Of a DNA stretch of 64,000 nucleotides, positions 1 through 64,000 are shown piece by piece. The stretch is from Saccharopolyspora elongata (GTDB lineage: Bacteria; Actinomycetota; Actinomycetes; Mycobacteriales; Pseudonocardiaceae). Positions within the stretch are counted from its first letter, which is position 1; every line of letters starts with the position of its first letter. The notes under the pieces were generated by a model that ran no database searches, was not told where the DNA came from, and saw only the letters and a list, made by a program, of their open reading frames with translations. The stretch covers positions 1-64,000 of the forward strand of contig NZ_SMKW01000006.1 of assembly GCF_004348985.1 (NCBI RefSeq), in the 5' to 3' direction. Made by a program: the position numbers and the translations under genes.

Positions 1-82
1 GGTTTTGGGGTTTGGGGACCCCCTTGTTCGGGGCGTTTTCGGGGTGTGTAAAGTACTCCGTACAACAGAAAAACGCACACGG

Positions 83-156
83 CGCGGGGTGGAGCAGCTC
101 GGTAGCTCGCTGGGCTCATAACCCAGAGGTCGCAGGTTCGAATCCTGTCCCCGCTA
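83..156 (+). tRNA. Initiator tRNA-fMet (anticodon CAT)
   Basis: A complete cloverleaf is visible. The acceptor arm is 83-89/149-155, the T-stem 132-136/144-148 surrounds a TTCGAAT loop, and the anticodon loop carries CAT. The first acceptor pair is a C/T mismatch and the anticodon stem has three consecutive G-C pairs (GGG/CCC); both mark an initiator rather than an elongator tRNA-Met. CCA is not encoded (ACT follows). A strong terminator lies 10 bases downstream. Confidence 0.93.
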
Positions 157-165
157 CTATTCGAA

Positions 166-204
166 CGGAAAGCCTCCGACTTCGGTCGGGGGCTTTCCGT
201 TTTG
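166..204 (+). terminator. Rho-independent terminator of tRNA-fMet
   Basis: ACGGAAAGCC and GGCTTTCCGT form the arms of a hairpin with a CTTCGG-like loop, followed by TTTT. It immediately follows the tRNA gene. Confidence 0.85.
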
Positions 205-217
205 TCAGGTCGTTCTC

Positions 218-622
218 TTATGAGAGGCCTTTGGCCCATTGGCGGGCGCACGCCGGGGAGCAGACCCGGCCATCTCCTCGGACCGTGTTCGTCGGGCGCA
301 TCGCTCGGCCGCAGACGATGCAGGCGTCGGCTTCGCCCTCTCTCTGCATGGGCACCAGTGCCTTGGCTCGCTTCGCTTGCTCGGTGACCTTGTTGGTCAC
401 CCTGGTCCTGCTCTCGTTGACCTTGGTACGCAACCAACTGCGATGCACGCTCCGCACCTCCTGAACCGGCCTCTCATCGGCCGCCGACTGGTCGGCCAAG
501 TGCAGGGTGCGTGTCACCTGTCGTAGTTGGGCAGCTCCAGAGCGTGATAGCACCTCATTGCGCCAGGAAGACCCCCCATCCAGGCGAACCCCGGGAATGC
601 TCGTCGCAATGAGTGCAGACAC
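218..622 (-). CDS. Hypothetical protein with a C-terminal Cys4 zinc-finger-like motif
   Basis: I do not recognise this as a named family. The last 35 residues contain CIVCG followed about 15 residues later by CSPACARQW. This CxxC...CxxxC pattern resembles the short zinc ribbons found at the ends of many actinobacterial hypothetical proteins. The middle is rich in Arg, Lys and Glu and probably helical. The GTG at 620-622 is my start choice; the frame stays open upstream and no convincing ribosome site decides it. It is convergent with the tRNA terminator and divergent from the PadR gene. Confidence 0.45.
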   Translation of the reverse strand: MSALIATSIPGVRLDGGSSWRNEVLSRSGAAQLRQVTRTLHLADQSAADERPVQEVRSVHRSWLRTKVNESRTRVTNKVTEQAKRAKALVPMQREGEADACIVCGRAMRPTNTVRGDGRVCSPACARQWAKGLS

Positions 623-728
623 TCGGCCGCCCGCGTGTGCGCCCCGTGTCCGGGGCCGCCGCTTCGCCAGTCGTCCGGAGCGCGCGCCAATGGCGCAACC
701 GTTCGTCCACTTGGACCAGTCCACTGCA

Positions 729-764
729 ACCACTGTGGACAGAACTGGGGACCACTGTGGACAG
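729..764 (+). promoter_or_regulatory. Two perfect 14-bp direct repeats before the PadR gene
   Basis: ACCACTGTGGACAG occurs at 729-742 and again at 751-764, start to start 22 bp (about two helical turns). CCACTGTGG is itself nearly palindromic. The position 30-65 bp before the PadR start suggests an autoregulatory operator (inference). Confidence 0.5.
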
Positions 765-793
765 CGAAGCGGTGGCATGGCACCGTGGCAGAT

Positions 794-1291
794 GTGACCG
801 AGCTGAATGCGACATCCGCTGCCCTGTTGGGACTACTGCACGAAGGTCCGAAGACCGGTGGCCAGCTGGTTGCGGCCGCCACCGAGCGCTTCGGAGGGTT
901 CTTCAGCGTGACCCGCAGCCAGGTTTACCGCGAGCTGCCCGCGCTGACCGACGCCGGCCTGCTGCGCCTCGGCAAGCAGGGTCCGCGCTCCAGCCAGCAG
1001 TACGCGATCACGGCCGCCGGCAAGCGCGCCTTCAAGTCGTGGCTGAACACCGAGCCGGGGCCGGACAACGTCCGCAGCCCGCTGATCCTCCGCCTGGTCT
1101 ACTCGGGTTCCCTGACCCCGAAGCAGCGCTCCGGGCTGGTCGAGGCGGCCCGTGCCCAGTACGCGGTGAAGATGGACGAGGCGAAGAACGCCGCCAAGGC
1201 CGCGACCGACCCGTACGAGAAGGCCGCCGCGGACTTCACCGTGTCCTACAACCGGGCGATCATCAAGCTGCTGGACTCGATTCCGGACTGA
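794..1291 (+). CDS. PadR-family transcriptional regulator
   Basis: This is a DNA-binding repressor or activator of the PadR family, about 165 residues. The N-terminal winged helix is clear: a helix beginning LNATSAALLGLLHEGP, then GGQLVAAATERFGGFF, then the recognition region SQVYRELPALTDAGLL and a basic wing ending in QYAITAAGKRAF. The C-terminal half is helical (Glu/Ala/Lys-rich) and would form the dimerisation domain. The start is the GTG at 794, which places LNATSA at the N-terminus; a GTG at 785 is also possible. Tandem 14-bp repeats lie just upstream. The ligand is unknown. The gene precedes prfB but has its own context. Confidence 0.8.
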   Translation: MTELNATSAALLGLLHEGPKTGGQLVAAATERFGGFFSVTRSQVYRELPALTDAGLLRLGKQGPRSSQQYAITAAGKRAFKSWLNTEPGPDNVRSPLILRLVYSGSLTPKQRSGLVEAARAQYAVKMDEAKNAAKAATDPYEKAAADFTVSYNRAIIKLLDSIPD

Positions 1292-1397
1292 ACCACCCCG
1301 GACCGAACAGTCGTGAGCGGTGGCGGTCGCCACAACGGCCAAAACCGCTCATGACCGGAAACGGGCCGTCCTCGTGGGCGGCCCGTGCCCGGTGAAG

Positions 1398-1411
1398 TAC
1401 GCTGAGCACTG
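1398..1411 (+). promoter_or_regulatory. -10 box for leaderless prfB mRNA
   Basis: TACGCT at 1398-1403 matches the actinobacterial -10 consensus TANNNT. Exactly 7 nt separate it from the GTG start at 1411, so transcription would begin at the start codon. No ribosome binding site is visible. Confidence 0.6.
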
Positions 1412-2517
1412 TGAATCCCGACGTCGCTGCCTCGCTCAAGGAACTGTCCAACACCCTCGAAGGCATCGAGAGCGTGATGGATCTGGACGCCCTGCGCGCC
1501 AATATCGCCGAGCTCGAGGCCGAGGCCGCCAAGCCGGATCTGTGGGACGACGTCGAGCACGCGCAGCGAGTCAGCAGCCAGCTGGTGCACCGGCAGGCCG
1601 AACTGCGCAAGATCACCGAACTGCGGCAGCGCGTCGAAGACCTCGAAGTGCTCTACGAGCTCAGCGAGGACGAAGGCGACACCGCCGGGCTGTCCGAGGC
1701 CGACGACGAGCAGGACCGCCTCCGGAAGGACCTCGAAGCCCTCGAGGTGCGCACCCTGCTCTCCGGCGAGTACGACCCGCGCGAGGCGATGGTGACCATC
1801 CGCGCCGAGGCCGGCGGTGTCGACGCGGCCGACTTCGCCGAGATGCTGATGCGCATGTACCTGCGCTGGGCCGAGCGGCACTCCTACCCGGCCGAGGTCT
1901 ACGACACGTCCTACGCCGAAGAGGCCGGCCTGAAGTCGGCGACGTTCCGGGTCAACGCCCCCTACGCCTACGGCACGCTCTCCGTCGAGCAGGGCACGCA
2001 CCGGCTGGTGCGCATCTCGCCGTTCGACAACCAGGGGCGGCGGCAGACCTCCTTCGCCGGCGTCGAGGTGCTGCCGGTCGTGGAGGAGACCGACCACGTC
2101 GACATCCCGGAGAAGGACATCCGCGTCGACGTCTTCCGCTCCTCCGGCCCCGGCGGGCAGAGCGTGAACACCACCGACTCCGCCGTGCGCATCACGCACA
2201 TCCCGACCGGCATCGTGGTGTCCTGCCAGAACGAGAAGTCGCAGCTGCAGAACAAGGCCGCCGCGATGCGCGTGCTCCAGTCCAAGCTGCTGGCCCGCAA
2301 GAAGGAAGAGGAGCGCGCCGAGCTGGACGCCCTCAAGGACAGCGGGTCGAGCTGGGGCAACCAGATGCGGTCCTACGTGCTGCACCCGTACCAGATGGTC
2401 AAGGACCTGCGCACCGAGCACGAGGTCGGCAACCCCGACGCGGTGCTCGACGGCGACATCGACGGGTTCCTGGAGGCCGGCATCCGCTGGCGCCGCCAGC
2501 AGCAGAGCGTGGCCTGA
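1411..2517 (+). CDS. prfB: Peptide chain release factor 2
   Basis: RF2 recognises UGA and UAA stop codons and triggers peptidyl-tRNA hydrolysis. The 368-residue protein has the usual order: N-terminal coiled-coil domain 1 (about 1-110), the stop-codon-reading domain with the RF2-specific SPF tripeptide at 203-205, and the catalytic GGQ at 248-250 inside [10 protein letters not shown]. The length is typical. The reading frame runs unbroken from the GTG, so the autoregulatory +1 programmed frameshift of enterobacterial RF2 is absent. The gene is followed by ftsE and ftsX, an order seen in many actinobacteria. Confidence 0.97.
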
Positions 2518-2617
2518 CCTGCACTGCGCGCCAAGGCCCTGACCGGCGACGAAGTCGCAGGTGATCGACGGTTCCGCCGCCGGTCCGGGTGAGTGATGTC
2601 CCCCTAACGGTCGCAGG

Positions 2618-2632
2618 TAAACTCACGCCCCG
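2618..2632 (+). promoter_or_regulatory. -10 box for leaderless ftsE mRNA
   Basis: TAAACT at 2618-2623 fits TANNNT. The transcription start would fall within a few bases of the GTG at 2632; 8 nt separate the box from the start codon. No Shine-Dalgarno sequence precedes ftsE. Confidence 0.55.
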
Positions 2633-3321
2633 TGATCCGCCTTGAGCACGTGTCCAAGACGTACAAGACGTCGACCAGGCCCGCTCTCGACGATGTCTCG
2701 GTAGGCATCGAAAAGGGCGAGTTCGTGTTCCTCATCGGGCCCTCCGGGTCCGGCAAGTCGACGTTCATGCGACTGCTGCTGCGCGAGGACGTGCCCACCC
2801 GCGGTCAGGTCTTCGTCGCCGACTGGAACGTCGCCAAGCTGCCGCGGCGCCGCGTCCCGCGGCTGCGCCAGCGCATCGGCTGCGTGTTCCAGGACTTCCG
2901 GCTGCTGAACAACAAGACCGTCGCGGAGAACGTCGCCTTCGCGCTGGAAGTGATCGGCAAGCCCCGCAACGACATCCGCCGCGTGGTGCCGCAGGTGCTG
3001 CAGCTGGTGGGGCTCGAGGGCAAGGCCGACCGGATGCCCCACGAACTCTCCGGTGGTGAGCAGCAGCGCGTGGCGATCGCGCGGGCGTTCGTCAACCGGC
3101 CGCTGGTGCTGCTCTGCGACGAGCCCACCGGGAACCTCGACCCCGACACCAGCCAGGACATCATGCTGCTGCTGGAGCGGATCAACCGCACCGGCACCAC
3201 GGTCGTCATGGCCACCCACGACCACTCCATCGTCGACTCGATGCGGCGCCGCGTCGTCGAGCTCAGCCTCGGCCGGGTCATCCGCGACGATGCCCGCGGC
3301 GTTTACGGCGTCGGCCGCTAG
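2632..3321 (+). CDS. ftsE: Cell division ATP-binding protein FtsE
   Basis: FtsE is the ATPase of the FtsEX complex at the septum, which activates cell-wall hydrolases during division. The 229-residue protein is a minimal ABC ATPase: Walker [10 protein letters not shown] at 36-44, Q-loop region VFQDFRLL, signature LSGGEQQRV near 138-146, Walker B VLLCDEPT near 157-165 and a switch histidine in MATHDHS. ftsX follows after 93 bp. The start is the GTG at 2632, supported by the -10 box next to it. Confidence 0.96.
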
Positions 3322-3414
3322 AGAGTGTTTCGAAACAAAACACGACTTAGCCCCGACGGCGGTCGCCCCGCACCTGAGGACAACACCCCCGACCGGCAGG
3401 AAAGCTGACACAAG

Positions 3415-4317
3415 ATGCGCGCGAGCTTCGTATTCAGCGAGGTCGTCAACGGCCTTCGGCGCAACGTGACGATGACCATCGCGATGATCCTGACGACCGC
3501 CATCTCGGTCGGCCTGCTCGGCGGTGGTCTCCTCGTGGTCCGGATGATCGACAAGATGCAGGAGACCTACCAGGACCGCGTCGAGGTCGTGGTGTTCATG
3601 ACCGATGACGTCAGCGCCAACGACAAGGACTGCACCCAGCAGCCGTGCTCGAACATCATGGCCGACCTCAAGCGCGTCCCGGGCGTCGAGTCGGTGCAGT
3701 ACGAGGACCGGCAGAAGGCGTTCGAGAACTTCAACAAGGTCTTCGAGTCGCAGCCCGAACTGCGCGACGTGGCCCGCGCCGAGGCGATGCCCGCCTCGCT
3801 GCGCGTCAAGCTGGCCGACCAGGAGCGCTTCCCGGCGCTGCAGCAGCAGTTCAGCGGGCGGCCCGGCGTGGACAGCGTCGTCGACCAGGCCGAGTACCTG
3901 AACCGGCTGTTCGACGTGCTCAACGGGATCCGCAACGCGACGTTCTCGATCGCGCTGGTGCAGGCGCTCGCCGCGCTGCTGCTGATCTCCAACACGATCC
4001 AGCTGTCGGCGTTCACCCGGCGCACCGAGACCGGCATCATGCGCCTCGTCGGCGCCACCCGCTGGTACACGCAGCTGCCGTTCCTCCTGGAGGCCGTGGT
4101 CTCCGGTCTCATCGGCGCGTTCCTGGCGATCATCGGCCTGCTGATCTCCAAGGCCGCCTTCATCGACCGGGTCATGTCGCCGGTGTTCGGCACGGGCATC
4201 ATCCCCAACGTCGAGTGGGGCGACATCGCGCTGATCTCGCCGATCCTGCTCCTCGTCGCGGCGGCCGTCTCGGCCATTACCGGCTACGTAACGCTCCGCC
4301 TGTACGTCCGGCTGTAG
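3415..4317 (+). CDS. ftsX: Cell division membrane protein FtsX
   Basis: FtsX is the transmembrane partner of FtsE and relays ATP hydrolysis to extracellular peptidoglycan hydrolases. The topology matches the family: one N-terminal membrane segment (about residues 22-45), an extracellular domain of about 120 residues, then three C-terminal membrane segments. The extracellular domain begins with a Cys pair in CTQQPCS (near 74-79). AGGAAAG lies about 10 nt before the ATG and serves as ribosome site. It is 93 bp after ftsE and very likely co-transcribed. The length (300) is typical. Confidence 0.95.
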   Translation: MRASFVFSEVVNGLRRNVTMTIAMILTTAISVGLLGGGLLVVRMIDKMQETYQDRVEVVVFMTDDVSANDKDCTQQPCSNIMADLKRVPGVESVQYEDRQKAFENFNKVFESQPELRDVARAEAMPASLRVKLADQERFPALQQQFSGRPGVDSVVDQAEYLNRLFDVLNGIRNATFSIALVQALAALLLISNTIQLSAFTRRTETGIMRLVGATRWYTQLPFLLEAVVSGLIGAFLAIIGLLISKAAFIDRVMSPVFGTGIIPNVEWGDIALISPILLLVAAAVSAITGYVTLRLYVRL

Positions 4318-4400
4318 AGCCTGTTTCCAGACTCGCTTTGCGTTGCGTTGCGGGTTGCGAGGGTGAGCTAAGCGGCTGCGCTGCTTAAAGGTAGAGATCA
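4318..4400 (+). repeat. Dispersed intergenic repeat, copy 1
   Basis: TTTCCAGACTCG at 4325 onward, then GGTTGCGAGGGTGAGC and the hairpin AAGCGGC-TGC-GCTGCTT near 4371-4387. The same order of blocks is present at 9117-9190, and related blocks occur near 22.6 and 54.4 kb. The copy sits between the ftsX stop and the smpB promoter and contains no gene. Confidence 0.6.
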
Positions 4401-4437
4401 AATCCTCTACCAAAGCGGCCGCTGTAGCGGGATTATC

Positions 4438-4470
4438 GGTGCCGCGGCCTGCGTTGCAGGCTGCGGCACC
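4438..4470. terminator. Long GC hairpin between ftsX and smpB
   Basis: Arms 4438-4452 and 4456-4470 (GGTGCCGCGGCCTGC with one G-T pair) enclose the loop GTT. No T-tract follows. It could terminate ftsX transcription; orientation is not decidable. Confidence 0.5.
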
Positions 4471-4492
4471 GAAAGTCACGTGACACGAAAGC

Positions 4493-4506
4493 TAGAGTTG
4501 TTCGTA
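4493..4506 (+). promoter_or_regulatory. -10 box for leaderless smpB mRNA
   Basis: TAGAGT at 4493-4498 is followed by exactly 7 nt and the ATG at 4506. This is the same geometry as prfB. Confidence 0.6.
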
Positions 4507-4982
4507 TGGTGAAGGAACGCGGCCGCAAGGTCATCGCGCAGAACCGCAAGGCGCGGCACGACTGGGCGGTGCTGGACACCTACGAAACCGGCATCGTGCT
4601 GACCGGCACCGAGGTCAAGAGCCTGCGGCAGGGCAAGGCGCAGCTCGTCGACGGCTTCGCCACCGTCGACGACGGCGAGGTCTGGCTGCGCAACGTGCAC
4701 ATCCCGGAGTACACCGAGGGCACGTGGACCAACCACGAGCCGCGCCGGTCCCGCAAGCTGCTGCTGCACAAGCACGAGATCCTCCGGCTGATCGGCAAGA
4801 TCAAGGAGAGCGGGCTGAGCCTGATCCCGATGACGCTGTACTTCAGCGACGGGAAGGCGAAGGTTGAACTCGCCCTCGCGCGAGGCAAGAAGGCCCACGA
4901 CAAGCGGCAGGACCTGGCCAAGCGCGACGCGGACCGCGAGATGCAGAAGGCGATCGGTCGGGCTCGCAAGGGCATGCGGTAG
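4506..4982 (+). CDS. smpB: SsrA-binding protein SmpB
   Basis: SmpB binds tmRNA and delivers it to stalled ribosomes for trans-translation. The 158-residue protein shows the family core: [12 protein letters not shown] at the N-terminus, then [16 protein letters not shown], the [21 protein letters not shown] block, and a basic C-terminal tail ([18 protein letters not shown]) that enters the ribosomal mRNA channel. Its partner ssrA lies about 1 kb downstream. The ATG at 4506 is supported by the adjacent -10 box. The stop TAG overlaps the next start by one base. Confidence 0.97.
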
Positions 4983-5881
4983 TGCCGCCGCGCAGCGACG
5001 CGGATGTGCCCGCCTGGGTGGCCGAGCTGGGGCTGCCCGGGCTGGTCGACATCCACACGCACTTCCTGCCGGAACGGGTCCTGAGCAAGGTCTGGGCCTA
5101 CTTCGACGCGGCGAGCACGAACTACGGCTTCGAATGGCCGATCCACTACCGGTACGCCGAGGAGGCCCGGATCCAGGCGCTCCGCGATGTCGGGGTGACG
5201 ACCTTCGCGCCGCTGGTCTACGCGCACCGGCCGGACATGGCGGCCTGGCTGACCGACTGGGCGATCGACTTCGCCGGGCGCACGCCCGACGCGGTGCCGA
5301 CGGCGACGATCTTCCCGGAACCCGACGTCGCGGACTACCTGGCCAAAGCGCTCGACGCGGGGGCGCGGTGCGTGAAGGTGCACGTCCAGGTCGGCGCCTT
5401 CGACCCGCGCGACGAGTTGCTCGACTCGGCGTGGGGACTGCTCGCCGAGGCAGGTGTGCCGGCCGTGGTGCACTGCGGCGACGGCCCGCGGAAGGGCGAG
5501 CACACCGGGCTCGACGTGTTCGAAGGCGTGCTGCGGCGCCACCCGCGGCTGCTCGCGGTGCTGGCGCACGCGGGCATGCCCGACTACGAGGTGGCGCTGG
5601 ACCTCGTGGACCGCTATCCGGGCGTGCACCTCGACACCACGATGATCGGAGTCGCCTTCACCGAACGGATCGCGCCGTTGCCCGCGGACTGGCCGGCCAG
5701 GCTGGCCGCCCACCCCGACCGGATCGTGCTGGGCACCGACTTCCCGAACATCCCGTACCCGTACGCCGAACAGCTCGCGGCCATCGCGAGCTGGGCCGAA
5801 GCCGACGACCGCCTCGGCGCGGACTTCCTGCGCGCCGTGCTGCACGGCACACCGTCCCGGCTGCTCGGGCTCGGAACTTGA
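4982..5881 (+). CDS. Amidohydrolase-family metal-dependent hydrolase
   Basis: This is a TIM-barrel amidohydrolase (amidohydrolase-2 type), 299 residues. DIHTHF (about 21-26) supplies the HxH metal ligands; VVHCGD and AHAG give further histidines on later strands; GTDFPNIPYP near 245-254 carries the late aspartate. Members include decarboxylases and lactone hydrolases, and the substrate cannot be told from sequence. Its GTG start overlaps the smpB stop (TAGTG), so it is translationally coupled to smpB although no functional link is known. Confidence 0.85.
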   Translation: MPPRSDADVPAWVAELGLPGLVDIHTHFLPERVLSKVWAYFDAASTNYGFEWPIHYRYAEEARIQALRDVGVTTFAPLVYAHRPDMAAWLTDWAIDFAGRTPDAVPTATIFPEPDVADYLAKALDAGARCVKVHVQVGAFDPRDELLDSAWGLLAEAGVPAVVHCGDGPRKGEHTGLDVFEGVLRRHPRLLAVLAHAGMPDYEVALDLVDRYPGVHLDTTMIGVAFTERIAPLPADWPARLAAHPDRIVLGTDFPNIPYPYAEQLAAIASWAEADDRLGADFLRAVLHGTPSRLLGLGT

Positions 5882-5923
5882 TCGTTTAAGGGATATGGGA
5901 ATGATCGCCGGGACGCGAGGCGT

Positions 5924-5929
5924 TATGCT
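5924..5929 (+). promoter_or_regulatory. -10 box of ssrA
   Basis: TATGCT lies 36 bp before the mature tmRNA 5' end, which leaves room for a short processed leader. No strong -35 is visible. Confidence 0.5.
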
Positions 5930-5964
5930 GGTGTACACCGGTTCGAAGGACGAGCCGGCTGCAA

Positions 5965-6332
5965 GGGGGTGAACGGTTTCGACTCCGTACGTTGATCCAA
6001 GGGAAGCGTGCCGGTGTAGGCGGGAGGCCACCGTGAGCGTCGCCGCAATCGAATAAGCGCCGACAAGAGTCAGCGCGAGTTCGCCCTCGCCGCCTGAGCG
6101 AGGAGCGACTCTGTCGGACCGGGATTGCCTCCGACCCGGGATCCGGCATCAGCTAGGAGGCTCTAACCGCCAGGTCCGGTCGCGGGACCTGGTGGGACAT
6201 CAAACAGCGACTGGGCTTGTCACACCGGCTAGTTCGCGGGACCGGTGAAGCCGAGCAGAGACACAGCGGACTGCGCACGGAGAAGTCTTGGTGAGGCGAC
6301 GGAGGACCCGGGTTCGATTCCCGGCACCTCCA
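5965..6332 (+). ncRNA. ssrA: Transfer-messenger RNA (tmRNA)
   Basis: The 5' end GGGGGTGAACGGTTTCGAC pairs with the 3' CACCTCC to form the tRNA-like acceptor, and GGTTCGATTCC forms the T-arm. The tag reading frame at 6059-6097 encodes ADKSQREFALAA followed by TGA, ending in the LAA-type degron recognised by proteases. Several GC-rich helices between 6100 and 6290 fit the pseudoknots. CCA is not encoded. The terminator follows at once. Its partner smpB is upstream on the same strand. Confidence 0.96.
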
Positions 6333-6339
6333 CGCGGTG

Positions 6340-6374
6340 GAAGCGCCCTGCTCGCGCAGGGCGCTTCGCCTTTT
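6340..6374 (+). terminator. Rho-independent terminator of ssrA
   Basis: A perfect 12-bp stem (GAAGCGCCCTGC with its complement) and a TCGC loop are followed by GCCTTTT. Confidence 0.9.
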
Positions 6375-6528
6375 CGCGTTCCGCATCATTTTGGGGGGCC
6401 GAGCCCCCCAAGCCCCCCACGGTGCGAGGGGCGCCTTTCGCGGGCTCCTCGCGGGAGGAGCGTTCTCGGCCTGGTTGCTGACCAGCGTCCTGTCTCGGCC
6501 GTTCAATGGGGGTGGCGCCTCGCGAGGT

Positions 6529-6764
6529 GACAGCAGGACGCGAGACCACCAGCGGAACCACGTTGGGATGCGCGAGCATCGCGACCAGCAAGGAATGCGC
6601 GTAGTCGCGCAGCCCGGCCTGCCACGACTCGCCGTCGATCCGAGACACCACGACGTCGGCAAGAAGCTGCTCGACCAAGCCGTCCAGCAGGGCGTCTTTG
6701 TGCTGGACACGTGGTGGTAGAGGGTCATCGCCTCCACACCGAGCTCGGCGCCCAGCCGACGCAT
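6529..6764 (-). pseudogene. Middle fragment of a TetR regulator, inverted
   Basis: On the minus strand MRRLGAELGVEAMTLYHHVSS is the second half of a TetR helix-turn-helix. After a 2-nt insertion the frame changes to KDALLDGLVEQLLADVVVS..., typical TetR ligand-domain sequence. It stops resembling the family after LVVSRPAV near 6529. No start codon or N-terminus is attached on this strand. The missing N-terminus and C-terminus lie on the plus strand at 6787-6906 and 6930-7091, so one gene appears to have been broken and rearranged. Confidence 0.65.
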
Positions 6765-6786
6765 CGCGCAGGCGTTGGAGGGCGCC

Positions 6787-6906
6787 ATGTCGGCCAGTCG
6801 CACTCGTGGTCAGCGCGCCGGGCTGACTCGTCGCGCCGTGCTCGAAGCGGCCATGGCGCTGGCCGACCGCGAGGGCCTGAAGGCGTTGTCGTCGGGCACG
6901 TCGTGA
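6787..6906 (+). pseudogene. N-terminal fragment of the same TetR regulator
   Basis: ATG at 6787 is preceded by GGAGGG, 4 nt before the start. It encodes MSASRTRGQRAGLTRRAVLE, then AAMALADREGLKALS, which is helix 1 of a TetR DNA-binding domain. It runs into TGA at 6904 exactly where MRRLGAELG should follow. That continuation is found inverted at 6764 downward. This is a gene remnant. Confidence 0.65.
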
Positions 6907-6929
6907 CCGGTGGTCGGCGGGAGGCTTCC

Positions 6930-7091
6930 GAGCAGGTGCGACATCTGTCCGATGTGGACGCAGCAGAGTTTCCGCTGTTGGCCGAGGCCGCCGCTCGTGT
7001 TGAGCGGCGGCAGGGCTCGAACTCCCGCTTCGACTTCGCGCTCGACGCCATGCTGGCCGGGCTCGAAGCCGCCCGGACCTCGGTCCGGTAG
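6930..7091 (+). pseudogene. C-terminal fragment of the TetR regulator
   Basis: The frame ending at 7091 reads FPLLAEAAARVERRQG... and RFDFALDAMLAGLEAAR, which matches the last helices of TetR ligand domains. It is out of frame with the N-terminal fragment and has no start of its own. Confidence 0.6.
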
Positions 7092-7096
7092 TGGTT

Positions 7097-7468
7097 TCAG
7101 GCGACCTCGCCGCCGACTCCCGAGCGTCCCGCGGGGACGCCGACCAGGTGGACGGTCACCTCTTCCCGGATCTGGGTGCCGAACACCTCTGTCGCCGCGT
7201 CCGTTATCGACGTGATCAGTATCGCCGGGTCGAGGCGGGTCAGGCCCGCTTCGCGCATGTTCAGGGTGACCTGCACTGCCTCCCGTGTCGCCGGTGCTCC
7301 GCCGGAACCCCAGCGGTGGCGGGGGATTCCGAACAGTTCCACGACCACCAGTGACCGGAAGTCCTCCCCGTACACCTCGGTCGCCGCATTGGTCAGGGCT
7401 TCGATGAGCTTGCGCTCGGTGCTCCCGTCGAGCATCTCTTCGTGCAGTTTCACGGTGAAGTGTGGCAT
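7097..7468 (-). CDS. Tautomerase-superfamily protein (tandem 4-OT-like repeats)
   Basis: This is a small enzyme of the 4-oxalocrotonate tautomerase superfamily. After removal of the initiator Met the N-terminus is Pro (MPHFTVKLHEEML), the catalytic base of the family. Two beta-alpha-beta units are visible: residues 1-60 with ERKLIEALTNAATEVYGE, and about 65-123 with DPAILITSITDAATEVFG. The longer open frame upstream is ignored because the Pro-1 start fits the family and GAGG precedes the ATG. It is divergent from a MarR gene with palindromes between them, so MarR probably controls it. The substrate is unknown. Confidence 0.8.
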   Translation of the reverse strand: MPHFTVKLHEEMLDGSTERKLIEALTNAATEVYGEDFRSLVVVELFGIPRHRWGSGGAPATREAVQVTLNMREAGLTRLDPAILITSITDAATEVFGTQIREEVTVHLVGVPAGRSGVGGEVA

Positions 7469-7510
7469 GGTCGGCCTCTTCGGTCGTCGTAGCATCGATG
7501 GAGGAGAAGG

Positions 7511-7545
7511 TTTGCTTTGAAAGCAAAGCTTCTTTGTAAACAAAG
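7511..7545. promoter_or_regulatory. Two adjacent palindromes between tautomerase and marR
   Basis: TTTGCTT-TGA-AAGCAAA (7511-7527) and CTTTGT-AA-ACAAAG (7532-7545) lie in an AT-rich island within the 97-bp divergent intergenic region. They are probable MarR operators covering both promoters. Confidence 0.65.
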
Positions 7546-7565
7546 TTATTGGTTGGACGTGGTTG

Positions 7566-8027
7566 ATGTCAACGAAGGACCGTGATCCGGGCGTCGACGA
7601 GGCGATCCGGGCGCTGCTGCTGCTCATGCCGCGGCTGGTCGGGCGCGCCAAGAGGCTGCGGATCCCCGACGAGCTCCAGTCGCTCGCGCTTGCGCCGCGG
7701 CACCTCTCGCTGCTGTCCTACCTGCTCTTCGACGGGCCGATGACGGTGAACGAGCTGGCCACCAGGCTGGAAGTGGCGCCGACGACGGTGAGCCTGATGG
7801 TCGGCGAGCTGAGCCGCAAAGGCGTTCTGGAGCGGCGGGAGGACGAGGCGGACCGGCGACGCCGGATCGTCAGCATCACCGACGAGATGCTGCCCGCGAT
7901 CGACGGCTGGCTGGCCCGCGGCGCCGACGCGTGGCGCAACGCGCTCGCGCCGCTGACGCCGGAGCAGCGGCGGATGTTCATCGACACCCTGCACGCCTAC
8001 GAGCTCGGCGTCGCGGACGAGTCCTGA
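7566..8027 (+). CDS. MarR-family transcriptional regulator
   Basis: This is a winged-helix repressor of about 153 residues. The HTH is at about residues 60-85 (MTVNELATRLEVAPTTVSLM followed by VGELSRKGVLERR) and the wing at DEADRRRRIVSIT. The flanking helices form the dimer interface. ATG at 7566 is preferred over the TTG at 7563. Palindromes immediately upstream and a divergent tautomerase gene suggest autoregulation and control of that enzyme, as in many MarR pairs that sense phenolics. Confidence 0.85.
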   Translation: MSTKDRDPGVDEAIRALLLLMPRLVGRAKRLRIPDELQSLALAPRHLSLLSYLLFDGPMTVNELATRLEVAPTTVSLMVGELSRKGVLERREDEADRRRRIVSITDEMLPAIDGWLARGADAWRNALAPLTPEQRRMFIDTLHAYELGVADES

Positions 8028-8039
8028 GCCGGCTCCGGG

Positions 8040-8084
8040 CCGTGAGTGCTTTTTGTCCGTTATAGCGTCAAAAAGTACTCACGG
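8040..8084. terminator. CGTGAGTG hairpin after marR
   Basis: Arms CGTGAGTGCTTTTTG (8041-8055) and its complement with one G-T pair (8069-8083) enclose a 13-nt loop. The same arm motif recurs at 18677 and 61898. Confidence 0.7.
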
Positions 8085-8143
8085 GACCCGGCTGGCCGAA
8101 CGTCTGTCCAGGCGGAAGCCTTTGACGGGGAGGAAGATCTGCC

Positions 8144-8305
8144 TGGCGGGACTGCTTCGACGGTCTGCGGTGCGGCGAGATCGCCGTTCCCGCGGATTGG
8201 TCGCAGCCCGGGGGAGCGCAGATCGAGATCGGGTTGGGGAAGCTTCCCGCCCGCGATCAGGCGACCAAGCTCGGCACGCTGGTGGTCGACCCCGGCGGGC
8301 CGAAC
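8144..8305 (+). pseudogene. N-terminal remnant of an S33-type alpha/beta hydrolase
   Basis: The plus frame reads WRDCFDGLRCGEIAVPADWS, QPGGAQIEIG and LGTLVVDPGGP. This matches the mature N-terminus of secreted tripeptidyl aminopeptidases (W..C..G..CG...VP.DW..PGG, then VNPGGPG). There is no signal peptide or start, and the catalytic Ser/Asp/His region is missing. The frame runs straight into histidine-kinase-like sequence, so a deletion fused two genes. Confidence 0.55.
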
Positions 8306-8429
8306 CCGGTGCTCTTCGCCTTGCCTGCCGTGCAACGCCAGCTCGACGAGTTGACCAACTGGTTCGACGCACTGCGCGACCTCCCGCCCGCCGCGGGGAC
8401 CGCTTTCGGCACGGTCGATTCCCTCGCCG

Positions 8430-8670
8430 CAGCCGCTTTGGGGGAGGTTCGCGAGCTGTTGGAGACGCTGCGTGACGACAACGACCCCGGTGGCTCCGCC
8501 CTGGACGACGTCGAGGCGTTGGCCGACCGGTTGTCCACATCGGAGTGCCCGATCACCGTTGTCCGGCACGGCAAGGTCACCGCACTGCCGCCGCTGGTCG
8601 AGCACGGTGGCTACCGGCTGGCCCAGGAAGCGCTGACCAACGCCGTCCGGCATGCCCGCGCCGACGGGAT
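8430..8670 (+). pseudogene. Histidine-kinase fragment (NarL/DesK type)
   Basis: VRELLETLRDD, then ITVVRHGKVTALPPLVEHGG and YRLAQEALTNAVRHARA are the linker and N-box of a HisKA_3 sensor kinase. The dimerisation helix with the phospho-acceptor His and the G boxes are absent. It continues in frame from a hydrolase remnant and breaks into a response-regulator fragment. Confidence 0.6.
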
Positions 8671-9095
8671 CAGGAGAAGAGGTACTCGTCCAGGTCGAAG
8701 GTCGTCAGCGCTTCGAGGCGTTGCGGGTCGGCGCCACCGGATTCCTGCTCAAGGACAACAATCCGCAGCTACTCGTCGACGCCGTGCGCGCTGCCGCCCG
8801 CGGCCAGGGCCTGATCGACCCGCAGGTCACCGGGCGGCTGGTCCGCCGCTTCGCGCGGCTTTCACCGCAACCCGCCGGCTCGGACCTCGCCCGGCTGACC
8901 GCACGGGAACGCGAAGTGCTGCTGCAGGTCGCGCGCGGGTTGAGCAACGGCGAGATCGCCCGAGCGTTGTGGATCGAGGAGGGCACCGTCGAAACGCACG
9001 TCGCGCGGGTCCTCGCCAAGCTCGGTCTGCGGACCCGGGTGCACGCGGTCACCTACGCGCATGAGCACGGGTTGACGCTGTCGGTCGACCCGTGA
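8670..9095 (+). pseudogene. Response-regulator fragment (LuxR/NarL family)
   Basis: This is the C-terminal half of a receiver (FEALRVGATGFLLKDNNPQL) followed by an intact LuxR helix-turn-helix (LTAREREVLLQVARGLSNGE, then IARALWIEEGTVETHVARVL). The phosphorylated Asp and the first half of the receiver are gone, and no start codon or ribosome site is evident. The sequence shows no stop until 9095, so the HTH part could still be translated. Confidence 0.65.
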
Positions 9096-9116
9096 GTCTT
9101 CTGGGTTGGCATCGAG

Positions 9117-9190
9117 CTTGTTCCAGACTCGTTTTGCCGGTTGCGTAGGTGGGCCAAGCGGCTGCGCCGCTTCGAAAACCCGCCCTACCG
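9117..9190 (+). repeat. Dispersed intergenic repeat, copy 2
   Basis: TTCCAGACTCGTTTTGC, then GGTTGCGTAGGTGGGCC and the hairpin AAGCGGC-TGC-GCCGCTT. Blocks and order match copy 1 at 4318-4400. It lies between two gene ends and contains no gene. Confidence 0.65.
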
Positions 9191-9229
9191 CACCCCGAAA
9201 CAGCCTCTGCAACAGCCCAAAGGACTCCG

Positions 9230-10228
9230 CTACGTCGGGAGGGCCGCCCAGGGGTCCACCGGGACGACCCTGGCGCTCCGGCCCTCGTCGTCGAGGATCC
9301 GGCCGTGGACCTTGGTCGTGCGCAGGACCAGCTTCCGGTCCACCACCTTGGCCTCGGGGTGGTCGTGGGCGATCCGGATCAGCAGGTCGTCCAGGTGGTT
9401 CAGCGAGCGCAGGCCCACGATCAGGCCGAGGTTCGTCGGGCTCGCGACCGCCGCGCAGTGCCGGGTCTCCGGCCAGCCGCCGAGGGATTTGCCGATGCGC
9501 TGCACCTCCGTGTCCGGAACCGCCAGCCACAGCAGCGCCATTGCGTGCCAGCCCGCCAGCGGCCGGGCCACGTCGCAGCGGAAGGCGATGTCGCCGTGGC
9601 GGCGGAGCCGGTCAAGGCGGCGCTTCACCGCCTGCGGCGAGGTGTTCAGCTCTGCCGCCAGGCTCGCGTAGCTGCGCCTGCCGTCGTGGCCGAGCGCCAG
9701 GAACAGGGCCCGGTCGGCGGCGCCGAACGGCCGGATCTCGCGCGGCCTCGGCCCGACCGCTTCGCGGACCTGCTCGGCCTGGCTCCGGTTCATCACGCCG
9801 AGCCGCCAGATGATGCCGCCGAAGGTGCTGCCGAAGACGTGGCTGCGGACCTTGGTGACCTCCGCCGGCACCGGCAGGGTCCGCAGCAGCACGTTGGAGA
9901 TCGCGCCCAGCGTCGGCGCCATGACGAGCGCGAAGACCTGGTACTCGCCGGTGGTCACGCCGACGGTGATCGCGTGCGGGAGTTCGGCGAGCTGCTCCGC
10001 GACCCGCAGCTCGGTGCCGGGCGCGCAGGCGAACTCGATGGTCGCGCCCTTCGCCGAGCTGTTGCCCAGCGCCACGGTGATCCAGGCGGCGCCGGCGTCG
10101 GTGAGCCGCTGCCAGCGGCGCGCCAGCGTGATCGGCGCCAGCTCCAGCACATCCGCCAGCGCGGTCCAGCTCGCTCGCGGGTTGATCTGCAGGGCGTCCA
10201 CCAGCGCGAGATCCACTTCGTCCAGCAC
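9230..10228 (-). CDS. Lrp/AsnC-family regulator with two HTH domains
   Basis: This is a 332-residue regulator made of two Lrp-like halves. The first HTH is LVDALQINPRASWTALADVL, continuing ELAPITLARRWQRL; the second is FLALGHDGRRSYASLAAELN, continuing TSPQAVKRRLDRLRRHG. Each is followed by a RAM-like ligand domain. The GTG at 10228 has GGAGG 7 nt upstream. It is divergent from a D-aminoacylase-like gene and its transporter, so it probably controls their expression in response to an amino-acid-type ligand (inference from context). Confidence 0.85.
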   Translation of the reverse strand: MLDEVDLALVDALQINPRASWTALADVLELAPITLARRWQRLTDAGAAWITVALGNSSAKGATIEFACAPGTELRVAEQLAELPHAITVGVTTGEYQVFALVMAPTLGAISNVLLRTLPVPAEVTKVRSHVFGSTFGGIIWRLGVMNRSQAEQVREAVGPRPREIRPFGAADRALFLALGHDGRRSYASLAAELNTSPQAVKRRLDRLRRHGDIAFRCDVARPLAGWHAMALLWLAVPDTEVQRIGKSLGGWPETRHCAAVASPTNLGLIVGLRSLNHLDDLLIRIAHDHPEAKVVDRKLVLRTTKVHGRILDDEGRSARVVPVDPWAALPT

Positions 10229-10354
10229 CGGGCGACCTCCTCGCGCGTGACGGCCGGATGACGGCTGCGTCGTTTTCCGACATTCAAACCGGCTCTTGCG
10301 GAGATATCCATCGTTCTGCGGTTGTTGTGACGAGGTTTCCCCACGCTGCATCGC

Positions 10355-11848
10355 ATGGTGAGCGGCGAGCAGCGGTTCGAACTGGTCCTGGCGGGCGCAC
10401 GGGTGATCGACCCGGAGACCGGCCTGGACGAGGTGCGCGACGTCGGCATCAGCGGCGGCCGGATCGCGGCCGTCTCGGCGTCCCGGCTGACCGGCGATGC
10501 GGTCGTCGACGTCTCCGACCGCGTGCTCGCGCCGGGCTTCATCGACATGCACAGCCACGCGCAGACGGTCACCGGGCTGCGGTTGCAGGCCCTCGACGGC
10601 GTGACCACGGCGCTGGAGCTGGAAGCCGGTGCGCTGCCGGTCCGGACCGCCTACGCCGAGGCGACCGCCGAAGGGCGGCCGATCAACTTCGGCTACTCCG
10701 CGGGCTGGGCGCTGGCCCGGATGCGGCTGCTCGACGACGCCGCGCTGGGCACGTCGTTCGACATGTTCTCGAAGCACCAGGGTGCGCCGAACTGGCGTCG
10801 GCCCGCCGGTGCCCGCGATGTGGCGCGGGTGCTGGACCTGCTGGAGGAGCAGATCCACGACGGCGCCCTCGGCATCGGGGTGCTCGTCGGCTATGCACCC
10901 GACTCGGGCCGCGACGAGTACTTCGCGGTGGCTTCGCTGGCCGCGCGGCTCGGCGTGCCGACGTTCACCCACACCCGGTTCATCTCCACCGAGGAGCCCG
11001 GGACCTCGCTGGAAGGCGCGCTGGAGGTGATCGCGGCGGCGGCCGGGACCGGCGCGCACATGCACATGTGCCACATCAACAGCACGTCGAACCGGATGAT
11101 CGACGACATCGCGGGCGCGGTGGACCGCGCCAGGGGATACGGCCTGCAGGTCACCACCGAGGCCTACCCGTACGGCTCGGCGTCGACGGTGATCGGTGCG
11201 GCGTTCCTGGCGCCCGAGCTGCTGCACCGGCTCGGGATGGTTCCGAAGAACATCCTCTGCCTGGCCACGGGGGAGCGCGTCGCGGACGCCGCGCGGCTGG
11301 CGGAGCTGCGGGAATCCGATCCCGGCGCGCTGATCCTCTTCGACTGGCTCGACGAAACCGATCCGGCGGACCTGGCGACGCTGCAGCGCTCGTTGCTGTT
11401 CGCCGACACCGCGATCGCTTCGGACGCGGTGCCGCTGGCGGGGCAGGCCGGTGACACCTGGCCGGTCGCCGACGACATCTTCACGCATCCGCGCAGCGTC
11501 GGCTGCTACGCGCGGACCTTCGGCTGGCTGGTCCGCGAGCTCGGCGTGCTGTCGCTGGCCGAAGCCGTCCGGCGCTGCACCCTGCTGCCGGCGCAGATCC
11601 TCGAAGCCGCGGCGCCCGCGATGAGGCGCAAGGGCCGGATCCAGGTCGGCGCCGACGCCGACATCGTGGTGTTCGACCCCGGCGCGATCGCCAGCGGCGC
11701 CACCGCAACCCAGGTCCGGCCCTCCACCGGGATCGACCACGTGCTCGTGGGCGGCACCTTCGTGGTCCGCGACGAGCAGATCCAACTCGACCGCCTGCCC
11801 GGCGAACCGGTCTTCGGTCGCCACCGCAACCGCACGGAGCAACCATGA
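10355..11848 (+). CDS. D-aminoacylase / N-acyl-D-amino-acid deacylase-like amidohydrolase
   Basis: This 497-residue amidohydrolase hydrolyses N-acyl bonds, most likely on D-amino acids, by family. It starts with the beta-sandwich motif LVLAGARVIDPETGLDEVRD, then LAPGFIDMHSHA (metal-binding HxH), TFTHTR, MCHINST, TTEAYPYGS, a late Asp in IASDAVPL, and the C-terminal QVGADADIVVFDP that closes the sandwich. The next gene, an MFS carrier, overlaps by 4 bp (ATGA), so enzyme and transporter are co-translated. A divergent Lrp-type regulator lies upstream. ATG at 10355 or GTG at 10358 are equally placed. Confidence 0.85.
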   Translation: MVSGEQRFELVLAGARVIDPETGLDEVRDVGISGGRIAAVSASRLTGDAVVDVSDRVLAPGFIDMHSHAQTVTGLRLQALDGVTTALELEAGALPVRTAYAEATAEGRPINFGYSAGWALARMRLLDDAALGTSFDMFSKHQGAPNWRRPAGARDVARVLDLLEEQIHDGALGIGVLVGYAPDSGRDEYFAVASLAARLGVPTFTHTRFISTEEPGTSLEGALEVIAAAAGTGAHMHMCHINSTSNRMIDDIAGAVDRARGYGLQVTTEAYPYGSASTVIGAAFLAPELLHRLGMVPKNILCLATGERVADAARLAELRESDPGALILFDWLDETDPADLATLQRSLLFADTAIASDAVPLAGQAGDTWPVADDIFTHPRSVGCYARTFGWLVRELGVLSLAEAVRRCTLLPAQILEAAAPAMRRKGRIQVGADADIVVFDPGAIASGATATQVRPSTGIDHVLVGGTFVVRDEQIQLDRLPGEPVFGRHRNRTEQP

Positions 11849-13116
11849 CCAACACCGCCGTGGCACCCGACGCCCTGTACCGGCGAGTGGGCTGGCGGAT
11901 CCTGCCGCTGCTCATCCTCTGCTACACCTTCGCGTACCTGGACCGCGTCAACATCGGGTTCGCCAAGCTGCAGATGCAGGAGGACGTCGGGATCAGCGAG
12001 TCGGTCTACGGGCTGGCCGCCGGGATCTTCTTCCTCGGCTACGTGATCTTCGAGGTGCCCAGCAACCTGCTGCTGGCGAAGATCGGCACCCGCAAGACGA
12101 TCTTCCGCATCATGGTCCTCTGGGGGCTCACCTCGGCGGCGATGATGTTCGTCAGCGACGCGACGTCGTTCTACGTCCTGCGCTTCCTGCTAGGCGTGTT
12201 CGAGGCCGGCTTCGCGCCCGGCATCATCTTCTACCTCACGTACTGGTACCCGCCGGCGCGGATGGCGGCGGCGATGGGGTTGCTGATGCTGCCCGGCCCG
12301 ATCGGCTCGATGCTCGGCGGTCCGGTCTCCTCGTGGCTGATCACCAACTTCGAGGGCGTCGCCGGATTGCACGGCTGGCAGTGGATGTTCCTGCTGGAAG
12401 GCCTGCCGTGCGTGGTGCTCGCGGTCGTCGTCTGGCTGACGCTGGCCGACACCCCGGACCAGGCGAAGTGGCTCAGCGCAGAGGAGAAGGAGCTGCTGCG
12501 CCGGGACCTCGCGGTGGACCGGGACAAGGGGACGCACAGCTTCCGGCAGGTGCTGCGCGACCCGCGCGTCTACGCCCTGGCGATCGGCTACTTCTGCCTG
12601 ATCAGCGGCCTGTACGCGGTGAGCTTCTGGCTGCCGACGATCCTCAAGGAGAACGGGCTCACCGACACCGTCACGATCGGCCTCTACTCGGCGCTGCCGT
12701 ACGCGTTCGCGATCGTGCTGATGATCGTGCTGGGGCGGCGGTCGGATCGCACTGGCGAGCGCCGGTTGCACAGCTCGATCACCGCGCTGGTCAGCGCGAT
12801 CGCGCTCGCTGTCGCGGCCTTCACGGCCAGCAGCTTCGCCGTTTCGCTGATCGCCATCATCGTCGCCACCGCGTGCATGTGGGCGTCGTACACGGTGTTC
12901 TGGGCGATGCCGTCGACCTACCTGAAGGGCACGGCGGCGGCCGGCGGGATCGCGCTGATCAACAGCATCGGCCTGCTCGGCGGGTTCATCAGCCCGACGC
13001 TGATCGGCTTCGTCAAGGACGCCACCGGGAGCACGGTGGTGGGCCTGCTCTCGATCGTCGCCCTGCTGCTGATCGGCAGCGTCGCGATCTACGCCAACCG
13101 GCTCCCGGCGAGCTGA
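11845..13116 (+). CDS. MFS transporter, anion:cation symporter type
   Basis: This 423-residue protein has 12 predicted membrane segments. LCYTFAYLDRVNIGFAKLQM near the N-terminus is the hallmark of the ACS family (phthalate, tartrate and D-galactonate carriers). LLGVFEAGFAPGIIFYLTYW in helix 4-5 fits too. It overlaps the amidohydrolase by ATGA and so probably imports the acylated substrate of that enzyme. The last 28 bp overlap the end of a convergent gene. Confidence 0.88.
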   Translation: MTNTAVAPDALYRRVGWRILPLLILCYTFAYLDRVNIGFAKLQMQEDVGISESVYGLAAGIFFLGYVIFEVPSNLLLAKIGTRKTIFRIMVLWGLTSAAMMFVSDATSFYVLRFLLGVFEAGFAPGIIFYLTYWYPPARMAAAMGLLMLPGPIGSMLGGPVSSWLITNFEGVAGLHGWQWMFLLEGLPCVVLAVVVWLTLADTPDQAKWLSAEEKELLRRDLAVDRDKGTHSFRQVLRDPRVYALAIGYFCLISGLYAVSFWLPTILKENGLTDTVTIGLYSALPYAFAIVLMIVLGRRSDRTGERRLHSSITALVSAIALAVAAFTASSFAVSLIAIIVATACMWASYTVFWAMPSTYLKGTAAAGGIALINSIGLLGGFISPTLIGFVKDATGSTVVGLLSIVALLLIGSVAIYANRLPAS

Positions 13117-13754
13117 GGCCGGAGCTGCCGGCGCCGGGCGACCAGGCGGGCGGCCAGGACGACGAGCTGGCACAGCGGGGAGGGGAAGCCGAGGGACAGG
13201 CCGATCGCGAGGTCGACCAGCGGCGCGGCCACCGTCGCGGCGAAGACGCGGTTCGAGGCGGTCGGCAGCTTCTCCTTCGCCGCCCAACCGGTGCGGCGCC
13301 AGGGCTTCGCGACGGACAGCCACGCCTGGAAGGCGATCGCCGAGGCCATAAGCGCGGTGCCGGCCAGCAGCGCCGGCGGTGGGGCCAGGCCCGCCCGGGC
13401 CGCTTCGACCGAGCCTTCCAGCGCGTCGGAGAGTAGGAAGATCCCGGCGTAGAGCTGGACGATGGTGATCGCGAACTTCGCCAGCACCCACCAGTTCCGG
13501 AAGAAGCCCCAGGGCGTCGACGCCGCGAGCATGAAGCCGGTGAACGCCGCGGCGTTGGCGAACGGCGCGAGCAGCTGCGTGTCCACGACGTGTGCCATCG
13601 AGGTCGCGCCGATCCGGACCGCGGGATCGTCGCTGGTGGTGCTCGTCGCCAGCAGGGTGAAAAGCACCAGCGCCTGGGCCATCCAGCCCACGGAGGTGAT
13701 CACGTGCAGCCAGACGACTGCCTGCCGCCACCGCTGCGAGTTTCGCTTCGACAC
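13089..13754 (-). CDS. Putative integral membrane protein (DUF2269-like)
   Basis: I recognise only the general type: a 221-residue protein with about five hydrophobic segments, starting VVWLHVITSVGWMAQALVLF and including FANAAAFTGFMLAASTPWGF. Such proteins are common in actinobacteria without known function. GTG at 13754 is the start. Its 3' end overlaps the MFS gene on the other strand by 28 bp. Confidence 0.7.
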   Translation of the reverse strand: MSKRNSQRWRQAVVWLHVITSVGWMAQALVLFTLLATSTTSDDPAVRIGATSMAHVVDTQLLAPFANAAAFTGFMLAASTPWGFFRNWWVLAKFAITIVQLYAGIFLLSDALEGSVEAARAGLAPPPALLAGTALMASAIAFQAWLSVAKPWRRTGWAAKEKLPTASNRVFAATVAAPLVDLAIGLSLGFPSPLCQLVVLAARLVARRRQLRPQLAGSRLA

Positions 13755-13834
13755 CGCACCAGACTGCGGATCGCCTCACCGGCGGACATCCGGCGGAGCC
13801 CCGGGAATCTCCCCGATCCGGCCCCTAGGGCCCG

Positions 13835-14013
13835 CTACTTGGTGGCCCAGGCGCCGTAGAGGCGCTCCGCTGCCTAGGTCGAGCACCCGCATCCCGGGCG
13901 CCAATCCCGACTCGGCGAACAGGCGGTGCGTCAGCGGGTCGAGCACTCTGTTCGAGCAGGCGTTTCTCCTCGAATTCGCGGTCGTCCACGACGTACTCGA
14001 GAGGCTCCGGCAT
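13835..14013 (-). pseudogene. SAM-dependent methyltransferase remnant with internal deletion
   Basis: ATG at 14013 begins MPEPLEYVVDDREFEEKRLL. A frameshift then leads into VLDPLTHRLFAESG and GMRVLDLGSGA, which is motif I of class I methyltransferases. Immediately afterwards, in a third frame, comes RLYGAWATK and a stop, which looks like the natural C-terminus. About 200 central residues are missing. It lies between two minus-strand membrane-protein genes. Confidence 0.6.
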
Positions 14014-14084
14014 GGCTGCACCCCCGGTGAGCAGCACGGCCCCGGTAGCCCGGGCACCAAGCCTCAGCCCGGAAGATCCCCCGG

Positions 14085-15299
14085 TCAGTGCTCGGTCCGC
14101 AGCGCGGCGAGCAGGCCGATGGCGGCCACCACCGCGACGGCGATCGCGTAGGCGTTGGCGGTCACGCCCAGGCCGACCCACGTCACGGCGATGCCCGCCG
14201 CCACCGCCGGGAGGCTGAAGGCCGAGTAGTTGACCGTGTACACCGTCGCGAACAGGGCCGCGCGGCTGTCCGGCGCAGCCAGCCGGGACACGCTGCCGAA
14301 CGCGCCGAGGAACGCGGCGCCGAAGCCGAATCCGGTGATCACCGTGCTGCCGAAGAACACCGGCGCCGAGGTCGTGGCCAGCGCGGCGAGGGTGCCGGCC
14401 AGGCCCACCAGCAGCGTCGGCACGCCGGCGATGATCGCAGTGCGCGGGGCGACGCTGCGGAACGCGACCGAGCCGATCGCGCTCGTGCCCATCAGGCAGC
14501 AGACCACGAAGCCGCCCATCAGGTGGTTGGTGATGCCCAGCAGTTCGATGGCCAGGGACGGACCCAGCGACATGTAGAAGCCGGTCATCGACCAGGTGGT
14601 GATCAGGATCGGCACCACGGTGAGGAACCGGCCGCGGGCGTCGGCGGGCACACCGATCCTGGGCCGCAGCGAAGCCAGCGCACCGGGCCGTCGCGGCGAC
14701 GTCTCGGGCATCAGCGCGATGCCGACGGCGGCCACCGCGCACGCCGCGAGGAGCAGCACGTAGACCAGCGTGGTCGGGGCGGGCGCGTACTCGACGAGCA
14801 GGCCCGAACCGATCCCGCCGGCGCCGAGGCCGATGCCCGGGGTGGCGGTGTTGATCAGCGGGGCCAGCTTCGGGCGGAGGTCGACCAGGCAGGCGCTGGT
14901 CGCGCCGGTCGCCAAACCCGTTGCGAGGCCTTGCAAGATGCGTGCCGCGAGCAGCCAGCCGCTGCTATCGGCGGTGATGAACGCGAGCATGGCGACGGCC
15001 TGGGTGGCGAGCGCGGCGAGCAGCGCCGGGCGGCGACCGATGTGGTCGGACAGGGCGCCGACGGTGACGAGCGCAGCGAGGAGCGCGATCGCGTAGACCG
15101 CGAAGACCACCGTGAGCGTGATCGCGGAGAAGTGCCATTCGGCCTGGCAGACGGAGTAGAGCGGGGACGGGGCCGCGGCGGCGCACATGAAGGCGAGCAG
15201 CGTGGCGGCGAGGGCCCAGAACGCGGCGTTGCGTGACAGGCGCCCGGGCTGGGGCTTGTCGGCCGCCTGGGCTTGCGGGGCCGGCGGGGCAGAGGTCAC
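14085..15299 (-). CDS. MFS transporter
   Basis: This 404-residue major facilitator has about 12 membrane segments and the loop 2-3 motif VGALSDHIGRRPALLAALAT. The N-terminal 25 residues are Ala/Pro-rich and cytosolic. GGAG precedes the GTG at 15299. Family members of this kind export drugs or small metabolites; no substrate is implied by the neighbours. A long inverted repeat separates it from the LysR gene upstream. Confidence 0.85.
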   Translation of the reverse strand: MTSAPPAPQAQAADKPQPGRLSRNAAFWALAATLLAFMCAAAAPSPLYSVCQAEWHFSAITLTVVFAVYAIALLAALVTVGALSDHIGRRPALLAALATQAVAMLAFITADSSGWLLAARILQGLATGLATGATSACLVDLRPKLAPLINTATPGIGLGAGGIGSGLLVEYAPAPTTLVYVLLLAACAVAAVGIALMPETSPRRPGALASLRPRIGVPADARGRFLTVVPILITTWSMTGFYMSLGPSLAIELLGITNHLMGGFVVCCLMGTSAIGSVAFRSVAPRTAIIAGVPTLLVGLAGTLAALATTSAPVFFGSTVITGFGFGAAFLGAFGSVSRLAAPDSRAALFATVYTVNYSAFSLPAVAAGIAVTWVGLGVTANAYAIAVAVVAAIGLLAALRTEH

Positions 15300-15397
15300 C
15301 AGTTCTCCTAAGCGAGGATCGACGTTCTGGGAGACGTCGCCCGGCGCCGGACAGTTCCTGCCGCGGCCCGCGATCCCATCCAGTGGGCGCGAAAACG

Positions 15398-15474
15398 CCC
15401 AAATTTAGGCAAAATCGGACATCTCTGCCGGGGCCGGGGCTGCTTGGTGGTTCCCGATTTTGCCTAAAATTGGG
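15398..15474. terminator. Long inverted repeat between LysR gene end and MFS gene start
   Basis: The left arm CCCAAATTTAGGCAAAATCGG (15398-15418) pairs with 15453-15474 with only two imperfect positions across a 34-nt loop. The right arm contains the TAG stop of the LysR gene. It may be a terminator for that gene or an operator before the MFS gene. Confidence 0.55.
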
Positions 15475-16363
15475 AGGAATCCGAGCGCGGCGGCTCAGCT
15501 GCCAGAGCCGTGAGGAAGGCGTGGACCGCCGGACGCGTGTCTTCGGCGCGCCAGGCGATAGCGAGTTCCGCCGGGGACAACCCGGCGACCGGCCGCGTGG
15601 TGATGCCGGGGCGGGCGTAGAGCTCCGCGTTGCCCTCCGCGAGGAGCACCACGCCCAGCCCCGCCGCGATGGCCTCGAACACCTCGTCCGCTGCCTCCGC
15701 GACCGCGCCGATCACCGGCGCGCGGCCCTGCCGGGCATCGGTGGCCAGCCAGAAGTCGCGGAGCTCGGCCGCTTCCGGCGGGAGCGCGATGAACGGTTCG
15801 TCGAGCAGGTCGGCGAACGGGATTTCCTCCTTGCCCGCCAGCAGGTTGTCGTCCGGCAGGGCGACCACCCGCCGCTCGCTGAACAACGTCCGGGTGCTGA
15901 TGTCGCGCGGTTGCACCGGCCGCCAGACGAACGCGACGTCGGAGCTGCCGTCCGCGAGTCCCGCGGTCGGGTCCGTCCAGTCCACGAGCCGCAGCACCAC
16001 GCGGCAGTTCGGCATCTGCTCGCCGAACCGGCGCATCGCCCGGCGCTGCAGGCCGCGGCCGACGGCGGTCTGCATGCCGACGACCAGTTCGCGTTGCTCC
16101 GCCGCTTCTCGTGCGGCTTGCTGCGCGCGTTCCCACGCGGCGACCGTCGCGGTGGCTCCGGGCAGCAGCGCTTCGCCTTGCGGGGTGAGCACCACGTCGC
16201 GCGATCGGCGCTCGAAGAGGTCGAAGCCGAGCTCGCGTTCGAGCACCCGGATCTGCTTCGACAGCGCGGGCTGCGAGACGAAGAGCCGTTGCGCAGCCCG
16301 GGTGAAGTGCAGCTCCTCGGCCACCGCGAGGAAGTACCGCAGGTGGCGCAGGTGGACGTCCAT
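15464..16363 (-). CDS. LysR-family transcriptional regulator
   Basis: The 299-residue protein starts MDVHLRHLRYFLAVAEELHF. The N-terminal HTH is textbook (AAQRLFVSQPALSKQIRVLE), followed by LGFDLFERRSRDVVLTPQGE, and the periplasmic-binding-like effector domain fills about 90-290. I chose the ATG at 16363 over the one at 16369 because it gives the usual N-terminus and leaves a palindrome at the start region. It is divergent from an aldo/keto reductase, its likely target. Confidence 0.9.
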   Translation of the reverse strand: MDVHLRHLRYFLAVAEELHFTRAAQRLFVSQPALSKQIRVLERELGFDLFERRSRDVVLTPQGEALLPGATATVAAWERAQQAAREAAEQRELVVGMQTAVGRGLQRRAMRRFGEQMPNCRVVLRLVDWTDPTAGLADGSSDVAFVWRPVQPRDISTRTLFSERRVVALPDDNLLAGKEEIPFADLLDEPFIALPPEAAELRDFWLATDARQGRAPVIGAVAEAADEVFEAIAAGLGVVLLAEGNAELYARPGITTRPVAGLSPAELAIAWRAEDTRPAVHAFLTALAAEPPRSDSSQF

Positions 16364-16376
16364 AACCATCGGTTAT
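16362..16376. promoter_or_regulatory. LysR-type box (ATAACC-N3-GGTTAT)
   Basis: A perfect 6-bp-arm palindrome of the T-N11-A class overlaps the LysR start codon and faces the aldo/keto reductase gene. Confidence 0.6.
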
Positions 16377-16424
16377 AGCAGCGGATCTTCGACATCGTGC
16401 CGGATCGGCCGGAAGATCGTTGCC

Positions 16425-17420
16425 ATGACTGGAGAACTTCCCGCCCGGTCCCTGGGCGGCCTCGACGTTTCGGCCATCGGATTCGGCGCGATGGTGCTGT
16501 CGCCCGGCATGTACGGCGAGATCGACGACGACCGGGCGGTCCGGGCGCTGCGCCACGCGCTCGACGCAGGCACGACGTTAATCGACACCAGCGACGGTTA
16601 CGGCGCGGACGGGCACAACGAGCGCATCATCGGCGAGGCCGTGCGCGGCCGCCGGGACGACGTCGTGATCGCCACGAAGTTCGGCTTCCGGATCCCGGAG
16701 GGTGCGGAGCCGCACCAGTTCCCGGTGAACTACGCCTTCGGCGAGCTGGCGGTGAACGCCGAGCCGAAGCACGTCCGCGGCTACGCCGAGCAGAGCCTCG
16801 CCAACCTCGGCACCGACCGGATCGACCTGTACTACCCGCACTTCCCGGACCCGGTCGTGCCGATCGAGGACACCGTGGGCGCGGTCGCCGAGCTGATCCG
16901 GGACGGGCTGGTTCGGCACCTCGGTCTGTCCAATGTGGATGCGGATCAGCTGCGCCGGGCGCACGCCGTGCACCCGGTCGCCGCGGTGCAGACCCAGTGG
17001 TCGATGTGGCAGCCGATCGACGCGGACCTGCTTGCCACCGCCCGCGAGCTGGGGGTGGGCGTGGTGGCGTGGAGCCCGCTGGGCGGCGGGTTCCTCACCG
17101 GCACGGTCCGGGAGGTCGCCGAGGGCGACTTCCGGCGCAACATCCCGCGCTTCGACGCGGCGCACCTGGCCGCCAACAACGACCGCTACGCGCCGATCCG
17201 GTCGCTGGCCGCGGAACTGGGCATCTCGCCCGGCCAGCTCGCGCTTTCCTGGCTGCTGCACCAGGATCCGGCCGTGGTGCCGATTCCCGGATCGCGGACG
17301 CCCGCGCACATCACCGAGAACCTCGAAGCGGCCCGGATCGGCCTGCACGCCGACACCCTGGCCAGGGTGGACCGGGCGTTGCGCGAGTTCTCCCCGGTGG
17401 GCGCCGGAAACCTGCGCTGA
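16425..17420 (+). CDS. Aldo/keto reductase
   Basis: This is an NADPH-dependent carbonyl reductase, 331 residues, single TIM barrel. The catalytic tetrad is visible: Asp and Tyr in DTSDGYG (near 50-56), Lys in VIATKFGF, His in YYPHFPD. The C-terminal cofactor motif PIPGSRTPAHITENL is typical. ATG at 16425 is preceded by a GGAAG-type ribosome site. The divergent LysR regulator and the palindrome between them suggest inducible expression. Confidence 0.92.
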   Translation: MTGELPARSLGGLDVSAIGFGAMVLSPGMYGEIDDDRAVRALRHALDAGTTLIDTSDGYGADGHNERIIGEAVRGRRDDVVIATKFGFRIPEGAEPHQFPVNYAFGELAVNAEPKHVRGYAEQSLANLGTDRIDLYYPHFPDPVVPIEDTVGAVAELIRDGLVRHLGLSNVDADQLRRAHAVHPVAAVQTQWSMWQPIDADLLATARELGVGVVAWSPLGGGFLTGTVREVAEGDFRRNIPRFDAAHLAANNDRYAPIRSLAAELGISPGQLALSWLLHQDPAVVPIPGSRTPAHITENLEAARIGLHADTLARVDRALREFSPVGAGNLR

Positions 17421-17429
17421 CTGGACGGC

Positions 17430-18158
17430 TCAGAAGGTGCCGCCGCCCGCGTGGATCACCTGGCCCGTGACCCAGCGGCTGTCGTCGGAGGCCAGGAACG
17501 CCGCGATGTCGGCGATGTCGCCGGGCTCGGCGATGCGGCCCAGCGGCGTTTCCGCCGCCATCCTCTCGATGACCGACTCGGGCTGGATCGCGGCCAGCGC
17601 ATCCGTTCGGGTCGCGCCGGGGCACACGCTGTTCACGGTGATCCGGCGCGGCCCCAGTTCCTTTGCCAGCACCCGGACCAGCTGGTCGCCGGCGGCCTTG
17701 GCGGCGCCGTAGAGGCCGGTGCCAGGCCGGTTCATCGCGGTGACGCCACTGGAGATCACCACGATCCGGCCGCCGTCGCGCAGCCGGTTCGCCGCCTCCC
17801 GCAGGGCTATGAAGGTGGCGCGGGCGTTGGTGCCGAACAGCACGTCGAAGTCGTCGTCGGATGCCTCGGCGATGGGCGAGAAGCGGGCGGTGCCGACGTT
17901 GTTCACCAGGACGTCGAGGCTGCCGAAGCGCTGTTCCGCGGCGTCGAAGAGGGCGCGCAGCTGGGCCGGGTCGGTGACGTCGGCCTGGGCCGCCGTCGCC
18001 CGCCCGCCGGCGGCTTCGATCTTGGCGACGACCTCGTCGGCGGCGGCCCGGTCGGACCGGTAGTTGACGACCACGCTCATGCCGTCGGCGCCGAGCCGTT
18101 CGGCGATGGCCCGGCCGATGCCGCGCGAGCTCCCGGTGACCAGTGCTACCCCGTCCAC
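17430..18158 (-). CDS. Short-chain dehydrogenase/reductase (FabG-like)
   Basis: This is a classical SDR oxidoreductase of 242 residues. It has the Rossmann glycine motif TGSSRGIG (8-15), NNVG for adenine-ring contact, Ser in VVISSGV, catalytic YxxxK in LYGAAKAA, and the C-terminal ending WVTGQVIHAGGGTF. GTG at 18158 has GGGGAGAAC upstream. It is divergent from a MarR regulator with an operator-like sequence between. The substrate is unknown; FabG-type 3-oxoacyl or steroid ketones are family options. Confidence 0.9.
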   Translation of the reverse strand: MDGVALVTGSSRGIGRAIAERLGADGMSVVVNYRSDRAAADEVVAKIEAAGGRATAAQADVTDPAQLRALFDAAEQRFGSLDVLVNNVGTARFSPIAEASDDDFDVLFGTNARATFIALREAANRLRDGGRIVVISSGVTAMNRPGTGLYGAAKAAGDQLVRVLAKELGPRRITVNSVCPGATRTDALAAIQPESVIERMAAETPLGRIAEPGDIADIAAFLASDDSRWVTGQVIHAGGGTF

Positions 18159-18184
18159 GTTCTCCCCATCGGTAGAGGTAATCG

Positions 18185-18205
18185 TTAGTCGAGATCATTA
18201 ACTAA
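18185..18205. promoter_or_regulatory. Operator-like palindrome between SDR and marR
   Basis: TTAGT and ACTAA lie 11 bp apart in an AT-rich island of the 86-bp divergent region. It is a candidate MarR operator. Confidence 0.5.
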
Positions 18206-18244
18206 ATTTGTCGAGGTTGTCAACATTCGGGATAGCCTGCGCGG

Positions 18245-18649
18245 ATGGACCCGGACTTCTCGCGCGCCCTGATGGCCCTGCATCGCGAACTGCGCGGGCT
18301 CTACGCGGCCATCGCTCGCCGCTTCGGGCTGACACCGCAACAGGTGGAGCTGCTGTGCCTGCTCAAGGACCGCACGCCTTCCTTCGGTGAACTCGCTGCC
18401 CTGCTCGGCTGCGACAAGACCAACATCACCGGCATGGTCGACCGGTTGGAGCGGCGCAGCCTGCTGACGCGCGTGGCGGATCGCAGCGACCGCCGGATCA
18501 GCCGGCTGAGCCTGACCGAGGAGGGCAAAGCCCTGGGCGACGAGCTCCGCGAGGCCTTCACCGTGCACGTCGCCGAGCGCTGGGGTGCCCTGCCGTCGTC
18601 GGCCGCCGCGGCGATCGTGCACCTGGCGCAAGCCGATCGTGAGCGCTGA
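18245..18649 (+). CDS. MarR-family transcriptional regulator
   Basis: This is a short MarR protein (134 residues). The HTH is FGELAALLGCDKTNITGMVD, followed by RLERRSLLTR, and the wing is VADRSDRRISRLSLTEEG. TAGCCT at 18233-18238 lies 6 nt before the ATG, which suggests a leaderless transcript. It is divergent from the SDR gene, which it probably represses. Confidence 0.88.
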   Translation: MDPDFSRALMALHRELRGLYAAIARRFGLTPQQVELLCLLKDRTPSFGELAALLGCDKTNITGMVDRLERRSLLTRVADRSDRRISRLSLTEEGKALGDELREAFTVHVAERWGALPSSAAAAIVHLAQADRER

Positions 18650-18676
18650 AGCCGGTAAGTACCGGATTTTTGCGGC

Positions 18677-18704
18677 TCGTGAGTGGTAAGAACCGCGCTC
18701 ACGA
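18677..18704. terminator. CGTGAGTG hairpin between convergent genes
   Basis: TCGTGAG and CTCACGA form the outer stem, with GGT/ACC inside. It lies between the marR stop and the helicase stop and shares its arm motif with 8040 and 61898. Confidence 0.6.
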
Positions 18705-20657
18705 CGCGACGACGGTGCCGATCCACAGGAAGTCGCGGGCTCTCGTCAGGGCCACCAGGCGTTGCCGGTGCAGCGCCTCGCGCTCTTCCCGGTAGCCGCC
18801 GGACAGCAACCGCTCGTCGGGCAGGAACACGCTGCGGAACTCGGTGCCCTTGGCGCGGTGCACGGTGCCGACGTGGATCGGCGCGGACTCCCGGCCGTCC
18901 CAGCGGTCCAGCGGCCGGACTGCGAAACCGGCCGCGCGCAGCACTCGCTCCCAGTGCTCGGCGGCGCCGTTGGTGCGGGTGAGCACGGCCGCGGCGGTGT
19001 CGTCGTCGAGCCGCCGGAGCGCGGACACCAGCGCCTCGTCCTGATCGTCGCCCTGCCACTCGACGACCCGCCCGCCGCGCAGCACCGGCAACGCCGAGCG
19101 AAGCGGGACGGTCGGGCCGCCGTCGAGGTCGTCGAACCGGTTGACCGCGTCGAGCTCCCCGGCCTGCGCGACGATCGCGGTGCGGTTGCGGTAGTTGCGC
19201 CGCAGGATCTCGCCGCGCCCCTGCAACGAGATCCCGGCCTCGGACAGCCGCCAGCCGCCGGCGTACACCTGCTGCTGGCCGTCGCCGACGAGCAGCAGCT
19301 GGTTCGGCCCGTCGCCGCTGATCGCGTGCACCAGCCGCAGCCCGATCAGGGTCAGGTCCTGTACCTCGTCGACGACCACCGCGGTGTACTGCCGGGGCAG
19401 CGGGCTGCGTTCGAGCTCTGCCAGCGCCCGCATCAGCACGTCGTTGTGGTCGGACACGCCCCGCTCGCCCAGCGCGCGCTCGTACTCGCAGTAGAACTGC
19501 CAGACGTGGGCCCGGAATTCGGCGGGCAGGTTCGCGCCACGGCCCTTGCGCGGCACCGCCCGGTAGGCCTCCAACGACCGGATGCCGCGGCCCTTGATCA
19601 CCCGGTCGATCTCGTCCTTCCAGTAGCCGCGCGCGGCCCGGAAGTTCCGCAGCGGAGTGGACAGCTCGGTGCGCTGCCACACCGCTTCCAGGGCCTGCTC
19701 CACCTGCGGTTCGTCGACGTCGGCGGCGCGGCCGCGTTCCTCCAGGAAATCCCGCGCCCAGGCGTGCAGGTGGGTGAACTCGATGCGCGACGCGAGGTGC
19801 GGGGCCAGCGACCGGAACTGCGCCTCGGCGATCTTCGGCAGGTTGCTCAAGTGCGTGGTGAACAGCAGCGGCCCGGTGCTCCGCCGCGCCAGGTAGGCCA
19901 ACCGGTGCAGGGCCAGCACGGACTTGCCGGTGCCGGCCGGGCCGGTGATCCGAGCCGGACCGGAATAGTGCCTGCGCACCGCGCCGTGCTGGGCGTCGTC
20001 CAGGAAGATCCGCCAGTCCCGGAACGGCCGGTCCAGGGCGTGCTCGACGCGTTCGCGACGCAGGTCCCGCACGTCGAACAGGCCCGCGGAGCCCGTTTGG
20101 CCCGGCCCGCGCTGCTGCGGGATCCGCTTCGAGTTCCACATGATCGGCGTCAGGTCGAAGGTGCGGCTGTCCAGGTGCCGGGCGATCGCCAGCGCATCCG
20201 CGGCCGTGAGCACCTCGTCGCCGCGCCCCATGATCCGGTCCAGCTCGGCCTCGGTGATCGCGAGGTGCTCGCCGGTGTGCCCGCGGCGGCCCTGGTGGTC
20301 GACGGGATGCACGACCACCGTCCGGGCCGCGGACTCGGTCAGCACGCCCGGCCCGATCGACGCCCCGGCCAGCAGTTCCGCGATCCACAGGAACGCCGCC
20401 CGCGAGTCCTCCCAGCCGGGTTCGGCTTCGCGCAGCAGGATCACCAGCACCCCGGCCGGTCCGACCAGCACGGCATCGGGGCGATTGGCCGGGGTGTGCG
20501 GCGCGAACTGGTTGAGCAGCGGGTACCAGCCGTTGTCGCGCTCCACGGCGAACCGCTGCAGCACCCGGTTCTGCCAGGTCGGCAGGAGCCTGTCGCGCAG
20601 TTCCGCCTCGGCCTCGCGGCGCAGTCTCTCCTGGCGGTGGTGGAAGGTCCCGGTCAC
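18699..20657 (-). CDS. UvrD/Rep-like superfamily 1 helicase with NERD-like N-terminus
   Basis: This 652-residue protein begins with a domain of about 170 residues (LRREAEAELRDRLLPTWQNR ... PDAVLVGPAGVLVI) that resembles the nuclease-related NERD domain. The SF1 helicase core follows: Walker A GPAGTGKSVLALHR near 238-251, Walker B VVVDEVQD near 425-432, motif III VGDGQQQVYAGG, motif IV/V region HVGTVHRAKGTEF and motif VI RLVALTRARDFL. The GTG at 20657 has GGAGG nearby. A role in DNA repair or defence is inferred from domain type only. It stands alone. Confidence 0.85.
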   Translation of the reverse strand: MTGTFHHRQERLRREAEAELRDRLLPTWQNRVLQRFAVERDNGWYPLLNQFAPHTPANRPDAVLVGPAGVLVILLREAEPGWEDSRAAFLWIAELLAGASIGPGVLTESAARTVVVHPVDHQGRRGHTGEHLAITEAELDRIMGRGDEVLTAADALAIARHLDSRTFDLTPIMWNSKRIPQQRGPGQTGSAGLFDVRDLRRERVEHALDRPFRDWRIFLDDAQHGAVRRHYSGPARITGPAGTGKSVLALHRLAYLARRSTGPLLFTTHLSNLPKIAEAQFRSLAPHLASRIEFTHLHAWARDFLEERGRAADVDEPQVEQALEAVWQRTELSTPLRNFRAARGYWKDEIDRVIKGRGIRSLEAYRAVPRKGRGANLPAEFRAHVWQFYCEYERALGERGVSDHNDVLMRALAELERSPLPRQYTAVVVDEVQDLTLIGLRLVHAISGDGPNQLLLVGDGQQQVYAGGWRLSEAGISLQGRGEILRRNYRNRTAIVAQAGELDAVNRFDDLDGGPTVPLRSALPVLRGGRVVEWQGDDQDEALVSALRRLDDDTAAAVLTRTNGAAEHWERVLRAAGFAVRPLDRWDGRESAPIHVGTVHRAKGTEFRSVFLPDERLLSGGYREEREALHRQRLVALTRARDFLWIGTVVAS

Positions 20658-20887
20658 GGCGCCTCCAAATCTCGCGGGGCACCCACCGCCGGACGGCCGG
20701 CACGAGCGCGGAAATCGAGATCGTCGCTCATGACGCCTCCGGCATCCGATGGGAAACCCGCCCCCGGTCGGCGGCCGGAGCCGCCGAGGGTCGACCACGG
20801 TAAGAGCACGCTCGGTATCGACATTAATGCGTTGCGTGTCGTTTTCGGGCGCCCTCGGGCGGGATCACCTGGATGTCGCAGGAGCCG

Positions 20888-22537
20888 TCAGGCGAGCTCC
20901 TCGCGGACCAGAACGTCCAGCGTGGACAGCGGAAGCGCGCCGTGCCGCAGGATCGCGTCGTGGAAGCGGCGGATGTCGAAGGCGTTGCCGAGCCGGTCGC
21001 GGGCCGCGCCTCGGATCCGCTCGATCTCCAACCGCCCCACCAGGTACGACAGCGCCTGGCCGGGAATGCTGATGTAGCGGTCGACCTCGGACGCCGCTTC
21101 CAGCGGGGACAACGTGGTGTGCGAGAGCATGAAGTCGAGCGCCTGCTGCCGGCTCCAGCCGAACTCGTGCAGCCCGGTGTCGACCACCAGCCGGGCGGCC
21201 CGCAGCAGGTCCTGCACGACCATGCCCAGCCGCGCCAGGTCGCCGGAGTACAGCCCCATCTCGTCGGCCAGCCGCTCGGTGTAGAGGCCCCAGCCCTCGC
21301 TGTAGGCGGTGATGCCGACCAGCCTGCGCAGCAGCGGGAGATCGGTGCGTTCCTGGGCCAGGCCGAGCTGCAGGTGGTGGCCGGGCACGACCTCGTGGAA
21401 GGCGATCACCTCCGCGGCGAAGCGGGGCCGCTGCTCGGCCCCCTGGGTGTTCGCGAAGTACACGCCCGGCCGCGACCCGTCGAGCGCGGGCGAGATGTAG
21501 AAGCCGATCGGCGTGCTGTCCGACGCGGTGCCCGGCACCGGCCGCACCTCGCACGGCTGGCTCGCCAGCAGCCCGAACCACTGCGGCGCAACGGCTTCGG
21601 CCCGGCTGATCGCCTCGCGCGCCGCGGCCAGCATCTCCTCGCCGTCGCGCCAGTACAGCTCCGGATCGGATTGCAGGCGGCGCAACACCGCGTCGAATTC
21701 GGCTTCGCCCCAGATCCTCGCGCCGAGCTCGCTGACCTCGCCGCGCAACGACGCGAGGTGGGCCCGTCCGGTCTCGTGGAGCTCCTGCGGCGTGCGATCG
21801 GTGGTGGTCTGGGCGTGCACCAGCCGCCGGTAGGTCTCGCGGCCGCCGTTGATCCAGCACAGCCCGGGCTCGTCGGCGGGGCGGGCGTGCGGGGCGATCT
21901 CCTCGGCGAGCACGTTCCGGTACTGCCGCAGCGCCGGGTGCACCGCGTCGGTGAGCAGGCGCTTGCGCTCGGCTTCGAGGGCCGGTTCGGGCAGCTCCGG
22001 GGTCAGCAGCGGATCGGCTTCGGGCGTGGCGAGGTAGCCGTCGAGGTGCTCGATCGCGTTGTCCACGAGCGGCCGCACCGGGACGCGTCCGGCGGCGATC
22101 CCGTCGCGGAGCCGTTGCGCTGCGGATGCGGTGAACTCGGGGATCCGCCGCAACCGCTGCAGGAAGTCCTCGCCCTGCCCGGCGTCGGCCACCGGCACCT
22201 GGCCCAGGTGGAACAGCAGGCCCGCGACCGGCGCGAACAGGTTCCCGATCACGGTGTACTCGGCGGGGCGGGCGTCGAACTCGTCGACCAGCGCCTGAGC
22301 CTGCTGCACGACCACCGCGATCGTCAGCCGTTGCTCCAGGTCGGCGTGCGAGGTGTCGACGGCCATCGCGCGGACGCGGATGTCCTCGGCGCGCGTTCGC
22401 AGCGCCAGCTCGGCTTCCGCGGAAATGCTCGGCAGCCGGTCGTCGCGGTCCCGGATCCCGTAAAGCGTCGCGCTGACCGGGTCGGCGTCGAACATGACGG
22501 ACAGCAGCTCGTCGGCGAGTTCGGTGGGCGTGCTCAC
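20888..22537 (-). CDS. DUF885-family putative metallohydrolase
   Basis: This 549-residue protein is of the DUF885 family, thought to be zinc peptidases. The HExxx(x)H-type site EVIAFHEVVPGHHLQLGLAQ is near residue 380, and the conserved AYSEGWGLYTERLADEMG follows about 40 residues later, supplying the third ligand. No signal peptide is present, so it should act in the cytoplasm. GTG at 22537 is the start. No operon partner; an intergenic repeat lies directly upstream. Confidence 0.88.
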   Translation of the reverse strand: MSTPTELADELLSVMFDADPVSATLYGIRDRDDRLPSISAEAELALRTRAEDIRVRAMAVDTSHADLEQRLTIAVVVQQAQALVDEFDARPAEYTVIGNLFAPVAGLLFHLGQVPVADAGQGEDFLQRLRRIPEFTASAAQRLRDGIAAGRVPVRPLVDNAIEHLDGYLATPEADPLLTPELPEPALEAERKRLLTDAVHPALRQYRNVLAEEIAPHARPADEPGLCWINGGRETYRRLVHAQTTTDRTPQELHETGRAHLASLRGEVSELGARIWGEAEFDAVLRRLQSDPELYWRDGEEMLAAAREAISRAEAVAPQWFGLLASQPCEVRPVPGTASDSTPIGFYISPALDGSRPGVYFANTQGAEQRPRFAAEVIAFHEVVPGHHLQLGLAQERTDLPLLRRLVGITAYSEGWGLYTERLADEMGLYSGDLARLGMVVQDLLRAARLVVDTGLHEFGWSRQQALDFMLSHTTLSPLEAASEVDRYISIPGQALSYLVGRLEIERIRGAARDRLGNAFDIRRFHDAILRHGALPLSTLDVLVREELA

Positions 22538-22574
22538 AGCACTCCATCCTGCCTCAATCTTCCGACGAGAGTCT

Positions 22575-22745
22575 GTCCTAAGCGGCGGTAGCCGCTTGCG
22601 GTGTGGGACTCAGCTTGCGCCGCCGCGGGTTCTCAGGTGTCGTCTCGCGAGGACAGCCCCAGCGTGGCGTATTGGACATACATGAGTCGGGGGATCCCGG
22701 AGTGAGACGGCTCCTGAGGTTCCGCTACCCGCACCGCCACGCAAA
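22575..22745 (-). repeat. Dispersed intergenic repeat, copy 3
   Basis: It is read on the minus strand. The block at 22714-22740 is the exact reverse complement of 27 bp at 54409-54435. Further down come a GAACCCGCGGCGG block and the hairpin AAGCGGC-TACC-GCCGCTT near 22578. It fills the gap between two divergent genes and shows no coding potential. Confidence 0.65.
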
Positions 22746-22802
22746 CCACATTCGAACCACTCTCCTGCGCGCTGCGTCGATTGGGGCGGGGACAATGAAT
22801 GC

Positions 22803-23624
22803 GTGGATCCGTTGCACGACCCTGACGACGAAGCCCTGCTCGACCCGCGCCAGGCCCGCGATCTCGCCGGGCTCGTCGAGACCGCGAGGCTGGCCTCGGC
22901 CGTCGTGCGGTACGGCCTGCGCACCCAGGTCGGCGCCGCGACCGTGGTGCTCAACCAGGACAACCCGCTGCCGACCGCGAACCACGCGTGCGCGCTGTGG
23001 GGAACGCTCGCCGAGGTCGCCGGAACCCTGCTGGAACTGGAGCAGGTCTTCGCCGAGGCGGGCCGCGACGAGGCCGTCGTCTACGCCTCGCCGACGACCG
23101 TCGCGGAGATCGAGGGCATCGCCGACGACGCCGGGTGGCGTGCGGTGGAAGAACTCGTGGCGATGCTGCACCGGGTTCGCCAGTACGCCAGGGGAGAAGC
23201 GCGCCCGGCCGAAGATCGCGACCTGCTCGCGATCGTGGACCTGATCGCCGACGACGCCGAGCTCTCGGACGCGGGCGAGCGCCGGCTGCTGCGCAACCTC
23301 GGGCACCGGATCGACGACCCGCGCTGCGTGCTGCGCGTCGTCGACGACCCCGGCGCCGACCGCATCGCCGGGTTCGCGCAGGGTTTCATCGAGCGTGGCA
23401 TCGGCCTGGTCGAGCAGGTGATCGTGCGGCCCGGTCGCCGGCGCCGCGGCGTGGGCCGGGAGCTGGTCGCCGACGTCGTCGACGAGCTCCGCGAGCGGGG
23501 ATCGCTGCTGGTCGCGGCGCATACCGAAGAAGGCGGCACGGCCGAGCGGTTCGCGGAGGCCTGCGGTTTCGAGGTCGTCTACGGCGTGACCGCCTACGCG
23601 CGCCGGATCGACGAACTCCTGTGA
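22803..23624 (+). CDS. GNAT-family N-acetyltransferase
   Basis: This 273-residue protein has its GNAT fold in the C-terminal half. VEQVIVRPGRRRRGVGRELV at about 205-224 is motif A with the acetyl-CoA pyrophosphate loop, and AERFAEACGFEVVYGVTAYA is the motif B region. The N-terminal 160 residues are helical and have no assigned function. The start is GTG at 22803, 6 nt after GACAAT, possibly leaderless. The substrate is unknown. Confidence 0.8.
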   Translation: MDPLHDPDDEALLDPRQARDLAGLVETARLASAVVRYGLRTQVGAATVVLNQDNPLPTANHACALWGTLAEVAGTLLELEQVFAEAGRDEAVVYASPTTVAEIEGIADDAGWRAVEELVAMLHRVRQYARGEARPAEDRDLLAIVDLIADDAELSDAGERRLLRNLGHRIDDPRCVLRVVDDPGADRIAGFAQGFIERGIGLVEQVIVRPGRRRRGVGRELVADVVDELRERGSLLVAAHTEEGGTAERFAEACGFEVVYGVTAYARRIDELL

Positions 23625-23684
23625 TGTGCGCCGCTCGCCCGGAATAGCGGTGCGGGGCAGGCGTTAACACTGACGAAACAGTGG

Positions 23685-23718
23685 CTGCGGCGCGGTAACT
23701 CGATTGACCGCGCCGCAG
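23685..23718. terminator. Perfect 12-bp hairpin between GNAT and MFS genes
   Basis: CTGCGGCGCGGT (23685-23696) and its complement (23707-23718) surround a 10-nt AT-rich loop. It lies 60 bp after the GNAT stop; it may terminate that gene or act as an operator. Confidence 0.55.
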
Positions 23719-23731
23719 TGCGCTGCTTCCC

Positions 23732-23744
23732 TTAGTTTGCCTAA
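23732..23744 (+). promoter_or_regulatory. TTAG-N5-CTAA box before the MFS gene
   Basis: TTAGTTTGCCTAA has the TTAG/CTAA half-sites of DtxR/IdeR iron boxes but is shorter than the usual 19-bp site. Related TTTGCCTAAA sequence occurs in the inverted repeat at 15.4 kb. The function is not established. Confidence 0.3.
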
Positions 23745-23760
23745 ACACTTGGGAGGAACG

Positions 23761-25029
23761 GTGTCGAGCAGCCCGGTCACGGCGGACGAGACGACCGAAC
23801 CCGTCGACAGCGGCGACACCGGCATCAGTTCCTTACCTCGCGAGATCTGGATCCTCGTCGTCGGCAGCTTCATCGTCGCCGTCGGCATGGGCATCGTCGC
23901 GCCCGCGCTGCCGACGTTCGCCACCAGCTTCGACGTCGGCGTCACAGCCGCCTCCTTCGTGATCAGCGCGTTCGCCCTGATGCGGCTGGCCTTCGCGCCG
24001 GTCAGCGGCCGCCTGGTGTCGTTCTTCGGCGAGCGCTCGATCTACGTGTGGGGCATCACCATCGTCGGCATCAGCACCGCCGCCTGCGCGTTCGCAGGTT
24101 CCTACTGGCAGCTGCTGATCTTCCGCGCGCTCGGCGGCACCGGCTCGACGATGTTCACGGTGTCGGCCGTGGCGCTGCTGGTCCGCCTCGCCCCGCCGCA
24201 CCTGCGCGGCCGCGCTTCCGGCGTGTGGGCGACGAGCTTCCTGCTGGGCAACGTCTCCGGGCCGATCATCGGCGGCGTCATGGTCGGCTACTCGCTGCGC
24301 CTGCCGTTCATCACCTACGGGATCGCGTTGTTCATCGCGGCGTTCATCGGCTGGCTGCTGCTGCGGAAGTCGACGCTCGCCGCGCCGCAGCCCGACAACG
24401 GAGCACCGTCGATGACGGTCCGCCAGGCGCTGAGCCAGCGTGCCTACCGGGCGGCAATGCTGTCGAACTTCAGCAACGGCTGGGCCGTTTACGGCGTCCG
24501 CATCGCGCTCGTGCCGCTGTTCGTGGTCGAGGCGCTGCGCTCCACCCAGTCGATGGCCGGCGTCGCGCTTTCCGTGTTCGCCGTCGGAAACGCCGCGGTG
24601 CTGCTGCTGTCGGGCCGGATGGCCGACAAGCGCGGCCGCAAACCGCTGGTGCTCGTCGGGCTCCTGGTCTCCGGCCTGGCCACCGCGTCGCTGGGCTTCA
24701 CCGATTCCGTCCCGTGGTTCCTCGCCGCCTCGCTGATCGCGGGCATGGGCGCCGGAATCCTCAACCCGGCCCAGAACGCGGCGGTCGCCGACATCGTCGG
24801 CGCGAAGGGCAAGGGCGGGCCGGTGCTGGCCGCGTTCCAGATGTCCGCCGACTTCGGCGCGATCCTCGGCCCGCTGATCGCCGGCGTCCTCGCCGACACG
24901 GTGTCCTACCAGGCGGCGTTCGCCGTCACCGGCTTCACCGCGGTCCTCGGCCTGGTGGCCTGGATCGGCGCCCCCGAAACCCGCCCGTCCGCCGCGCCCC
25001 GCCCCGCCCCGGCCGCCGACGCGGCGTAG
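23761..25029 (+). CDS. MFS transporter (DHA1-type efflux)
   Basis: This 422-residue protein has 12 membrane segments. LVVGSFIVAVGMGIVAPALP is helix 1; GRLVSFFGERSIYVWG is the loop 2-3 motif; SGRMADKRGRKPLVLVGLLV is the matching loop in the second half. The ending is Ala/Pro-rich. GTG at 23761 is chosen because GGGAGGAA lies 4 nt upstream; a start at 23704 would lack such a site. It is probably a drug or siderophore exporter; an imperfect iron-box-like sequence precedes it. Confidence 0.87.
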   Translation: MSSSPVTADETTEPVDSGDTGISSLPREIWILVVGSFIVAVGMGIVAPALPTFATSFDVGVTAASFVISAFALMRLAFAPVSGRLVSFFGERSIYVWGITIVGISTAACAFAGSYWQLLIFRALGGTGSTMFTVSAVALLVRLAPPHLRGRASGVWATSFLLGNVSGPIIGGVMVGYSLRLPFITYGIALFIAAFIGWLLLRKSTLAAPQPDNGAPSMTVRQALSQRAYRAAMLSNFSNGWAVYGVRIALVPLFVVEALRSTQSMAGVALSVFAVGNAAVLLLSGRMADKRGRKPLVLVGLLVSGLATASLGFTDSVPWFLAASLIAGMGAGILNPAQNAAVADIVGAKGKGGPVLAAFQMSADFGAILGPLIAGVLADTVSYQAAFAVTGFTAVLGLVAWIGAPETRPSAAPRPAPAADAA

Positions 25030-25048
25030 TCGTCGGTCGGCGCTGCGC

Positions 25049-25112
25049 GGCGTTTTCGCGCGAAACCGGCGCGCGCCAGGCGTGGCCGGTGACGGTTTCG
25101 CGCGAAAACGCC
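25049..25112. repeat. Paired TTTCGCGCGAAA palindrome element, locus 1
   Basis: The 12-bp palindrome TTTCGCGCGAAA is at 25054-25065 and 25096-25107, start to start 42 bp. Outer flanks (GGCG...CCG and CGG...CGCC) make the whole element a 20-bp-arm inverted repeat. CAGGCGTGG lies in the middle. It is located just after the MFS stop codon. Confidence 0.75.
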
Positions 25113-25272
25113 GACGCCACCCGCTCGGGTTCGAGTCGCCGAACGCTCCGCCGCGCCGCAGGCTGGGGAAACGATGGGGCAGGTGTCCGGCCGCGGACCG
25201 ATGGGTATCCCGGCACTGACGTCGATCCCGCGGCGTCGTGATCCGTGCCTGCCTTCGATGCGGGAGGACGAC

Positions 25273-25512
25273 ATGAGCACGACAACCGGAATCCCCGGCT
25301 TCGAGCTGGCCGAGGAACTGCTGCTGCAGGAGCTCCGCCACCTGCACGCGACCCGCAACGACACCTTCCTGCACGGCTCGCCGGACGCGTTGCGCGAGCA
25401 CACGGCGCGCACCTTCGAGCTCGAACAGGAGTACCTGCGGCGGCACCCGGAGCGCGAGGTGGATCCCCGCCGCACCCGATCCGGTGCGAGAGGAGAGCCG
25501 CAAAATGCCTGA
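25273..25512 (+). CDS. Small DUF6158-like protein
   Basis: This is a 79-residue soluble protein. IPGFELAEELLLQELRHLHA and TRNDTFLHGSPDALREHTAR are characteristic of a small conserved actinobacterial family that I recall as DUF6158; no function is known. The ATG at 25273 has GGGAGG 7 nt upstream. The stop lies 8 bp inside the following NADH dehydrogenase gene, so the two are translationally coupled, which hints at a link to respiration. Confidence 0.7.
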   Translation: MSTTTGIPGFELAEELLLQELRHLHATRNDTFLHGSPDALREHTARTFELEQEYLRRHPEREVDPRRTRSGARGEPQNA

Positions 25513-26842
25513 ACCACGTGTCGTGATCGTCGGCGGCGGACACGTCGGCCTGACGCTCGCGCTGCGCCTGCAGCGGAAGATGAAACCCGGCGAGGCCAAG
25601 GTCACGGTGATCGACACCCAGCCGCACATGACCTACCAGCCGTTCCTGCCCGAGGCCGCGGCCGGATCGCTCGAACCGCGGCACGTCGTGGTGCCGCTGC
25701 GGGAGGCGCTGCGCCGGTGCGAGGTGCTGACCGCGCAGGTGTCCGCCATCGACCACGCCACCCAGCAGCTGACCGCGACCCTCGGCGACGGCACCGTCGA
25801 GCGCTTCGGCTACGACATGCTGGTGGTGGTCCCGGGGTCGATCTCGCGGGCGCTGCCCATCCCCGGCCTGGCCGAGCAGGGCGTCGGGTTCAAGACCATC
25901 GGCGAGGCGATCTTCCTCCGCAACCACGTGCTGTCCAGATTGGACATCGCCGCGAGCACGACCGACGAGCGGCTCCGCCGGCGGCTGCTGACGTTCATGT
26001 TCGTCGGCGGCGGCTACGCGGGCATCGAGGCGATGGCCGAGCTGGAGAGCATGGCCCGCTACGCGATCCGCAGCTACCCGCAGGTCTCGGCGGGCGACAT
26101 GCGCTGGGTGCTGGTGGAGGCGATGGGCCGGATCATGCCCGAGGTCAGCCCGCCGATGAGCGAGTACACCAGGCAGCGGCTGGAGGAACGCGGCATCGAG
26201 GTGAAGCTGAACACCACCGCGAAGTCCTTCGTGGACGGACATGCGGTGCTCTCCGACGGAGACGAGTTCGACACCGACACGCTGGTGTGGACGGCGGGCG
26301 TCAAGCCGCACCCGATGCTGGAGGACAGCGACCTGCCGAGGGACGCCAAGGGCCGCCTCGAATGCACGGCCAAGCTCCAGGTCCGCGGCACCCACAACGT
26401 GTTCTCGGCCGGCGATTGCGCTGCGGTGCCGGACCTGACCAGCAGCGACCCGGACACCCTGTGCAGCCCGTCGGCGCAGCACGCAGTCCGCCAGGCCAAG
26501 GTGCTGGCGGACAACCTCCTCGCGATGCTGCGCGGCGAACCACTCGTCAACTACAAGCACAAGTACGCGGGATCGGTGGCCGGGCTCGGCCTGTTCCAGG
26601 GCGCCGCCGAGGTCCACGGGATCAAGCTCAAGGGCCTCCCGGCGTGGCTGCTGCACCGCACCTACCACCTCGCGAAGATGCCGACCGCGTCCCACAAGGC
26701 GCGCATCCTCGGCGACTGGCTGCTGGAACTGCCGTTCCGCCGCCAGGTCGTCGCACTCGGCGAACTGCACGACCCCCGCGCCGAGTTCGTCAAGGCAGCC
26801 AACACCCGCGGCCTGCCGAAACCCCACGGCCACGCCGTCTGA
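25505..26842 (+). CDS. Type II NADH dehydrogenase-like FAD oxidoreductase
   Basis: This single-subunit NAD(P)H:quinone oxidoreductase has 445 residues and works at the inner face of the membrane without proton pumping. The FAD-binding Rossmann motif VVIVGGGHVGLTLAL is at 6-20, TYQPFLPEAAAGSL is the typical NDH-2 segment, the NADH Rossmann motif FMFVGGGYAGIEAMAEL is near 165-181, and the second FAD motif NVFSAGDCAAVP is near 298-309. The C-terminal 60 residues form the membrane-attaching helices. It overlaps the upstream small gene by 8 bp. Confidence 0.9.
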   Translation: MPEPRVVIVGGGHVGLTLALRLQRKMKPGEAKVTVIDTQPHMTYQPFLPEAAAGSLEPRHVVVPLREALRRCEVLTAQVSAIDHATQQLTATLGDGTVERFGYDMLVVVPGSISRALPIPGLAEQGVGFKTIGEAIFLRNHVLSRLDIAASTTDERLRRRLLTFMFVGGGYAGIEAMAELESMARYAIRSYPQVSAGDMRWVLVEAMGRIMPEVSPPMSEYTRQRLEERGIEVKLNTTAKSFVDGHAVLSDGDEFDTDTLVWTAGVKPHPMLEDSDLPRDAKGRLECTAKLQVRGTHNVFSAGDCAAVPDLTSSDPDTLCSPSAQHAVRQAKVLADNLLAMLRGEPLVNYKHKYAGSVAGLGLFQGAAEVHGIKLKGLPAWLLHRTYHLAKMPTASHKARILGDWLLELPFRRQVVALGELHDPRAEFVKAANTRGLPKPHGHAV

Positions 26843-26846
26843 TCCC

Positions 26847-27476
26847 GTGCCCGGCGCCGAGGAGTTCGTCCCGTCCAGGGCCCGGTTGCCCGGCCTGAGG
26901 AAAGCGGTTCAGGACTGCCGGGGCTGCGGCCTCTACCGCGACGCGACCCAGGCCGTTTTCGGTGCCGGCCCGGAGACGGCGAAGGTCGTGGTGATCGGCG
27001 AGCAACCCGGCGACCAGGAAGACCGGCGGGGCGTGCCGTTCGTCGGGCCTGCGGGCGGGATGCTGGACCGCGCGCTGGCGGAGGCCGGCATCCGGCGCGA
27101 CGACGTCTACGTCACCAACACCACCAAGCACTTCAAGTTCGAGCGCACCAGCGGGAAGCGGCGAATCCACCGGAAGCCGTCCCAGACCGAGGTCAACGCG
27201 TGCCGCCCGTGGCTGGATGCCGAACTGCGGGTCGTCGCGCCTCGGCTGGTGATCTGCCTCGGGGCGACCGCCGCGCAGGCGATGCTGGGCACGTCGTTCC
27301 GCATCACGAAGGAACGCGGCATCGTGCTGGACCTCCCGCACCGCGACGCCCACGTGCTCGCCACGATCCACCCGTCGGCGATCCTCCGCTCCGACGACAG
27401 GGAGGCGATGTACCAGGGGTTCGTCGCGGACCTGCGGGTGGCGGCGCGGACCCTGCGTTCACTCGATGCCGGGTAG
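26847..27476 (+). CDS. udgX: UdgX-type uracil-DNA glycosylase
   Basis: This iron-sulfur uracil-DNA glycosylase of the UdgX class has 209 residues. GEQPGDQEDRRGVPFVGPAG is motif A, and the UdgX-specific loop KRRIH is at 104-108; His-108 corresponds to the residue that in mycobacterial UdgX becomes covalently linked to the abasic DNA. CRGCG (24-28) supplies two FeS cysteines. HPSAILR is motif B. It starts at GTG 26847, 4 bp after the NADH dehydrogenase stop, and overlaps the end of the convergent ligase gene by 18 bp. Confidence 0.93.
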   Translation: MPGAEEFVPSRARLPGLRKAVQDCRGCGLYRDATQAVFGAGPETAKVVVIGEQPGDQEDRRGVPFVGPAGGMLDRALAEAGIRRDDVYVTNTTKHFKFERTSGKRRIHRKPSQTEVNACRPWLDAELRVVAPRLVICLGATAAQAMLGTSFRITKERGIVLDLPHRDAHVLATIHPSAILRSDDREAMYQGFVADLRVAARTLRSLDAG

Positions 27477-28793
27477 CGGGCTGACCCCGTGCTCCCACCG
27501 CACCAGGCGCTGCGCCTTGCCGGTGGCGACCCGCGGCACGTGGTCGAGCACCCGGACGATGCACGAGATGTCGAGCCGCCCGAGCAGCGCGGCCGCCAGC
27601 TCGCGCGCCAGGAGCTCGGTGTCGCCGTTCGGATCCCGCGGCTCGACCGCGACCCGCAGCTCAGGGCGCGACCGGTCCCGGCGGTCCTCGACGATCAGGT
27701 AGTGCGGCGCCACCCGTCGATCGGCCAGCAGCACGGCCTCGATCTCCGACGGGAACACGTTGACACCGCGGATGACCACCATGTCGTCGGTGCGCCCCAG
27801 CACCCGGCTCATCCGGCGCAGCGTCCGCGGCGAACCGGGGGCGGGCCCGCTCAGCGACGCCACATCGCCGGTCCGGTAGCGCAGCAGCGGGGTGCCGGAC
27901 TTCGTCAACGTCGTGAACACCAGCTCGCCGACTTCGCCGTCGGGCAGCGGCTCGTCGTCCGGGCCGACGACCTCGGGGAAGAAGTGGTCCTCGGCGATGT
28001 TCAGCAAGCCCCCGGAGTCCAGCGACTCGCAAGCGACGCCCGGCCCGATCACCTCGGTCAGCCCGTAGATGTTGAGCGCCCGCAACCCCAGGAGCCCCTC
28101 GATGCTCTGCCGCATCTCCTCGGTCCAGGGCTCGGCCCCGAACAAGCCCACCCGCAGCGACAGCTGATCGGCGGTGATCCCGGTCGAAGCGAGCGCCTCG
28201 CCGAGGTAGGTCGCGTACGACGGTGTGCAGCACAGCACATCAGGACGCAGATCGAGCAACAACCGCAGCTGCCGATCGGTCGCGCCACTGGACACCGGGA
28301 GCACGGTCGCGCCCAGCCGCGTCGCCCCGTGATGGACGCCGAGCCCGCCGGTGAACAGGCCGTACCCGTAGGCGCAGTGCACGACGCTGCGCCGCGTCAC
28401 GCCGGCGCCGCCCAGCGCCCGGGCCATGACCTGCGTCCACACCTCGATGTCATGCGCGGTGTAGGGAACCAGGGTCGGCCGGCCCATCGTGCCGGACGTG
28501 CCGTGCACGCAGACGATGTCGTCCTCGGCCGCCGCGCGAAGCCCGAACGGGTAGTGATCCCAGAAGTCCTGCTTCGAGACGAGCGGCAACCGGTGCAGGT
28601 CTTCGAGCCGCACGTCGGAGCCGGCCGAGACGCCGCTCTCCCGAAGTCGCCCGGCCTGCAGGCCCCCGGCGGCCAACAGGCGGTCGACCAACTGCCGCAA
28701 CCGTCGTTCCTGCAGCTCACGGCGTTGCTCGGGGGTCACGCCCTCGGCCTCGGGAGCCACCAGCGGAGGATGCACGCGTTGTGCTGTCGCCAC
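27459..28793 (-). CDS. Phenylacetate-CoA ligase-like AMP-binding enzyme
   Basis: This adenylate-forming acyl/aryl-CoA ligase of the PaaK class has about 444 residues. The phosphate loop is VHGTSGTMGRPTLVPYT, AEPW/LNIYGLTEVIGPG are the adenine-binding motifs, and PLLRYRTGDVASL and GRTDDMVVIRGVNVFPSEIE are the core hinge motifs; the C-terminal swinging domain follows. I chose the GTG at 28793; the frame is open further upstream but that part looks unlike the family. No other phenylacetate genes are nearby, so the acid substrate is unknown. Confidence 0.85.
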   Translation of the reverse strand: MATAQRVHPPLVAPEAEGVTPEQRRELQERRLRQLVDRLLAAGGLQAGRLRESGVSAGSDVRLEDLHRLPLVSKQDFWDHYPFGLRAAAEDDIVCVHGTSGTMGRPTLVPYTAHDIEVWTQVMARALGGAGVTRRSVVHCAYGYGLFTGGLGVHHGATRLGATVLPVSSGATDRQLRLLLDLRPDVLCCTPSYATYLGEALASTGITADQLSLRVGLFGAEPWTEEMRQSIEGLLGLRALNIYGLTEVIGPGVACESLDSGGLLNIAEDHFFPEVVGPDDEPLPDGEVGELVFTTLTKSGTPLLRYRTGDVASLSGPAPGSPRTLRRMSRVLGRTDDMVVIRGVNVFPSEIEAVLLADRRVAPHYLIVEDRRDRSRPELRVAVEPRDPNGDTELLARELAAALLGRLDISCIVRVLDHVPRVATGKAQRLVRWEHGVSPLPGIE

Positions 28794-28941
28794 GCCCCAC
28801 GGTGTAGCAGCTCGACCGAGCCCGTGGGTAGATCCAACAGGGGGGACCCCCCTGAAAACCCCTCCGGAGCCTGTTGTACTGTTATGACACACGAGATGAG
28901 CGGGGCGGAAACGAACCGAACACCTCGGGAAAATAGAACAA

Positions 28942-29014
28942 GGGGCTGTGGCGCAGCTGGTAGCGCACTTGACTGGCAGTCAAGGGGTCACGGGTTCGAA
29001 TCCCGTCAGCTCCA
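28942..29014 (+). tRNA. tRNA-Ala (anticodon GGC)
   Basis: The cloverleaf is complete: acceptor GGGGCTG/CAGCTCC with the alanine identity pair G3-T70, anticodon stem CTTGA/TCAAG with GGC in the loop, and T-arm GGTTCGAATCC. CCA is not fully encoded. Integrase remnants begin just downstream, so it is a likely former attachment site. Confidence 0.95.
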
Positions 29015-29082
29015 CCTAATGACCAGGGCCGGTTACCAAGGAGAAATCTCAGGTAATCGGCCTTTTGGTTGTTCTGCGGACG

Positions 29083-29187
29083 GACCGACTGGTGGCTGGT
29101 GTGCAGGTACCACTGAGTTGTGGTCAGCGACGCGCGACCGGCGATCTTCCGCACGTCGTGCGCCTCCACGCCAGCGTCTTCGACCTG
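29083..29187 (-). pseudogene. Tyrosine integrase C-terminal remnant 1
   Basis: On the minus strand AHDVRKIAGRASLTTTQWYL is followed by HTSHQSV. It resembles the GHASLTTTQRYLH segment with the catalytic Tyr of phage-type integrases. The upstream catalytic Arg/His boxes are gone. It lies directly beside tRNA-Ala. The rest of 29015-29400 shows no gene. Confidence 0.55.
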
Positions 29188-29400
29188 CGGCCGGACGGTG
29201 ATCGGTGGGCCGTGCTGGTCTCGTAGGCGCCGGTGCTGACATAGGGCTGGACCGTGATCTGGTGGAACAACAGCACCTCCGGATTCAGCACGACCAACTC
29301 CCGCGACCACTGCCGAGCGTCGATCGCTTCAAGCGTCCTTCGGCGGTAGCCCGCGATGCGTTTAGTGAATTTCTAGCGTAGATCGCTAACGTCCTGTGTC

Positions 29401-29946
29401 ATGTTCACAAGGTTTCGTAGTGCCCTGCTGGCCGCCGGAGTCGGGCTGCTGCTATCCAGCGGGATCGCGTCAGCAGACCAGGACACCACCACGTACGTGC
29501 TACGAACCTACGATGCGGATGGCCACTTGGTGTCCGTCGTCGGCGACTCCAGCGGAACGGCCGATGTCGCATGCAGCAGCAGTCTCGAATACCCGCACTA
29601 CTCTCCGCCGCCTCGGGCAGGGAGTGTGCTGTTCAAAGTTCGGGTGAAATGCGATGGGCAAGGAGCGCCCCCGGACGTTCACGTCAACGGCGTCCTCGGG
29701 TTCGTGCCTGGAGATCCGGCCGGGCCGCCACCCCCGCCCGGGCCAGTTGAACCGCGTTCGGTGTCCAGCCAGACCCAACGGGTTCCGGTACCCGGGGAGG
29801 CGACTTATTACACGCCGGCGCAAGGGCAACCGCCTGTGTTGGGTTCCGGCTGGTACACAGGTGGATATGAAGCGGGTTTCGTCGCTCCGATTCAGGGGCC
29901 GATCGGCAACGGGGACACCCCGCTGGTGCCCGTGACCACGCCCTAA
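29401..29946 (+). CDS. Secreted hypothetical protein
   Basis: I do not recognise this family. The 181-residue product has a signal peptide (RFRSALLAAGVGLLLSSG followed by IASA-D, cleavage near 25), a short beta-rich domain with two Cys (VACSSS and VKCDGQ) and a low-complexity C-terminal half rich in Pro and Gly (PGDPAGPPPPPGPVEP). It is probably exported and unfolded or wall-associated in its second half. It is the first gene of the accessory stretch after tRNA-Ala. Base composition is less GC-rich than the core genes. Confidence 0.65.
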   Translation: MFTRFRSALLAAGVGLLLSSGIASADQDTTTYVLRTYDADGHLVSVVGDSSGTADVACSSSLEYPHYSPPPRAGSVLFKVRVKCDGQGAPPDVHVNGVLGFVPGDPAGPPPPPGPVEPRSVSSQTQRVPVPGEATYYTPAQGQPPVLGSGWYTGGYEAGFVAPIQGPIGNGDTPLVPVTTP

Positions 29947-29964
29947 CGCAGGGAGGCTGCGATC

Positions 29965-30261
29965 ATGGAGATTAGGCCCGTAGATGAGCGGGATGTGACG
30001 AGCGAGGATGATCATCCTGTCTTTCGGGTGTACCTGTGGTCGCAGCCCTTCCCCAATGTCCACGTTCCTCCGGAACGGGTTGGCTGGTGGAACTACTCCT
30101 ATGAGCTCACAGGGTGCGACGTGCACCAAGCAATTGCGTGGGCACAGGACAACCTTGCCGAAGCTGGCCAGTACACCTTGTATGTGTGCTATCGGAGGGA
30201 GGGCGGCGACTTGACCGCAATCCGGATCGCGGGCAAGGATCCGACACAGATCGACGCGTAG
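29965..30261 (+). CDS. Small hypothetical protein
   Basis: This is a 98-residue soluble protein of unknown family. It starts at ATG 29965 with GGGAGG 8 nt upstream. It is rich in aromatic residues (VYLWSQPF, VGWWNYSYEL), has an amphipathic stretch (VHQAIAWAQDNLAEAGQYTL) and ends LTAIRIAGKDPTQIDA. It follows the secreted gene by 18 bp, so they may form a unit. Similar small proteins occur beside polymorphic-toxin and immunity loci, but I cannot assign a role. Confidence 0.6.
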   Translation: MEIRPVDERDVTSEDDHPVFRVYLWSQPFPNVHVPPERVGWWNYSYELTGCDVHQAIAWAQDNLAEAGQYTLYVCYRREGGDLTAIRIAGKDPTQIDA

Positions 30262-30523
30262 CGTCCTGCCGATCGGAACTCCGTTGGAGCGTCAAAGCGT
30301 TCGGGATGGGTGTTGCAGCAGTCCCGCCGTGGCCAGGATTCGTACCGCCGCTGGCGCTACCGGCGGTGTTTATTCGGCGCGTTGCAGGCGGACGGTGCCG
30401 ATCTGCATCGCCACGAACTGGCGTGCCACCCCCTTGGCGATCCGCCTCTGGGCGTGTGCCAGGCGCCGCCCCTGGCCGGTCCGCCGAAGTGGTAGACACC
30501 CCGCCGAGGTCCCGGGGTCGCGA

Positions 30524-30937
30524 ACCGAGGTGCGGGAGTACTTCGCTTCCATGCGACCGCGAATGTGCGTTTCGGAGGATGCTCGCGAGATCATCGACTG
30601 GCTGCTCAAACCCACCTCATCCGAATTGAGGCTGCTCAAGCCGGTGTTCGTACTGCTCGCAAGGGCCGCCGCCGCCACGCTGCCGCTCTACATGCGTGGT
30701 CTCGGCGGCTTCAACCGCTCGCGAGTTGTGGACGGCGCCGTCGCGCCCGTGGTCCGCATGGCGAGCCGCGTCATGACCCTGCGGCCGCTGCGCCGCATTG
30801 GCGCGGCGGCCAGCCCTGAGGCCTACGCCCTCCGCGTTGCGGCTGCATTCGGCCCGGTCCCGAGCCGAAACACGACCGTCACCATTGCCGAAGCCCGTAG
30901 GCAACTCGCCAACGAACCTGGTGACGGCGCCACATAA
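30524..30937 (+). pseudogene. C-terminal remnant of a MpaB/DUF2236-like oxygenase
   Basis: EVREYFASMRPRMCVSEDAR, then EIIDWLLKP and VLLARAAAATLPLYMRGLGG match the C-terminal third of heme oxygenase-like DUF2236 (MpaB, latex-clearing) proteins. The N-terminal heme-binding part is missing, and the frame upstream (30262-30523) shows only meaningless translation. It is probably a truncated gene within the accessory region. Confidence 0.45.
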
Positions 30938-30989
30938 CAAGATCGCTTTACGGGCAACCCGAAGCGGGCGTCACCGTCTTACCGGTGTG

Positions 30990-31508
30990 ATGGTCGTTTG
31001 GCAAAGCTGGGGGCACGTGGTCTTTGCGTCGATGCTTGCGTTGCCGGTGTTGACGCTAGCCGTCTTCGCCCTGGCGCGGTGGCGGGCGTGGCGCGGAACA
31101 GCGCCAGGCACGGCGTTACGTCGATCTTTATCCGAGGTGGGCGCCACCGCCGGAACACTGCCCTGGCTGTGGATGGTGCTCACACCAACATCCGGTGCGC
31201 GGGGTGTGGCGCTGGTCCCGCTGCAGGACCTGGTTGCGCTGCTCGACGCACGCGTGGCAACCGTGGTCGTTCAGGTCGGAGGGAACCTGTTGGTGCTCGC
31301 CGCTTTTGGCGCATTTGTGCCTGTCCGGTTCGCCGCTTTGGCTCGGCTGCATCGGGTGGCTGCTGCTTCGGCAGGAGTGTCGGCGACGATCGAATTGCTG
31401 CAGTACGCGCTCCACCTCGGTCGGGTCAGCTCCGTGGACGACGTGCTCATGAACACCGCAGGCGCGACGATCGCCGCGCTGCTCACTCGCCGTTGGTGGG
31501 CGAAGTAG
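30990..31508 (+). CDS. VanZ-family membrane protein
   Basis: This 172-residue protein has four membrane segments. The C-terminal half is VanZ-like: VGGNLLVLAAFGAFVPVRF, SATIELLQYALHLGRVSSVD and DVLMNTAGATIAALLTRRWW. VanZ proteins contribute to low-level teicoplanin resistance, but most relatives have no known role. The start is ATG 30990 (GTG 30987 adjoins it); no strong ribosome site. It sits in degraded accessory DNA but appears intact. Confidence 0.75.
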   Translation: MVVWQSWGHVVFASMLALPVLTLAVFALARWRAWRGTAPGTALRRSLSEVGATAGTLPWLWMVLTPTSGARGVALVPLQDLVALLDARVATVVVQVGGNLLVLAAFGAFVPVRFAALARLHRVAAASAGVSATIELLQYALHLGRVSSVDDVLMNTAGATIAALLTRRWWAK

Positions 31509-31526
31509 GCAACCGCCATCGGTCGG

Positions 31527-31859
31527 TTGCTTGACGTCAACGGGTCTGTGCGGATGAGTTCGAGGACGGCGTCGACGCGGCCGTCGACCGGAACCGGGGC
31601 CGGAGACTGGCAACCGTCCTGGTGGCTGGTCTGTTCAAATGGGTTCGCCGACCCCTTCTTCGTCAGCGCCGAAGAGGAGGGCATAGGGTTCCCCGTCTAC
31701 TACGCCCCACACAGTGCCGGCACCTGGAGTCCGGAACGAGTCGCCGACAGTCGCACAGAATTCAGCGAGCACCTAGCTCGGCTGGAACAATGCGAATCTT
31801 TGGAATCAGCAGCCGCTACGGCCGCCGGATTCGCAGAACGCTGGGCCGGCGCATTCTGA
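31527..31859 (+). CDS. Possible SMI1/KNR4 (SUKH)-like fragment
   Basis: This 110-residue frame contains a WWLVCSNGFADPFFVSAEEE segment and PVYYAPHSAGTWSPERVADS. It resembles the C-terminal part of SUKH/SMI1 proteins, many of which are immunity proteins. The first 25 residues look unlike the family, so the gene may be N-terminally truncated. Start TTG 31527 is uncertain. It is placed between a VanZ-like gene and a broken regulator. Confidence 0.4.
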   Translation: MLDVNGSVRMSSRTASTRPSTGTGAGDWQPSWWLVCSNGFADPFFVSAEEEGIGFPVYYAPHSAGTWSPERVADSRTEFSEHLARLEQCESLESAAATAAGFAERWAGAF

Positions 31860-31890
31860 GCTGAAGTAGCACAAACGTATATCGGTTGCG

Positions 31891-32599
31891 ATGGTGCGAG
31901 AGTCCGAGACCTACCTTTGGCCCTACGCCATCGGGCCGGAACGCAGCGCGGAAGTTCAGCGGCTCAGAGATCATCAAGGTCTACCCACACCGTCACGCCG
32001 TTCCCCGTGAGCTCTGGAGCCAGCTGCTCGACCGCGCAACCAGCGAAGTCGAGATCCTTGTCTACGTCGGCATGTTCCTCACCGATGACCGCAACATCCT
32101 GCGGAAACTGACCTGGAAAGCCAACGACGGTGCTCGCGTCCGGCTGCTGTTCGGCGACCCGGCGAGTGCGGCAATCGCCCGCCGCAGCACCGAGGGGAAC
32201 ATCGGTAAGAGCACCGTCTCGGCGAAGATCCGCCGTACCCTCGCGTTCTTCAAACCGGTGTCCGGCGTCGACGGGATAGAGATCCGTTGCCACGGGACCG
32301 CGCTGTACAACTCGATCTACCGCTACGACGACGACATGATCGTCAACCCGCACGTCTACGGCTTCCAGGCCCCGCACGCTTCGGCCCTGCACCTGCGGCG
32401 GCTGTCGGGAGAAGTCCGCCAGGAGTTCTCCCTCTGCTTCCGCGCCCGCCCCGTCGGCGGAACACCCCGCACCAGCAGCGAAAGCAAAGAGGTCCATTGG
32501 AGTGCCCCCGCCGACATCGCCGCGCTCGACATCGGCCAGGCCAACCGGCTCCGCATCGAGCACGGCTTGCAGCAGCGCGCTGAGCCCTATATCGGCTGA
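31891..32599 (+). pseudogene. XRE-type regulator with PLD-like C-terminal domain, decapitated
   Basis: VRESETYLWPYAIGPERSAE followed, after a 1-nt frameshift, by SEIIKVYPHRHAVPRELWSQ and the long NDGARVRLLFGDPAS ... LYNSIYRYDDDMIVNPHVYG segment is the effector half of a family of actinobacterial XRE regulators with a phospholipase-D-like fold. The N-terminal helix-turn-helix is missing upstream, and the frame is broken near 31965. A plus-strand frame from 31886 to 32599 remains open through the second part. Confidence 0.7.
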
Positions 32600-32716
32600 T
32601 CAGCAGTAGTCAGGCCCGCGGCCAGCCGAATCGGATCCGGTTCGGCATCTTGAAGTGGCCCCCACCCGCGATCTCTGCCCGCGGCTAGTGGCCGCGGCCC
32701 TCGGGACGACCGTCGA

Positions 32717-32882
32717 CGTCTGCATCGAACCCTGGCCGACCAGTTGGCTGATCGCTGACTTGCTGCGCTTGAGGTAGCGCTGCAGCGGGCGCCGGTCTTC
32801 GTGGCCGGACAGGTTCATCGGGTCGGCCTCGGTGGCGCCGTCCTCACCGGCGTGTGCCAGTCGGCTGTGGCGCAGGTCGTGT
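32717..32882 (-). pseudogene. Tyrosine integrase C-terminal remnant 2
   Basis: On the minus strand HDLRHSRLAHAGEDGATEAD is followed by PMNLSGHEDRRPLQRYLKRS. This includes the HxxR box and the LSGH box of tyrosine recombinases, ending in RYLK. A stop codon lies directly before HDLRH. The surrounding 32600-32994 holds no other gene. Confidence 0.6.
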
Positions 32883-32994
32883 CACTCCGTTGGGTGGTGT
32901 GCGTGTTGGTGGCCAACGGTGTCGCCGCGTCGGGCGTGTGTGAATGGCGGGTCCGGAATGGCCGGACACCGGCAGCATGTGAAGGGGAATGCTC

Positions 32995-33411
32995 ATGAGA
33001 TTCACCCGACGGGCAGCGCAAGGCGGAGTCGCTGTCGCCGCCACCGCGTTGGTGCTGGCCGCGCCGGCCGCGGCGAGCACGAGCGGCGTCACTGCGAAGG
33101 AAGGCGTCTGCGCCATGGGGCAAACGCTGTGCAACACCACCTACGGCACCGGCAACAGCGTCAAAGAGATCGTGGCTTGGCGGAACACGAATGTGACAGC
33201 AGAGATCGGATTCTTCGAGATCTTCGGACCGGGCACTTACAAGGTGACCGGTCCCACCAGCCGGGAACAGGACCACACCTTCCAGGTCAACGCGAGCTTC
33301 CCGCGCGGCACCCTGCTCTGCGTGACCTTCTGGGGGAAGAACGCCAACGGCTCCTTCACCAAATATGGCGGCAAGAACGGCAACGCCTGCACTTCAACCC
33401 CCATCGGCTGA
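32995..33411 (+). CDS. Small secreted protein
   Basis: The 138-residue precursor has a signal peptide (MRFTRRAAQGGVAVAATALV continuing LAAPAAAS, cleavage near 30). The mature part of about 108 residues has four Cys: two in VCAMGQTLC and one each in LLCVTFW and NACTSTP. It looks like a compact beta-rich extracellular protein. GAAGGGG lies 7 nt before the ATG at 32995, which is why I prefer it to the ATG at 32989. Family unknown. A strong hairpin follows about 70 bp downstream. Confidence 0.75.
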   Translation: MRFTRRAAQGGVAVAATALVLAAPAAASTSGVTAKEGVCAMGQTLCNTTYGTGNSVKEIVAWRNTNVTAEIGFFEIFGPGTYKVTGPTSREQDHTFQVNASFPRGTLLCVTFWGKNANGSFTKYGGKNGNACTSTPIG

Positions 33412-33480
33412 CCGCGGCCTGATCCGGGAACAGGCGGCTTGAGTGTTCCTGACCGCCACGACACCCCCCGGCCGGCCTCG

Positions 33481-33520
33481 GCACCGTGGCTGCCGCATAC
33501 CAGTGCGGCAGCCACGGTGC
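33481..33520. terminator. Perfect 17-bp hairpin
   Basis: GCACCGTGGCTGCCGCA (33481-33497) and its exact complement (33504-33520) enclose TACCAG. It is a probable terminator for the secreted-protein gene; no T-tract follows. Confidence 0.7.
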
Positions 33521-33792
33521 GGGCCACGCTGACCGAAACGGCATTGCGTGTGTTCCACAGTCGGCTCACCTCAGCCTTGCACCGACGTAGGCGGCGAATT
33601 CGACGGCTCCGAGGTCGACGAGACGAGCTGGCCTCCGGACTGCCCGCGTCGAAGCGGTGATAGACCTTGCCGCACAACGCCTTCGGCTCGGATGTGGGTT
33701 TGTTTGCCGTGTCCGGAAGGAAAAGGCGACCTCGTCGGATGGAGCAAGGTCGGCTTGCCGCGGTGAGCTGGGGTTTTGCCTGTGGCGGTGGC
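33521..33792. other. Non-coding stretch
   Basis: I see no supportable gene or RNA here. Short open frames lack ribosome sites and family resemblance. The SARP-type promoter of the next operon starts at its right edge. Confidence 0.5.
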
Positions 33793-33849
33793 GTGTCAGG
33801 GGTGGCGTCAGGGCTGTGACCGATCGGTGTCAGGTCTGCCGGTGATCGT
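33793..33849 (+). promoter_or_regulatory. SARP-type heptad array A
   Basis: The heptads are GTGTCAG (33793), GCGTCAG (33805), GTGACCG (33816) and GTGTCAG (33827), with starts 12, 11 and 11 bp apart. GATCGT at 33844-33849, 10 bp after the last heptad, is the probable -10. It lies upstream of the DUF4097/peptidase operon. The same layout is found at 37237 and 42170. Confidence 0.75.
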
Positions 33850-33889
33850 GGTTTCCATGACAGCCACGACTCCTCGGGAGGGCACCGCC

Positions 33890-34720
33890 ATGCAGACCTT
33901 CGACACCCCCAGCCCGATCTCCGCGACCGTTGACATCACCTTCGGGAACATCCGGTTCGTCGCCGGCGATCGTTCCGACACCGTCGTCGAGGTTCGGCCG
34001 GTCGACCCGTCGTGGGAGCTCGACGTCAAGGCCGCCGATCAGACCGACATCGAGTTCGCCAACGGGAAGCTGGTGGTCAAGCAGCCGAAGCTGCGCCACC
34101 TGTGGACCACCAAGTACGGCACGGTGGAGGTGCTGGTCGAGCTGCCGACCGGGTCGGACGTGCGGGGTGACACCGCGAATGGCGGGTACCTCGTCGAGGG
34201 CGCGGTCGGCTCGTGCCAGCTGAAGACCCCCACCGGGGACATCCAGGTCGAGCAGGCCACCGGCGCGCGGTTGAGGACCACCGCCGGCAAGGTCAGCGTG
34301 GACCGCGTGACCGGCCAGGCCGACGTCAGCGGGAACGGGGAGATCCGGCTCCGCCAGGTCGGCGGCGGCGCGGTGGTCAAGAACGTCGGCGGTGACATCT
34401 GGGTCGGCGAGGTCGCCGGCGACCTGCGGGTCAGCTCGGCCAACGGCGCCATCACCGTCGACGTGGCGCGTGCCGAGGTCGACGCCAAGACCGCCTGCGG
34501 CGACATCCGCGTCGGCGAGCTCGGCAGCGGCGCGGTCGACCTGTACACCCCCACCGGCGTGGTGGAGGTCGGCGTTCCCCAGAGCACCGCTGTCCGCCTG
34601 GATGCGCACACCTCGGCCGGCCGGGTTCGCAACGACCTGCCGGCATCCGAGCAGTCCGACCGAACCGTCAAGGTGCGCGCCCGCAGCCACGGTGGCGACA
34701 TCATCGTCCGCCGCGCCTGA
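33890..34720 (+). CDS. DUF4097-family beta-helix protein
   Basis: This 276-residue protein consists of short beta repeats (GDIQV, GKVSV, GEIRL, GDIWV, GDLRV, GAITV, GDIRV) that predict a right-handed beta-helix as in DUF4097 adhesin-like proteins. There is no signal peptide, so a cytoplasmic role is likely. ATG at 33890 has GGGAGG 8 nt upstream and aligns with the start of a paralogue at 56199 (MSTFDTPEPISATIDV). A SARP-type promoter lies upstream and an S9 peptidase gene follows by 85 bp. No precise function is known. Confidence 0.85.
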   Translation: MQTFDTPSPISATVDITFGNIRFVAGDRSDTVVEVRPVDPSWELDVKAADQTDIEFANGKLVVKQPKLRHLWTTKYGTVEVLVELPTGSDVRGDTANGGYLVEGAVGSCQLKTPTGDIQVEQATGARLRTTAGKVSVDRVTGQADVSGNGEIRLRQVGGGAVVKNVGGDIWVGEVAGDLRVSSANGAITVDVARAEVDAKTACGDIRVGELGSGAVDLYTPTGVVEVGVPQSTAVRLDAHTSAGRVRNDLPASEQSDRTVKVRARSHGGDIIVRRA

Positions 34721-34805
34721 CTCCCTCGCGCCCCTGCATCCCTGCCGTGATGGCACCGCCGTGGCATCGCCATGCCCGAAATCGACACCGAAAAGGACAG
34801 AACAG

Positions 34806-37082
34806 ATGACCACCACCCGGGATTACCAGGCCGCGGAGCAACTCCTCCGCCGAATGGCCCGCCCTGGCGAGCTCGTCGTCGGCGACAAGATCAGGCCGCA
34901 GTGGATCGACGGGGGAGACCGTTTCTGGTACGGGGTGAGCAACGGGGTCGGCAAGCGGTTCGTGCTGGTCGACCCGGCGGCGGGCACCCGCGAGCCGGCC
35001 TTCGACCACCCCCGGCTCGCCGCCGCGCTGGCCGCGGCCTCCGGGCAGCAGGTCGACCCCGAGGCGTTGCCGTTCCGGGCCATCGAGCCGAGCGGGAACG
35101 CCGTGGAGTTCGACGCGTTCGGCGAGCATTGGCGCTGCCTCCTGGACAGCTACGCCTGCGAGCGGGCCGAGGGCGCGCCGCCGGGCAACCCGCTGGAGGT
35201 GCCGTCACCCGACAAGAAGTTCGCGGTGTCCCAGCGGGGGCACGACCTGTGGGCGCGCTCCCTTTCCGATGGCCGCGAGTGGGCGCTGACCACCGACGGC
35301 GAGCCCGCCTACCAGTACGGTTCCGGCCCGGACTGCACGCGCAACCCCACCCTGCTGCGCAAGTTCGGCCTGCCGCACCTGCCGCCGGCCGTGGCCTGGT
35401 CGCCCGACTCGACGCGCGTGCTGGCGCATCGGACCGATGAGCGCGGCGTCCGGCAGACCCACTTGGTGGAGGCCAGGCCCGCCGACGGCGGCGCCCCGGT
35501 GCTGCGCACCCAGCGGTACGCCTACGCCGGGGACGAGAACGTGCCGCGGGCCGAACTGGTCGTGCTGGACGTCGCCGAGGGCACCGTGGTCCGCGCGCAG
35601 GCCGAGCCGCTGCTCATGACGCAGCTGTCGCCGATCATGATCAAGTGGGCTTGGTGGGCGGGCGACGGCTCGGCGGTGTACTACCTCGGCCAGCCCCGCG
35701 ACCTGCACACGCTCACCCTGCACCGGCTGGACCCGGCCACCGGTGCGGTCACCACCGTGCTCAGCGAGACCGGGGCCACCCGCGTGGAGCCGAACCAGTG
35801 GATGACCGGGGAGCCGATCGTGCGGGTGCTGGCCGACGAGGTGCTGTGGTACTCGCAGCGGGACGGCTGGGGTCACCTGTACCGGTACGACCTGCACACC
35901 GGCGCTCTGCTCGGGCAGGTCACCTCCGGGCAGTGGGCGGTGCGGCAGATCCTGCACGTCGACGAGGCCGAGCGGGTGGTGTACTTCACCGCCTCCGGGC
36001 TGGTCGACGAGGACCCGTACCGGCGCACGGTGTGCCGGGCCAACCTGGACGGCACCGGCTTCGCCAAGGTCACCGACGACGGGCTGGACCACATCGTCAC
36101 GGCGCCGGACACCATGGCGTACTTCATCGACTCCGCGTCCACTGTCGACACCCCGCCGGTGTCCAGCGTCCGCGACTGGACCGGTCGGGTGCTGGTCGAG
36201 TTGGAGCGCGCCGACATCGGCAAGCTCACCGCCATCGGCTGGACGCCGCCGGAACGGTTCCGCGTCAAGGCGGCCGACGGGGTGACGGACATCTACGGCG
36301 TGCTGTACCGGCCGAGGGGGTTCGACCCCGCTCAGCGCTACCCGGTGGTGGACAGCGTCTATCCAGGCCCGCACCTCACCCGGGTCGACCCGTGCTTCGA
36401 CCCCGGCGGGATGGGCGCCGACGCGGAACCCATCGCGGCGCTGGGCTTCGTGGTGGTCGCGGTCGACGGGCGGGGCGCCCCGGGGCGGAGCAAGGCCTTC
36501 CACGACGCCTCCTACGGCCATTTGGCCGACGCGGGCTGCCTGGCCGACCACGTCGGGGCTCTGCGGCAGCTGGCGGAAACCCGGCCGTGGATGGACCTGG
36601 ACCGGGTGGGCGCGTTCGGCCACTCCGGAGGCGGGTTCGCCACCGTGCGGGCGATGCTGGACTTCCCCGGGGTCTACAAGGCCGGCGTCGCCCTCGCCGG
36701 CTCGCACGACCCGCGCTACTTCACCCTGGGCTACGCGGAGGCCTACGACGGCGCGGACAACCCGGAGGCATGGGCTCGCGCGTCCAATGTGGACATCGCC
36801 GATCGGTTGGCGGGCAAGCTGCTGCTCATCCACGGCGAGATGGACGACCAGGTCCACCCGGCTCACACGCTGCGGCTGGCCGACCGGCTCATCGCCGCCG
36901 GCAAGGACTTCGAGCTGCTCATCGTGCCCGGGGCCGAGCACCTGTTCATCGACTGCCTGCAATACGTCCGCACGCGCGGCTGGGACTTCCTGGTGCGCGA
37001 GCTGCTGGGCACGCAGCCGCCCGCCTACCGTCCCGCCCCCATCTCCATCGATCCCGAGTTGCTCGGCGAGCTCTTCGCCTGA
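34806..37082 (+). CDS. S9-family prolyl oligopeptidase / dipeptidyl peptidase IV-like
   Basis: This 758-residue serine peptidase has a seven-bladed propeller in residues about 60-480 and an alpha/beta hydrolase domain in about 500-740. The nucleophile is in FGHSGGGFAT (Ser near 607), the Asp in HGEMDDQVHP (near 681) and the His in GAEHLF (near 712). No signal peptide is seen, so it acts on cytoplasmic peptides. ATG at 34806. It follows the DUF4097 gene under the same SARP-type promoter; a strong terminator ends the unit. Confidence 0.92.
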   Translation: MTTTRDYQAAEQLLRRMARPGELVVGDKIRPQWIDGGDRFWYGVSNGVGKRFVLVDPAAGTREPAFDHPRLAAALAAASGQQVDPEALPFRAIEPSGNAVEFDAFGEHWRCLLDSYACERAEGAPPGNPLEVPSPDKKFAVSQRGHDLWARSLSDGREWALTTDGEPAYQYGSGPDCTRNPTLLRKFGLPHLPPAVAWSPDSTRVLAHRTDERGVRQTHLVEARPADGGAPVLRTQRYAYAGDENVPRAELVVLDVAEGTVVRAQAEPLLMTQLSPIMIKWAWWAGDGSAVYYLGQPRDLHTLTLHRLDPATGAVTTVLSETGATRVEPNQWMTGEPIVRVLADEVLWYSQRDGWGHLYRYDLHTGALLGQVTSGQWAVRQILHVDEAERVVYFTASGLVDEDPYRRTVCRANLDGTGFAKVTDDGLDHIVTAPDTMAYFIDSASTVDTPPVSSVRDWTGRVLVELERADIGKLTAIGWTPPERFRVKAADGVTDIYGVLYRPRGFDPAQRYPVVDSVYPGPHLTRVDPCFDPGGMGADAEPIAALGFVVVAVDGRGAPGRSKAFHDASYGHLADAGCLADHVGALRQLAETRPWMDLDRVGAFGHSGGGFATVRAMLDFPGVYKAGVALAGSHDPRYFTLGYAEAYDGADNPEAWARASNVDIADRLAGKLLLIHGEMDDQVHPAHTLRLADRLIAAGKDFELLIVPGAEHLFIDCLQYVRTRGWDFLVRELLGTQPPAYRPAPISIDPELLGELFA

Positions 37083-37153
37083 GTGCCACACCGAAGACGA
37101 AAGCCCGATGGCTGCGCAACTACGGCGCAGGTCTTCCGGGCCACATGCGCGGA

Positions 37154-37192
37154 CACCGGGCCGAGCAGGCAGATCGCCTGCTCGGCCCGGTG
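37154..37192. terminator. Terminator hairpin of the peptidase operon
   Basis: A perfect 17-bp stem (CACCGGGCCGAGCAGGC and complement) encloses AGATC, 72 bp after the peptidase stop. No T-tract. Confidence 0.75.
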
Positions 37193-37236
37193 GTCGTAGG
37201 GCGTAGCTGTCGGCGGATCAAACGGGCGCACACGCC

Positions 37237-37293
37237 GTGTCAGAACCCGTGTCAGGTCGAGGGCAGGCCGGTGTCAGGTCGGCCGGTGACAGT
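37237..37293 (+). promoter_or_regulatory. SARP-type heptad array B
   Basis: The heptads are GTGTCAG (37237), GTGTCAG (37249), AGGGCAG (37260) and GTGTCAG (37271), spacing 12, 11 and 11 bp. GACAGT at 37288-37293, 10 bp after the last heptad, is the -10 candidate. It precedes the ABC exporter genes. Confidence 0.75.
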
Positions 37294-37299
37294 GATCGC

Positions 37300-38241
37300 A
37301 TGACGGATTCAGCGATCACGGCTTCCGGGCTGCGGAAGTCCTACCAGGACAAGATCGTGCTCGACGGCATCGATCTGAACGTCCGTGCGGGCACGGTTTT
37401 CTCCCTGCTCGGACCCAATGGGGCGGGCAAGACCACGACGGTGAACGTGCTGACCACGTTGGTGAAGGCCGACGGCGGGACGGTCCACGTGGCCGGGCAC
37501 GACCTCGCGACCGAGGCCAAGGCGGTGCGCGCGGCGATCGGGGTCACCGGCCAGTTCGCGGCGGTGGACGAGCTGCTGACGGGGCAGGAGAACCTGCAGC
37601 TGATGGTGGACCTGAACCAGGCCCCCGCCAACGGCGGCAAGCGGATCGTCGCAGAGCTCCTGGAACGCTTCGATCTGGTCGAGTCGGCGCAGAAGCCCGC
37701 GTCGGCCTATTCCGGGGGCATGCGCCGGAAGCTCGACCTGGCGATGACGCTCGTCGGCAACCCGCGGATCATCTTCCTGGACGAGCCGACGACGGGTCTG
37801 GACCCGCGCAGCCGTCGCACGATGTGGTCGATCATCCGCGAGCTGGTGGCCGATGGCGTGACCATCTTCCTCACCACCCAGTACCTCGAGGAAGCCGACC
37901 AGCTCGCCGACCGGATCGCGGTGCTCGACCAGGGCCGCCTCGTCGCCCAGGGCACTCCCGACGACCTCAAGCGCCAGATTCCCGGCACGCACGTCCGGCT
38001 CCGGTTCACCACCGTCGCCGAACTCGACGCGGCCGCGCGGATCATCGCCGGCTCCACGCGGGACGACGAGGCGCTGACCCTGCGGGTTCCCAGCGACGGC
38101 GGGACGAAGTCGTTGCGGGCCCTGCTGGACAGGCTCGACGAGCACTCGCTCAGCGCCGAAGCCTTCACCGTGCACACGCCGGACCTCGATGACGTTTTCC
38201 TCGCCCTCACGGGCCACACCACGGAGGTGGTCGCGGAATGA
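37300..38241 (+). CDS. DrrA-like ABC exporter ATPase
   Basis: This is the ATPase of a drug- or antibiotic-type exporter, 313 residues. Walker A LLGPNGAGKTTT, Q-loop VTGQFAAVDELLTG, signature YSGGMRRKLDLA, Walker B RIIFLDEPTTGLDP and the DrrA-type C-terminal extension (TVHTPDLDDVFLALTGH) are all visible. ATG at 37300 sits just after the heptad array, so the leader is very short. The permease gene overlaps its end by ATGA. Confidence 0.92.
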   Translation: MTDSAITASGLRKSYQDKIVLDGIDLNVRAGTVFSLLGPNGAGKTTTVNVLTTLVKADGGTVHVAGHDLATEAKAVRAAIGVTGQFAAVDELLTGQENLQLMVDLNQAPANGGKRIVAELLERFDLVESAQKPASAYSGGMRRKLDLAMTLVGNPRIIFLDEPTTGLDPRSRRTMWSIIRELVADGVTIFLTTQYLEEADQLADRIAVLDQGRLVAQGTPDDLKRQIPGTHVRLRFTTVAELDAAARIIAGSTRDDEALTLRVPSDGGTKSLRALLDRLDEHSLSAEAFTVHTPDLDDVFLALTGHTTEVVAE

Positions 38242-38981
38242 AGTCCCATTCGATGGTGATGTTGCGCCGCAACTTCAAGCACATCGCCCGGAATCCGACC
38301 TCGGTGTTCAACGCGGTCCTGATGCCGGTCGTGGTCATGCTGATGTTCGTGTACATGTTCGGTGATGCCTTCAGCGTCGGCGTCGACTACATCGACTACG
38401 CGACGCCGGGCATGCTCCTGCTGGCCGTCTGCTACGGGCTGGGGTCCGTGGCGACGTCGGTGAACTCCGACATGACCAAGGGCATCATCAACCGCTTCAA
38501 GGTCATGGACGTCCCCCGCGGTGCGGTGCTGACCGGTCACGTCGTTGCCAGCCTGCTGACCAACCTGGTCGCCATCGCGGCGATCATCGGAGTCGCCTTC
38601 CTGCTGGGATTCAGCCCGTCGGCGAGCCTCCTCGACTGGCTCGGCGTGATCGGTGTCGTCGCGCTGCTCGGTTTCTCGACCGGCTGGCTGACGGTCGCCT
38701 TGGGATTGGCGGCGAAGTCCCCGGAAACGGCGGGTCTGGCCTCGGTGCCGCTGGTCATGCTCCCGTTCTTCAGCAGCGCGATCGTGCCGGCGGAGAAGAT
38801 GGGGCCCGGCCTCCGGGAATTCGCGGAGTACCAGCCCTTCACGCCGATCATCGAAACCCTGCGCGGGCTGCTCGACGGCGCGCCGGCCACCGGCGACATG
38901 ATCGCCGCCCTCGCCTGGTGCGTCGGGATCGCCGTCGTCGGGTACCTGTGGGCGTCCGCCACGTTCAACAAGCGAGCGTGA
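38238..38981 (+). CDS. DrrB-like ABC exporter permease
   Basis: This 247-residue ABC-2 type permease has six membrane segments, starting MVMLRRNFKHIARNPTSVFN and including TPGMLLLAVCYGLGSVATSV and the LVMLPFFSSAIVPAEKMGPG segment typical of DrrB. It overlaps the ATPase gene by 4 bp, so the two are co-translated as an exporter. Its last 17 bp overlap the convergent SARP gene. The cargo is unknown. Confidence 0.92.
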   Translation: MKSHSMVMLRRNFKHIARNPTSVFNAVLMPVVVMLMFVYMFGDAFSVGVDYIDYATPGMLLLAVCYGLGSVATSVNSDMTKGIINRFKVMDVPRGAVLTGHVVASLLTNLVAIAAIIGVAFLLGFSPSASLLDWLGVIGVVALLGFSTGWLTVALGLAAKSPETAGLASVPLVMLPFFSSAIVPAEKMGPGLREFAEYQPFTPIIETLRGLLDGAPATGDMIAALAWCVGIAVVGYLWASATFNKRA

Positions 38982-41900
38982 CCGCGACCAACTCGCGCCA
39001 GCTCGCCTGCGCGCCTTCCTGCGTCGCCTCGGTGAACCTCGCGTCACCGAGGCGACTTCGCGCGGCCTGCTCGATCCGGCCCACATCCGGTTGGGAACGA
39101 TCCGGCAGACCGCGCACGCCGGCGCTCGCCGCGAGCAGGCGCGCGGCCTGCTCGTGCTCTTCCTGGCGCAGCGCCAGGTCCGCGATCCCCACGATCACCT
39201 GCGCGATCCCGAGTGGGGTCCCCGCCTCGGACGCCGCCTGGACGGCTGCGGCGCGGTGTTCGCGGACCTCGTCGAGATCCTCGGCGAGGTAACCGAGCAG
39301 GTCGTGCCTCATCGCGCGGATGTTCGCCCGCTCGGCGTTATCACCCAGCATCGCCGTCGCGACGTCGAGTTGCAGGCGTGCCTGCTCGGCGTCACCGCTC
39401 CAGCGGGCGAACTGCGCCTTCGACAGGGCCAGCTCGGTCAGCGCCCCCGGCCAGGCGACCCGCTCCGCGGACCGCTGTGCCTCTGCCATGGCAGCCGCGC
39501 TCGACTCCTCGTCCCCCGCCAGCCAGTACAACTGAGCCTGCCGCGACCGCATCGGCACCACGTCCTCGGCGGCGCCGACCTCGGAGACGACCGCGATCGC
39601 CTGCTCGTAGTACGTGCACGCAGTGGCGAACTCGCCGCGCACGGCGATTCGATCCGCCAGCTCGGTCAAGGCGAACGAAATCCCCCACCGTTCGCCCAGC
39701 GCGCGGAACTCGGTGAGCGCCGTCTCGAGATGAGCATCCGCATCCCGGTCGCCGTGGCCGAGCATGATCCGCATCTTGCCCAGCTGCAGCCGGGCAAGAG
39801 CGCGCGCCCAGGGATCCTCGTCGGTGAGCAGCGGTTCCCACGCCGGAACGTACGCGTCCGGCGTTTGCACCAGGCGTTCCAGCGCGGCGACGAGCCCTAC
39901 CGCCGGGTGATGGCTCTGGACGCGTCGGTTGATCTCGTACACCTCGTGGATCCAGTCCGCCGCCTGGAACTGGTCGCTCTCCCGCCCGGAGGTCATGAAC
40001 CCCGTGGCAAGCGCGTACACGACGACCCGGATCTCATCGGCCACCTCGCCGGGCATGGCGATCGCCGCCATGATCAGCTCGTTGCCCTCGACCTTGTGCC
40101 CGCCGAGCCACCAGTACCAGCCGGCGGTAGCGGCGAGCCGCATCGCCCCGTCCGCCTCGCCGGCGGCGAGCGCACCGCGCATCGCGGCGATGATGTTGTC
40201 GTGCTCGGCCTCGAGCGTGGCGAGCCATTCCAATTGCTCGGCGCGGCGAAGGTGCGGCTCCGCGATTCCGGTGAGTTCGGTGAAGTACGCGAGATGCGCA
40301 CGGCGCGTCAGATCCGATTCCCCCGCCTCCGCGAGGCGCTGCTCGGCGTACTCCTTGATCGTGCCGAGCATCCGGTAGCGCGTCGCCCGGTCGCCCGCGG
40401 TGACCACCAGCGACTTCTCGGTCAGCGCGGTCAGCAGCTCGAGCACCTCGCCAGGCTCGACCGCATTGCCGGCGCAGACCTGCTCGGCCGCTTCCAGGCT
40501 CGCGCCACCGGCGAACACCGAGAGCCTGCACAGGACCAATCGTTCGGCGTCGGTGAGCAGCTCCCAGCTCCAGTCGATCACCGCGCGCAGCGTCCGGTGC
40601 CGGGGCAGCGCGGTCCGGCTGCCGCCGGTCAGCAGGCGGAACCGGTCGTCGAGCCGATTGGCGAGCTGGTCGAGGGACATGGTGCGCAACCTGGCCGCGG
40701 CGAGTTCGATCGCCAGCGGCATCCCGTCCAGTGCCTGGCAAATGCGCGCCATGGTCGACATCGTGCGGGCGTCGATCGCGAGGTCCTTGCGCACCGCGCC
40801 GGCTCGGTCCCGCAGCAGCCGGATGGCCGGAGCGGACTCGATCTCCCCGGGGTCGGCGTCTTCCGCGGGGAGGACCAACGGCGCGACCTGCCACAGCGCC
40901 TCACCGGTGATGCCGAGGGATTCCCTGCTCGTCGCGAGGATCCGCAGCCGCCGGCACTCTCCGAGCACCCGGTGGGCGAATGCCGCGGCGGATTCGATCA
41001 CGTGCTCGCAGTTGTCCAGGATCAGCAACATCTCCCGCTCGCGGAGCGCGGCGATGACCCGATCCGTCGGTTCCGCGTCCGGTGCGTCGCCGAGCAGCGC
41101 ATCCCGCAGTTTGAGCGCGGCGAGCGTCGCTTGCGCCACGTCACCGTCGGCGCCGATGGGCGCGAGTTCGACCAGCCAGGCCCCGTCCGGCAGGTCGCCG
41201 AGCAGCGTGCGCGCGGTTTCCGCGGCCAGCCTGGTCTTCCCCGAGCCGCCCGGCCCGATCAGGGTGGTGAGCCGGTGTTCGGTGCTGAGTTCGCGAACCG
41301 CGGCGACGTCGGCGTCCTTGCCGACGTAGCTGGTCAGCTCGGCACGCAGGTTGGTCTTCCGGCCCTCCTCCGGCCGTCCCAACTCGCCCCGCAGCAGCGC
41401 GACGTGCAATCCGGAGAGCTCCGGTGAGGGGTCGACGCCCAGCTCGTCGGCCAGGGTTTCCCTCGTGCGCTCGTACACGAGCAGCGCCTCGGTGTCGCGA
41501 CCGGTCGCGACGAGGGCGCGCATCAACGCGGCGACGAGCCGTTCCCGCACCGGATGCGCGGCCACCAGGTCGGTCAGTTCCGTGACCAGCTCCGCACCGT
41601 GGCCGAGGCTGATCTCCGCATCGAACCGATCCTCCATGGCTGCCAGGCGCAGCCCTTCGAGCCGGGTGACCGCCGCGTCGAACGCTGCGCTGTCGGCCAG
41701 ACCGACGTCCTGCATGGCCGCACCGCGCCACAGCGCCAGGGCCTCGCGCAGCCGCCGCACCCCCCGTGGATCCGCATCGTCGCGGGCGTGGGCGACGAGG
41801 TGTTCGAACCGCACGGCGTCGACGGCGTCGGGTTCCACCCTCAACCGGTAGCCGTTCGGCTGTCCCTCGACCGACCCTTCCGGTAGCGCCTTCCGCAGCC

Positions 41901-42105
41901 GGGAAACCAAGCGCTGCAAGGCATTCGCCGCGTCGGCGGGCGGGTTCTCACCCCAGATCCAGTCGACGAGCGTCGACTTCGGGACCACGCGACCCGGTTC
42001 GAGCGCGAGCGCGACCAACAGCCCGCGCAACCGGACGCCCGGCACGTCGGCTAGGACGCCGTCATCCGTGCGAACCTCGAATGAGCCAAGCATCCCGATC
42101 TGCAC
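38965..42105 (-). CDS. Large SARP-family regulator with ATPase and TPR domains
   Basis: This 1046-residue transcriptional activator has the AfsR/SARP layout: OmpR-type winged helix (about 1-92), BTAD (about 95-245), a P-loop ATPase (LIGPGGSGKTRLAAE near 280-294, Walker B EMLLILDNCEHV, ILATSRESLG) and C-terminal TPR-like helices from about 600. SARPs bind direct heptad repeats next to -10 boxes. Three such arrays (33793, 37237, 42170) surround this gene. CAAAAT lies exactly 7 nt before the GTG at 42105, suggesting a leaderless mRNA. It is divergent from the P450 gene and shares its intergenic region. Confidence 0.93.
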   Translation of the reverse strand: MQIGMLGSFEVRTDDGVLADVPGVRLRGLLVALALEPGRVVPKSTLVDWIWGENPPADAANALQRLVSRLRKALPEGSVEGQPNGYRLRVEPDAVDAVRFEHLVAHARDDADPRGVRRLREALALWRGAAMQDVGLADSAAFDAAVTRLEGLRLAAMEDRFDAEISLGHGAELVTELTDLVAAHPVRERLVAALMRALVATGRDTEALLVYERTRETLADELGVDPSPELSGLHVALLRGELGRPEEGRKTNLRAELTSYVGKDADVAAVRELSTEHRLTTLIGPGGSGKTRLAAETARTLLGDLPDGAWLVELAPIGADGDVAQATLAALKLRDALLGDAPDAEPTDRVIAALREREMLLILDNCEHVIESAAAFAHRVLGECRRLRILATSRESLGITGEALWQVAPLVLPAEDADPGEIESAPAIRLLRDRAGAVRKDLAIDARTMSTMARICQALDGMPLAIELAAARLRTMSLDQLANRLDDRFRLLTGGSRTALPRHRTLRAVIDWSWELLTDAERLVLCRLSVFAGGASLEAAEQVCAGNAVEPGEVLELLTALTEKSLVVTAGDRATRYRMLGTIKEYAEQRLAEAGESDLTRRAHLAYFTELTGIAEPHLRRAEQLEWLATLEAEHDNIIAAMRGALAAGEADGAMRLAATAGWYWWLGGHKVEGNELIMAAIAMPGEVADEIRVVVYALATGFMTSGRESDQFQAADWIHEVYEINRRVQSHHPAVGLVAALERLVQTPDAYVPAWEPLLTDEDPWARALARLQLGKMRIMLGHGDRDADAHLETALTEFRALGERWGISFALTELADRIAVRGEFATACTYYEQAIAVVSEVGAAEDVVPMRSRQAQLYWLAGDEESSAAAMAEAQRSAERVAWPGALTELALSKAQFARWSGDAEQARLQLDVATAMLGDNAERANIRAMRHDLLGYLAEDLDEVREHRAAAVQAASEAGTPLGIAQVIVGIADLALRQEEHEQAARLLAASAGVRGLPDRSQPDVGRIEQAARSRLGDARFTEATQEGAQASWRELVAVTLAC

Positions 42106-42169
42106 CTGGCTGATTTTGCCATGGGCGACGGGCCGGCCTCCGCCTGTTGACGCGACGCAGGAGACGTTT

Positions 42170-42226
42170 CCGTCATGGTCGGTGTCAGAGCCGTGTCAGG
42201 CGCATGTCAGGTCCGGCGGCGATCGT
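42170..42226 (+). promoter_or_regulatory. SARP-type heptad array C
   Basis: The heptads are CCGTCAT (42170), GTGTCAG (42182), GTGTCAG (42193) and ATGTCAG (42204), spacing 12, 11 and 11 bp; GATCGT at 42221-42226 is the -10 candidate. From there the sequence is also similar to array A (GATCGTGG...GCCACGA). It lies between the SARP gene and the P450 gene. Confidence 0.75.
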
Positions 42227-42257
42227 GGCTGCAACGACCGCCACGAAAGGAAGACCG

Positions 42258-43478
42258 ATGACTCAAGCGGTTCCCATCCCGCAGGGCCTCCCCATGGAGC
42301 GGAACGCGGGCCCCTTCGACCCGCCCCGCGAAATCTCCCGGCTGCGCGACGCTCGCCCGGTCAGTCCCATGCTCTTCCCCGACGGTCACGAGGGCTGGCT
42401 CGTCACCGGCTACGAGGCGGTCCGCCAGCTCCTGGCCGACACCCGGTTCAGCTCCCGCCAGGACATCGGCGTGATCCACGTGCCGTACGAGACCCCCGGC
42501 ATGCCCGTCGCCACCGAACCTTCCCCGCAGATGCCGGGCCTGTTCGTCGCCATGGACCCGCCGGACCACACCCGGCTGCGGCGCAAGCTCACCGGCGCCT
42601 TCACCGTCAAGCGCATGAAGATGCTCGAAGAGCAGATCATCGCCATCACCGAGCGGCAGCTGGACGAGCTGGCGCGACTCGCCCCGCCGGTCGACCTGGT
42701 CAAGGAGTTCGCGCTGCCGGTGCCCTCGCTGGTGATCTGCGAACTGCTCGGCGTCCCCTACGCGGACCGGGATACCTTCCAGGCCAACTCCTCCCAGTTC
42801 ATGGTCAAGGACCAGACGCTAGAGGAGAAGGTGGCTGCGATCGGCGCCATGAACGCGTACCTCGCCGAACTGGTCACGAGCAAACGCGCCGAACCCGGCG
42901 ACGACATCCTGTCCGACCTGGCCCGCCACGACGACCTCACCATCGAGGAGCTGACCGGCGCAGCCTTCCTGCTGCTGCTCGCGGGCCACGAGACCACCGC
43001 CAACATGCTGGCACTGGGAACCTTCGCCCTCCTGGAGCACCCCGAGCAGCTGGCCGAACTCCGCGCCAACCCGGATCTGCTCCCGGATGCCGTCGAAGAA
43101 CTCATGCGCTACCTGTCCGTCGCCGACGTCTTCTACCGCTACGCCGCGGAGGACATCGAACTCGGCGGTGAAACGATCCGCGAGGGATCGACCGTCGTTG
43201 TCTCGCTGCTGGCCGCCAACCGCGACCCCCAGCGCTTCGACAACCCCGACGCCCTGGACATCCACCGCAAGGCCCGCGGTCACCTGTCCTTCGGCCACGG
43301 CATCCACCAATGCCTCGGCCAGCAACTGGCCCGCATCGAGATGCGCGCCGGTTTCGACGGGCTGCTGCGCCGTTTCCCGGCCCTCGAGCTCGCCATCCCC
43401 ACCGACGAGGTGAAGCTCAAGACCGACATGAACATCTACGGAGTCCACGAACTGCCGGTCACCTGGACGACCCGGTAG
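42258..43478 (+). CDS. Cytochrome P450
   Basis: This is a soluble bacterial P450 monooxygenase, 406 residues. The I-helix oxygen-activation motif is LLAGHETTANML (near 239-250), ExxR is in VEELMRYL (near 279), and the heme-binding loop FGHGIHQCLGQQLAR has its Cys at 352. GAAAGGAAG lies just before the ATG at 42258. The promoter carries SARP heptads and the gene is divergent from the SARP regulator. It resembles CYP105/107-type enzymes of secondary metabolism, but no core biosynthetic gene is in the window. Redox partners are not adjacent. Confidence 0.93.
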   Translation: MTQAVPIPQGLPMERNAGPFDPPREISRLRDARPVSPMLFPDGHEGWLVTGYEAVRQLLADTRFSSRQDIGVIHVPYETPGMPVATEPSPQMPGLFVAMDPPDHTRLRRKLTGAFTVKRMKMLEEQIIAITERQLDELARLAPPVDLVKEFALPVPSLVICELLGVPYADRDTFQANSSQFMVKDQTLEEKVAAIGAMNAYLAELVTSKRAEPGDDILSDLARHDDLTIEELTGAAFLLLLAGHETTANMLALGTFALLEHPEQLAELRANPDLLPDAVEELMRYLSVADVFYRYAAEDIELGGETIREGSTVVVSLLAANRDPQRFDNPDALDIHRKARGHLSFGHGIHQCLGQQLARIEMRAGFDGLLRRFPALELAIPTDEVKLKTDMNIYGVHELPVTWTTR

Positions 43479-43500
43479 AACGGGGAAAGCGCCTTCCGGG

Positions 43501-43540
43501 CCTGTCCTCTGGATCAAATCCACCCGGTTCAGAGGACAGG
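43501..43540. terminator. Hairpin after the P450 gene
   Basis: CCTGTCCTCT (43501-43510) and AGAGGACAGG (43531-43540) form a perfect 10-bp stem with a 20-nt loop, 22 bp after the P450 stop. Confidence 0.6.
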
Positions 43541-43650
43541 TTGCCGAGGAGAAGTACCAGGTGACCGGCCCTCCGGTCCTTCTCCGGTGACTGGCCGGTG
43601 ACTCGCACCGCCCGAAGTCGTGGGCCATCGGCGGCGCCGCATGGGTTGCG

Positions 43651-44811
43651 TTAATAAGGGAATACGTCCCGGTAGTACTTCCCGGGCGGTGGCTCGTAGG
43701 CGGCGTCGAACCAGTCGTGCGCTATCGACAACTTTCCGGACAAGCGGGACAGGATCGCCTCCGCGGCACCTAATATCGCGGGGAACAAGGACTTCAGCTC
43801 AGGGCATGCGGTGTCCGCCGCGAGGAGCAGTGCGCGGAAGTAGAACTCGACCGACTCGTGCGCGTACCTCCTGCGGTAGCCGGTTTTGTGCACCAGGAGG
43901 TAGCAGAGCCGGCGTCCGCCGAGCCGGTACAGGCGGACCAGCAGGCCGACGGCCAAGCGGGTCGCGTCCGGGTCGTGCGGTAGCCAGCAAAGCCGGTCGC
44001 GGCCGGGGATTTCACCCATCCAGGTCGATTCGTGGACCAGCAGGCTGATCGGATCGTCCTCGGGGACCGTCAACTCGCCGCACGAGGAGAAGTCCACGTG
44101 CACGATGGGATTCGATTCGAACGGAGAACCCGCGCCCGGCGACCAGTTCGCCACCAAGTCCTGCACCGACCGGCGCTGCTCCTCCACCGACTTTCGGCCG
44201 CGCCACATCTCGGGCCACTCGAGTATCAGGTTCTTCGGTGCCGCGTCGCGGAACGGGACGAGGCAGGACACCTGCCGCAGGCAGTCCTCCGCCCACCGCG
44301 CCTCGGTTTCGATCGCGACCATGTCCAGGCCGAGCCCCAGGCCGTGGTCGATGATCGCCAGCAGGGTCGTCAGCTTTTGCCGCACCGGGTACAACTTCGG
44401 GGCGGCGTACCCGCGCCCCGCATCTCGTACGAGCACCTCCTGCAAAGCCGCGCAGGACGCCGCGCAACGTTCGACGAGGAGACTTCGAAGCCGGTTCGCG
44501 CGGTCGTCGACCCCCTCCAGTTCGCGCAGCAGCTCAAGCACGTTGTACACGCGGATGCCTTCCACGTACCGCAGGTCGACGTAGTTGTCGGCGACACCGA
44601 CGACCGACGGGGTGGAACCGCCGGCCAACTCGCTCGCGACGCTCAGGTAGCGGACCTCCGAATCAGCCTGCCTGCGTTCGGAGAAGTGCTTGCGCAACAC
44701 CCGAGTCCCGCTGTCCCCGACGACCACTTCCAGCGACCGCTGCTCTTTCCACAGGTCGTCGCGGAAGAGCGAAAGATGTTTGACCGTGGGAGCTACAACC
44801 GAGAACACCAT
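43651..44811 (-). CDS. Protein-kinase-like fold phosphotransferase, uncharacterised
   Basis: I do not recognise a named family, but kinase-fold landmarks are present in this 386-residue protein. A Lys is in TRVLRKHFSE near 40, a hinge is DLRYVEGIRVYNVL, a catalytic-loop-like segment is FRDAAPKNLIL (RD...N, near 188), and a DFG-like metal site is IVHVDFSSCGEL near 238. This arrangement is like aminoglycoside phosphotransferases and related small-molecule kinases. It is the last gene of a minus-strand unit with a STAND ATPase, a HAD phosphatase and an RpiB-like isomerase, so a phosphorylated sugar or similar metabolite may be the substrate (inference). Confidence 0.6.
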   Translation of the reverse strand: MVFSVVAPTVKHLSLFRDDLWKEQRSLEVVVGDSGTRVLRKHFSERRQADSEVRYLSVASELAGGSTPSVVGVADNYVDLRYVEGIRVYNVLELLRELEGVDDRANRLRSLLVERCAASCAALQEVLVRDAGRGYAAPKLYPVRQKLTTLLAIIDHGLGLGLDMVAIETEARWAEDCLRQVSCLVPFRDAAPKNLILEWPEMWRGRKSVEEQRRSVQDLVANWSPGAGSPFESNPIVHVDFSSCGELTVPEDDPISLLVHESTWMGEIPGRDRLCWLPHDPDATRLAVGLLVRLYRLGGRRLCYLLVHKTGYRRRYAHESVEFYFRALLLAADTACPELKSLFPAILGAAEAILSRLSGKLSIAHDWFDAAYEPPPGKYYRDVFPY

Positions 44812-44867
44812 CCGCTCTCCGCCTTCTGCTGCCGGTCACGAGCACATCCCGGGGAACCGGTGGAGTG

Positions 44868-45317
44868 CTAGGCGTCGACGCTCCAGGAGTCGAAGGCGTC
44901 GAACATGGCCCGCCTAGCCACATCTCCGTCGTACGACGCCTGGTACCAGCTCGACAGGATCTTCTCCAGGTCGATCTCGTCCAGGGCCCACGACGAGAGG
45001 CACAGCACGTTGGCGTCGTCGTAGACGCGCGCCCACTCCGCGGACCGGGGGGTCATGCAGAGGCTCGCCCGAACCCCCGGGAACCGGTTGGCGCCGATTT
45101 CGACGCCGGCGCCGGTTCCGCACACCAGCACGCCGCTCGTCGCCTCCCCGTCGCGCACGGGCCTCGCCACCTGCGGGATGAACTCCTCCAGTTTGGCCGA
45201 GGGGTTCTCGCCATCCCGGTAACCGAACTCCTCGAACGCGGAACCGGCATTTTCCAGGAATTCCCGAATTCGGACCAATGCGGGTCCGGCGTGGGCGTCA
45301 CCGGCGATGACAATCAT
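44868..45317 (-). CDS. RpiB/LacA/LacB-family sugar-phosphate isomerase
   Basis: This 149-residue protein belongs to the RpiB/LacAB family, which interconverts aldose and ketose phosphates. IAGDAHAGPAL at 4-14 carries the Asp/His pair, and GVLVCGTGAGVEIGANRFPG has the catalytic Cys at 66 and the anion-binding glycines. The ATG at 45317 is chosen since GGAGG lies 5 nt upstream; longer starts exist. It lies 56 bp before the kinase-like gene and 121 bp after the HAD gene, same strand. Confidence 0.85.
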   Translation of the reverse strand: MIVIAGDAHAGPALVRIREFLENAGSAFEEFGYRDGENPSAKLEEFIPQVARPVRDGEATSGVLVCGTGAGVEIGANRFPGVRASLCMTPRSAEWARVYDDANVLCLSSWALDEIDLEKILSSWYQASYDGDVARRAMFDAFDSWSVDA

Positions 45318-45438
45318 GAAATCCTCCAGAATATCGCTCATCTTGAGGCGTGGAACCAGTGCCCGCAATGATGAATATCGCAGCATGCAGCATAGCGGGG
45401 AATTGCTCATCGGCCCTAGTCCGGGCGGGTAGTGATCG

Positions 45439-46284
45439 TTAGTTCCGCCGCAGTACGGACCGGGCCGCGATCTCACCCATCACCAATGCGCGTAGGGCTA
45501 CGGAAACACCGTCCTCGTCGTTGCTGGGCGCGAGGTAGCCGGCCGCGCTGCGCACCTCCACACTGCTGTTGGCGACCGCGACCGAGTAGTCCACCGCGGA
45601 GAACAGCGGCACGTCCGCGACTCCGTCCCCGATGGCCAGGGTGCGCACTCCCGTGCGCGGCTGCACCAGCGATTCGACCACTCTGGCCGCCGTCGCCTTG
45701 GACACCCCGGCCGGCATCACTTCCAGGTAATCCGGGTACGAGACGAACGAGACGAGGTCCTGCCGTTCCCGCAGCGCCCGGTGAAGAAGCCGAACGGTCT
45801 CCGGTGCTCCGACGATCATCAGCTTGACCGCGCCGGCCAACCGCTCGCCGATCGAGTCCACGTACTCCGGGACCGACTTCGATCTGCTGAGCGCCACCGT
45901 TCCGGCGTGCTCCGCGGCGACGTACCAGGTGGTCGCGTGGTACACCCACAGGGCGCAATCCGCGGAATCCGCCAGGCGGAGGACGTGTTCGGCCGCGCCG
46001 ACCGGGAAAGAAGCGGAATATGCGATTCCACCGGTCGCGCATTCGGCCACGACCGCCCCATTGGAGGCGATCACGTAGGTCGGGAATTCGAGGAGTTCGC
46101 GGGCGATCCGGAAGCACGCGGCCGTGGACCGGCCCGATGCGATCACGATATCCGCGCGCTCCTGCACCAGGTCCACTGCCGCCCGGACGCGCGGACTCAG
46201 GTTCAGCTGCGAATCCAGCAGCGTTCCGTCGACGTCGATGTATGCGATCCAGCTTTTGCCCATGCGAACCAACCCAACAGGCAT
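45439..46284 (-). CDS. HAD-superfamily phosphatase (Cof type)
   Basis: This 281-residue haloacid-dehalogenase-type hydrolase is of the Cof/IIB kind, which dephosphorylates sugar phosphates and similar metabolites. Motif I is IDVDGTLLDS (Asp-17, Asp-19), motif II is VIASGRS, motif III Lys is in GVSKATAA, and motif IV is LAIGDGVADVPL. The cap domain occupies about 85-190. It begins 12 bp after the STAND ATPase gene, so both are surely one operon. Confidence 0.88.
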   Translation of the reverse strand: MPVGLVRMGKSWIAYIDVDGTLLDSQLNLSPRVRAAVDLVQERADIVIASGRSTAACFRIARELLEFPTYVIASNGAVVAECATGGIAYSASFPVGAAEHVLRLADSADCALWVYHATTWYVAAEHAGTVALSRSKSVPEYVDSIGERLAGAVKLMIVGAPETVRLLHRALRERQDLVSFVSYPDYLEVMPAGVSKATAARVVESLVQPRTGVRTLAIGDGVADVPLFSAVDYSVAVANSSVEVRSAAGYLAPSNDEDGVSVALRALVMGEIAARSVLRRN

Positions 46285-46296
46285 CGATGAACCTCG

Positions 46297-48456
46297 CTAG
46301 CCCTCGTCGAGGGCCGACAACTTCTCCTGGACCTTCGCGACGTCGAGCATCCGCAGCTGCGATCGGTAGAGCTCGAGCGCCTGCTGCCAGAGCTCCCGGG
46401 CACGTGCCCGCCGCCCCAGCGCCACATGCGCTTCCGCGAGTCGGTCGAGAGCGCTGGGCTCCCAGTACTCGTTGCCCAATGCGCGGAACACCTCGATCGC
46501 TTCGCGGTAGTAGTCGATCGCCGCGAGGTGATCGCCCGTGTTGTGGGCGATGTACCCGAGACCGTCGAGCGCGTGGGCTTCCCCCTCCTGGTAGCCGGAA
46601 CTGCGATGCAGCGCGAGCGCTTCCGCACAGCGATCTCGTGCCTCGTCGTAGCGCCCCAGCTGCGCGCTGAACCACCCGACCTGGCTCAGCGAGGTGGCCG
46701 TCCGGGTCGGATCCGCGAGCCGCCGGTAGATCTCGAGTGCGCGTTGCGCGTGTTCCAACGCATGCCCGTTCTCGCCGTGAGACTCCCAGGCCAGCGCGAG
46801 AACCTGGTGGGTGTGGGCGGCACCCCGTTCGTCGCCGGTCGCTTCCGACGACGAGAGGGCGTGCTGCAGGTGGTGCACCGCGTCGTCGTGGCGGCCGGCC
46901 CTGCTGTACGCGTCGCCCAGATTCCGGTGGGCCAGCACCATTTTCCCGGCGTCGCCCAGCTGCTCGGCCGCGACGAGCGCGGACCGCCAGTTGATCAGGT
47001 TCTCGTGGATGTAGGCCCGGCGCCGGTGGTAGGTGTCCAGCGCCTCGACGAGGTTCCACGCCCGGACGTACCAGCCGTGATCGACCGAGTTCCGCACCGC
47101 GATGAGCAGATTGCCGTGCTCGGCGGCCAACCATTCTGCTGATTCGGAAGAATCGGCGGCCGTCAGCGGAAGGCTGCCGCGCTCGGGAGGCTCCAAGACG
47201 AGTTCCCGGGTGCGGGAGTACAGCTGCCGGGAACAGTCGTAGGCCGTGTGGAGGTAGAAGTCCACCAGCCGCTCGAGCGCCCGGTCCCATTCCTCGCCGG
47301 CTTCGAGCTGTTCAGCCTCTTCGGCGGCGTAGAGCTTGACCAGGTCGTGCATCCGGTAACGACCAGAGGCGCTTGCGTGCACGAGGTTCGCGCGTTCCAG
47401 ATCGCGCAGCAGGCCAAGCGTTCGGCGGATCGGGAGCCCAATGAGGCTGGCAGCGGCGACCGAGCTCAGATCGGCGCCCGGCACGAGCCCGAGCAGCTTG
47501 AAGACCTGCGACTGCGGCTGCGAAAGCGCCTGGGCAGACCAGGAGAACACGGCACGCAGGTCGACCCCGGGGCCGCCCGCATCGAGAGCGTCGAGCCGAC
47601 TGGATTCCTCGCGGAGCTCCCCGGCGAGCACATCCAGCGGAATCTCCGGTTGCAGGGAGATCCTGGCCGCCACGATGCCGAGCGCCAGCGGCAGGCCGCC
47701 GCAGTGGTCCAGCAGGTTCGAGACCGCCTCCGGATGCCGATCGACGCGTTCCCGGCCGAGGTGACCGACGAGCAGGTCGTGCGAGTCCGATTCGCTGAGC
47801 ACGTCCACCGACAGCGGATGAGCGCCGTACACCGCGACGAGCCCGGCGAGCTGGTAGCGACTCGTGACCAGCACGGCGCAACCGGAACTTCCGGGTATCA
47901 GCGGCAGCACCTGGTCTGCGTCGCGGGCGTTGTCCAGGACGACGAGCATCCTGCGCCCGGCCATCAGCGTCCGGTACAGGGCCACCTGCGCTTCCGGATC
48001 GGCGGGCAGATTGCTCGGCGAAACGCCGAATGCCTCCAGGAACGTGCGCACCGCCGTCGACGGGTGCACCGGCGTCCCGGAAGGGTCGAATCCGCGGAGG
48101 TTCACGTACAGCTGGCCGTCGGGGAACCGGTCCGCGTTCTGGTGCGCCCAGTGAATCGCGAGGTAGCTCTTGCCGATTCCGCCGCTGCCGCTGATCGCCG
48201 TGATCATCACCGTGCTGTCGTCCGCGTGGGAGCGCAGTATCTCGGTGAGCTGCACCAGCTCGCGGACCCGACCAGTGAAGAGCCGCGGTGCCGCCGGGAG
48301 TTGGCGGGGCAGAGCGGCCGGCCGGTCGGAACCGCCCAGGTTGATGTCACCGGTAATGGTGCCGGCCTGGATGACGTGACCGCCGACCAGCGCGGTCATT
48401 TCGTTGCTCGCGGATTGCATCTGCGGTGCCGGGTTCTCATCGGACGCCATCGTCAC
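46297..48456 (-). CDS. STAND NTPase with TPR repeats (AfsR-like, without DNA-binding domain)
   Basis: This 719-residue protein starts with a short segment VGGHVIQAGTITGDINLGG seen in actinobacterial NB-ARC proteins, then the NTPase: P-loop GSGGIGKS at 90-97, Walker B MLVVLDNARD, sensor VLVTSRYQL, GLPLALG and the MHD-type motif YRMHDLVKLYAAEEAE. The C-terminal 300 residues are tetratricopeptide repeats. No BTAD, toxin or nuclease domain is visible, so it may act as a sensor or scaffold. It heads a four-gene unit with HAD, RpiB-like and kinase-like proteins. Confidence 0.88.
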   Translation of the reverse strand: MTMASDENPAPQMQSASNEMTALVGGHVIQAGTITGDINLGGSDRPAALPRQLPAAPRLFTGRVRELVQLTEILRSHADDSTVMITAISGSGGIGKSYLAIHWAHQNADRFPDGQLYVNLRGFDPSGTPVHPSTAVRTFLEAFGVSPSNLPADPEAQVALYRTLMAGRRMLVVLDNARDADQVLPLIPGSSGCAVLVTSRYQLAGLVAVYGAHPLSVDVLSESDSHDLLVGHLGRERVDRHPEAVSNLLDHCGGLPLALGIVAARISLQPEIPLDVLAGELREESSRLDALDAGGPGVDLRAVFSWSAQALSQPQSQVFKLLGLVPGADLSSVAAASLIGLPIRRTLGLLRDLERANLVHASASGRYRMHDLVKLYAAEEAEQLEAGEEWDRALERLVDFYLHTAYDCSRQLYSRTRELVLEPPERGSLPLTAADSSESAEWLAAEHGNLLIAVRNSVDHGWYVRAWNLVEALDTYHRRRAYIHENLINWRSALVAAEQLGDAGKMVLAHRNLGDAYSRAGRHDDAVHHLQHALSSSEATGDERGAAHTHQVLALAWESHGENGHALEHAQRALEIYRRLADPTRTATSLSQVGWFSAQLGRYDEARDRCAEALALHRSSGYQEGEAHALDGLGYIAHNTGDHLAAIDYYREAIEVFRALGNEYWEPSALDRLAEAHVALGRRARARELWQQALELYRSQLRMLDVAKVQEKLSALDEG

Positions 48457-48674
48457 CCTCCGACTGCCCTACCTGAAGATCGAGGCTAGCAGCGCTCGGA
48501 CCACGTCGTGGGCGACCTTGGCGGAGAACGAGCAGACCGGGTTCGAAGGCTCCGCGCGTTGGGAACTGGCGGTCGCAGCGTCTGCTGGGGTGAGCCAGGT
48601 CAGGACCGGTGCGGGTTTGCGCCGGCCCTGACCGCTTTTTCAGGCGGTTTTCACGCCTGTCGGGGGTTTAGGGT

Positions 48675-50081
48675 TTAGCCGACTTCTGGTTCTTTCTCCG
48701 GCTCGGGCATCGTGATTCGTCGGGTGATCAGCCAGGCCGCCGCCAGTCCTGCGACGGCGAGCGCGCTTGCCGTGACGAAGGGGTCGATGCTCGTTGCCAG
48801 GGTTGGGGCGAAGGCGATGCCGATGTAGAGGGCGATTCCCGTTGAGCCACCGAGTTGGTCCGCCGCCCGCTGGATTCCCGATGCCACCCCCGCATCGTCT
48901 TCGGTCACGCCCGTGACCGCCGCGTACTGCAGCCCGACCAGGCCGAAGCCCATGCCCGCCGCGATCAGCACCATCGCCGGGATGGTCGCCGCCGCGCCTG
49001 CTCCGCCGGACGACGGGATCGCGATCGCCGCCATTCCCGCTGCGGTCAAGGCGATCCCGGCTCCCGCGCACGCCCTGGCGCCCCAACGCTCCAGCAGTCG
49101 AGGCACGAACGTCGCAGCCGCGACGAGCGACATGGCCAGCGGGAGGAGCATCAGCCCCGCCTCGAGCGGGGTGAGGAGGGCGCGCTGCTGGAGATGGAGG
49201 GTGAACAGCATGAACGACGTCGACAGCGCCGCGCTGAGGAGCGCGGTGGAGAGGTTGGCCATGACCCGCGTCTTGTTGCGGAAGAACGTCAGCGGGATCA
49301 GCGGCGCCGCCGATCGCTTTTCCACCACGACGAAAAGCGCCCCGGACACCGCCGACGCGATCAGGACGACGGCCGTGATCCACGGGGCCGTGCCGCCCTC
49401 GCCCGCCTCGATGACGCCGAACGCGAACAGCAGGGGCGTGAGCGTCAGCAGCAACGAACCCGGCAGGTCGAGCGGAACGCGTGCCACGGCACTGTCCGCG
49501 GGGACGAGTGCGATGGCGCCGATGATCACCAGCACGACGAACGGAACGCTGACGAGGAAGATCCACCGCCAACCGTAGAGTTCCGTGATGATCCCCGAGA
49601 GCACGAATCCCACCACGAGGCCGGTGCTCGCCACCGCCGCCCACACGCTCAGCGCGCGAGAGCGGCGAGGGCCTTCGGGGAACATCAGGACGATCGTCGC
49701 CATCGACGCCGGCAGCGCGAGCGCCTCGCCGACGCCTTGCAGAAGCCGCGCCACCACCAGCAACGGGAACGACGGCGCGAGGCCGGCGAGCAGCGAGGCG
49801 GCCCCGAAGAGCGCGGTCCCCGCGATCAGGACGCGTCGTCGGCCGAGCACGTCGCCGAGGCGGCCGCCGAGCATCAGCAGTCCGCCGCCGGTGATCGTGT
49901 ACGCGACGACGACCCAGGTCAGCTCGCGGGCGCTCACGCTCAAGCCCGCCCCGATCGACGGCAGCGCCACGTTCACCACGGTCACGTCGATGGCGATGAG
50001 GAACTGCAGCGTGGCGAGGCAGCCGAGAACGGACCACGCCCGGATGTCAGCCCGGCGTGGATTGGAAATGTCCGAGGTCAA
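48675..50081 (-). CDS. MFS drug efflux transporter (DHA2, 14 helices)
   Basis: This 468-residue protein has about 14 membrane segments. FLIAIDVTVVNVALPSIGAG (D1 motif, helix 1), MLGGRLGDVLGRRRVLIAGT (loop 2-3) and RLLQGVGEALALPASMATIV (helix 4-5) are characteristic of DHA2 antiporters that export antibiotics. The start is TTG at 50081. A leader peptide and alternative hairpins precede it by about 100 bp, suggesting induction by ribosome-targeting drugs. Confidence 0.9.
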   Translation of the reverse strand: MTSDISNPRRADIRAWSVLGCLATLQFLIAIDVTVVNVALPSIGAGLSVSARELTWVVVAYTITGGGLLMLGGRLGDVLGRRRVLIAGTALFGAASLLAGLAPSFPLLVVARLLQGVGEALALPASMATIVLMFPEGPRRSRALSVWAAVASTGLVVGFVLSGIITELYGWRWIFLVSVPFVVLVIIGAIALVPADSAVARVPLDLPGSLLLTLTPLLFAFGVIEAGEGGTAPWITAVVLIASAVSGALFVVVEKRSAAPLIPLTFFRNKTRVMANLSTALLSAALSTSFMLFTLHLQQRALLTPLEAGLMLLPLAMSLVAAATFVPRLLERWGARACAGAGIALTAAGMAAIAIPSSGGAGAAATIPAMVLIAAGMGFGLVGLQYAAVTGVTEDDAGVASGIQRAADQLGGSTGIALYIGIAFAPTLATSIDPFVTASALAVAGLAAAWLITRRITMPEPEKEPEVG

Positions 50082-50126
50082 GAGGGTGCTCCGATTTCCG
50101 AGAGGAATCTGAGCAGCACGAAGAGG

Positions 50127-50178
50127 CCGCTCCGGTCCAAGACGTGGAGCGGCGGAGCGTTAGGAGAGCACCGCCGCT
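50127..50178 (-). promoter_or_regulatory. Candidate ribosome-mediated attenuator
   Basis: Segment 50148-50155 can pair with 50171-50178 (8 bp, overlapping the leader stop codon), while 50146-50152 can pair with 50127-50133 (7 bp). The two hairpins exclude each other. A ribosome stalled on the leader peptide would favour the second. Confidence 0.6.
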
Positions 50179-50230
50179 AGCGGAGCGTCCTCGTGACGGC
50201 GGCCGCGGCCGCGGCAGAAGCGCCAGACAT
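50177..50230 (-). CDS. 17-residue leader peptide of the MFS efflux gene
   Basis: The reading frame MSGASAAAAAAVTRTLR begins at ATG 50230 and ends with TAG inside an attenuator hairpin. TAGCCT on the minus strand lies exactly 7 nt before the ATG, giving a leaderless start. Its role would be to stall ribosomes rather than make a product. It is supported by position and structure only. Confidence 0.55.
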   Translation of the reverse strand: MSGASAAAAAAVTRTLR

Positions 50231-50339
50231 GCCGAGCAGGCTAGCACCGCGATGAGCGCGTGCCGCAACGGTTTTTACGCCGTCGCGACCGACTCGCGAA
50301 GGCGGCCTTCCGGAGGGCCGGCGTTGGTAATCTTCCGGT

Positions 50340-50705
50340 ATGCCTGTTTCCGGGGCCGTTCGCGAGCGAATCCGCGCCTTCTTGGACGAGGGCGACGAGA
50401 TCCGGTACGTCTTTCCCGCCACCATTCCGATGAGCGTTCAGTCGAGCGTTCTGGTCGTCGTGAGCCGCGCGGCCGTCACCGTGCTGTCGACCGGTTTCTG
50501 GTCCACGAAGGTGCCGAAGTCGGTCGTCGCGCGGCTTCCGCGCAACACCGTTCTCGGCCCGGTGAGCACGCAGACCACGCCGTACTTCAGCCTGGACGGC
50601 GTCGATTACGAGATCGACGACGAGTACGTCGCCGTGGTCAACGCCGCCGACGCGGAAATCGCGTCGCCGCAGGACCTTCCGCAGGATCCGCTGCCGGACC
50701 TCTGA
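50340..50705 (+). CDS. Hypothetical protein with PH-like beta fold
   Basis: This 121-residue soluble protein has an N-terminal helix (SGAVRERIRAFLDEGDEIRY) followed by alternating beta strands (SSVLVVVSRAAVTVLSTGFW, RNTVLGPVSTQTTPYFSLDG). The pattern suggests a pleckstrin-like domain common in actinobacterial hypotheticals. TAATCT lies 6 nt before the ATG, so the transcript may be leaderless. No function is known and no operon partner is evident. Confidence 0.65.
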   Translation: MPVSGAVRERIRAFLDEGDEIRYVFPATIPMSVQSSVLVVVSRAAVTVLSTGFWSTKVPKSVVARLPRNTVLGPVSTQTTPYFSLDGVDYEIDDEYVAVVNAADAEIASPQDLPQDPLPDL

Positions 50706-50792
50706 CTCCGCGGTGCCCGGCGGTCCGGCGGCGCTTCGGATCCGTGATACTCCGGTGGTTTCGTCCGGCTGGTTTTGGTTGGGGTTCTTTCG

Positions 50793-51386
50793 TTGAGTGT
50801 TGGGTCTGCTGTGCTGGCCGGGCTCGTGCGGTGGGCGCGCGACGGTTCTCCCCGGCTCGGTCCTTCCGGCGGGGAGGGGCGGCTCGTCGTCGTCGACGGG
50901 CCCGCCGGTTCGGGCAAGACGACGCTCGCCGCTCAGTTCGCGGAGGCGCTGCCCGCTCAGGTCGTGCACATGGACGATCTGTACGAGGGGTGGAGCGGGA
51001 TGGCCGGTGGCGTTGAGCGGCTCGGTGAGCAGGTGCTCGATCCGCTGGCCGCCGGCCGGGACGGTCGGTACCAGCGGTACGACTGGGACGCCGGCGCGTT
51101 CGCGGAGTGGCACGACGTTCCGCGCGCGCCCTACCTCGTCGTCGAGGGCTGCGGGGCGGGAGCGCGGCGGTTCGCCGACCTCACGACGCTCCTGGTGTGG
51201 GTCGAGGCCGAGGACGCGGAGCGCCTCGATCGCGGCATCGAGCGCGACGGCGACGACGCGCGCGGCCACTGGCACGCCTGGATGGCCGCCGAGCGCGCGG
51301 TCTACCAGGCCGAGGGCACTGCTCGGCGGGCCGACGTGCGCGTCGACGGGTGGGGCGCGGTCACCTGGCCCGTGACGGGCCTGTAG
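50793..51386 (+). CDS. P-loop kinase (uridine kinase-like)
   Basis: This is a small P-loop NTPase of about 197 residues. Walker A is VDGPAGSGKTTLAAQFAEAL, VVHMDDLYEGWSGM carries the Asp-Asp of the uridine-kinase/AAA_33 type, and VVEGCGAGARR and LLVWVEAEDAERLDRGIERD give the LID region. It probably phosphorylates a nucleoside or small molecule. Start TTG 50793 is uncertain; TTG 50775 and GTG 50811 are alternatives. It is convergent with the next gene. Confidence 0.75.
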   Translation: MSVGSAVLAGLVRWARDGSPRLGPSGGEGRLVVVDGPAGSGKTTLAAQFAEALPAQVVHMDDLYEGWSGMAGGVERLGEQVLDPLAAGRDGRYQRYDWDAGAFAEWHDVPRAPYLVVEGCGAGARRFADLTTLLVWVEAEDAERLDRGIERDGDDARGHWHAWMAAERAVYQAEGTARRADVRVDGWGAVTWPVTGL

Positions 51387-51392
51387 GGACGG

Positions 51393-51758
51393 CTAGACGT
51401 CGAGGTACCGGTGCCGGTCGTCGGCGGGCGAGATCAGGACTCGGCCTTCGCGGATCTGCCATTCGCTGGTGCCGTCGATCTCGTGGCTCGCGAGGAACAG
51501 GCCCCGGACTCGGTCGCCGTCCTCGTCGGAGGCGGGGACCCGGGCGATCTCGGTGAGCTGGTCGAGCAGCCAGCTCGCCGCGAGCTCTCGGACGTCGCCG
51601 CCGTAGAAGGCGTAGCAGGTCCAGTTGAAATGCCGCTGGGGCAGGCCCCAGCCGTGGGAGTAGTGGTCGTCGTCGTGCGCGGAGATGATCTCCCGGATGG
51701 CGGCGAGCTGCTTCTGGTCGCACTCCAGCCAGCCTCTGATCGACACGTAGACACCCAC
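51393..51758 (-). CDS. Conserved hypothetical protein
   Basis: This 121-residue soluble protein has conserved-looking blocks VSIRGWLECDQKQLAAIREI, HFNWTCYAFYGGDVRE and GLFLASHEIDGTSEWQIREG. I recall similar streptomycete hypotheticals near polymorphic-toxin and immunity genes, but have no function to offer. GTG at 51758 is the start. It is convergent with the P-loop kinase gene, 6 bp apart. Confidence 0.65.
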   Translation of the reverse strand: MGVYVSIRGWLECDQKQLAAIREIISAHDDDHYSHGWGLPQRHFNWTCYAFYGGDVRELAASWLLDQLTEIARVPASDEDGDRVRGLFLASHEIDGTSEWQIREGRVLISPADDRHRYLDV

Positions 51759-51931
51759 TCGTCAGCCCTCCGTCACTCGTACGGGTCATTATGATCTTCG
51801 GGCATGTTCGGTCCGTTTGGCCAGGTCGAGCTGGGTGCGGGGCTGGCGCGCGGGGTTCTTCGCCGTTGCCGGAGGGGCGTCGCGCGAGTCTTTATTTGAT
51901 TCGTTCCAGAAAAGCTGGTAGGTATGGGTAC

Positions 51932-52357
51932 ATGCCGTCCATCGATGCCGTCGCCCTCCTCAAGGAGGCGTCGTTGCGGGTGACCCGTCCGCGGGTTGCC
52001 GTGCTCACGATGGTCTCGGACAATCCCCATGCGGACACCGACACCATCGCGACCGCGGTCCGCCGCGAGCTCGGTTCGGTGTCGACCCAGGCGGTCTACG
52101 ACGTCCTGCGCGCGCTGACCGAGGCGGGCCTGGTCCGTCGCATCGAGCCGGCCGGTTCGCCCGCCCGGTTCGAGACGCGCGTGGGCGACAACCACCACCA
52201 TCTGGTGTGCCGAAATTGCGGTGCCATCGCCGACGTCAACTGCGCTGTGGGCGAGGCGCCCTGCCTGCACACCGAGGACCCGCACGGATTCGTGCTCGAC
52301 GAGGCCGAGGTGACCTTCTGGGGCATCTGCCCCGACTGTCTCTCCCGTGCCGAGTGA
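51932..52357 (+). CDS. Fur-family peroxide/iron-responsive repressor
   Basis: This 141-residue metalloregulator has a winged helix in the first 80 residues (LKEASLRVTRPRVAVLTMVS, STQAVYDVLRALTEAGLVRR). The dimerisation domain carries DNHHHLVCRNCG and the C-terminal CPDC; the two CxxC pairs would hold structural zinc. It stands 33 bp before a catalase gene, the usual FurA/CatR arrangement in actinobacteria, so it probably represses that catalase until peroxide oxidises it. Confidence 0.9.
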   Translation: MPSIDAVALLKEASLRVTRPRVAVLTMVSDNPHADTDTIATAVRRELGSVSTQAVYDVLRALTEAGLVRRIEPAGSPARFETRVGDNHHHLVCRNCGAIADVNCAVGEAPCLHTEDPHGFVLDEAEVTFWGICPDCLSRAE

Positions 52358-52390
52358 GCCAGTCAACATCCCACCACCGAGGAGCGAGTT

Positions 52391-53854
52391 TTGCCCGAGA
52401 ACAACCAGAAACCGTTGACCACGGTGGCCGGTGCGCCGGTCCCTGACAACCAGAACTCCCTGACCGCCGGTCCGCGCGGCCCGATGCTGCTGCAGGACGT
52501 CTGGTTCCTGGAGAAGCTGGCGCACTTCGACCGCGAGGTCATCCCGGAGCGCCGGATGCACGCCAAGGGCTCGGGTGCTTTCGGCACCTTCACGGTGACC
52601 AACGACATCACCCAGTACACCAAGGCGAAGATCTTCTCCGAGGTCGGCAAGAAGACCGACCTGTTCATCCGGTTCTCGACCGTCGCCGGCGAGCGCGGCG
52701 CGGCCGACGCCGAGCGCGACATCCGCGGCTTCGCGCTGAAGTTCTACACCGACGAAGGCAACTGGGACATCGTCGGCAACAACACCCCGGTGTTCTTCTT
52801 CCGCGACCCGCTGAAGTTCCCCGACCTCAACCACGCCGTGAAGCGCGACCCGCGCACCAACCTGCGCAACGCCGAGAACAACTGGGACTTCTGGACCAAC
52901 CTCCCCGAGGCGCTGCACCAGGTCACGATCGTGATGTCGGAGCGCGGCATCCCGGCGTCCTACCGCCACATGCACGGCTTCGGCTCGCACACATACAGCT
53001 TCATCAACGCCGAGGGCGAGCGGTTCTGGGTCAAGTTCCACCACCGCACCCAGCAGGGCATCAAGAACCTGACCGACGCCGAGGCCGAGGAGCTCATCGG
53101 CAAGGACCGCGAGTCGCACCAGCGCGACCTCTTCGACGCGATCGAGCGCGGCGACTTCCCGAAGTGGAAGCTGTACGTGCAGATCATGCCGGAGGCCGAC
53201 GCCGACACGTACAAGTACCACCCGTTCGACCTGACCAAGGTGTGGTCCAAGAAGGACTACCCGCTGATCGAGGTCGGCGAGTGGGAGCTCAACCGCAACC
53301 CCGACAACTACTTCGCCGACGTGGAGCAGGCCGCGTTCACCCCGGCGAACGTGGTGCCGGGCATCAGCTTCTCGCCCGACAAGATGCTGCAGGGCCGGCT
53401 GTTCTCCTACGGTGACGCCCAGCGGTACCGCCTGGGTGTGAACCACCACCAGATCCCGGTCAACTCGCCGAAGAACCCGGTGAACTCCTACCACCGCGAC
53501 GGTGCCATGCGCGTCGACGGCAACCAGGGCGCCACCCCGGGCATCGAGCCGAACTCCTACGGCCGCTGGCAGGAGCAGGCCTCCTACCGCGACCCGGTGC
53601 AGGCCGTGGGTGCCGTCGCCGACCGGTTCAACTACCGCGAAGACGACGACAACTACTTCGAGCAGCCCGGCATCCTGTTCCGCAACATGTCGCCGGAACA
53701 GCAGCAGGTGCTCTTCGAGAACACCGCGCGGGCGATCGACGGCGCCTCGCAGGCGACCATCGAGCGGCACATCGCCAACTGCACCAAGGCCGACGCGGCC
53801 TACGGTGAGGGCGTCCGCAAGGCGATCGAGGCCCTGGCCGCGAGCAAGGGCTGA
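52391..53854 (+). CDS. katA: Heme catalase
   Basis: This monofunctional small-subunit catalase (487 residues) dismutates hydrogen peroxide. The distal His is at 57 ([12 protein letters not shown]), the Asn in [12 protein letters not shown] (near 131), and the proximal Tyr at 340 in [14 protein letters not shown]. It starts at TTG 52391 with GGAGCGAG 3 nt upstream. The Fur-type gene precedes it and an ankyrin-repeat gene follows 110 bp later; an 18-bp hairpin lies between. Confidence 0.95.
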
Positions 53855-53881
53855 CGCCGCCTAGGTCTTCGACCTGGACAG

Positions 53882-53921
53882 CAGGAACGGCGGCCACGGG
53901 AAGCCGTGGCCGCCGTTCCTG
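53882..53921. terminator. Perfect 18-bp hairpin after katA
   Basis: Arms 53882-53899 and 53904-53921 match exactly around the loop GAAG. It may partly terminate katA before the ankyrin gene. No T-tract. Confidence 0.75.
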
Positions 53922-53964
53922 TCCCGGAACCGGAATTCCCAGACGTGATCAGGAAGAGCTGCTG

Positions 53965-54351
53965 ATGAGCCACGGTGGACTGACCCCGGAGCAGACCGAG
54001 CGCGTCGTGGCGATCGCCATGGACCTGGCCCGGGAAGGCGAAACCGCGCAGCTCGCGGAGTTCGTCGACCACGGACTCCCGGTCGACGTGGCCGACCAGG
54101 GCGGCAACACCCTGCTCATGCTCGCGGCCTACCACGGGCACGCCGCAACCGTGCGCGCGCTGCTCGACCGCGGCGCGAATCCCGACCTGCGCAACGAGCG
54201 CGACCAGGCGCCCATCGCCGGTGCGCTGTTCAAGGGCGCAGATGAGGTGGTGGCCGTGCTCCGCGAGGCCGGCGCGGACCTCGACGCGGGGACGCCCAGT
54301 GCCCGGGCCGCCGCCACCATGTTCGGCCGGGAGCACCTCCTCGCCGACTGA
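53965..54351 (+). CDS. Ankyrin-repeat protein
   Basis: This 128-residue protein has about three ankyrin repeats: GGNTLLMLAAYHGHAATVRA, LLDRGANPDLRNERDQAPIA and GALFKGADEVVAVLREAGAD. It starts at ATG 53965 with a GGAAGAGC-type site. Ankyrin proteins encoded next to catalases (AnkB of Pseudomonas) are needed for full catalase activity; a similar chaperone-like role here is inferred from this adjacency. Confidence 0.85.
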   Translation: MSHGGLTPEQTERVVAIAMDLAREGETAQLAEFVDHGLPVDVADQGGNTLLMLAAYHGHAATVRALLDRGANPDLRNERDQAPIAGALFKGADEVVAVLREAGADLDAGTPSARAAATMFGREHLLAD

Positions 54352-54391
54352 GGTGCGACCTCGTCGCATTGATTTCACTTGCCCTGAGGTT

Positions 54392-54560
54392 TTTCAACCT
54401 CGTTTTGGGTGGCGGTGCGGGTAGCGGAACCTCAGAGGCTCCCTGGTCCACGGCGGAGGGGCCGTCCTCGCCGAGGGAACCCCGGAGGGGTGGGCACCGT
54501 GAACCCGCGGCGGTGCCAGTGTCGTAGGTGGGCTATGCGCCTGCGGCGCATGCGACATCC
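54392..54560 (+). repeat. Dispersed intergenic repeat, copy 4
   Basis: TTCAACCTCGTTTTG, then the 27-bp block 54409-54435 (identical to the complement of 22714-22740), a GTGAACCCGCGGCGG block, GTAGGTGGGC and the hairpin ATGCGCC-TGC-GGCGCAT. No gene is supported between 54352 and 54636. Confidence 0.65.
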
Positions 54561-54636
54561 CATCGACGTGCAGCTTTGCGACCCGCGACTGCGGGCCGAC
54601 CAGGATGAAAAACGCTCCCTGCAAGGGCTTTTGTCC

Positions 54637-55113
54637 TCACAGGATTCTGCGGGCCAATGCTGCCAAGGCCGCTTTGATCCGCTTCGCCTCCATCCCCAGG
54701 GTTTCGTGCTGGTGCCGGAAGACCTCCGGGGCCAGCGGCGCCAGCAGGGAGTCCGTCAGGGATTCCGGGTCTGCCAGGGAAGATTCCGCGAGCAGCGAGC
54801 GGACGTGCGCTCGCCAGAACCCGTGGGCGCCCGTCTCGAACCGGGATCTGCCCACTTCGGTGCCCAGGACCAGGTGGATGTGCCGTTCCAGCAGGTCGAC
54901 CATGGCCTCGTAGAAGGCCGCCAGGCGTTCGGCCGGCGGCGCGCCCGGTCCCAGCGGCGGGTCGCCGCGCAGCAACTTCTCCTGCAGCGCCCGCTCGTGC
55001 TCGTCCAGCAGGGCCGTGGCGATGGATGCGCGATCCGGGTAGCGGCGGTACAAGGTCGCGCGTCCCACGCCGGCTGCGTTCGCGATGTCCTCCATCGTGA
55101 AGGAGTCGACCAT
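54637..55113 (-). pseudogene. TetR-family regulator lacking its first helix
   Basis: The frame has the TetR recognition region FTMEDIANAAGVGRATLYRR followed by a ligand domain of about 130 residues ending ALAALARRIL. Helix 1 (about 20 residues before TMED) is absent: upstream the frame reads the antisense of an azoreductase fragment. An ATG at 55113 could start a truncated product. DNA binding should be impaired. Confidence 0.6.
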
Positions 55114-55297
55114 GCTGCTCCACCTCGACACCAGCGCGCGAAGCCGCTCGTTCTCCCGGGCGCTCACCGAGCGCTTCGCCCTCGCCTGGCAGTCCGCCAA
55201 CCCCAGTCAGGACTACGTCCACCGCGACCTCGCCGCAGAGCCGGTGCCGCCGATCGGGCAGGCGTGGACCGAGATCTGCGCCTCGCGCTCACGCTGA
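55112..55297 (+). pseudogene. N-terminal fragment of an FMN azoreductase-like gene
   Basis: AAGGAG lies 6 nt before the ATG at 55112. The frame MLLHLDTSARSRSFSRALTE ... YVHRDLAAEPVPPIGQAWTE is the start of an AcpD-type NAD(P)H azoreductase, then stops after about 61 residues at 55297. The rest of the enzyme is missing; a different gene tail follows. Confidence 0.6.
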
Positions 55298-55344
55298 TCG
55301 TGGGCGGCGTCGCGCTCGCCAGGGTGAGCGAGACGGCCCAGTAG
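55262..55344 (+). pseudogene. C-terminal tail of a membrane protein (EamA-like)
   Basis: In another frame RLALTLIVGGVALARVSETA ends at TAG 55344. It looks like the last membrane helix of a drug/metabolite transporter. It abuts the azoreductase fragment, so a deletion joined two genes. Confidence 0.4.
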
Positions 55345-55580
55345 AACCGGATGCGGCCGACGAAGTGCGCCCGTCGTCGGCGTCCGTGCGGCCAACCGCC
55401 GGCGCCTGACGCCGCGCCCGATGATGGGCCCGGGTGACCAGCGCGCACCGGGTGTTCACCTGGGGCCTGATGCCACTGGGTGCCGCGCCGCGCCTGCGCG
55501 GCGTCAGCCAGCCGAAACGCTGATCGTTCTCGGTCGCGGACCCGGGCCCGTGCCGCGCCGAGTGCCATGGATGGTTGCGC

Positions 55581-55610
55581 TGGTGCCACGTTGGTGCCAT
55601 GATGGCGCCA
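55581..55610 (+). promoter_or_regulatory. Tandem TGGYGCCA operators at 11-bp spacing
   Basis: TGGTGCCA (55581), TGGTGCCA (55592) and TGGCGCCA (55603) are each 11 bp apart, one helical turn. The last overlaps the A of the RHH gene's ATG. GAGTGCCA at 55560 may be a weaker fourth. This is typical of cooperative ribbon-helix-helix autoregulation. Confidence 0.6.
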
Positions 55611-56122
55611 TGGATATTGGGGTGTATGTCGACGGCATCCGGCGGGAGCTGGCCGTCGCCGCCGAAGTCGGTGGCGACGATGCCCGGGAGCTCGCCGAGC
55701 GGCTCACGACGCCATTGGAGTCCGCCCTCCGGCTGACGCTGCTGGACGCGTTGTCCTCGGCTGCCGACGAGATCACCCGCGAACTCGCGCCGGGATCCGT
55801 GGACCTGCGGTTCCGCAGCGGGGAACCGGAATTCGTCGTGACGGCGCCACCGGTGGCCCACGGCGCGGCGGCTGACGAAGCCGAGAGCGCGCCGGCGGAG
55901 GTCCGGCCGGTCCTGGAGGCCGACGAAGGCGCCATGTCGCGGATCAACGTCCGGATGCCCGAAAGGCTCAAGGCCCGCGTCGAGGAAGCCGCCGGGCGAG
56001 AAGGCTTGTCGGTCAACGCGTGGCTCGTCCGGGCCGCCGCCGCTGCGGTGGAACCCGTCGAGCGGCCCGCCGGGCGCGGCACCGGCCGGCGCGGGCAGCG
56101 CTACACCGGGTGGGCGCGCTAG
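55610..56122 (+). CDS. Ribbon-helix-helix (HicB/Arc-like) protein
   Basis: The 170-residue protein has an N-terminal domain of about 100 residues (VYVDGIRRELAVAAEVGGDD) of unknown function and a C-terminal RHH DNA-binding domain, SRINVRMPERLKARVEEAAG followed by REGLSVNAWLVRAAAAAVEP. No toxin gene is adjacent; instead a DUF4097 gene follows by 76 bp, a pairing I recall from other actinomycetes. Tandem operators overlap the ATG at 55610, so it probably represses itself and the DUF4097 gene. Confidence 0.8.
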   Translation: MDIGVYVDGIRRELAVAAEVGGDDARELAERLTTPLESALRLTLLDALSSAADEITRELAPGSVDLRFRSGEPEFVVTAPPVAHGAAADEAESAPAEVRPVLEADEGAMSRINVRMPERLKARVEEAAGREGLSVNAWLVRAAAAAVEPVERPAGRGTGRRGQRYTGWAR

Positions 56123-56198
56123 CGGCGCGCTCCGACCCGTACACACCACACGTCCTACCAGCGAGGACGCTCACCGAACACGATCTGAGGGGACAGCC

Positions 56199-57058
56199 AT
56201 GTCAACTTTCGACACTCCGGAGCCGATTTCCGCCACGATCGACGTCGTCCTGGGCGACGTGCGGATCGTCGCCGCCGACCGGGCCGACACCGTCGTCGAC
56301 GTGCGGCCGACCGACCCGTCCCGGAAGGCCGACGTGCGGGCGGTCGAATTGACCCGCGTCGAGTTCTCCGATGGCGAGCTGCTGGTCAAGACGGAGAAGC
56401 GGTGGCGGCACTACGGCCCGCGCGACGGCGGATCGGTCGAGGTGCTGATCGAGCTGCCGACCGGGTCGCAGGTGCGCGGCGAGTCGGCGCAGGGGGACTT
56501 CCGCGGCGAGGGACGGCTCGGCGAGTGCCGGTTGCGGACCTCGGTCGGCGCCATCCGGCTCGACGCCACCGGCCCGCTGAACGCGAAGACCGCCACCGGC
56601 GCGGTCACCGTCGACCACGTGGCGGGCCCGGCCGAGGCCGCCACCGGGTCCGGCGAGCTGCGGATCAGGCGGGTCGACGGTGCCGGGGTGTTCAAGAACT
56701 CCAACGGGGAGACCCGGATCGGCGAGATCGGCGGTGAAGCGCGGCTGAGCGCGGCCAACGGCGGCATCACCGTCGAGAAGGCGCGCGACTCCGTCCGGGC
56801 CAAGACCGCCAACGGCGACATCCGGATCGGCGAAGTCGCGCGCGGCACGGTCGAGCTGGACGTGTCGGTGGGGAGCTGGAGGTCGGTATCCGCGAAGGGA
56901 CCGCCGCGTACCTGGACCTGAACACCACGATCGGTCGCGTGCACAACTCGCTGGACAGCGTCGACGCGCCGGGAGACGCGGAGGAGACCGTCGAGGTCCG
57001 CGCCAGCACCGTGAGCGGTGACATCATCGTGCGCCGCTCCTCGCTCGTCGACGAATGA
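56199..57058 (+). pseudogene. DUF4097 paralogue with a C-terminal frameshift
   Basis: MSTFDTPEPISATIDVVLGD starts a beta-helix protein closely similar to that at 33890. Repeats such as GDVRI, GAIRL, GAVTV, GELRI, GETRI, GGITV and GDIRI continue to residue about 228. At a GGGG run near 56884 the frame shifts, ending at 56921. In the +1-corrected frame the homologous tail (TIGRVHNSLDSV ... GDIIVRRSSLVDE) reads on to the TGA at 57058. Either a true mutation or a one-base sequence error. Confidence 0.75.
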
Positions 57059-57262
57059 TGGGCGGATAGCCCCGAAAAGCACCACGCCGCCGTACTTTCC
57101 GGCGGTGACCTTCGCCAGGACCGAGGTCTTGCGCCACGATTCCGGCCCTTGACGGGCCGATGTTCACGCGGATGCGCTTCCTGCTGCCCTCGCTCCGGCC
57201 TGGTGCCGGTCCTGATCGGACGCACCTGTTTTTCCTTTTATCCCGACGAAAGGGAAATACCC

Positions 57263-58456
57263 GTGATAATCGATGCTGCCCGCATGGCGGTCGACCCGCA
57301 GCACTTCTGGCTGCGCGGAGAGAAACCGGCGAGCCCGGTCGACTTCGACGAAGAGCGAGGCGTGTGGAACGTCTACGGCCATCCGGAGACGGTCGAAATC
57401 CTCAGCGACCCGAAGACGTTCTCCTCCAACGTCGCGCGGCTCGTGCCGGTCGATCTCGACCCGGCCTTCCTGGAGGGCGACCTGACGCAGATGGACCCGC
57501 CGTTCCACCGCAAGCTGCGCCGGCTGGTCAGCCACGCGTTCACCCCGAAGATCGTGGCCGACCTCGAACCGCGGATCGCCGCGCTGACGCACGAACTGCT
57601 CGACGCGGTGGCCGATCGGGACCGGTTCGAGCTGGTCGCGGATCTCGCCTACCCGCTGCCGGTGATCGTCATCGCCGAACTGCTGGGCGTGCCCAGCAGC
57701 GACCGCGATCTCTTCCGGCAGTGGGTGGAGGAGCAGGTCGGCGGCGGCCAGCAGCTCTCGGTCGTCGACCAGGGCGAGGAGCAGCAGCGCGAACTGAACG
57801 CCGGGCTGGAAAGCTTCCGGAAGATTCTCGACTACTTCCTCGAGCACGCCGCGGAGCGGCGGCGGAACCCCCGCGAGGACCTGCTGACCCAGCTGGTGCA
57901 GGCGGAGGTCGACGGTGAACGCCTCACCGACAACGAGGTGGTGAACTTCGCCAACCTCCTGCTGGGCGCCGGGCACATCACCACCACCATGCTGCTGGGC
58001 AACACGGTGATGTGCCTGGACGCGCACCCGGAGCAGGCGGCGCGGGTGCGTGCGGACCGCGCGCTGGTGCCGGGCGCGATCGAGGAATCGCTGCGCCTGC
58101 TGACCCCGTTCGCGCTCACCTACCGGGCGACGATGACCGAGACGGAGGTCGGCGGCCGGCGGGTGCCCGCGGACCAGGTGCTCTCGGTATGGCTCGGGGC
58201 GGCCAACCGCGACGACCGGGTGTTCGCCGATCCGGAGGCCTTCGACCCGGCCCGCGACCCCAACCCGCACATCGCGTTCGGGCGCGGCATCCACTTCTGC
58301 CTGGGCGCGCCGCTGGCCCGGCTGGAGGGCCGGATCGCGATGAACATCCTGCTGGACCGCTTCCCGGCGCTGCGCACGGATCCGGCGAACCCGCCGGTCC
58401 TCATGCCGGGCACGGACATGATCGGCGCGACTTCGCTGCCCTTGCTCACCGAATAA
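57263..58456 (+). CDS. Cytochrome P450 with atypical I-helix
   Basis: This P450 monooxygenase has 397 residues. The heme loop FGRGIHFCLGAPLARLEG has its Cys at 346 and ExxR is in IEESLRLL. The I-helix reads GAGHITTTMLL (near 234-244): the acidic residue usual at AGxE/DT is Ile-238, which should alter proton delivery. The GTG at 57263 is chosen for AAGGGAAA upstream. It lies about 200 bp after the DUF4097 gene, echoing the P450 near the first DUF4097 copy. No SARP heptads are seen here. Confidence 0.9.
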   Translation: MIIDAARMAVDPQHFWLRGEKPASPVDFDEERGVWNVYGHPETVEILSDPKTFSSNVARLVPVDLDPAFLEGDLTQMDPPFHRKLRRLVSHAFTPKIVADLEPRIAALTHELLDAVADRDRFELVADLAYPLPVIVIAELLGVPSSDRDLFRQWVEEQVGGGQQLSVVDQGEEQQRELNAGLESFRKILDYFLEHAAERRRNPREDLLTQLVQAEVDGERLTDNEVVNFANLLLGAGHITTTMLLGNTVMCLDAHPEQAARVRADRALVPGAIEESLRLLTPFALTYRATMTETEVGGRRVPADQVLSVWLGAANRDDRVFADPEAFDPARDPNPHIAFGRGIHFCLGAPLARLEGRIAMNILLDRFPALRTDPANPPVLMPGTDMIGATSLPLLTE

Positions 58457-58562
58457 CGCGTTCGGCTGCTCCCGGCCGGAAAAAGGGTCGGCGCGGTGGG
58501 GCGGCGTGGCAAGATCGCCGTCGAAATCCATGCCGGTTCGCGGCCGATTGCTGGGAGGAATC

Positions 58563-58997
58563 GTGGCGACCTGGGAAGACCTTCTCGAATTCGTCCGGAC
58601 CGAATACCGGGTCGTCCCCGGTGAGGCGGAGGAAGGCGAGCCCGAGTACCGGATCATCGAGGACAGCGAGGACGAGATCCGGCTCCTCGTCGAGTACGAG
58701 GACGACCGGAGCCAGATCGTCATCGTCTGCCACGAGCGGCTCGACGGCCGCGAGGACTGGGTGCAGGTCGTGTCGGTGATCGGCCTGGCCGAGAGCGTCA
58801 ACCTGCGGAAACTGCTGGAAGAGCTGGGGCAGACCTCGGTCGTGTGCGGGGCGCTGATCATCGGGGACCACGTCGTGCTCCGGCATTCGCTGCCGCTGCT
58901 GAACCTCGACATCAACGAGTTCACCGATCCGCTGAACTTCGTCGCGGAAACCGCGGATCATCTCGAAGAGCTCTTCTTCCGCAACGACGACCACTGA
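58563..58997 (+). CDS. Hypothetical protein, YbjN/chaperone-like fold
   Basis: This is an acidic protein of about 144 residues. Alternating strands and helices (EDEIRLLVEYEDDRSQIVIV, WVQVVSVIGLAESVNLRKLL, DHVVLRHSLPLLNLDINEF) resemble the YbjN / type III chaperone-like fold common in actinobacteria. GTG at 58563 has GGGAGGAA 2-3 nt upstream. Function unknown. It is followed by another small gene, 42 bp apart. Confidence 0.65.
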   Translation: MATWEDLLEFVRTEYRVVPGEAEEGEPEYRIIEDSEDEIRLLVEYEDDRSQIVIVCHERLDGREDWVQVVSVIGLAESVNLRKLLEELGQTSVVCGALIIGDHVVLRHSLPLLNLDINEFTDPLNFVAETADHLEELFFRNDDH

Positions 58998-59039
58998 CCC
59001 GTTTCGAGTATTTCGGGGCATTTGGGGTTGAATGGGGGA

Positions 59040-59282
59040 ATGGGATTCTTCCAGAACTCGAAGGCCGATCTCGGCGCGATGGCCGCCGCCGCTCTCGAAG
59101 CTGAGCGGCGGCGGTTCACCGTTCGCCTGGTGGCGCTGCCCGGCAGCAAGGACGACGCGATCGATCCGTGGTCGGAGCGGATCGAGGCGATCGAGGACGA
59201 GGGCTGGGAGCTCGACCGGTTCTCGGTGGTGCCGAACGAGAAGGGCTGGGTCGAGGCGTACGTGCTGTTCAAGCGGAGCTGA
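59040..59282 (+). CDS. Small hypothetical protein
   Basis: The 80-residue product begins MGFFQNSKADLGAMAAAALE and ends WVEAYVLFKRS. The middle (FTVRLVALPGSKDDAIDPWS, IEAIEDEGWELDRFSVVPNE) suggests a single alpha/beta unit as in DUF4177-type proteins. ATG at 59040 with GGGGG just upstream. Probably co-transcribed with the gene before it. Function unknown. Confidence 0.6.
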   Translation: MGFFQNSKADLGAMAAAALEAERRRFTVRLVALPGSKDDAIDPWSERIEAIEDEGWELDRFSVVPNEKGWVEAYVLFKRS

Positions 59283-59418
59283 GCGTTTAGATCCGTTGGG
59301 TGGGAGTGGTTTCGTTGCGATCGGGGTGGTCGGCAGGTCGGTGCTGGCCGGGGTGCCCTGGCGGCAGAGGCGCGAGTCGACGCAAGGTGCACAGATAGTT
59401 GCAGGCGCGCGATAAATG

Positions 59419-59455
59419 CTTGCACACGCTTCATAACCGCGCAAGCTGCTATAGT
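59419..59455 (+). promoter_or_regulatory. Promoter and operator of a marR gene
   Basis: CTTGC (59419-59423) and GCAAG (59441-59445) form an inverted repeat, and TATAGT at 59450-59455 is a good -10 box. The site lies 32-68 bp before the MarR start, so autoregulation is likely. Confidence 0.5.
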
Positions 59456-59486
59456 CGTAGGAGGTACGCATCACGGGAGGTGTGCG

Positions 59487-59942
59487 GTGGGGATCGCCGA
59501 CGACGCCGTCGAGATTCGGGCGCACGGCTGGCGCACGCTCGCCGCGCTCCACGGGGCGCTCGAAACCGCGCTGGAGAAGGCGCTGCAGGCCGGGCACGGG
59601 CTGTCGGTCGTCGAGTACACCGTCCTGGACGCCCTGAGCAGGCAGGACGGCTGGCACATGCGGATGCAGCAGCTCGCCCGCGCCACGGCGCTCAGCGGCA
59701 GCGCGACGACCCGGCTGGTCAACCGGCTGGAAGACCGCGAGCTGCTCACCCGGGTCCTGTGCAAGGACGACCGCCGCGGCATCTACACCGAGCTGACCGA
59801 CGCGGGCCGGGCCCTGTGGGAGCAGGCCCGCCCCACCCACGACGAAGCCCTGGAGAAGGCGCTGGTCGAAGCCGAGCAGCTCCCGGAGCTCGCGCCGTTG
59901 GTGGCAGCGCTGCACAACCTGCCGCAGCGGCCCGGCGGCTGA
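59487..59942 (+). CDS. MarR-family transcriptional regulator
   Basis: This 151-residue winged-helix regulator has the HTH MRMQQLARATALSGSATTRL followed by VNRLEDRELLTRV, and the wing CKDDRRGIYTELTDAGR. GTG at 59487 is preceded by GGGAGG (7 nt). A broken PP2C gene starts 6 bp after its stop, which suggests an operon. The ligand is unknown. Confidence 0.88.
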   Translation: MGIADDAVEIRAHGWRTLAALHGALETALEKALQAGHGLSVVEYTVLDALSRQDGWHMRMQQLARATALSGSATTRLVNRLEDRELLTRVLCKDDRRGIYTELTDAGRALWEQARPTHDEALEKALVEAEQLPELAPLVAALHNLPQRPGG

Positions 59943-59948
59943 CCGGGC

Positions 59949-60701
59949 GTGCGGGCGGCGCAGGCGACGATCGCCACGCCCGGCCGGTCGAACGAGGACT
60001 ACCTGGCCACCGGGCCCGATTGGGCGTTCGTCCTCGACGGCGCGACTGCTCTGTCCGGAGTGGACAGTGGTTGCGTGCACGACGTGCCCTGGCTGGTACG
60101 CCGGCTCGGCGGCGAGCTGGCGCAGCGGCTAGCGGCGTCGGACGGGACAGCCGCCGACCTCCTCGCCGAGGCGATCCGCGCGACCTGCGCAGCGCACGCG
60201 GACACCTGCGACCTGCGAAACCCGTCGAGTCCCTCGGCGACCGCGGCGCTGCTGCGGCTGCGCGGCGACGACCTGGAGTACCTCGTGCTCGCCGACAGCC
60301 CGATCGTGCTCGACGTGGCGGGCGAACCCCGGCCGATCATCGACGACCGGATCGACCACCTGCCCAGCTAAACGCTCGAAGCGGTCCGCGACCTGCGGAA
60401 CCGACCGGGCGGATTCTGGGTCGCCGGCACGAAACCCGAAGCGGCGTACGAAGCCGTGCACGGCGTGCTCCCGGCGCCCGACGTGCGCCGGGCGGTGCTG
60501 CTCACCGACGGCGCGTCCCGCTACGTGGACCGCTTCGGCCTCGGCGACTGGACCGACCTGCTGGACTTCGTGGAGCACGCCGGCCCGGCCGAACTGCTGC
60601 GCCGGGTGCGAGCCGCGGAAGCGGCGGAAACCCAGGCGGAAAGCCGCAGGCGAAGGGGAAAACCCCACGACGACGCCACCGCGGTGTTCTTGCGCTTCTG
60701 A
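59949..60701 (+). pseudogene. PP2C-type phosphatase gene with an in-frame stop codon
   Basis: The frame starts at GTG 59949 and contains VLDGATALSGVDSGCVHDVP (metal-binding DG motif), PSATAALLRLRG, LLTDGASRYVDRFGL and HDDATAVFLRF (final Asp pair), covering a PP2C Ser/Thr phosphatase of 250 residues. A TAA at 60369-60371 interrupts it between HLPS and TLEAVRDLRN without any frame change. A one-base change from a Tyr codon would explain it. The first 140 residues alone lack the last metal ligands. Confidence 0.75.
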
Positions 60702-60823
60702 GCCCGCCACGATCCGGGCGCCGGGTCTGCTCTGTTCGAGCGGAAAACCGCTTGAACGGTTCCGCCGCGCCGGAAGCCCGGTACTGAATTGTGGGGTGCA
60801 GCCCAGTGCGTGGAGGACGCCGG

Positions 60824-61876
60824 ATGAATCGTGAGCAGCGTGGTGTCGTCAAGGCGGTGTCGGTGATCGCGGCGGCGCTCTGGATCGTGCTCGGATTGCG
60901 TTTCGGCTGGCCGGCGTGGCTGTGGCTGGCGCTGGTCGCCGCGACGTGCGTCGCTCCGTGGGTGATCTTCTGGCGGTACCGGCGCTGGCAGGACCGGAAG
61001 CTCGCGGCGGAGCCGCCGGTCGTCGAAGCCGCCGAACCGCGGGAGCGGCCGCAAGCGGCCGAACGGTCGTTATCGGGCCTGCCGATGCGAAGCGCGCACC
61101 CGGACTACAAGTTCTTGTTCTCCGGCAAGGTGTTCTGGTACTCGAAGCCGGACGCGCCGGGGCTGCCGCACGCCGACCCCGGAGGGCTGGCCATCGACCT
61201 GGTCCTGGAACAGGCCGCCCACTTCGTGGCGGAAGTGCCGCCGGACGAGGGCGAGCTCGCGCAGTACCGGCTGAACGCCGCGCTCGGCGTGGAACGCTCC
61301 GATCCGTCCGGGCGCGTGGCGGCCTGGGCCGGCGACGTGCGGCTCGAACTGCCCGGCTCCGACGCGGACCGGCTGCATCGCCTCGCCGAGGCGCGCAAGC
61401 AGGAAGAGCTCTGGGAACGCGCGCGGAACCACGAGCGCGAAAAGCGCGCCTACCTGGCCGAAGACGTGCTGAAGAATCCCGGCAGCGCGCTCGTCTGGTG
61501 GTTGGCGAGGGAAGACGGCAACGTCGACGAAGCGGTCCGCCAGATCGCCAACCTGCGGAGGCTCACCGCCGCCGCGCACGACACCCGGATCCCGGACCCG
61601 GACCTCCACCCTCCACAGTGGATTACCGCGATGCCGGGCGACCAGCACACGATGCGCTCGTTCCGGCTGGAGGAATTCGAGGTCCAGGGCAGCAGGCCGG
61701 GCGCATCGCAGCACGTGCTGGCCGCGATCGAAGGCCTGGCGACAGGGGAAGAGCGCGCGGCGCTCGGCCGCCGGGTGGCGGAGGTCCTGGCGGCGCACGG
61801 CCACGACGAACTGGCGGAACTGGTCCGAAGCACCTTCGACGCCCGCCCGGAACTCCTGGGCCCCGAAGCACCCTGA
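60824..61876 (+). CDS. Membrane-anchored hypothetical protein
   Basis: This 350-residue protein has two hydrophobic segments at about 8-28 and 30-50 (VVKAVSVIAAALWIVLGLRF, WLWLALVAATCVAPWVIFWR). A long cytoplasmic part follows with a beta-rich region (HPDYKFLFSGKVFWYSKPD) and charged helices (ARKQEELWERARNHEREKRA). Similar proteins occur widely in actinobacteria without function. ATG at 60824 has GGAGG 7 nt upstream. A 19-bp hairpin follows the stop. Confidence 0.75.
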   Translation: MNREQRGVVKAVSVIAAALWIVLGLRFGWPAWLWLALVAATCVAPWVIFWRYRRWQDRKLAAEPPVVEAAEPRERPQAAERSLSGLPMRSAHPDYKFLFSGKVFWYSKPDAPGLPHADPGGLAIDLVLEQAAHFVAEVPPDEGELAQYRLNAALGVERSDPSGRVAAWAGDVRLELPGSDADRLHRLAEARKQEELWERARNHEREKRAYLAEDVLKNPGSALVWWLAREDGNVDEAVRQIANLRRLTAAAHDTRIPDPDLHPPQWITAMPGDQHTMRSFRLEEFEVQGSRPGASQHVLAAIEGLATGEERAALGRRVAEVLAAHGHDELAELVRSTFDARPELLGPEAP

Positions 61877-61897
61877 CGGGCTGCGGGCGCGGCTGGG

Positions 61898-61941
61898 TCG
61901 TGAGTGCTTTGGATCGTGATAGCGATCCAAAGCACTCACGA
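61898..61941. terminator. CGTGAGTG hairpin, 19-bp perfect stem
   Basis: TCGTGAGTGCTTTGGATCG (61898-61916) and its complement (61923-61941) surround a 6-nt loop. It lies 21 bp after the membrane-protein stop. The arm motif recurs at 8040 and 18677. Confidence 0.8.
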
Positions 61942-62050
61942 TCCCGAGGCTGCGGGCCGGATTTCGCCAGGCCAGGGGCCGTGCGAACTCTTGTCTGCTA
62001 CGGAGCCTGTCCGAGATCTGCCGGAGTGCGGGTGCGGCAGGGCGGGTGGG

Positions 62051-62118
62051 GCGCCGTTTTCGCGCGAAACCGTCATCCGGCAGGCGTGGGGAACGCCGTT
62101 TTCGCGCGAAAACGGCGC
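62051..62118. repeat. Paired TTTCGCGCGAAA palindrome element, locus 2
   Basis: Cores are at 62058-62069 and 62100-62111, start to start 42 bp. Flanks extend this to a perfect 19-bp inverted repeat. CAGGCGTGGGG lies between. The rest of 61942-62253 holds no gene that I can support. Confidence 0.75.
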
Positions 62119-62253
62119 GGAGAATAAGATGCCGAACAGCCGCTATCGCGACACGAAGCACGCACGCCCCCGGAATTGCAGAAGCGTCGCTTCATAGGGG
62201 ATCGGGTGCCATGCCGCCGCGCTCCACCGCCGGACGATGCCCGAGCCAACCGT

Positions 62254-63141
62254 TCAACAGCCGGCGCAGCGCTCGGCGAGGGCTATCGCGTCGTGGGGTG
62301 CGTGGGCCTTCACGTCGTTGTCGAAGTACGCGTAGACGTCTCGGCCCTTGGTCGTTGGGGCCGGGGCGGCGACCGTGTGCTTGGTCTTGGGGCATTTGCC
62401 CTCGTGCCACGACCTGATCAACTTCGCCCAGTGGTCCAGGTCCTTGGCGCTGTAGCCGCTGGCGTACAGCTCCTCGGCGCCGTGGAAGCGGAGGTAGACG
62501 AAGTCGCTCGTGACGTCCTCCAGGTGCGGCCAGGCCCCCGCCGCGTCCGCCACCACCAGGCCGATGTCGTGGCTGCGGAGCAGCTCGACCGCCTCGGCGG
62601 AGGCGAAGCCGGGATGGCGGACCTCCAGCGCGTGGCGCAGCGGCCGATCCGCGTCGGTCTCGGTGAGCGAGCGGCCCGCGAGCCGATCGTCGTGCCGAGC
62701 GGCCAGCGCAGCGGCCGCGGCGGTGCTCCGGGGGAGGAGGCGGAAGAACGCCGTCAGGCGTTCGACGTCGACGCCCAGCGACGGCGGGAGCTGCCAGAGC
62801 AGCGGCCCGAGCTTCGAGCCGAGGGCGAGGATGCCGGAGGCGAAGAAGTTCGCCAGCGGCGTTTCGGCGTCGTGGAGCCTTTTCATGTGGGTGATGTAGC
62901 GGCTTCCCTTGACCGCGAACAGGAAGTCGTCCGGGGTCTGCTCCGCCCAGCGGCGGTAGGTGTGCGGGCGTTGCAGGGAGTAGAACGACGCGTTGATCTC
63001 CGCCGAGCCGAGTCGGCTCGAGAGGTACTCCAGTTCGGCGCCGCGGCGCAGATCGCGCGGGTAGAACGGACCGTGCCAGGGGCCGTACACCCAACCGGAC
63101 GTGCCGATCCGGATCCTGCGCGATGCGGAACGAGCTCGCAT
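62254..63141 (-). CDS. DUF72-family protein
   Basis: This TIM-barrel protein of about 295 residues has the DUF72 landmarks RIRIGTSGWVYGPWHGPFYP at the N-terminus, EINASFYSLQRPHTYRRWAE and DDFLFAVKGSRYITHMKRL, then LEVRHPGF and FVYLRFHG, and DVYAYFDNDVKAHAPHDA near the end. The family has been linked to nucleic-acid endonuclease-like activity but is poorly understood. ATG at 63141 gives the usual N-terminus. Palindrome elements flank the gene on both sides. Confidence 0.88.
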   Translation of the reverse strand: MRARSASRRIRIGTSGWVYGPWHGPFYPRDLRRGAELEYLSSRLGSAEINASFYSLQRPHTYRRWAEQTPDDFLFAVKGSRYITHMKRLHDAETPLANFFASGILALGSKLGPLLWQLPPSLGVDVERLTAFFRLLPRSTAAAAALAARHDDRLAGRSLTETDADRPLRHALEVRHPGFASAEAVELLRSHDIGLVVADAAGAWPHLEDVTSDFVYLRFHGAEELYASGYSAKDLDHWAKLIRSWHEGKCPKTKHTVAAPAPTTKGRDVYAYFDNDVKAHAPHDAIALAERCAGC

Positions 63142-63306
63142 GACCCTTCCCACGGTATCCGCCGGTTCGCCGACCGGCGGGTCTCCGAGCATCGGACTAC
63201 CCACCCCGGCCCGGCGCGGCACGTCCGAACGGGATTTTCCGGTTTGTCCGAGGGCCCGTTTCAGACCGGCGTGCGGGCACGTGGGACGTGGCCGCCTGGA
63301 ACGCAG

Positions 63307-63373
63307 GGCGTCGATTTCGCGCGAAATCGACGCCTCGCGTGGGGGAGGGTTGGCGATTTCGCGCGAAATCGCC
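63307..63373. repeat. Paired TTTCGCGCGAAA palindrome element, locus 3
   Basis: Cores are at 63315-63326 and 63357-63368, start to start 42 bp. Here each half is its own long palindrome: 28 bp at 63307-63334 and 22 bp at 63352-63373. GCGTGGGGG lies between. The gap 63142-63465 has no gene. Confidence 0.75.
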
Positions 63374-63465
63374 CCGGCGTGGGGCGCCGGATGCCTTCGG
63401 ATGAGCCGGGCGGACCATTCTGAAACGAGCTCTGGAATTGGATGCCCTCGGTCAGGCGGCAGTCG

Positions 63466-64000
63466 TCAGCGCAGGGTGACCGGGAGGGTGCGGAGGCCGC
63501 GGTTGCGGAAGGAGTTCCGCCACTGCAGCTCCTCCTCCGGCACCGCCAGCGCTAGGTCCGGGAACCGGCTCAGCAGCGCGCCGAAGCCGATCTCCCCCTC
63601 CATCCGCGCCAGCGACGCCCCGAGGCAGAAGTGCGGCCCGTGGCCGAACGCCAGGTGCGGGTTGTCGGCGCGGTCGAGGTCCAGGCGCTCCGGGTCGGCG
63701 TAGCGGTCCGGGTCGTGGTGCGCCGACACCAGCGAGAGCAGCACCGTCTCCCCGGCCGGGATGGTCACGCCGCCGATCTCGACGTCGGTGACCGGGAACC
63801 GGCGGATCGCCAGCTGCGGCGGGGGATCGAACCGCAGCAATTCGTCCACAGTGGCCGATGTGACTCCGCTGCGGGCTTCGGCGAGCGCCGACGGTCGCGT
63901 CAGCAGCGCGGCGAGCCCGTTGCCCAGCAGGTTCACCGTGTTCTCGTAGCCGGCGAACAGCACGAGGAACGCCGCCGACGTCAGCTCCTCCTCGCTGAGC
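63466..64000 (-). CDS. Cytochrome P450, C-terminal part (runs off the window)
   Basis: Only the last 178 residues are inside the window. The I-helix VLFAGYENTVNLLGNG, ExxR in VDELLRFDPP, and the heme loop FGHGPHFCLGASLARMEG with its Cys are visible, and the protein ends LRTLPVTLR. It is a soluble bacterial P450. The AGYEN variant replaces the usual Thr after the acidic residue with Asn, while a Thr follows one position later. The start lies beyond 64000. Confidence 0.9.
   Translation of the reverse strand, partial: LSEEELTSAAFLVLFAGYENTVNLLGNGLAALLTRPSALAEARSGVTSATVDELLRFDPPPQLAIRRFPVTDVEIGGVTIPAGETVLLSLVSAHHDPDRYADPERLDLDRADNPHLAFGHGPHFCLGASLARMEGEIGFGALLSRFPDLALAVPEEELQWRNSFRNRGLRTLPVTLR

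Follow-up and report, generated by a model that had tools for sequence, protein, structure and literature searches.

The window, that is, the whole stretch of 64,000 nucleotides from Saccharopolyspora elongata that was analysed here, has a G+C content of 69.4% and comes from a genome of 10.3 Mb in 277 contigs. Genes were called in it by a simple G+C frame rule. At the locus under study, genes for a DUF4097 (toastrack) protein and a peptidase are followed by those of an ABC exporter, a large regulator of the SARP type on the opposite strand, and a cytochrome P450, and arrays of short repeats precede the DUF4097, exporter, and P450 genes (Table 1). The peptidase gene is probably carried on one transcript with the DUF4097 gene, for which an in-frame ATG at 33857, 7 bp past the -10-like hexamer, is an alternative start and would be leaderless. 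Elsewhere in the window lie one gene for an AMP-binding enzyme (27459-28892) and a second DUF4097 gene (56199), the latter with no array upstream.

Table 1. Genes and repeat arrays of the locus, with positions counted from the first nucleotide of the window
Feature	Position	Strand	Details
Array 1	33793..33849	+	heptads at 33793, 33805, 33816, 33827; -10-like GATCGT at 33844-33849
DUF4097 (toastrack) gene, 276 aa	33890..34720	+	PF13349, 2e-09
S9 prolyl-oligopeptidase-family peptidase, 758 aa	34806..37082	+	PF00930, 2.3e-43; PF00326, 9.2e-38
Array 2	37237..37293	+	heptads at 37237, 37249, 37260, 37271; -10-like GACAGT at 37288-37293
DrrA-type ABC exporter ATPase	37300..38241	+	TIGR01188, 319.1 bits (cut-off 312.45)
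ABC-2 permease, DrrB-like partner	38238..38981	+	PF01061, 7.3e-22
Large SARP, 1046 aa	38965..42105	-	Trans_reg_C, BTAD, NB-ARC/AAA-like region, C-terminal part without Pfam match (from Pfam and AfsR alignment)
Array 3	42182..42226	+	conserved heptads at 42182, 42193, 42204 (11-11); -10-like GATCGT at 42221-42226
Cytochrome P450, 406 aa	42258..43478	+	closest solved structure CYP105AS1

The initial annotation laid out each array as four heptads, beginning at 33793, 37237, and 42170, with steps of 12, 11, and 11 bp and a -10 candidate 10 bp further on. This layout is borne out in the sequence: the heptad starts are spaced in the same way in all three arrays, and a GAnnGT hexamer lies exactly 10 bp past the last heptad in each. 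Array 1 reads GTGTCAG, GCGTCAG, GTGACCG, and GTGTCAG, and array 2 reads GTGTCAG, GTGTCAG, AGGGCAG, and GTGTCAG; the third heptad is degenerate in both (5/7 and 4/7, respectively). The words of array 3 from 42170 are CCGTCAT, GTGTCAG, GTGTCAG, and ATGTCAG, the first matching at 4/7.

The TGTCAG word by itself is not over-represented in the window (14 observed vs 22 expected), and 8 of the 14 sit inside the three arrays. When 150 four-heptad layouts were tested in the window, 12-11-11 was the sole layout with at least two matches at a score of at least 24/28; it has three, and 30 first-order Markov simulations gave none at this score. The block from the last heptad to the -10 hexamer, TGTCAGGTCNGSCGGYGAYMGTG, has exactly three perfect matches in the strain's own genome, all of them in the window; at 3 mismatches, six further matches vs eight for the reversed-pattern control are background. 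Genome-wide, two adjacent GTGTCAG-like heptads 11 bp apart, with at most 2 mismatches, show no enrichment (24 vs 25 in the control), and therefore the distinctive feature is the array as a whole. A pattern made of heptads 1, 2, and 4 with 0-2 mismatches matched at four places in this genome, namely the three arrays of the window and a site close to a paralogous SARP. Thus, the objection that the same pattern might occur at random across the genome was put to a scan and did not hold. As to extra unlinked targets in this genome, the other candidates carry two or three mismatches, and one of them (C204), which precedes a 399-aa ORF with a FAD-like N-terminus, does not rise above background.

Within the genus, an orthologue of the SARP is encoded in 9 of 22 genomes, with 75-93% identity for the eight besides that of S. 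elongata. In all eight of these other loci the P450 gene adjoins the SARP gene divergently, and its promoter holds three heptad-like words at 11-11, each matching at 5/7 or more. When one mismatch at most was allowed, three heptads at 11-11 were found in 9/9 genus genomes with the orthologue and in 0/13 without it, and 2 of the 11 matches to this pattern lie at a paralogous SARP. A search with free gaps in the 22 genomes gave nine matches; seven of them are exactly 12/22, and these seven are all in genomes with the orthologue. In this comparison the DUF4097-S9-DrrAB part is present at the SARP locus only in S. elongata and in one other genome (G018), where heptads 1, 2, and 4 of array 1 are kept and the degenerate heptad 3 is identical. 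Since the S9 peptidase gene stands at the locus only in these two genomes, and in 0/80 of the other loci described below, it is a local addition.

Beyond the genus, genome contigs of actinobacteria were scanned; with at least 568 relatives among 594 stretches, this yielded at least 80 loci, and the 80 that were used have SARPs that are 69-84% identical. The loci include Nocardia, Micromonospora, Amycolatopsis, Kribbella, Streptomyces, and others, and hold 529 TGTCAG sites in 1.79 Mb. Same-strand pairs of this word fall at distances of 11 bp (81 pairs), 12 bp (37), 22 bp (47), 23 bp (19), and 34 bp (14), all other distances from 6 to 60 bp occurring at most three times each (33 bp once), and the reversed word gave two pairs in total. 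DrrA (at least 55% identity) is encoded at 61 of the 80 loci, DrrB at 64 (three as short fragments), and the P450 at 37. The window, the eight genus loci, and the 80 loci, in which Saccharopolyspora soli is counted twice (L038, L131), together have 119 arrays near SARP orthologues; these precede 58 DrrA, 41 P450, 10 DUF4097, and 10 other genes, so that the three families downstream of the window arrays account for 109/119.

For a comparison of the promoters, rows were dropped when the homologue was below 60% (DrrA), 70% (P450), or 30% (DUF4097) identity, when it started beyond residue 12, or when less than 200 bp lay upstream, and locus L038 was left out because it is of the same genome as L131. 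Promoters more than 85% identical were then removed, followed by those with a three-heptad score below 15/21 (three DrrA, seven P450, and 16 DUF4097). This led from 64 DrrA promoters to 59 non-redundant and 56 anchored ones in 20 genera, one of which is an unclassified MAG, and from 45 P450 promoters to 40 and 33, respectively, in 13 genera; of 27 non-redundant DUF4097 upstream regions, 11 were anchored and the 16 others have no passing array.

Counted from the last heptad, DrrA promoters have a heptad of at least 6/7 at 0 in 50/56, at -11 in 39/56, at -22 in 53/56, and at -34 in 37/56. The fourth heptad at -34 rises to 40/56 when 5/7 is accepted, and off register it is found at -33 in 1/56 and at -35 in 0/56. 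The A and T of the -10 hexamer are invariant (56/56), and the ATG lies at +29 or +30 from the start of the last heptad in 54/56, which fits leaderless transcription; as the DrrA ATG of the window lies 29 bp after this start, its drrA is probably leaderless as well. P450 promoters have heptads of at least 6/7 at 0 (29/33), -11 (32/33), and -22 (29/33), and their ATG is mostly 54-55 bp downstream (25/33). At -34, by contrast with the DrrA promoters, none of the 33 reaches 6/7 and one reaches 5/7, and at -33 one reaches 6/7 and three reach 5/7. DUF4097 promoters are mixed. Therefore, 12-11-11 appears to be a real and conserved layout of exporter promoters and of part of the others, with the fourth heptad in 37/56 DrrA and 5/11 anchored DUF4097 promoters, counts that are not independent since the promoters, like the genomes, share ancestry.

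The view of one common four-heptad design for all three promoters, taken in the initial annotation, holds accordingly for DrrA and some DUF4097 promoters and fails for the P450 promoter, which has three heptads at 11-11. Three identical arrays were an over-reading, because P450 promoters lack a fourth heptad at -34. The fourth P450 heptad of the window, CCGTCAT at 42170, is matched at no more than 3/7 at the same place in the eight orthologous P450 promoters of the genus, and it is probably a chance likeness.

The fourth heptad of the DrrA promoters might itself be a functionless by-product of repeat duplication or of common descent of the promoter, given that promoters travel with their gene, that duplicated arrays occur (L180 has three successive 12-bp steps), and that 16/56 DrrA promoters do without it, even at 5/7. 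Such an origin is nevertheless rather unlikely. The spacers of the DrrA promoters have diverged (mean pairwise identity 0.48, compared with 0.80 for the heptads), yet the fourth heptad is kept at -34 in 16/20 genera, and it is found again upstream of genes for DUF4097 proteins, beta-lactamase-fold proteins, and alpha/beta hydrolases.

In 297 genomes of the family, the exact 12/22 pattern gave 76 matches in 52 genomes, and the reversed control gave none. A SARP orthologue (at least 65% identity) is encoded in 108 of the 297 genomes, among them 51 of the 52 with the exact array, whereas only 1 of the 189 genomes without an orthologue was matched (G273); the Fisher value of 1e-25 overstates independence because the genomes are related. 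The exact 12/22 array is absent from 57 of the 108 orthologue genomes, perhaps in part because the pattern is strict and P450-only loci have 11-11. As G273 lacks the orthologue, and as the matches in G158 and G223 are unlike the rest, a few of the matches are probably due to chance. A free-gap search of the same 297 genomes matched in 143 of them, but its reversed control also matches, and therefore the evidence lies in the spacing and not in the total: among 138 distinct parses in the at least 150 matches listed, 47 are 12/22, 16 are 11/22, and 12 are 12/24, out of 49 possible gap pairs. Many of the 12/24 parses are simple repeats. Mere coincidence of the three arrays is hardly credible in view of the block unique to the window, the spacing in the 80 loci, the conservation of the promoters, the Markov simulations, and the zero control matches in 297 genomes; only the first P450 heptad of the window has the look of chance.

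The surroundings were examined for 19 of the at least 47 12/22 sites, plus one 11/22 site (L236). The 19 strict-pattern sites precede six DUF4097 genes, four DrrA genes (one of them called from an inner start), seven genes of the beta-lactamase fold, one alpha/beta hydrolase gene, and one PadR regulator gene. All six beta-lactamase-fold targets that were scanned belong to PF00144, and the seventh shares 97% identity with a member of these six. Some pairs among the 19 sites come from close relatives. In G001, G009, and G011, arrays unlinked to the SARP lie upstream of a DUF4097 homologue, and unlinked four-word arrays lie upstream of an alpha/beta hydrolase gene, a close homologue of which is present in only these 3 of the 22 genus genomes. 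A homologue of this hydrolase (78-80%) is encoded at the SARP locus itself in Nocardia xishanensis, with a three-word array.

The N-terminus of the SARP scores 129.3 bits with PF03704 (cut-off 22.1) and 32.8 bits with PF00486 (cut-off 26.2), in line with the Trans_reg_C plus BTAD domains of the large class of the SARP family, and it aligns with the solved SARP domain of AfsR at 4.5e-34. Its NB-ARC score of 21.1 bits lies under the cut-off of 23.5, although residues 2-596 align by phmmer with AfsR 26-618; Pfam gave no TPR match, and a second stretch against AfsR 807-955 is not significant. The sensor part is therefore a putative one. The equivalog model of AfsR, NF053617, gave 164.4 bits vs a cut-off of 1430. 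In common with AfsR of Streptomyces coelicolor, an N-terminal SARP domain is followed by a region that is putatively nucleotide-binding here (PMC10936776). Among the residues with which AfsR makes contacts, W74, P79, and R94 are kept in 88/88 orthologue rows and R92 in 87/88, where Saccharopolyspora soli (L038, L131) and, on the paralogue side, one protein (L030, L040) are each counted twice. The position of T88, which touches a base in AfsR, is an arginine in 81/88 orthologue rows and in 0/19 paralogue rows, which could plausibly account for the different word.

The arrays resemble the afs box in having 11-bp direct repeats that overlap the -35 region and a weak -10 (PMC10936776). In the AfsR structure, two protomers lie next to each other on a site of two 11-bp repeats, and both touch sigma region 4 (PMC10936776). 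While the afsS site has two repeats, three or four are found here, with one 12-bp step, and the -10 lies 8 bp past the 3' repeat in AfsR but a fixed 10 bp past the 7-mer here, a difference that the definition of the repeat end may explain (PMC10936776). Overall, the direct repeats of the candidate operators stand in tandem at 11 or 22 bp, plus the 12-bp step, the latter being extra to the usual description of SARP operators (PMC10936776), and this comparison of repeat spacing supports the earlier assignment to SARP-type operators.

SARPs are numerous in these genomes, with 37 matches in that of S. elongata and SARP-like matches in 22/22 of the genus. Paralogous SARPs also adjoin TGTCAG-like arrays, and therefore the word is not private to the 1046-aa SARP; in addition, PhoP and AfsR share the afsS site (PMC10972967). 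The arrays could thus be operators of another SARP or of an OmpR-type regulator, e.g. PhoP on 11-bp repeats, with the present SARP as a mere neighbour. This appears quite improbable, since 51/52 genomes with the exact array hold the orthologue, including those with arrays far from the SARP gene, and since the arrays follow this orthologue although SARP-like proteins are found throughout the genus. The same co-occurrence favours the 1046-aa SARP as the likely regulator, as first proposed.

Thus, the locus is probably a regulon complete in itself, headed by a large SARP that resembles AfsR, in which export and modification genes would be governed by array-coded promoters. A signal would presumably be sensed by the nucleotide-binding and C-terminal parts of the SARP, whose DNA-binding and BTAD domains may line up on the tandem CGTGTCAG words along one face of the DNA. 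The aligned SARP would then recruit housekeeping RNA polymerase to the weak GAnnGT -10, 10 bp downstream. At P450 promoters, protomers would occupy the three in-phase words (11-11), whereas DrrAB promoters and some of the DUF4097 ones would use a fourth word as well, placed another 12 bp upstream; as this word is one base out of step, the fourth protomer would be turned by about 34 degrees. From sequence comparison, we infer binding and activation by the SARP and a meaning of the extra base pair, and the leaderless starts and a detoxification role are likewise predicted.

In layout, the P450 promoters are like the PimR operator of pimM, with three heptamers, 4-nt spacers, and cooperative binding (PMC5930380). 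However, PimR is a SARP-LAL, and the step in its second operator is 10 bp (PMC5930380). Both the number and the spacing of heptamers matter in PimR, and an engineered fourth heptamer brought no substantial gain in production (PMC5930380); a '12 bp' step has no occurrence in the text of this paper. The three-heptad sites of DnrI and ActII-ORF4 also consist of tandem heptads upstream of their targets, but these regulators serve biosynthetic clusters, whereas the arrays here precede exporter, P450, DUF4097, and hydrolase genes (PMC10972967).

The ATPase scores above the cut-off of the daunorubicin-resistance subfamily model (Table 1). Its partner permease gave 37.5 bits vs a cut-off of 223.05 with the DrrB model TIGR01247, and it was recognised by general ABC-2 permease models. 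The closest solved relative of the P450 is CYP105AS1 (PDB 4oqs and 4oqr; 2.8e-123), the rule for the CYP105 family being more than 40% identity to named members. The DUF4097 protein weakly resembles the envelope-stress proteins LiaG and LiaX, with 30.4 vs 285 and 26.2 vs 350 bits for the respective NCBIfam models. Members of the CYP105 family are described as taking part in secondary metabolism and in the biotransformation of xenobiotics (PMC8256718). No PKS, NRPS, or terpene-synthase domain was found by Pfam in 31 of the 57 called window ORFs of at least 100 aa, a scan that covers all ORFs of at least 270 aa, in agreement with the earlier description of a gene set without a biosynthetic core.

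A pump, a CYP105-like P450, a DUF4097 protein, and, in relatives, hydrolases would point to the export and chemical modification of a compound that is toxic or acts as a signal more than to biosynthesis. The set could also provide self-resistance to, or tailoring of, a product whose biosynthetic genes lie at another locus, instead of defending against a foreign compound. The DrrA subfamily is found in antibiotic clusters as well, as are CYP105-type enzymes (PMC8256718), and small SARPs lie mostly within clusters (PMC12224297). We regard this as a serious but still unlikely alternative, since there is no synthase among the array targets identified and the same gene set recurs in 20 genera.

Tandem-heptad operators of SARPs are already known. 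In the open-licence literature, no description was found of a set of SARP, exporter, and P450 or of a 12-bp SARP step, and the 12-11-11 layout and the export and P450 target set may thus be additions to what has been described. In the actinomycete literature, the GTGTCAG word appears in a table that lists sites of the TetR family.

SARPs have mostly been described as switches for the production of antibiotics. A conserved large SARP tied to a set of export and modification genes, with no synthase among its targets, would predict a non-biosynthetic role. The exact 12/22 TGTCAG array would serve as a finder of the regulon that marks a likely target, and since a single regulator is flanked by promoters of both the 11-11 and the 12-11-11 layout, the effect of protomer number and phase on activation becomes testable. 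As a tentative proposal, in which we place somewhat less than even confidence, this SARP, which would carry a NOD-like sensor and mostly has a single orthologue in a genome, may be the core of a widespread actinobacterial regulon for inducible chemical defence, in which the geometry of the array sets the class or threshold of each promoter. If this is true, the SARP would detect a foreign or envelope-damaging compound and fire the exporter, P450, toastrack proteins, and hydrolases, and three in-phase heptads (P450) vs a fourth one displaced by 1 bp (exporter) would give different thresholds of activation.

At locus L097 and at loci L023-L030, the SARP in the vicinity of another DrrA gene is a different one, and these regulators form a paralogous group, about 41% identical. 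The DrrA promoter near them carries CTGTCAG-CTGTGCG-CTGTCAG with 11-11 spacing and GATAGT 10 bp downstream, and in several genomes there is a weak word 12 bp upstream of the array. Other SARPs, too, may use the 12-11-11 exporter layout. The genome of S. elongata itself (contig C137, locus L043) holds a second SARP-array-exporter pair: after a further paralogous SARP come a CTGTCAG array with 11-11 spacing and the gene for an MFS transporter.

Positions of the features in the window and at the comparison loci
Feature	Position	Family match
Site with paralogous SARP and DrrA	L097, about 9215	
CTGTCAG 11-11 array of L043	near C137:50791-50819	
MFS transporter ORF	L043 3781-5268	PF07690, 1.9e-59
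DUF4097-PF00144 frame (G009)	L092 10587-12485	
DrrA-type promoter end, Saccharopolyspora soli	L131 13354 minus (same site as L038 8410 plus)	
Streptomyces DrrA promoter	L180 14899 minus	
HicB-like protein, second DUF4097, another P450 (in this order)	window 55421-58456	
NB-ARC + TPR protein	window 46297-48456	

Variant and leftover DrrA promoters were also observed. In Saccharopolyspora soli, two heptads, the -10 and the first codons persist as a DrrA-type promoter end, although DrrAB was not found at this locus; in a Streptomyces DrrA promoter, the heptads are set at three successive 12-bp steps.

The DUF4097 and PF00144 (beta-lactamase-fold) families, each its own array target elsewhere, occur in G009 as domains within a single open frame with a 12-11-11 array upstream. 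The window holds a second DUF4097 gene (50% identical), at which the heptad array is absent. About 2.8 kb past the P450 gene lies a separate protein with NB-ARC and TPR, in which a DNA-binding domain was not detected.

Full-length copies of the SARP are carried by Streptomyces plasmids of 1.0-1.2 Mb (PLSDB hits H1-H3, L166), and such plasmid-borne copies may partly account for the spread of the SARP.
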